Source of the DNA: Candidatus Pacearchaeota archaeon
GTDB lineage: Archaea; Nanoarchaeota; Nanoarchaeia; Pacearchaeales; GW2011-AR1
Assembly (NCBI GenBank): GCA_002690445.1
Contig: NZER01000021.1
Span: 7,462-13,480, forward strand
Length of the DNA stretch: 6,019 nucleotides
Direction: 5' to 3'
The position numbers and the translations under genes are program-made. Shown piece after piece: positions 1-6,019 of this stretch. Every line of letters starts with the position of its first letter. Position 1 is the first letter of the stretch. The notes beneath the pieces were generated by a model. The model ran no database searches. It saw nothing but the letters and a program-made list of their open reading frames with translations, and had not been told where the DNA came from.

Positions 1-197
1 TGTAAAAATTGAAGCTTAGTAATTTTAATATCAGCATCTAAACTCGTAATATTAAATTTTTTATTTTTAATATAATTATCTATAGCTGTAGATATACCTT
101 CAGCAAGTTTATCTACATTACCTTCACTTCCCTCTCCATACTCTTCAGCACCAGAAGATTGTAAAAAGACCTTTTTTAAATCACTTTTAAGCCCCAT
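1..197 (-). CDS. Partial CDS, N-terminus of an uncharacterised phage protein
   Basis: This is an open frame of 65 complete codons that runs off the left edge of the window, so the C-terminus is missing. It starts MGLKSDLKKVFLQSSG, has an acidic Gly/Glu-rich stretch (about residues 15-26), a helix-like segment (LAEGISTAIDNYI, about 30-42) and then a beta-prone stretch (about 46-65). The ATG overlaps the stop of the upstream gene by one base (TAATG), so translation is probably coupled; only a weak GGAAG lies upstream. It is too short to appear among longer ORFs, but frame continuity and the overlap support it. Its place downstream of the gp5-like hub gene suggests a baseplate or other virion role by context only. 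I do not recognise the family with certainty. Confidence 0.75.
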   Translation of the reverse strand, partial: MGLKSDLKKVFLQSSGAEEYGEGSEGNVDKLAEGISTAIDNYIKNKKFNITSLDADIKITKLQFL

Positions 198-634
198 TAA
201 GGTCTTCCAGTTTTTTCATTAATTTTTGTCATAACTTCAGAATAATCTCGATTTAAAGCTTTTGAAAGATAATCTGGAACAGTATTAGGATCTACATCCA
301 TTGATGCTACCATATCTGGATTAGTATTACCGTTTGGTTGATTCATTAAATTACTGTAAGAATCTTGCATTACTTCATTCATTCTATCTGTAGTATATGT
401 TCCGTCACCCAACGTTTCCCATTCAGTAGAATTAGCTGTTTCATTTAACATTTCATTAAGAACTGAATTTTTAGTATACTTAGCTTTTTTTATTGGTTCT
501 GTTGACTTCTGCACTTTCTGTTTTTTAGAATTAACAGTAGGCTCTCTCATCTCCTTAATAACATATTTAATAGCCAATGCTACTTCTTCTTTAACTATGT
601 TTCTTATTATTGTTTTTAGTTCTGTTTTTTTCAT
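197..634 (-). CDS. Conserved hypothetical phage protein, 145 aa, downstream of baseplate hub gene
   Basis: The 145-residue protein is not recognised at the function level. The N-terminus (about 1-30, starting MKKTELKTIIRNIVKEEV) is a charged amphipathic helix of a kind often seen at the start of small structural proteins in marine T4-like phages. A Lys-rich linker follows (about 34-55), then a polar Asn/Thr/Met-rich region (56-110). The Pro/Asp-containing C-terminus (about 108-145) includes NRDYSEVMTKINEKTGRP. There is no signal peptide or membrane segment. The start is well supported: AGGAG lies seven bases before the ATG (GTTATAGGAGACAATTATG). The gene follows the hub gene by 32 nt and overlaps the next gene by one base, so it belongs to the same transcript. 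A virion or assembly role is inferred from position alone. Confidence 0.8.
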   Translation of the reverse strand: MKKTELKTIIRNIVKEEVALAIKYVIKEMREPTVNSKKQKVQKSTEPIKKAKYTKNSVLNEMLNETANSTEWETLGDGTYTTDRMNEVMQDSYSNLMNQPNGNTNPDMVASMDVDPNTVPDYLSKALNRDYSEVMTKINEKTGRP

Positions 635-666
635 AATTGTCTCCTATAACTATTTTAATCAACGGA

Positions 667-2295
667 TTATAACCAATCTTCATCGGTAACATCTTTAATT
701 CCTATTTCACCCTCTCTATACGCATCTCTAGCGAGAGCTAACTTATTCAAATCATATCCATCTACAGCTGCACCTGCCATACCTACACTCCAACGCTTTC
801 CTAACGCATATTTATTAATTATCTGCTGTACTTCAGCTTCATTGTTTACTGTACGTGCAGACTTTTGCGCGGTAGGGGCTGGTTTTTCAGCTTGAGATTT
901 TTTATGTGTTGCTTTATATTCTTTATCTTCACTTTCAATAAAATGTTTAGTACTAATAAAAGAATTTGTATCCTTAGTTAAAGCTGTTTTTATTTTTTGG
1001 AGCTCTAATTTTAAAGTTCCTGGAGTACCCATTTGAAACCCCAAAGGTATTGGTGCTGTTTGACAGTGACCATTCATTTCTATTAAAATATCAACCAAGT
1101 GTTCTAAAAGTGCACGTAAATTTTCCCCTAATAAAAGTCCTTGACCTTTATCTTCTTCTTTTTCAGTCTTAGCCTGCTTTCCTAAATAAATATTAGATAC
1201 ATCAAATATTGAGTCTTTATTAGCTGAAAAAGTTATTGATTTTCCTGCACCTATATGAGTGTTTTGTAATGCAGATAAAAACAAACTATCAGATCTTGCA
1301 TTAATAGTTATTCTATCTGAACTTTGTAATTGTTGTGGTAGTTCATATTCATATATAAGTTTAGTTGCATCTTCATCCCCATTAACCATAGACACTAAAC
1401 TACCCATGGGTCGTTTAGAATCTTCTACTGTGTCTGATGCAATTACAAATGGCTTGAATTTATATTGATCTCCTTCAAGAACTATATCTTGTATAAAATG
1501 AGAATGAATTGTACCAGTTTCAAGCATAGCAAATATACTACCATCTAATGTACTTTCCATAGCTCTATCTAATGGTCTACCATTAGAAATAAAAATATAA
1601 GGGTTAACATCACGACTACCAATTCTTATACTATTTCCATGACGTCCTTCTAATATCATGTCACCATGAACTTCACCTTTTTCTCCAGTCTCATTTGCAA
1701 CAATATTTTTATCTTCTCTCGGATCATCTAAACTTGAAATATGATATTTTTGCATTCGTGGTAAAGCAGATATTCTCATAAAATCTCTTGATAATCCAAT
1801 TACATCTCTAGTATTTCCTGATGGTGATTTACTTAATGTGTCTGAAAATGTTTTAATAAACCCATCTTTATCAAAGTCAATAACTTGATTATTTTGACGT
1901 CTAAATCCACGTCTAAGATTAACATGATCAACATTATAATTTGGACTATTTTGAGTATTAAGTGGTCCTAAATAATATCCCACTTCATCAAACGAACATA
2001 ACAACACAGGATCTCCTATAGTAGGTACATCAACTATTCCTCTCAATAAAGGATAATACCTATTTTTTTCATCATCTAACCCTGGTGTATAGAACTCAGT
2101 TCCATAATGTGGTTTTGCTAGTATACTATTTATATTTCTTAAATTGTCTGCAAACGTTCCAGTCTCTTCGCTTGTAACAACCGCAGTTACTACTCCAGGT
2201 GTAAACTGTAGGAAGTGTGGTTGTGGTCTAGAATCTCCAAATAAAGATTTCCTATCTGACTTAATTTTATCAACTGATTCAAAAAGTGAGCTCAT
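667..2295 (-). CDS. gp5-like baseplate hub / central spike protein (T4-like myovirus)
   Basis: This 542-residue protein is probably part of the baseplate hub that carries the tail-tip spike. Residues about 30-113 look like the N-terminal OB-fold of gp5/VgrG-type proteins: alternating beta strands, then YYPLLRGIVDVPTIGDPVL and GYYLGPLN, the usual pattern of this fold. Residues 209-240 carry GDMILEGRHGNSIRIGSR and YIFISNGR, which resemble segments of marine T4-like phage hub proteins. Residues about 325-372 are short repeated beta strands (ITINARSDSLFLSA, THIGAGKSITFSANKD, IFDVSNIYLG), consistent with a beta-helical spike. A helical segment (388-440), a Lys/Ala/Pro linker (about 455-485) and a small C-terminal domain (486-542) follow. 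I see no T4-type lysozyme domain. The ATG follows GAGGGG and lies one base after the stop of the upstream gene. T4 gp5 family membership is fairly likely; exact orthology is uncertain. Confidence 0.78.
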   Translation of the reverse strand: MSSLFESVDKIKSDRKSLFGDSRPQPHFLQFTPGVVTAVVTSEETGTFADNLRNINSILAKPHYGTEFYTPGLDDEKNRYYPLLRGIVDVPTIGDPVLLCSFDEVGYYLGPLNTQNSPNYNVDHVNLRRGFRRQNNQVIDFDKDGFIKTFSDTLSKSPSGNTRDVIGLSRDFMRISALPRMQKYHISSLDDPREDKNIVANETGEKGEVHGDMILEGRHGNSIRIGSRDVNPYIFISNGRPLDRAMESTLDGSIFAMLETGTIHSHFIQDIVLEGDQYKFKPFVIASDTVEDSKRPMGSLVSMVNGDEDATKLIYEYELPQQLQSSDRITINARSDSLFLSALQNTHIGAGKSITFSANKDSIFDVSNIYLGKQAKTEKEEDKGQGLLLGENLRALLEHLVDILIEMNGHCQTAPIPLGFQMGTPGTLKLELQKIKTALTKDTNSFISTKHFIESEDKEYKATHKKSQAEKPAPTAQKSARTVNNEAEVQQIINKYALGKRWSVGMAGAAVDGYDLNKLALARDAYREGEIGIKDVTDEDWL

Positions 2296-2296
2296 A

Positions 2297-2698
2297 TTAC
2301 CCCTCAGTAAATGTTTTACTTATTTGTGTAACTTTATTTAACCTATCATTTTTTCGTTCTACTTCACTTATAGTTTCTTGTAGTGTTTGCATAAGTTCTT
2401 CTTTTTCATTTTCTGTTAGTCCATAACTATCTTCATCAGATCCATCTTTAGACCTAGTAATAATTCTTTGCAAGACACTTGCCAATTTAACAAGATGTTC
2501 ATCATTTTTAACAGACACTTCATATATTTCTTTAACTATGGGTGATATTATAACAGCATCATCAATGCTTCGAATAAATCCATGTATTTCCTGTATAAGT
2601 AGATCTAACTGTAGTTTTTTATTTTTTGAATTTTCATAAATATCTTTTGTAAGGTCTTCAAAAGTTTTACCTTCAAAAATTTCTAATGTATCTTTCAT
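2297..2698 (-). CDS. Conserved helical phage protein, 133 aa, first gene of the virion block
   Basis: This 133-residue, almost wholly alpha-helical and acidic protein has no signal peptide or membrane segment. Residues 12-80 form predicted helices (DLTKDIYENSKNKKLQLDLL, then IVKEIYEVSVKNDEHLVKLA). An acidic loop with DGSDEDSYGLTENEKEEL (about 85-103) joins them to a C-terminal coiled-coil-like helix (98-125). Small proteins of this general look occur beside hub genes in marine T4-like phages, but I cannot assign a function. It is the first gene after the terminator at 2781-2807 and is followed after one base by the gp5-like gene, so it is probably co-expressed with virion genes. The upstream Shine-Dalgarno is weak (TTAGG, nine bases from the ATG). 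It could be an assembly chaperone or a minor structural protein. Confidence 0.8.
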   Translation of the reverse strand: MKDTLEIFEGKTFEDLTKDIYENSKNKKLQLDLLIQEIHGFIRSIDDAVIISPIVKEIYEVSVKNDEHLVKLASVLQRIITRSKDGSDEDSYGLTENEKEELMQTLQETISEVERKNDRLNKVTQISKTFTEG

Positions 2699-2711
2699 AT
2701 TATTTTACCTA

Positions 2712-2719
2712 ATTATAGA
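2712..2719 (-). promoter_or_regulatory. Weak candidate promoter element (TATAATTA) before the virion block
   Basis: On the minus strand TATAATTA spans 2710-2717 approximately (plus-strand taattata). It matches the T4 late consensus TATAAATA at seven of eight bases and also contains a bacterial -10 TATAAT. It is the best candidate in the gap between the terminator and the 133-residue gene. Against it, initiation here would leave a leader of only a few bases, and I see no good -35. The true promoter may be elsewhere in this AT-rich gap. Confidence 0.2.
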
Positions 2720-2780
2720 TTGAAACTAACAGACATTCTCACATATAAATATAAATTTACCAAAAAATATAAATGATAAT

Positions 2781-2807
2781 AAAAAAGCGACCAAAGGTCG
2801 CTTTTTT
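2781..2807 (-). terminator. Rho-independent terminator, bidirectional in form
   Basis: A perfect six-base-pair GC-rich stem (GCGACC / GGTCGC at 2787-2792 and 2796-2801) with a three-base loop is flanked by A6 on one side and T6 on the other. It therefore reads as an intrinsic terminator on either strand. It lies about 45 nt downstream of the sigma factor stop and 83 nt upstream of the 133-residue gene. It would separate the HD / membrane protein / sigma transcript from the virion block on the minus strand. Confidence 0.9.
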
Positions 2808-2851
2808 CATTAAGTTAATTATGTGATATAAATATTATAAAATTTAAATTT

Positions 2852-3556
2852 TTACCTTTTATTAAAATTATATAAATCACCAGATGCATTAAACTCTCGT
2901 AATAAAACACTATAATGAGTCTTCATTACATTAAGTACTTTTGTTATATAAGCGGTATTAACACCAGCCATTTCTCTAATTAAAATATATAAACTTTTCT
3001 TATTAAAATTATCAATTTCTTCACGTCTTTTCAATAATTCAATAATTGAATATGCTATATCAATATCTCGTTTTTTCTTAAAAATATTTGGAATTCTATT
3101 TTCAAAATATTCAACCATTTGATCCATAAATTCACTCGAAAAATCTTCTGTTTTATTATAATATGGATTTTTTGACAATTCTTTAACTGTTTTTGTAGCA
3201 TCTAAATTCTTATGTATTTTTAATTTTTTATAATTCGAGTTATTAACTAATATTAAATAATTTTTAGCTACAACTGAAAAATAACTAAATGCTTTAAACC
3301 CTTTAGATTGATCATACTTATGAAGATTTAGTAAGAGAAAAGATAGAACTTCTTGTTTAACATCATCAAACCCACAATCAAAATATGAAAACTTAAATGT
3401 ATTAATTATATTTTCACATAACTTATCTAAAGCATAAGCTATTTTATCTTCATATAATTTATTTCTTATAAGTGGATTAGTTTCATGATTATATTCAACA
3501 ATTGCATCTTCAACCTCCTGATCAAAATAAATTTTATTCTTTCTCTTCCTACCCAC
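2852..3556 (-). CDS. gp55-like sigma factor for late transcription
   Basis: This is a T4 gp55-type sigma factor of 234 residues, which would bind host core RNA polymerase and direct it to phage late promoters. The diagnostic part is a sigma region 2-like segment at about 63-104: FDDVKQEVLSFLLLNLHKYD, then SKGFKAFSYFSVVAKNYLI, the core-binding and -10-recognition helices of gp55 proteins. It is longer than T4 gp55 (185 aa). The extra C-terminal part (about 187-222, NKKSLYILIREMAGV then ITKVLNVMKTHYSVLLREF) looks like a helix-turn-helix. The tail GDLYNFNKR resembles a sliding-clamp-binding peptide. Start choice: an in-frame TTG lies at 3577, but a perfect AGGAGG lies six bases before GTG at 3554-3556, giving MGRKRKNK. 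This overlaps the upstream gene by eight bases. The gene is very AT-rich and ends before a strong terminator. The family call is confident; the C-terminal features are inference. Confidence 0.9.
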   Translation of the reverse strand: MGRKRKNKIYFDQEVEDAIVEYNHETNPLIRNKLYEDKIAYALDKLCENIINTFKFSYFDCGFDDVKQEVLSFLLLNLHKYDQSKGFKAFSYFSVVAKNYLILVNNSNYKKLKIHKNLDATKTVKELSKNPYYNKTEDFSSEFMDQMVEYFENRIPNIFKKKRDIDIAYSIIELLKRREEIDNFNKKSLYILIREMAGVNTAYITKVLNVMKTHYSVLLREFNASGDLYNFNKR

Positions 3557-3821
3557 TTTGAGCCTCCTTTTCTTCAAAAATGTTATTTAATAATAATTGT
3601 ATATCTTTTAATTGTTTAAAGAAAAATGCAGTTTCATCATCTGATTCATAATGACCGTCTGCATCAACTTTTTTCATTTGTTCAGTTGCATATTCAATTA
3701 CTTGTTGAAATTGAATAATAAACTCTTCATATGTATTTATTCGCTTTAAAGCTAAGATTAATAAGTACCCTATAAATATAAATGTACATATTAAACTTAT
3801 TAAAAGTATTTCTATAACCAT
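3549..3821 (-). CDS. Small single-pass membrane protein, 90 aa, upstream of the sigma gene
   Basis: The 90-residue protein begins with one strongly hydrophobic segment (about 2-25, VIEILLISLICTFIFIGYLL), which is probably a membrane anchor. A helical cytoplasmic region follows (about 29-52) and then an acidic motif, DADGHYESDDETAFFFKQLK (about 53-72). Short proteins with a similar DG-x-(F/Y)-x-S/A-DDE motif occur in marine T4-like phages, but no function is known to me. The start is supported by GAGGG four bases before the ATG, nine bases after the stop of the HD gene. The end overlaps the sigma gene start by eight bases, so the three genes form one transcript with coupled translation. The membrane anchor makes an inner-membrane location likely; any partnership with the sigma factor is only positional. 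Confidence 0.82.
   Translation of the reverse strand: MVIEILLISLICTFIFIGYLLILALKRINTYEEFIIQFQQVIEYATEQMKKVDADGHYESDDETAFFFKQLKDIQLLLNNIFEEKEAQSG
3563..3568 (-). promoter_or_regulatory. Ribosome binding site AGGAGG deciding the GTG start of the sigma gene
   Basis: The minus strand reads AGGAGG, then six bases, then GTG. This near-ideal site lies inside the end of the upstream 90-residue gene and favours GTG at 3556 over the in-frame TTG at 3577, which would place the AGGAGG inside the coding region and has no comparable site of its own. Confidence 0.8.
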
Positions 3822-3830
3822 TTGACCCTC

Positions 3831-4580
3831 TTAAGATGCATCACTAAATAACTCATTAAACTTATTTTTTAATTCTTTAATATTATCTGGTACAGTAGAA
3901 TCATCTTTTATTGATTTTTCAAATTCTTGTTTTATATCTTCATCTACTTCTAATGATTGTTGGTAATGTTGTTTTTCAGCAACAGTACTCATCCAGTCAG
4001 CAAAATGAACTATATAATGTAAAATATTTCTAGTATCTGGTTGTCTAAAAAGACGATCATTTCCAGGTTCAAACAACCCATCACTTAATTTTATTGCTTT
4101 CCAAACTTCGGGTTTTAACTCAATATTAAAATATTGTAACAACCATAACGACCTATCAGTCACACTCATAGGTTCAAGCTTATTATTAAATGTATACCAT
4201 TCTCTTAATTTATTTCTTCGCCATTCATCTGTTTGAATTATATAATATGGATTATCTAAATCACCAATTTTTCCTAAATCATGAAACATAGCTGCTAAAA
4301 TGACTTCTTGTTTTGATGCAGTAACTTTAACATCCATAGATTTAAATTGCTCATATATATCTAATGCTGTTTGTACAACTCTAACAGAATGATCTAATAA
4401 TCCGCCTAAAAAACAATTATGATATTGTGGTCTACTCGATGCTGGGGCATCTATCATTCTATCTTCAAAATGATCAAATAGCTTCTTTATATTTTCTTTT
4501 TGTTGACCTTCAAAGTTATTATCAACAAATTCCATTAAAGTGGTCCACCTCAATAAAATTTGCTCTGATGTTAAGCTCAT
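3831..4580 (-). CDS. HD-domain metal-dependent phosphohydrolase, 249 aa
   Basis: The protein is a member of the HD superfamily, whose enzymes hydrolyse phosphate esters in nucleotides, cyclic nucleotides or related molecules using bound metal. The metal ligands are visible: H64 in GGLLDHSVRVV, H100-D101 in AAMFHDLGKIGD, and D195 in IVHFADWMST, the standard H...HD...D order. The rest is helical, as expected, with an acidic C-terminus. Start choice: an in-frame ATG at 4610 lies inside a hairpin and lacks a ribosome site, whereas GGAGG lies four bases before ATG at 4578-4580, giving MSLTSEQ. It heads a tight cluster with the 90-residue membrane protein and the sigma factor. A substrate cannot be read from the sequence. 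Roles in nucleotide salvage or in removing host signalling nucleotides are both possible. The family call is confident, the substrate unknown. Confidence 0.88.
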   Translation of the reverse strand: MSLTSEQILLRWTTLMEFVDNNFEGQQKENIKKLFDHFEDRMIDAPASSRPQYHNCFLGGLLDHSVRVVQTALDIYEQFKSMDVKVTASKQEVILAAMFHDLGKIGDLDNPYYIIQTDEWRRNKLREWYTFNNKLEPMSVTDRSLWLLQYFNIELKPEVWKAIKLSDGLFEPGNDRLFRQPDTRNILHYIVHFADWMSTVAEKQHYQQSLEVDEDIKQEFEKSIKDDSTVPDNIKELKNKFNELFSDAS

Positions 4581-4584
4581 ATAA

Positions 4585-4589
4585 CCTCC
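4585..4589 (-). promoter_or_regulatory. Ribosome binding site GGAGG deciding the start of the HD gene
   Basis: GGAGG on the minus strand precedes the ATG at 4578-4580 by four bases (TGGAGGTTATATG). It selects this start over the ATG at 4608-4610, which sits inside the stem at 4604-4633. The site is only 14 bases downstream of that stem. Confidence 0.75.
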
Positions 4590-4603
4590 ATTATTTAAAT
4601 TAA

Positions 4604-4633
4604 GTCTCACCGGGTAATTAAACCCGGTGAGAC
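4604..4633 (-). terminator. Strong 12-bp hairpin, probable terminator of the small membrane protein genes
   Basis: A perfect 12-base-pair inverted repeat (GTCTCACCGGGT at 4604-4615 against ACCCGGTGAGAC at 4622-4633) closes a six-base loop. It begins six bases after the stop codon of the 57-residue gene. On the minus strand it is followed by TTAATTT, a broken T tract, so termination may be partial. It also lies just before the HD gene's ribosome site, so it may act as an attenuator or as an mRNA-stabilising or processing hairpin rather than a full stop. Confidence 0.7.
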
Positions 4634-4639
4634 ATTATA

Positions 4640-4813
4640 CTACTTGCTTGCTACGTGTTCACCCACGTTACCAGCTGCGTATATTCCAAAGACCCATTTC
4701 ATAAATTCGGCCCAACCTGCAAAATCTGTTTTCCCTAAAAAGAGAGCACCGCATGCAGATAAGAATAATACAACTGCGCAGACAAGTTTTCTGCTTTTGA
4801 GATCCATAATCAT
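4640..4813 (-). CDS. Small membrane protein or lipoprotein, 57 aa
   Basis: A 57-codon gene, too short for ordinary ORF lists, reads MIMDLKSRKLVCAVVLFLSAC and so on. It has a positively charged N-terminus (K6, R8, K9), a hydrophobic segment (about 10-26) and a C-terminal part with WAEFMKWVFGIYAAGNVGEH (about 34-53). LSAC at 18-21 matches a lipobox, so it could be a lipoprotein of about 37 mature residues; equally, the hydrophobic stretch may simply be a membrane span. The Shine-Dalgarno AGGAG lies three bases before the first ATG (4813) and nine before an in-frame ATG at 4807, so the true start may be M3 (55 aa). It follows the 74-residue gene by 11 nt and ends at a hairpin. Its C-terminal YAAGNVGEH-like motif recalls small phage membrane proteins of holin type, but this is only a resemblance. 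Confidence 0.75.
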   Translation of the reverse strand: MIMDLKSRKLVCAVVLFLSACGALFLGKTDFAGWAEFMKWVFGIYAAGNVGEHVASK

Positions 4814-4824
4814 TATCTCCTATT

Positions 4825-5049
4825 TTATTCCCAAAAACTAACTAAAACTGCAAATGTTAAGAAACCGACAAACCCAGCATTAAGAAGCTGGTCAATTAAT
4901 CCAATAATATTAGCAACTATGTCGACTCCAAAAACACCAGCGCCAAAAATTATTTCGCTGAATATTCCTAGAACAACAACACTTGAAAGCACGCTAGTTA
5001 TTCCACCAACTGCTTCTGTTATAGTTGCCATTAGATTTTTGGTATTCAT
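4825..5049 (-). CDS. Small two-helix membrane protein, 74 aa (holin-like candidate)
   Basis: The protein is small and very hydrophobic, with two predicted membrane segments at about 16-38 (ITSVLSSVVVLGIFSEIIFG) and 54-72 (QLLNAGFVGFLTFAVLVSFW). A short loop with VDIVANIIGLID joins them. There are almost no charged residues apart from the N-terminal NTKN region and a few acidic ones. The ATG is preceded by AGGAG at seven bases, a good site; M7 is an alternative start. Size, two-helix layout and position between a possible wall-active 3D-domain protein and another tiny membrane protein are compatible with a holin, which would open the inner membrane at lysis. No sequence motif proves this, and a virion membrane or other envelope role is also possible. 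Confidence 0.8.
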   Translation of the reverse strand: MNTKNLMATITEAVGGITSVLSSVVVLGIFSEIIFGAGVFGVDIVANIIGLIDQLLNAGFVGFLTFAVLVSFWE

Positions 5050-5132
5050 TGTATTTCTCCTAGTTATTATTGATTACGTAACGTGTAACCAGCAAATAAC
5101 CGTTTCAAGTTTAAGTTTAGTTTTCTCCATAA

Positions 5133-5660
5133 TTATTGTATCCTTGTATTAATCCAAGGAAATTTAAAAATATTTGCATTAGTAAATTTATACGGTTTAA
5201 CATCTGTAGATTCTAATATATCTACAACATTTACCCATTTAGCACTCATTGTATCTCTAACTTGATAAACCCCATCTTTGTAATCTGTACCCTTTAATAA
5301 TATAAAATCACCATAATCAAATGGTCCTCCCCACCTTTTCAATAAATTCCTAGACAGGGCAACATATTTATATCTTGATGCTTGTGTCATATCAAACTTA
5401 GTACCATCAGCAGTAATATCTGGTGTACGATCTGTTTGAGGATAAATAGGTTGATACATAGTTACATCAACCTCAATACCATATTCATAAAATGTTTTAA
5501 GTTCCTCTTCAAGTTCTCTATTTTGGACTGATAAATAATTTAGTAAATCATTGTAATGTAACTTTAATATAGTACTATTTTGTTCCATAAATTGTACAGC
5601 AATAAAACCATTAAATATTGTAGTAATCACTGCTGATATTATATACTTATTTAAATTCAT
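5133..5660 (-). CDS. Membrane-anchored 3D-domain (MltA/RlpA-like double-psi barrel) protein, 175 aa
   Basis: The protein has an N-terminal hydrophobic segment (about 6-23, an anchor or uncleaved signal) and a coiled, charged helix (about 29-58, with QNRELEEELKTF). From about residue 63 to 165 the pattern fits the 3D domain: VDVTMYQPIYP, TPDITADGTKFD, YVALSRNLL, DYGDFILLKG, GVYQVRDTM and WVNVVDILE. D85, D136 and D147 are candidates for the conserved aspartates that name this domain; in MltA one such Asp is catalytic in cleaving peptidoglycan glycan strands. A periplasmic, wall-acting role is therefore inferred. It lies immediately downstream of the tmRNA, with GGGAG nine bases before the ATG, and upstream of two small membrane protein genes, so it may belong to a lysis cluster. 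It could instead be a virion protein using the fold structurally. Confidence 0.8.
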   Translation of the reverse strand: MNLNKYIISAVITTIFNGFIAVQFMEQNSTILKLHYNDLLNYLSVQNRELEEELKTFYEYGIEVDVTMYQPIYPQTDRTPDITADGTKFDMTQASRYKYVALSRNLLKRWGGPFDYGDFILLKGTDYKDGVYQVRDTMSAKWVNVVDILESTDVKPYKFTNANIFKFPWINTRIQ

Positions 5661-5762
5661 AATAGTACGCTCCCATATTATTACAGTTAAATTTAAATAG
5701 TTGTAGATTAAAATAGAACCTCTTTTGTATGATTATATTTTTATTCATAATCTCTGTTGTTG

Positions 5763-6019
5763 TGGACCTGCGGGGAATCGAACCCCGGTCCAGTTTGTCT
5801 TTTTCAAAAAGTCATTCACAACTTAGTTGATTTCCATTAGTAGAAAACAACAAACAACTATGTGGATTTCTTTTGCTCAGAACATATCCCTTAACTGTTT
5901 GTCTCTTTTATACTCTGACAGCGAGTTGTGTTTAACTTATTTTATGCTCGGGTGTTAAACAACCCAAGGACTTATGCGTATGCGTAAGTCGGTTCGTAAT
6001 TCGAAATAGGCTCAACGAA
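5763..6019 (-). ncRNA. ssrA: tmRNA (ssrA), 3' part; 5' part beyond the window
   Basis: tmRNA rescues stalled ribosomes and adds a degradation tag. The minus-strand 3' end reads GGACC followed by a T-arm (CGGGG, loop TTCGATT, CCCCG) and the acceptor 3' strand CAGGTCC plus A, the universal tmRNA ending. CCA is not encoded (ACAACA follows), so it would be added. No anticodon arm precedes the T-arm, which excludes a plain tRNA. Upstream, three pseudoknots can be drawn: 5954-5960 with 5930-5936 crossed by 5947-5950 with 5922-5925; 5918-5921 with 5895-5898 crossed by 5914-5918 with 5877-5881 (sharing one base); and 5863-5866 with 5833-5836 crossed by 5855-5860 with 5824-5829. A tag frame precedes them, so the gene has standard one-piece order. 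The 5' acceptor strand, pseudoknot 1 and resume codon lie past 6019; the 5' strand should read about GGACCTG. Confidence 0.9.
5972..6019 (-). other. tmRNA tag reading frame, C-terminal end (…NYEPTYAYA-stop)
   Basis: Fifteen codons are open from the window edge to TAA at 5972-5974, encoding FVEPISNYEPTYAYA. The stop codon lies in the 3' strand of a hairpin (GACTTA / TAAGTC, extended by AACC / GGTT). This matches helix H5 of other tmRNAs, in which the end of the tag and its stop are folded just before pseudoknot 2. The other two frames do not give a plausible tag: one has a stop two codons in from the edge, the other runs on into the pseudoknots. The resume codon is outside the window, so tag length is unknown. 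The Tyr-Ala-Tyr-Ala end differs from the common Leu-Ala-Ala type. Confidence 0.65.

Follow-up and report, generated by a model that had tools for sequence, protein, structure and literature searches.

Introduction

According to the available text of the respective reports, one-piece tmRNAs occur in mycobacteriophages and Streptomyces phages (PMC4131195), and the methylophage Melnitz, a T4-like phage of marine origin, carries a complete tmRNA (PMC9004378). Among 97,179 unique tmRNA genes, 79 of them from phages, the commonest tag length is given as 10 amino acids in the part of the study at hand (PMC11915505). In E. coli, ClpXP depends above all on the terminal Ala-Ala, as stated in the accessible portion of the work (PMC7652416). 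Longer tags have been described in bacteria without active ClpXP: the extended tag of Mesoplasma florum ends in NYAFA and is recognised by Lon (PMC9382460), and a 27-residue variant of the extended mollicute tag has been printed (PMC10873288), both as given in the available sections.

Here we describe a tmRNA gene in a stretch of DNA (the window) that forms the terminal 6,019 bases of a virus-record contig of 13,480 bases (G000:C1:7462-13480). We conclude, with a probability of about 0.85, that it belongs to a family of functional one-piece tmRNAs encoded by T4-like marine phages, probably of Bacteroidota, which would add Ala and a long tag to the products of rescued ribosomes.

Results

The 3' part of a tmRNA gene at the contig end

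A one-piece phage tmRNA gene reaches into the window with its 3' part, which RF00023 and an HMM of the family place at positions 5760 to 6019 of the minus strand; the gene is cut by the contig end, since the window forms the final 6,019 bases of the record, and its 5' part lies beyond. The Rfam match to this segment reached 30 bits (E 2.5e-9) and was marked as truncated at the 5' side. Because of this truncation the score stays below the RF00023 gathering score of 47 bits, while the complete tmRNA of a relative (L011) scores 78.3 bits. ARAGORN found no tmRNA in the window and none in the whole contig, as expected for a gene truncated at the contig end. A nucleotide HMM built from 65 related tmRNA genes, with the window excluded, matched positions 6017 to 5760 with 180 bits (E 4e-54) and gave no hit in any of 50 shuffled windows.

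Read from 6019 to 5760 on the minus strand, the gene comprises 15 tag codons and a TAA stop, helix P5, the pseudoknots PK2, PK3 and PK4, the T-arm and the 3' acceptor strand; all parts that an earlier sequence-only reading of the window had regarded as readable were thus located. The 15 codons at the C-terminal end of the tag frame that the contig retains (FVEPISNYEPTYAYA; 5975 to 6019, minus strand) were assigned from the reading frame and the tags of relatives. The frame is expected to continue for about 23 codons further upstream, off the contig, and the full tags nearest to it (L146/L147, L217 and L295) end in ...FVEPVSNYEPTYAYA. The TAA (5972 to 5974) stands within P5 (5970 to 5989), and the corresponding helix 5 covaries in relatives. 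PK2 (5930 to 5968) is formed by two perfect 7-bp stems, CTTGGGT/ACCCGAG crossed by GTTTAAC/GTTAAAC, which likewise covary in relatives. PK3 (5895 to 5926; ACTC/GAGT crossed by CTGT/ACAG) and PK4 (5860 to 5889; GGAT/ATCC crossed by ATGT/ACAT) have 4-bp stems and were placed by complementarity and the correct crossing order alone. The T-arm (5771 to 5787) is covered by the Rfam match, and its stem (helix 7) covaries in relatives. Next to it, the acceptor strand CAGGTCC with U70, followed by the discriminator A (5763 to 5770), represents the 3' half only of the acceptor stem, and of the G3.U70 pair U70 alone is present. CCA is not encoded; CAA stands at 5760 to 5762 instead. All these elements lie on the minus strand. 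Since the tag precedes the T-arm, the gene is one-piece and unpermuted, as had been proposed; a two-piece (permuted) tmRNA is ruled out by this order in both the window and the complete relatives.

A family of related tmRNAs in viral loci

An exact search of viral contigs with the 3' end of the window gave no match, and neither did a DNA search of the window against phage records. A conserved gene at 667 to 2295 (minus strand), just before the baseplate wedge genes, encodes a protein with 665 scored homologues and no PHROG or Pfam match, which we call gp5-like from its position. As a lone query this protein retrieved no locus; with an alignment, 80 viral loci sharing the conserved gene were obtained. 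ARAGORN called a tmRNA in two of these 80, L011 (complete) and L057, in both cases about 2.5 to 3 kb before the conserved gene, as in the window. The L057 gene (L057:7090-7459), at the equivalent place near the conserved gene, is a different tmRNA with the tag GNDYNYHAVA and an encoded CCA.

A loose pattern of the tmRNA 3' end matched at least 120 viral stretches, which does not agree with the earlier statement that phage tmRNAs are uncommon. Most of the tmRNAs called by ARAGORN among the listed stretches have ordinary tags, e.g., ANNNLHFEQRLAA, and tmRNAs of the ordinary ANNNxHFxxxxLAA type are common in these viral contigs (L083-L202; at least 120 stretches). Unusual ARAGORN tags were also seen, GETKTPAKVFTLGAESNYAYGIAV at L148:8490-8874 and GASDRLITQGQTPVQLAV at L302:7570-7920.

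A second pattern was sited in PK2 and is blind to the tag, because it was placed downstream of the tag stop. It matched 118 viral loci (complete listing) and, as an exact pattern, no GTDB genome contig. Together with the window, the family thus counts 119 members; L001, L002 and L258, duplicates of the contig of the window or of L011, were left out of the tag reading, and L137 and L143, which carry the long tag but miss the exact pattern, are outside the counts. In L002, the gene beyond the low end of the window appears to contain ambiguous bases (approximately 7224 to 7461; X in translations). A pattern for IDWHLA, the core motif of the long tag described below, was found in 0 of 395 genomes from the phylum of the Flavobacteriales. 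A looser 3' pattern matched six GTDB contigs, of which five gave ARAGORN tags of 13-18 amino acids, none of the long type, and the sixth (L304) was uncalled.

In the reciprocal direction, a search with the IDWHLA codons showed a T-loop-like sequence downstream in 24 of the 29 new matches checked, among the matches listed; four of the 24 were without the usual tag end. Of the other five, four run into the end of their stretch, and in L366 a simple pattern showed no T-loop. In six-frame translations of the collected loci, tag motifs outside the counted tmRNAs were limited to two chance-like partial matches (L114, L348), while the other extra copies were this tmRNA again (L137, L143, L258).

The window holds only 3' tmRNA sequence, at a contig end, which is what would be seen if a host tmRNA had been swept into a phage contig or if the contig were a chromosomal fragment. 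We regard this origin as extremely improbable, since the same RNA was found in 118 viral loci, most of which share phage neighbours, and its pattern in no GTDB contig. The phage-borne nature of the tmRNA, as put forward in the sequence-only reading, is supported.

Neighbouring genes and the probable host

The first gene after the tmRNA (5133 to 5660, minus strand) encodes a protein of 175 amino acids (phrog_21574, E 6.6e-10), with isolate matches in nine records of Cellulophaga, Tenacibaculum and human faecal phages. A homologue is present in 89 of the 118 family loci and lies upstream of the tmRNA in five of these 89. It is followed, after two small membrane-like ORFs on the same strand (recognised by eye), by a gene for an HD-domain phosphohydrolase (3831 to 4610, minus strand; PF01966), which is 41% identical to its counterpart in the Flavobacterium phage immuto. 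The next gene (2852 to 3577, minus strand) may encode a late sigma factor. With regard to the gp55-like assignment made earlier, phrog_234 was matched weakly by two of four relatives (best E 0.0089), and the hits of the protein encoded in the window itself do not include the late-sigma PHROG. The HD gene and the sigma-like gene were each found in 81 of the 118 loci, some stretches stopping before they reach this region; the synteny that had been predicted for related viral contigs is thus present. On the rest of the same contig, two proteins match baseplate wedge proteins of the gp25 and gp6 type by PHROG, a T4-like trait in line with the neighbours read earlier.

GC-rich, terminator-like hairpins are located between genes at 2781-2807 and 4604-4633 of the window. 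Matches to MicX on both strands fell below the cut-off, coincided with the terminator-like hairpin at 2781-2807 and were discarded. Peptide deformylase-like ORFs were recognised by eye at L011:5293-5886, L057:5925-6494 and L003:415-1116; they belong to the block of genes that precedes the tmRNA or the conserved gene.

In immuto, the genes follow the same order (HD, sigma-like, gp25-type, gp6), and its gp6 is 32% identical to that of the contig, which is slightly closer to gp6 of the Microcystis phage Mel-JY01. The terminase of one family record of 164,845 bases is closest to Mel-JY01 (57%), followed by immuto (54%). The hosts are therefore likely, though not proven, to be Bacteroidota, the group to which the isolate matches point bar the one Microcystis phage. 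An alphaproteobacterial host had been considered before; the HD gene and the gene run to gp25/gp6 recur in a Flavobacterium phage, and nothing was seen that points to alphaproteobacteria. Near the baseplate genes of immuto and Mel-JY01, ARAGORN found no tmRNA; in the whole records, Rfam gave none for immuto, and for Mel-JY01 a single match of 17 bases that stayed under the cut-off. Among 13 family records, whose completeness is not certified, SmpB was found in none, and a ClpP-family protease gene in one, the long-tag phage L349 (record G067).

Conservation of the fold and of the acceptor stem

In 38 diverse genes, 95.1% of the cells in seven helices are paired and 21 of 37 pairs changed on both sides. 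Compared with 500 shuffles, four of five measures beat all of them, and the fifth (pair types) was reached by 12. For PK2, all 532 of 532 cells are paired in the 38 relatives and 6 of 14 pairs changed on both sides; three measures beat all 500 shuffles, the number of covarying pairs was reached by 11 and the pair types by 494. PK1, which would lie off the contig in the window, covaries in relatives with 80-88% of the cells paired; nine or ten rows that form a sub-group are, we think, misaligned there.

G3.U70 is present in all 38 aligned relatives; in alignment A2, the 5' end of row L158 is displaced by one column, so that the acceptor of this row looks broken at three pairs. All seven acceptor pairs were found in 93 complete genes (74 unique), which remained from 95 candidates after removal of L231 (false 5' start) and L254 (one unpaired acceptor position), and G3.U70 in 93 of these 93. 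Only three of them encode a CCA end. Compensatory acceptor stems include GGGGCTG/CAGCTCC, GGGCCCG/CGGGTCC, GGGGGTG/CACCTCC and others. The 5' strand of the window had been predicted as GGACCTG; in L011, the only complete relative that has CAGGTCC as well, it is GGGCCTG, which gives G3.U70.

A long tag with a conserved insert

The most unusual part of the gene, overlooked earlier, is its tag. In 112 of the 119 members, all that reach far enough, one continuous frame runs from just after PK1 to the stop; in the remaining seven, which include the window, the available sequence runs out within 100 bases. The 78 distinct tag peptides are 34-43 amino acids long, well above the commonest length of 10 in the tmRNA collection cited above (PMC11915505), and follow, with few exceptions, the consensus G(D/E)xSLxGLxIDWHLA...QP(T/S)YAYA(A)*. 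All 71 distinct resume contexts have A at -4 and T at -1, and the first tag codon in them is GGC (63), AGC (4), GAC (3) or GGT (1). Assigned by this context, the family would resume at a Gly codon just after PK1, rarely at Ser or Asp, and not at the Ala-like codon that had been expected.

For comparison, 60 genomes of the Flavobacteriales (the order of the MAG titled Flavobacteriales) were sampled; 52 matched, 30 loci were kept and ARAGORN called 27. With the exception of one odd call (L336), these tags (26 of 27) have 8-10 amino acids, are of the GENNYALAA type and end in YALAA or YAMAA. The Flavobacteriales tmRNA resembles that of the phages in being one-piece, in its mostly Gly resume codon, in a similar resume context, with the exact TAAAT|GGCGAA at the tag start in 10 of the 27, and in mostly lacking CCA. 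It differs in the tag, which in the phages is about four times as long as in the likely hosts, ends mostly in YAYA(A) and contains the phage-only SLxGLxIDWHLA insert. From this comparison the phage tag can be described as a Bacteroidota-like start and end with an insert (SLxGLxIDWHLA...QP) of about 27 residues, which is conserved between host-type tag ends (G(D/E)...YA-A). Against Pfam and PDB, the tags gave weak, scattered matches only (best E 0.055 and 0.39) and no convincing known domain. Structure prediction of the tag alone yielded no secondary structure, which fits a linear signal but says little at a mean pLDDT of 62.

The tag region is constrained both as a peptide and as an RNA. In figures that are descriptive only, because the sequences are related, the N block of 15 codons has a pS of 0.345 and a pN of 0.131 (pN/pS 0.38, compared with 1.63 and 0.91 for the two alternative frames) and column entropies of 0.36 at the first, 0.22 at the second and 0.77 at the third codon position (permutation p 8e-4), the IDWHLA codons have a pS of 0.757 and a pN of 0.069 (ratio 0.09; 0.5 in the +1 frame and 1.21 in the other), and the ratio for QPTYAY is 0.32. 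At the resume codon, a hairpin of five pairs over the first five codons (helix 4) has 97.4% of its cells paired, and two of the five pairs changed on both sides. Ser is encoded by TCG at the hairpin site in 76 of 79 cases versus 16 of 155 elsewhere in the tags, and Gly by GGG at the GL codon in 82 of 82 versus 2 of 62 for the remaining Gly codons, not counting the first codon. Part of the conservation of the tag region is therefore RNA structure, and since coding constraint and RNA constraint are both present, the region holds peptide and fold. A second tag hairpin proposed by RNAalifold (columns 120-125/140-145) showed no compensatory change and was dropped.

ARAGORN shortened or missed the long tag in all 118 family loci; in the 52 loci that it called, it placed the start later every time and gave tags of 11-25 amino acids. 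Translation might resume at the site chosen by ARAGORN, with the SLxGLxIDWHLA stretch serving as extra RNA structure. The paired hairpin over the first five codons and the TCG and GGG bias would agree with such a short tag, and the +1 frame ratio of the IDWHLA block, likewise below 1, is a further point against the long tag. Nevertheless, IDWHLA lies outside the hairpin and varies almost only synonymously, and A(-4)/T(-1) together with the position directly behind PK1 agree with GGC, as seen in the tmRNAs of Flavobacteriales, so that we consider resumption at the later site quite improbable.

Discussion

The reading as a functional tmRNA with a long tag draws on the conserved fold, the long conserved frame, the coding constraint on the peptide and the absence from the scanned genome collections. 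From established tmRNA biology we infer its charging, the use of SmpB and tagging in vivo, and from the sequence context the exact resume codon. The host alanyl-tRNA synthetase would charge the tmRNA via G3.U70, and host SmpB would bring it to stalled ribosomes. Translation would resume at the Gly codon directly after PK1, and the product would gain Ala and a tag of 34-43 residues. In this way, ribosome recycling would continue in a cell full of broken mRNA, and the tagged fragments would go to a different protease or to slower turnover than with the host tag, comparable to the mollicute tag and Lon.

We know of no agreed answer to the question of why phages carry a tmRNA. Ribosome recycling combined with a re-routed or slowed degradation of the tagged fragments may be the purpose here, for which we see about even odds. 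The tags end in Ala-Ala in 42 of 78 cases, so many of them may remain good ClpXP signals; the other 36 have different endings. A changed route or rate of degradation is our leading guess for the insert because of these 36 tags without Ala-Ala and the Lon precedent of Mesoplasma florum. The phage gene might also be an ordinary supplement to host rescue, its long tag being degraded like that of the host with no special role. Ordinary short-tag viral tmRNAs are indeed common, and the ClpXP evidence from E. coli, in the text available (PMC7652416), would suit such a tag. A plain degron, however, needs no conserved insert of about 27 residues, and the lack of an Ala-Ala end in nearly half of the tags speaks against it as well; we hold a mere supplement to be possible but rather doubtful. 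A further, equally tentative idea is that the tag is a phage effector peptide, i.e., a handle of about 36 residues to a new partner (another protease, a phage protein or the membrane) or a means to jam ClpXP. If this were true, ribosome rescue would become phage-controlled protein labelling, encoded in an RNA that is both peptide and fold.

Coming back to the tag as a whole, its length and conservation as a peptide suggest that the fate of rescued products is altered, and hence that these phages rewrite the fate of proteins from rescued ribosomes. The conserved peptide inserted between host-type ends offers a specific and testable reason for a phage tmRNA, namely control of the rescued products.

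Among the literature matches listed, which comprised titles and the starts of abstracts with few subscription journals, there was no description of a phage family with conserved tags of 34-43 amino acids. When the tmRNA of L109 was compared with phage records, 184 matched, none covering 80% of the query, and the best 20 of the 184 match around the T-arm only. The extended tag of the mollicutes is also longer than usual, but it is bacterial and, judged by eye, has no similar sequence except at the end. Unlike the phage family described here, Melnitz carries a permuted two-piece tmRNA of the alphaproteobacterial type, and the available text of that report does not mention a long tag. The Streptomyces phage Tomas shares a phage-borne tmRNA with our family, but its annotated tag (DNSNVAFALAA) is short. 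Phage tmRNAs as such are already known from the accessible parts of earlier reports (PMC9004378, PMC4131195, PMC11915505), and we file the long-tag phage family as a new variant of tmRNA.
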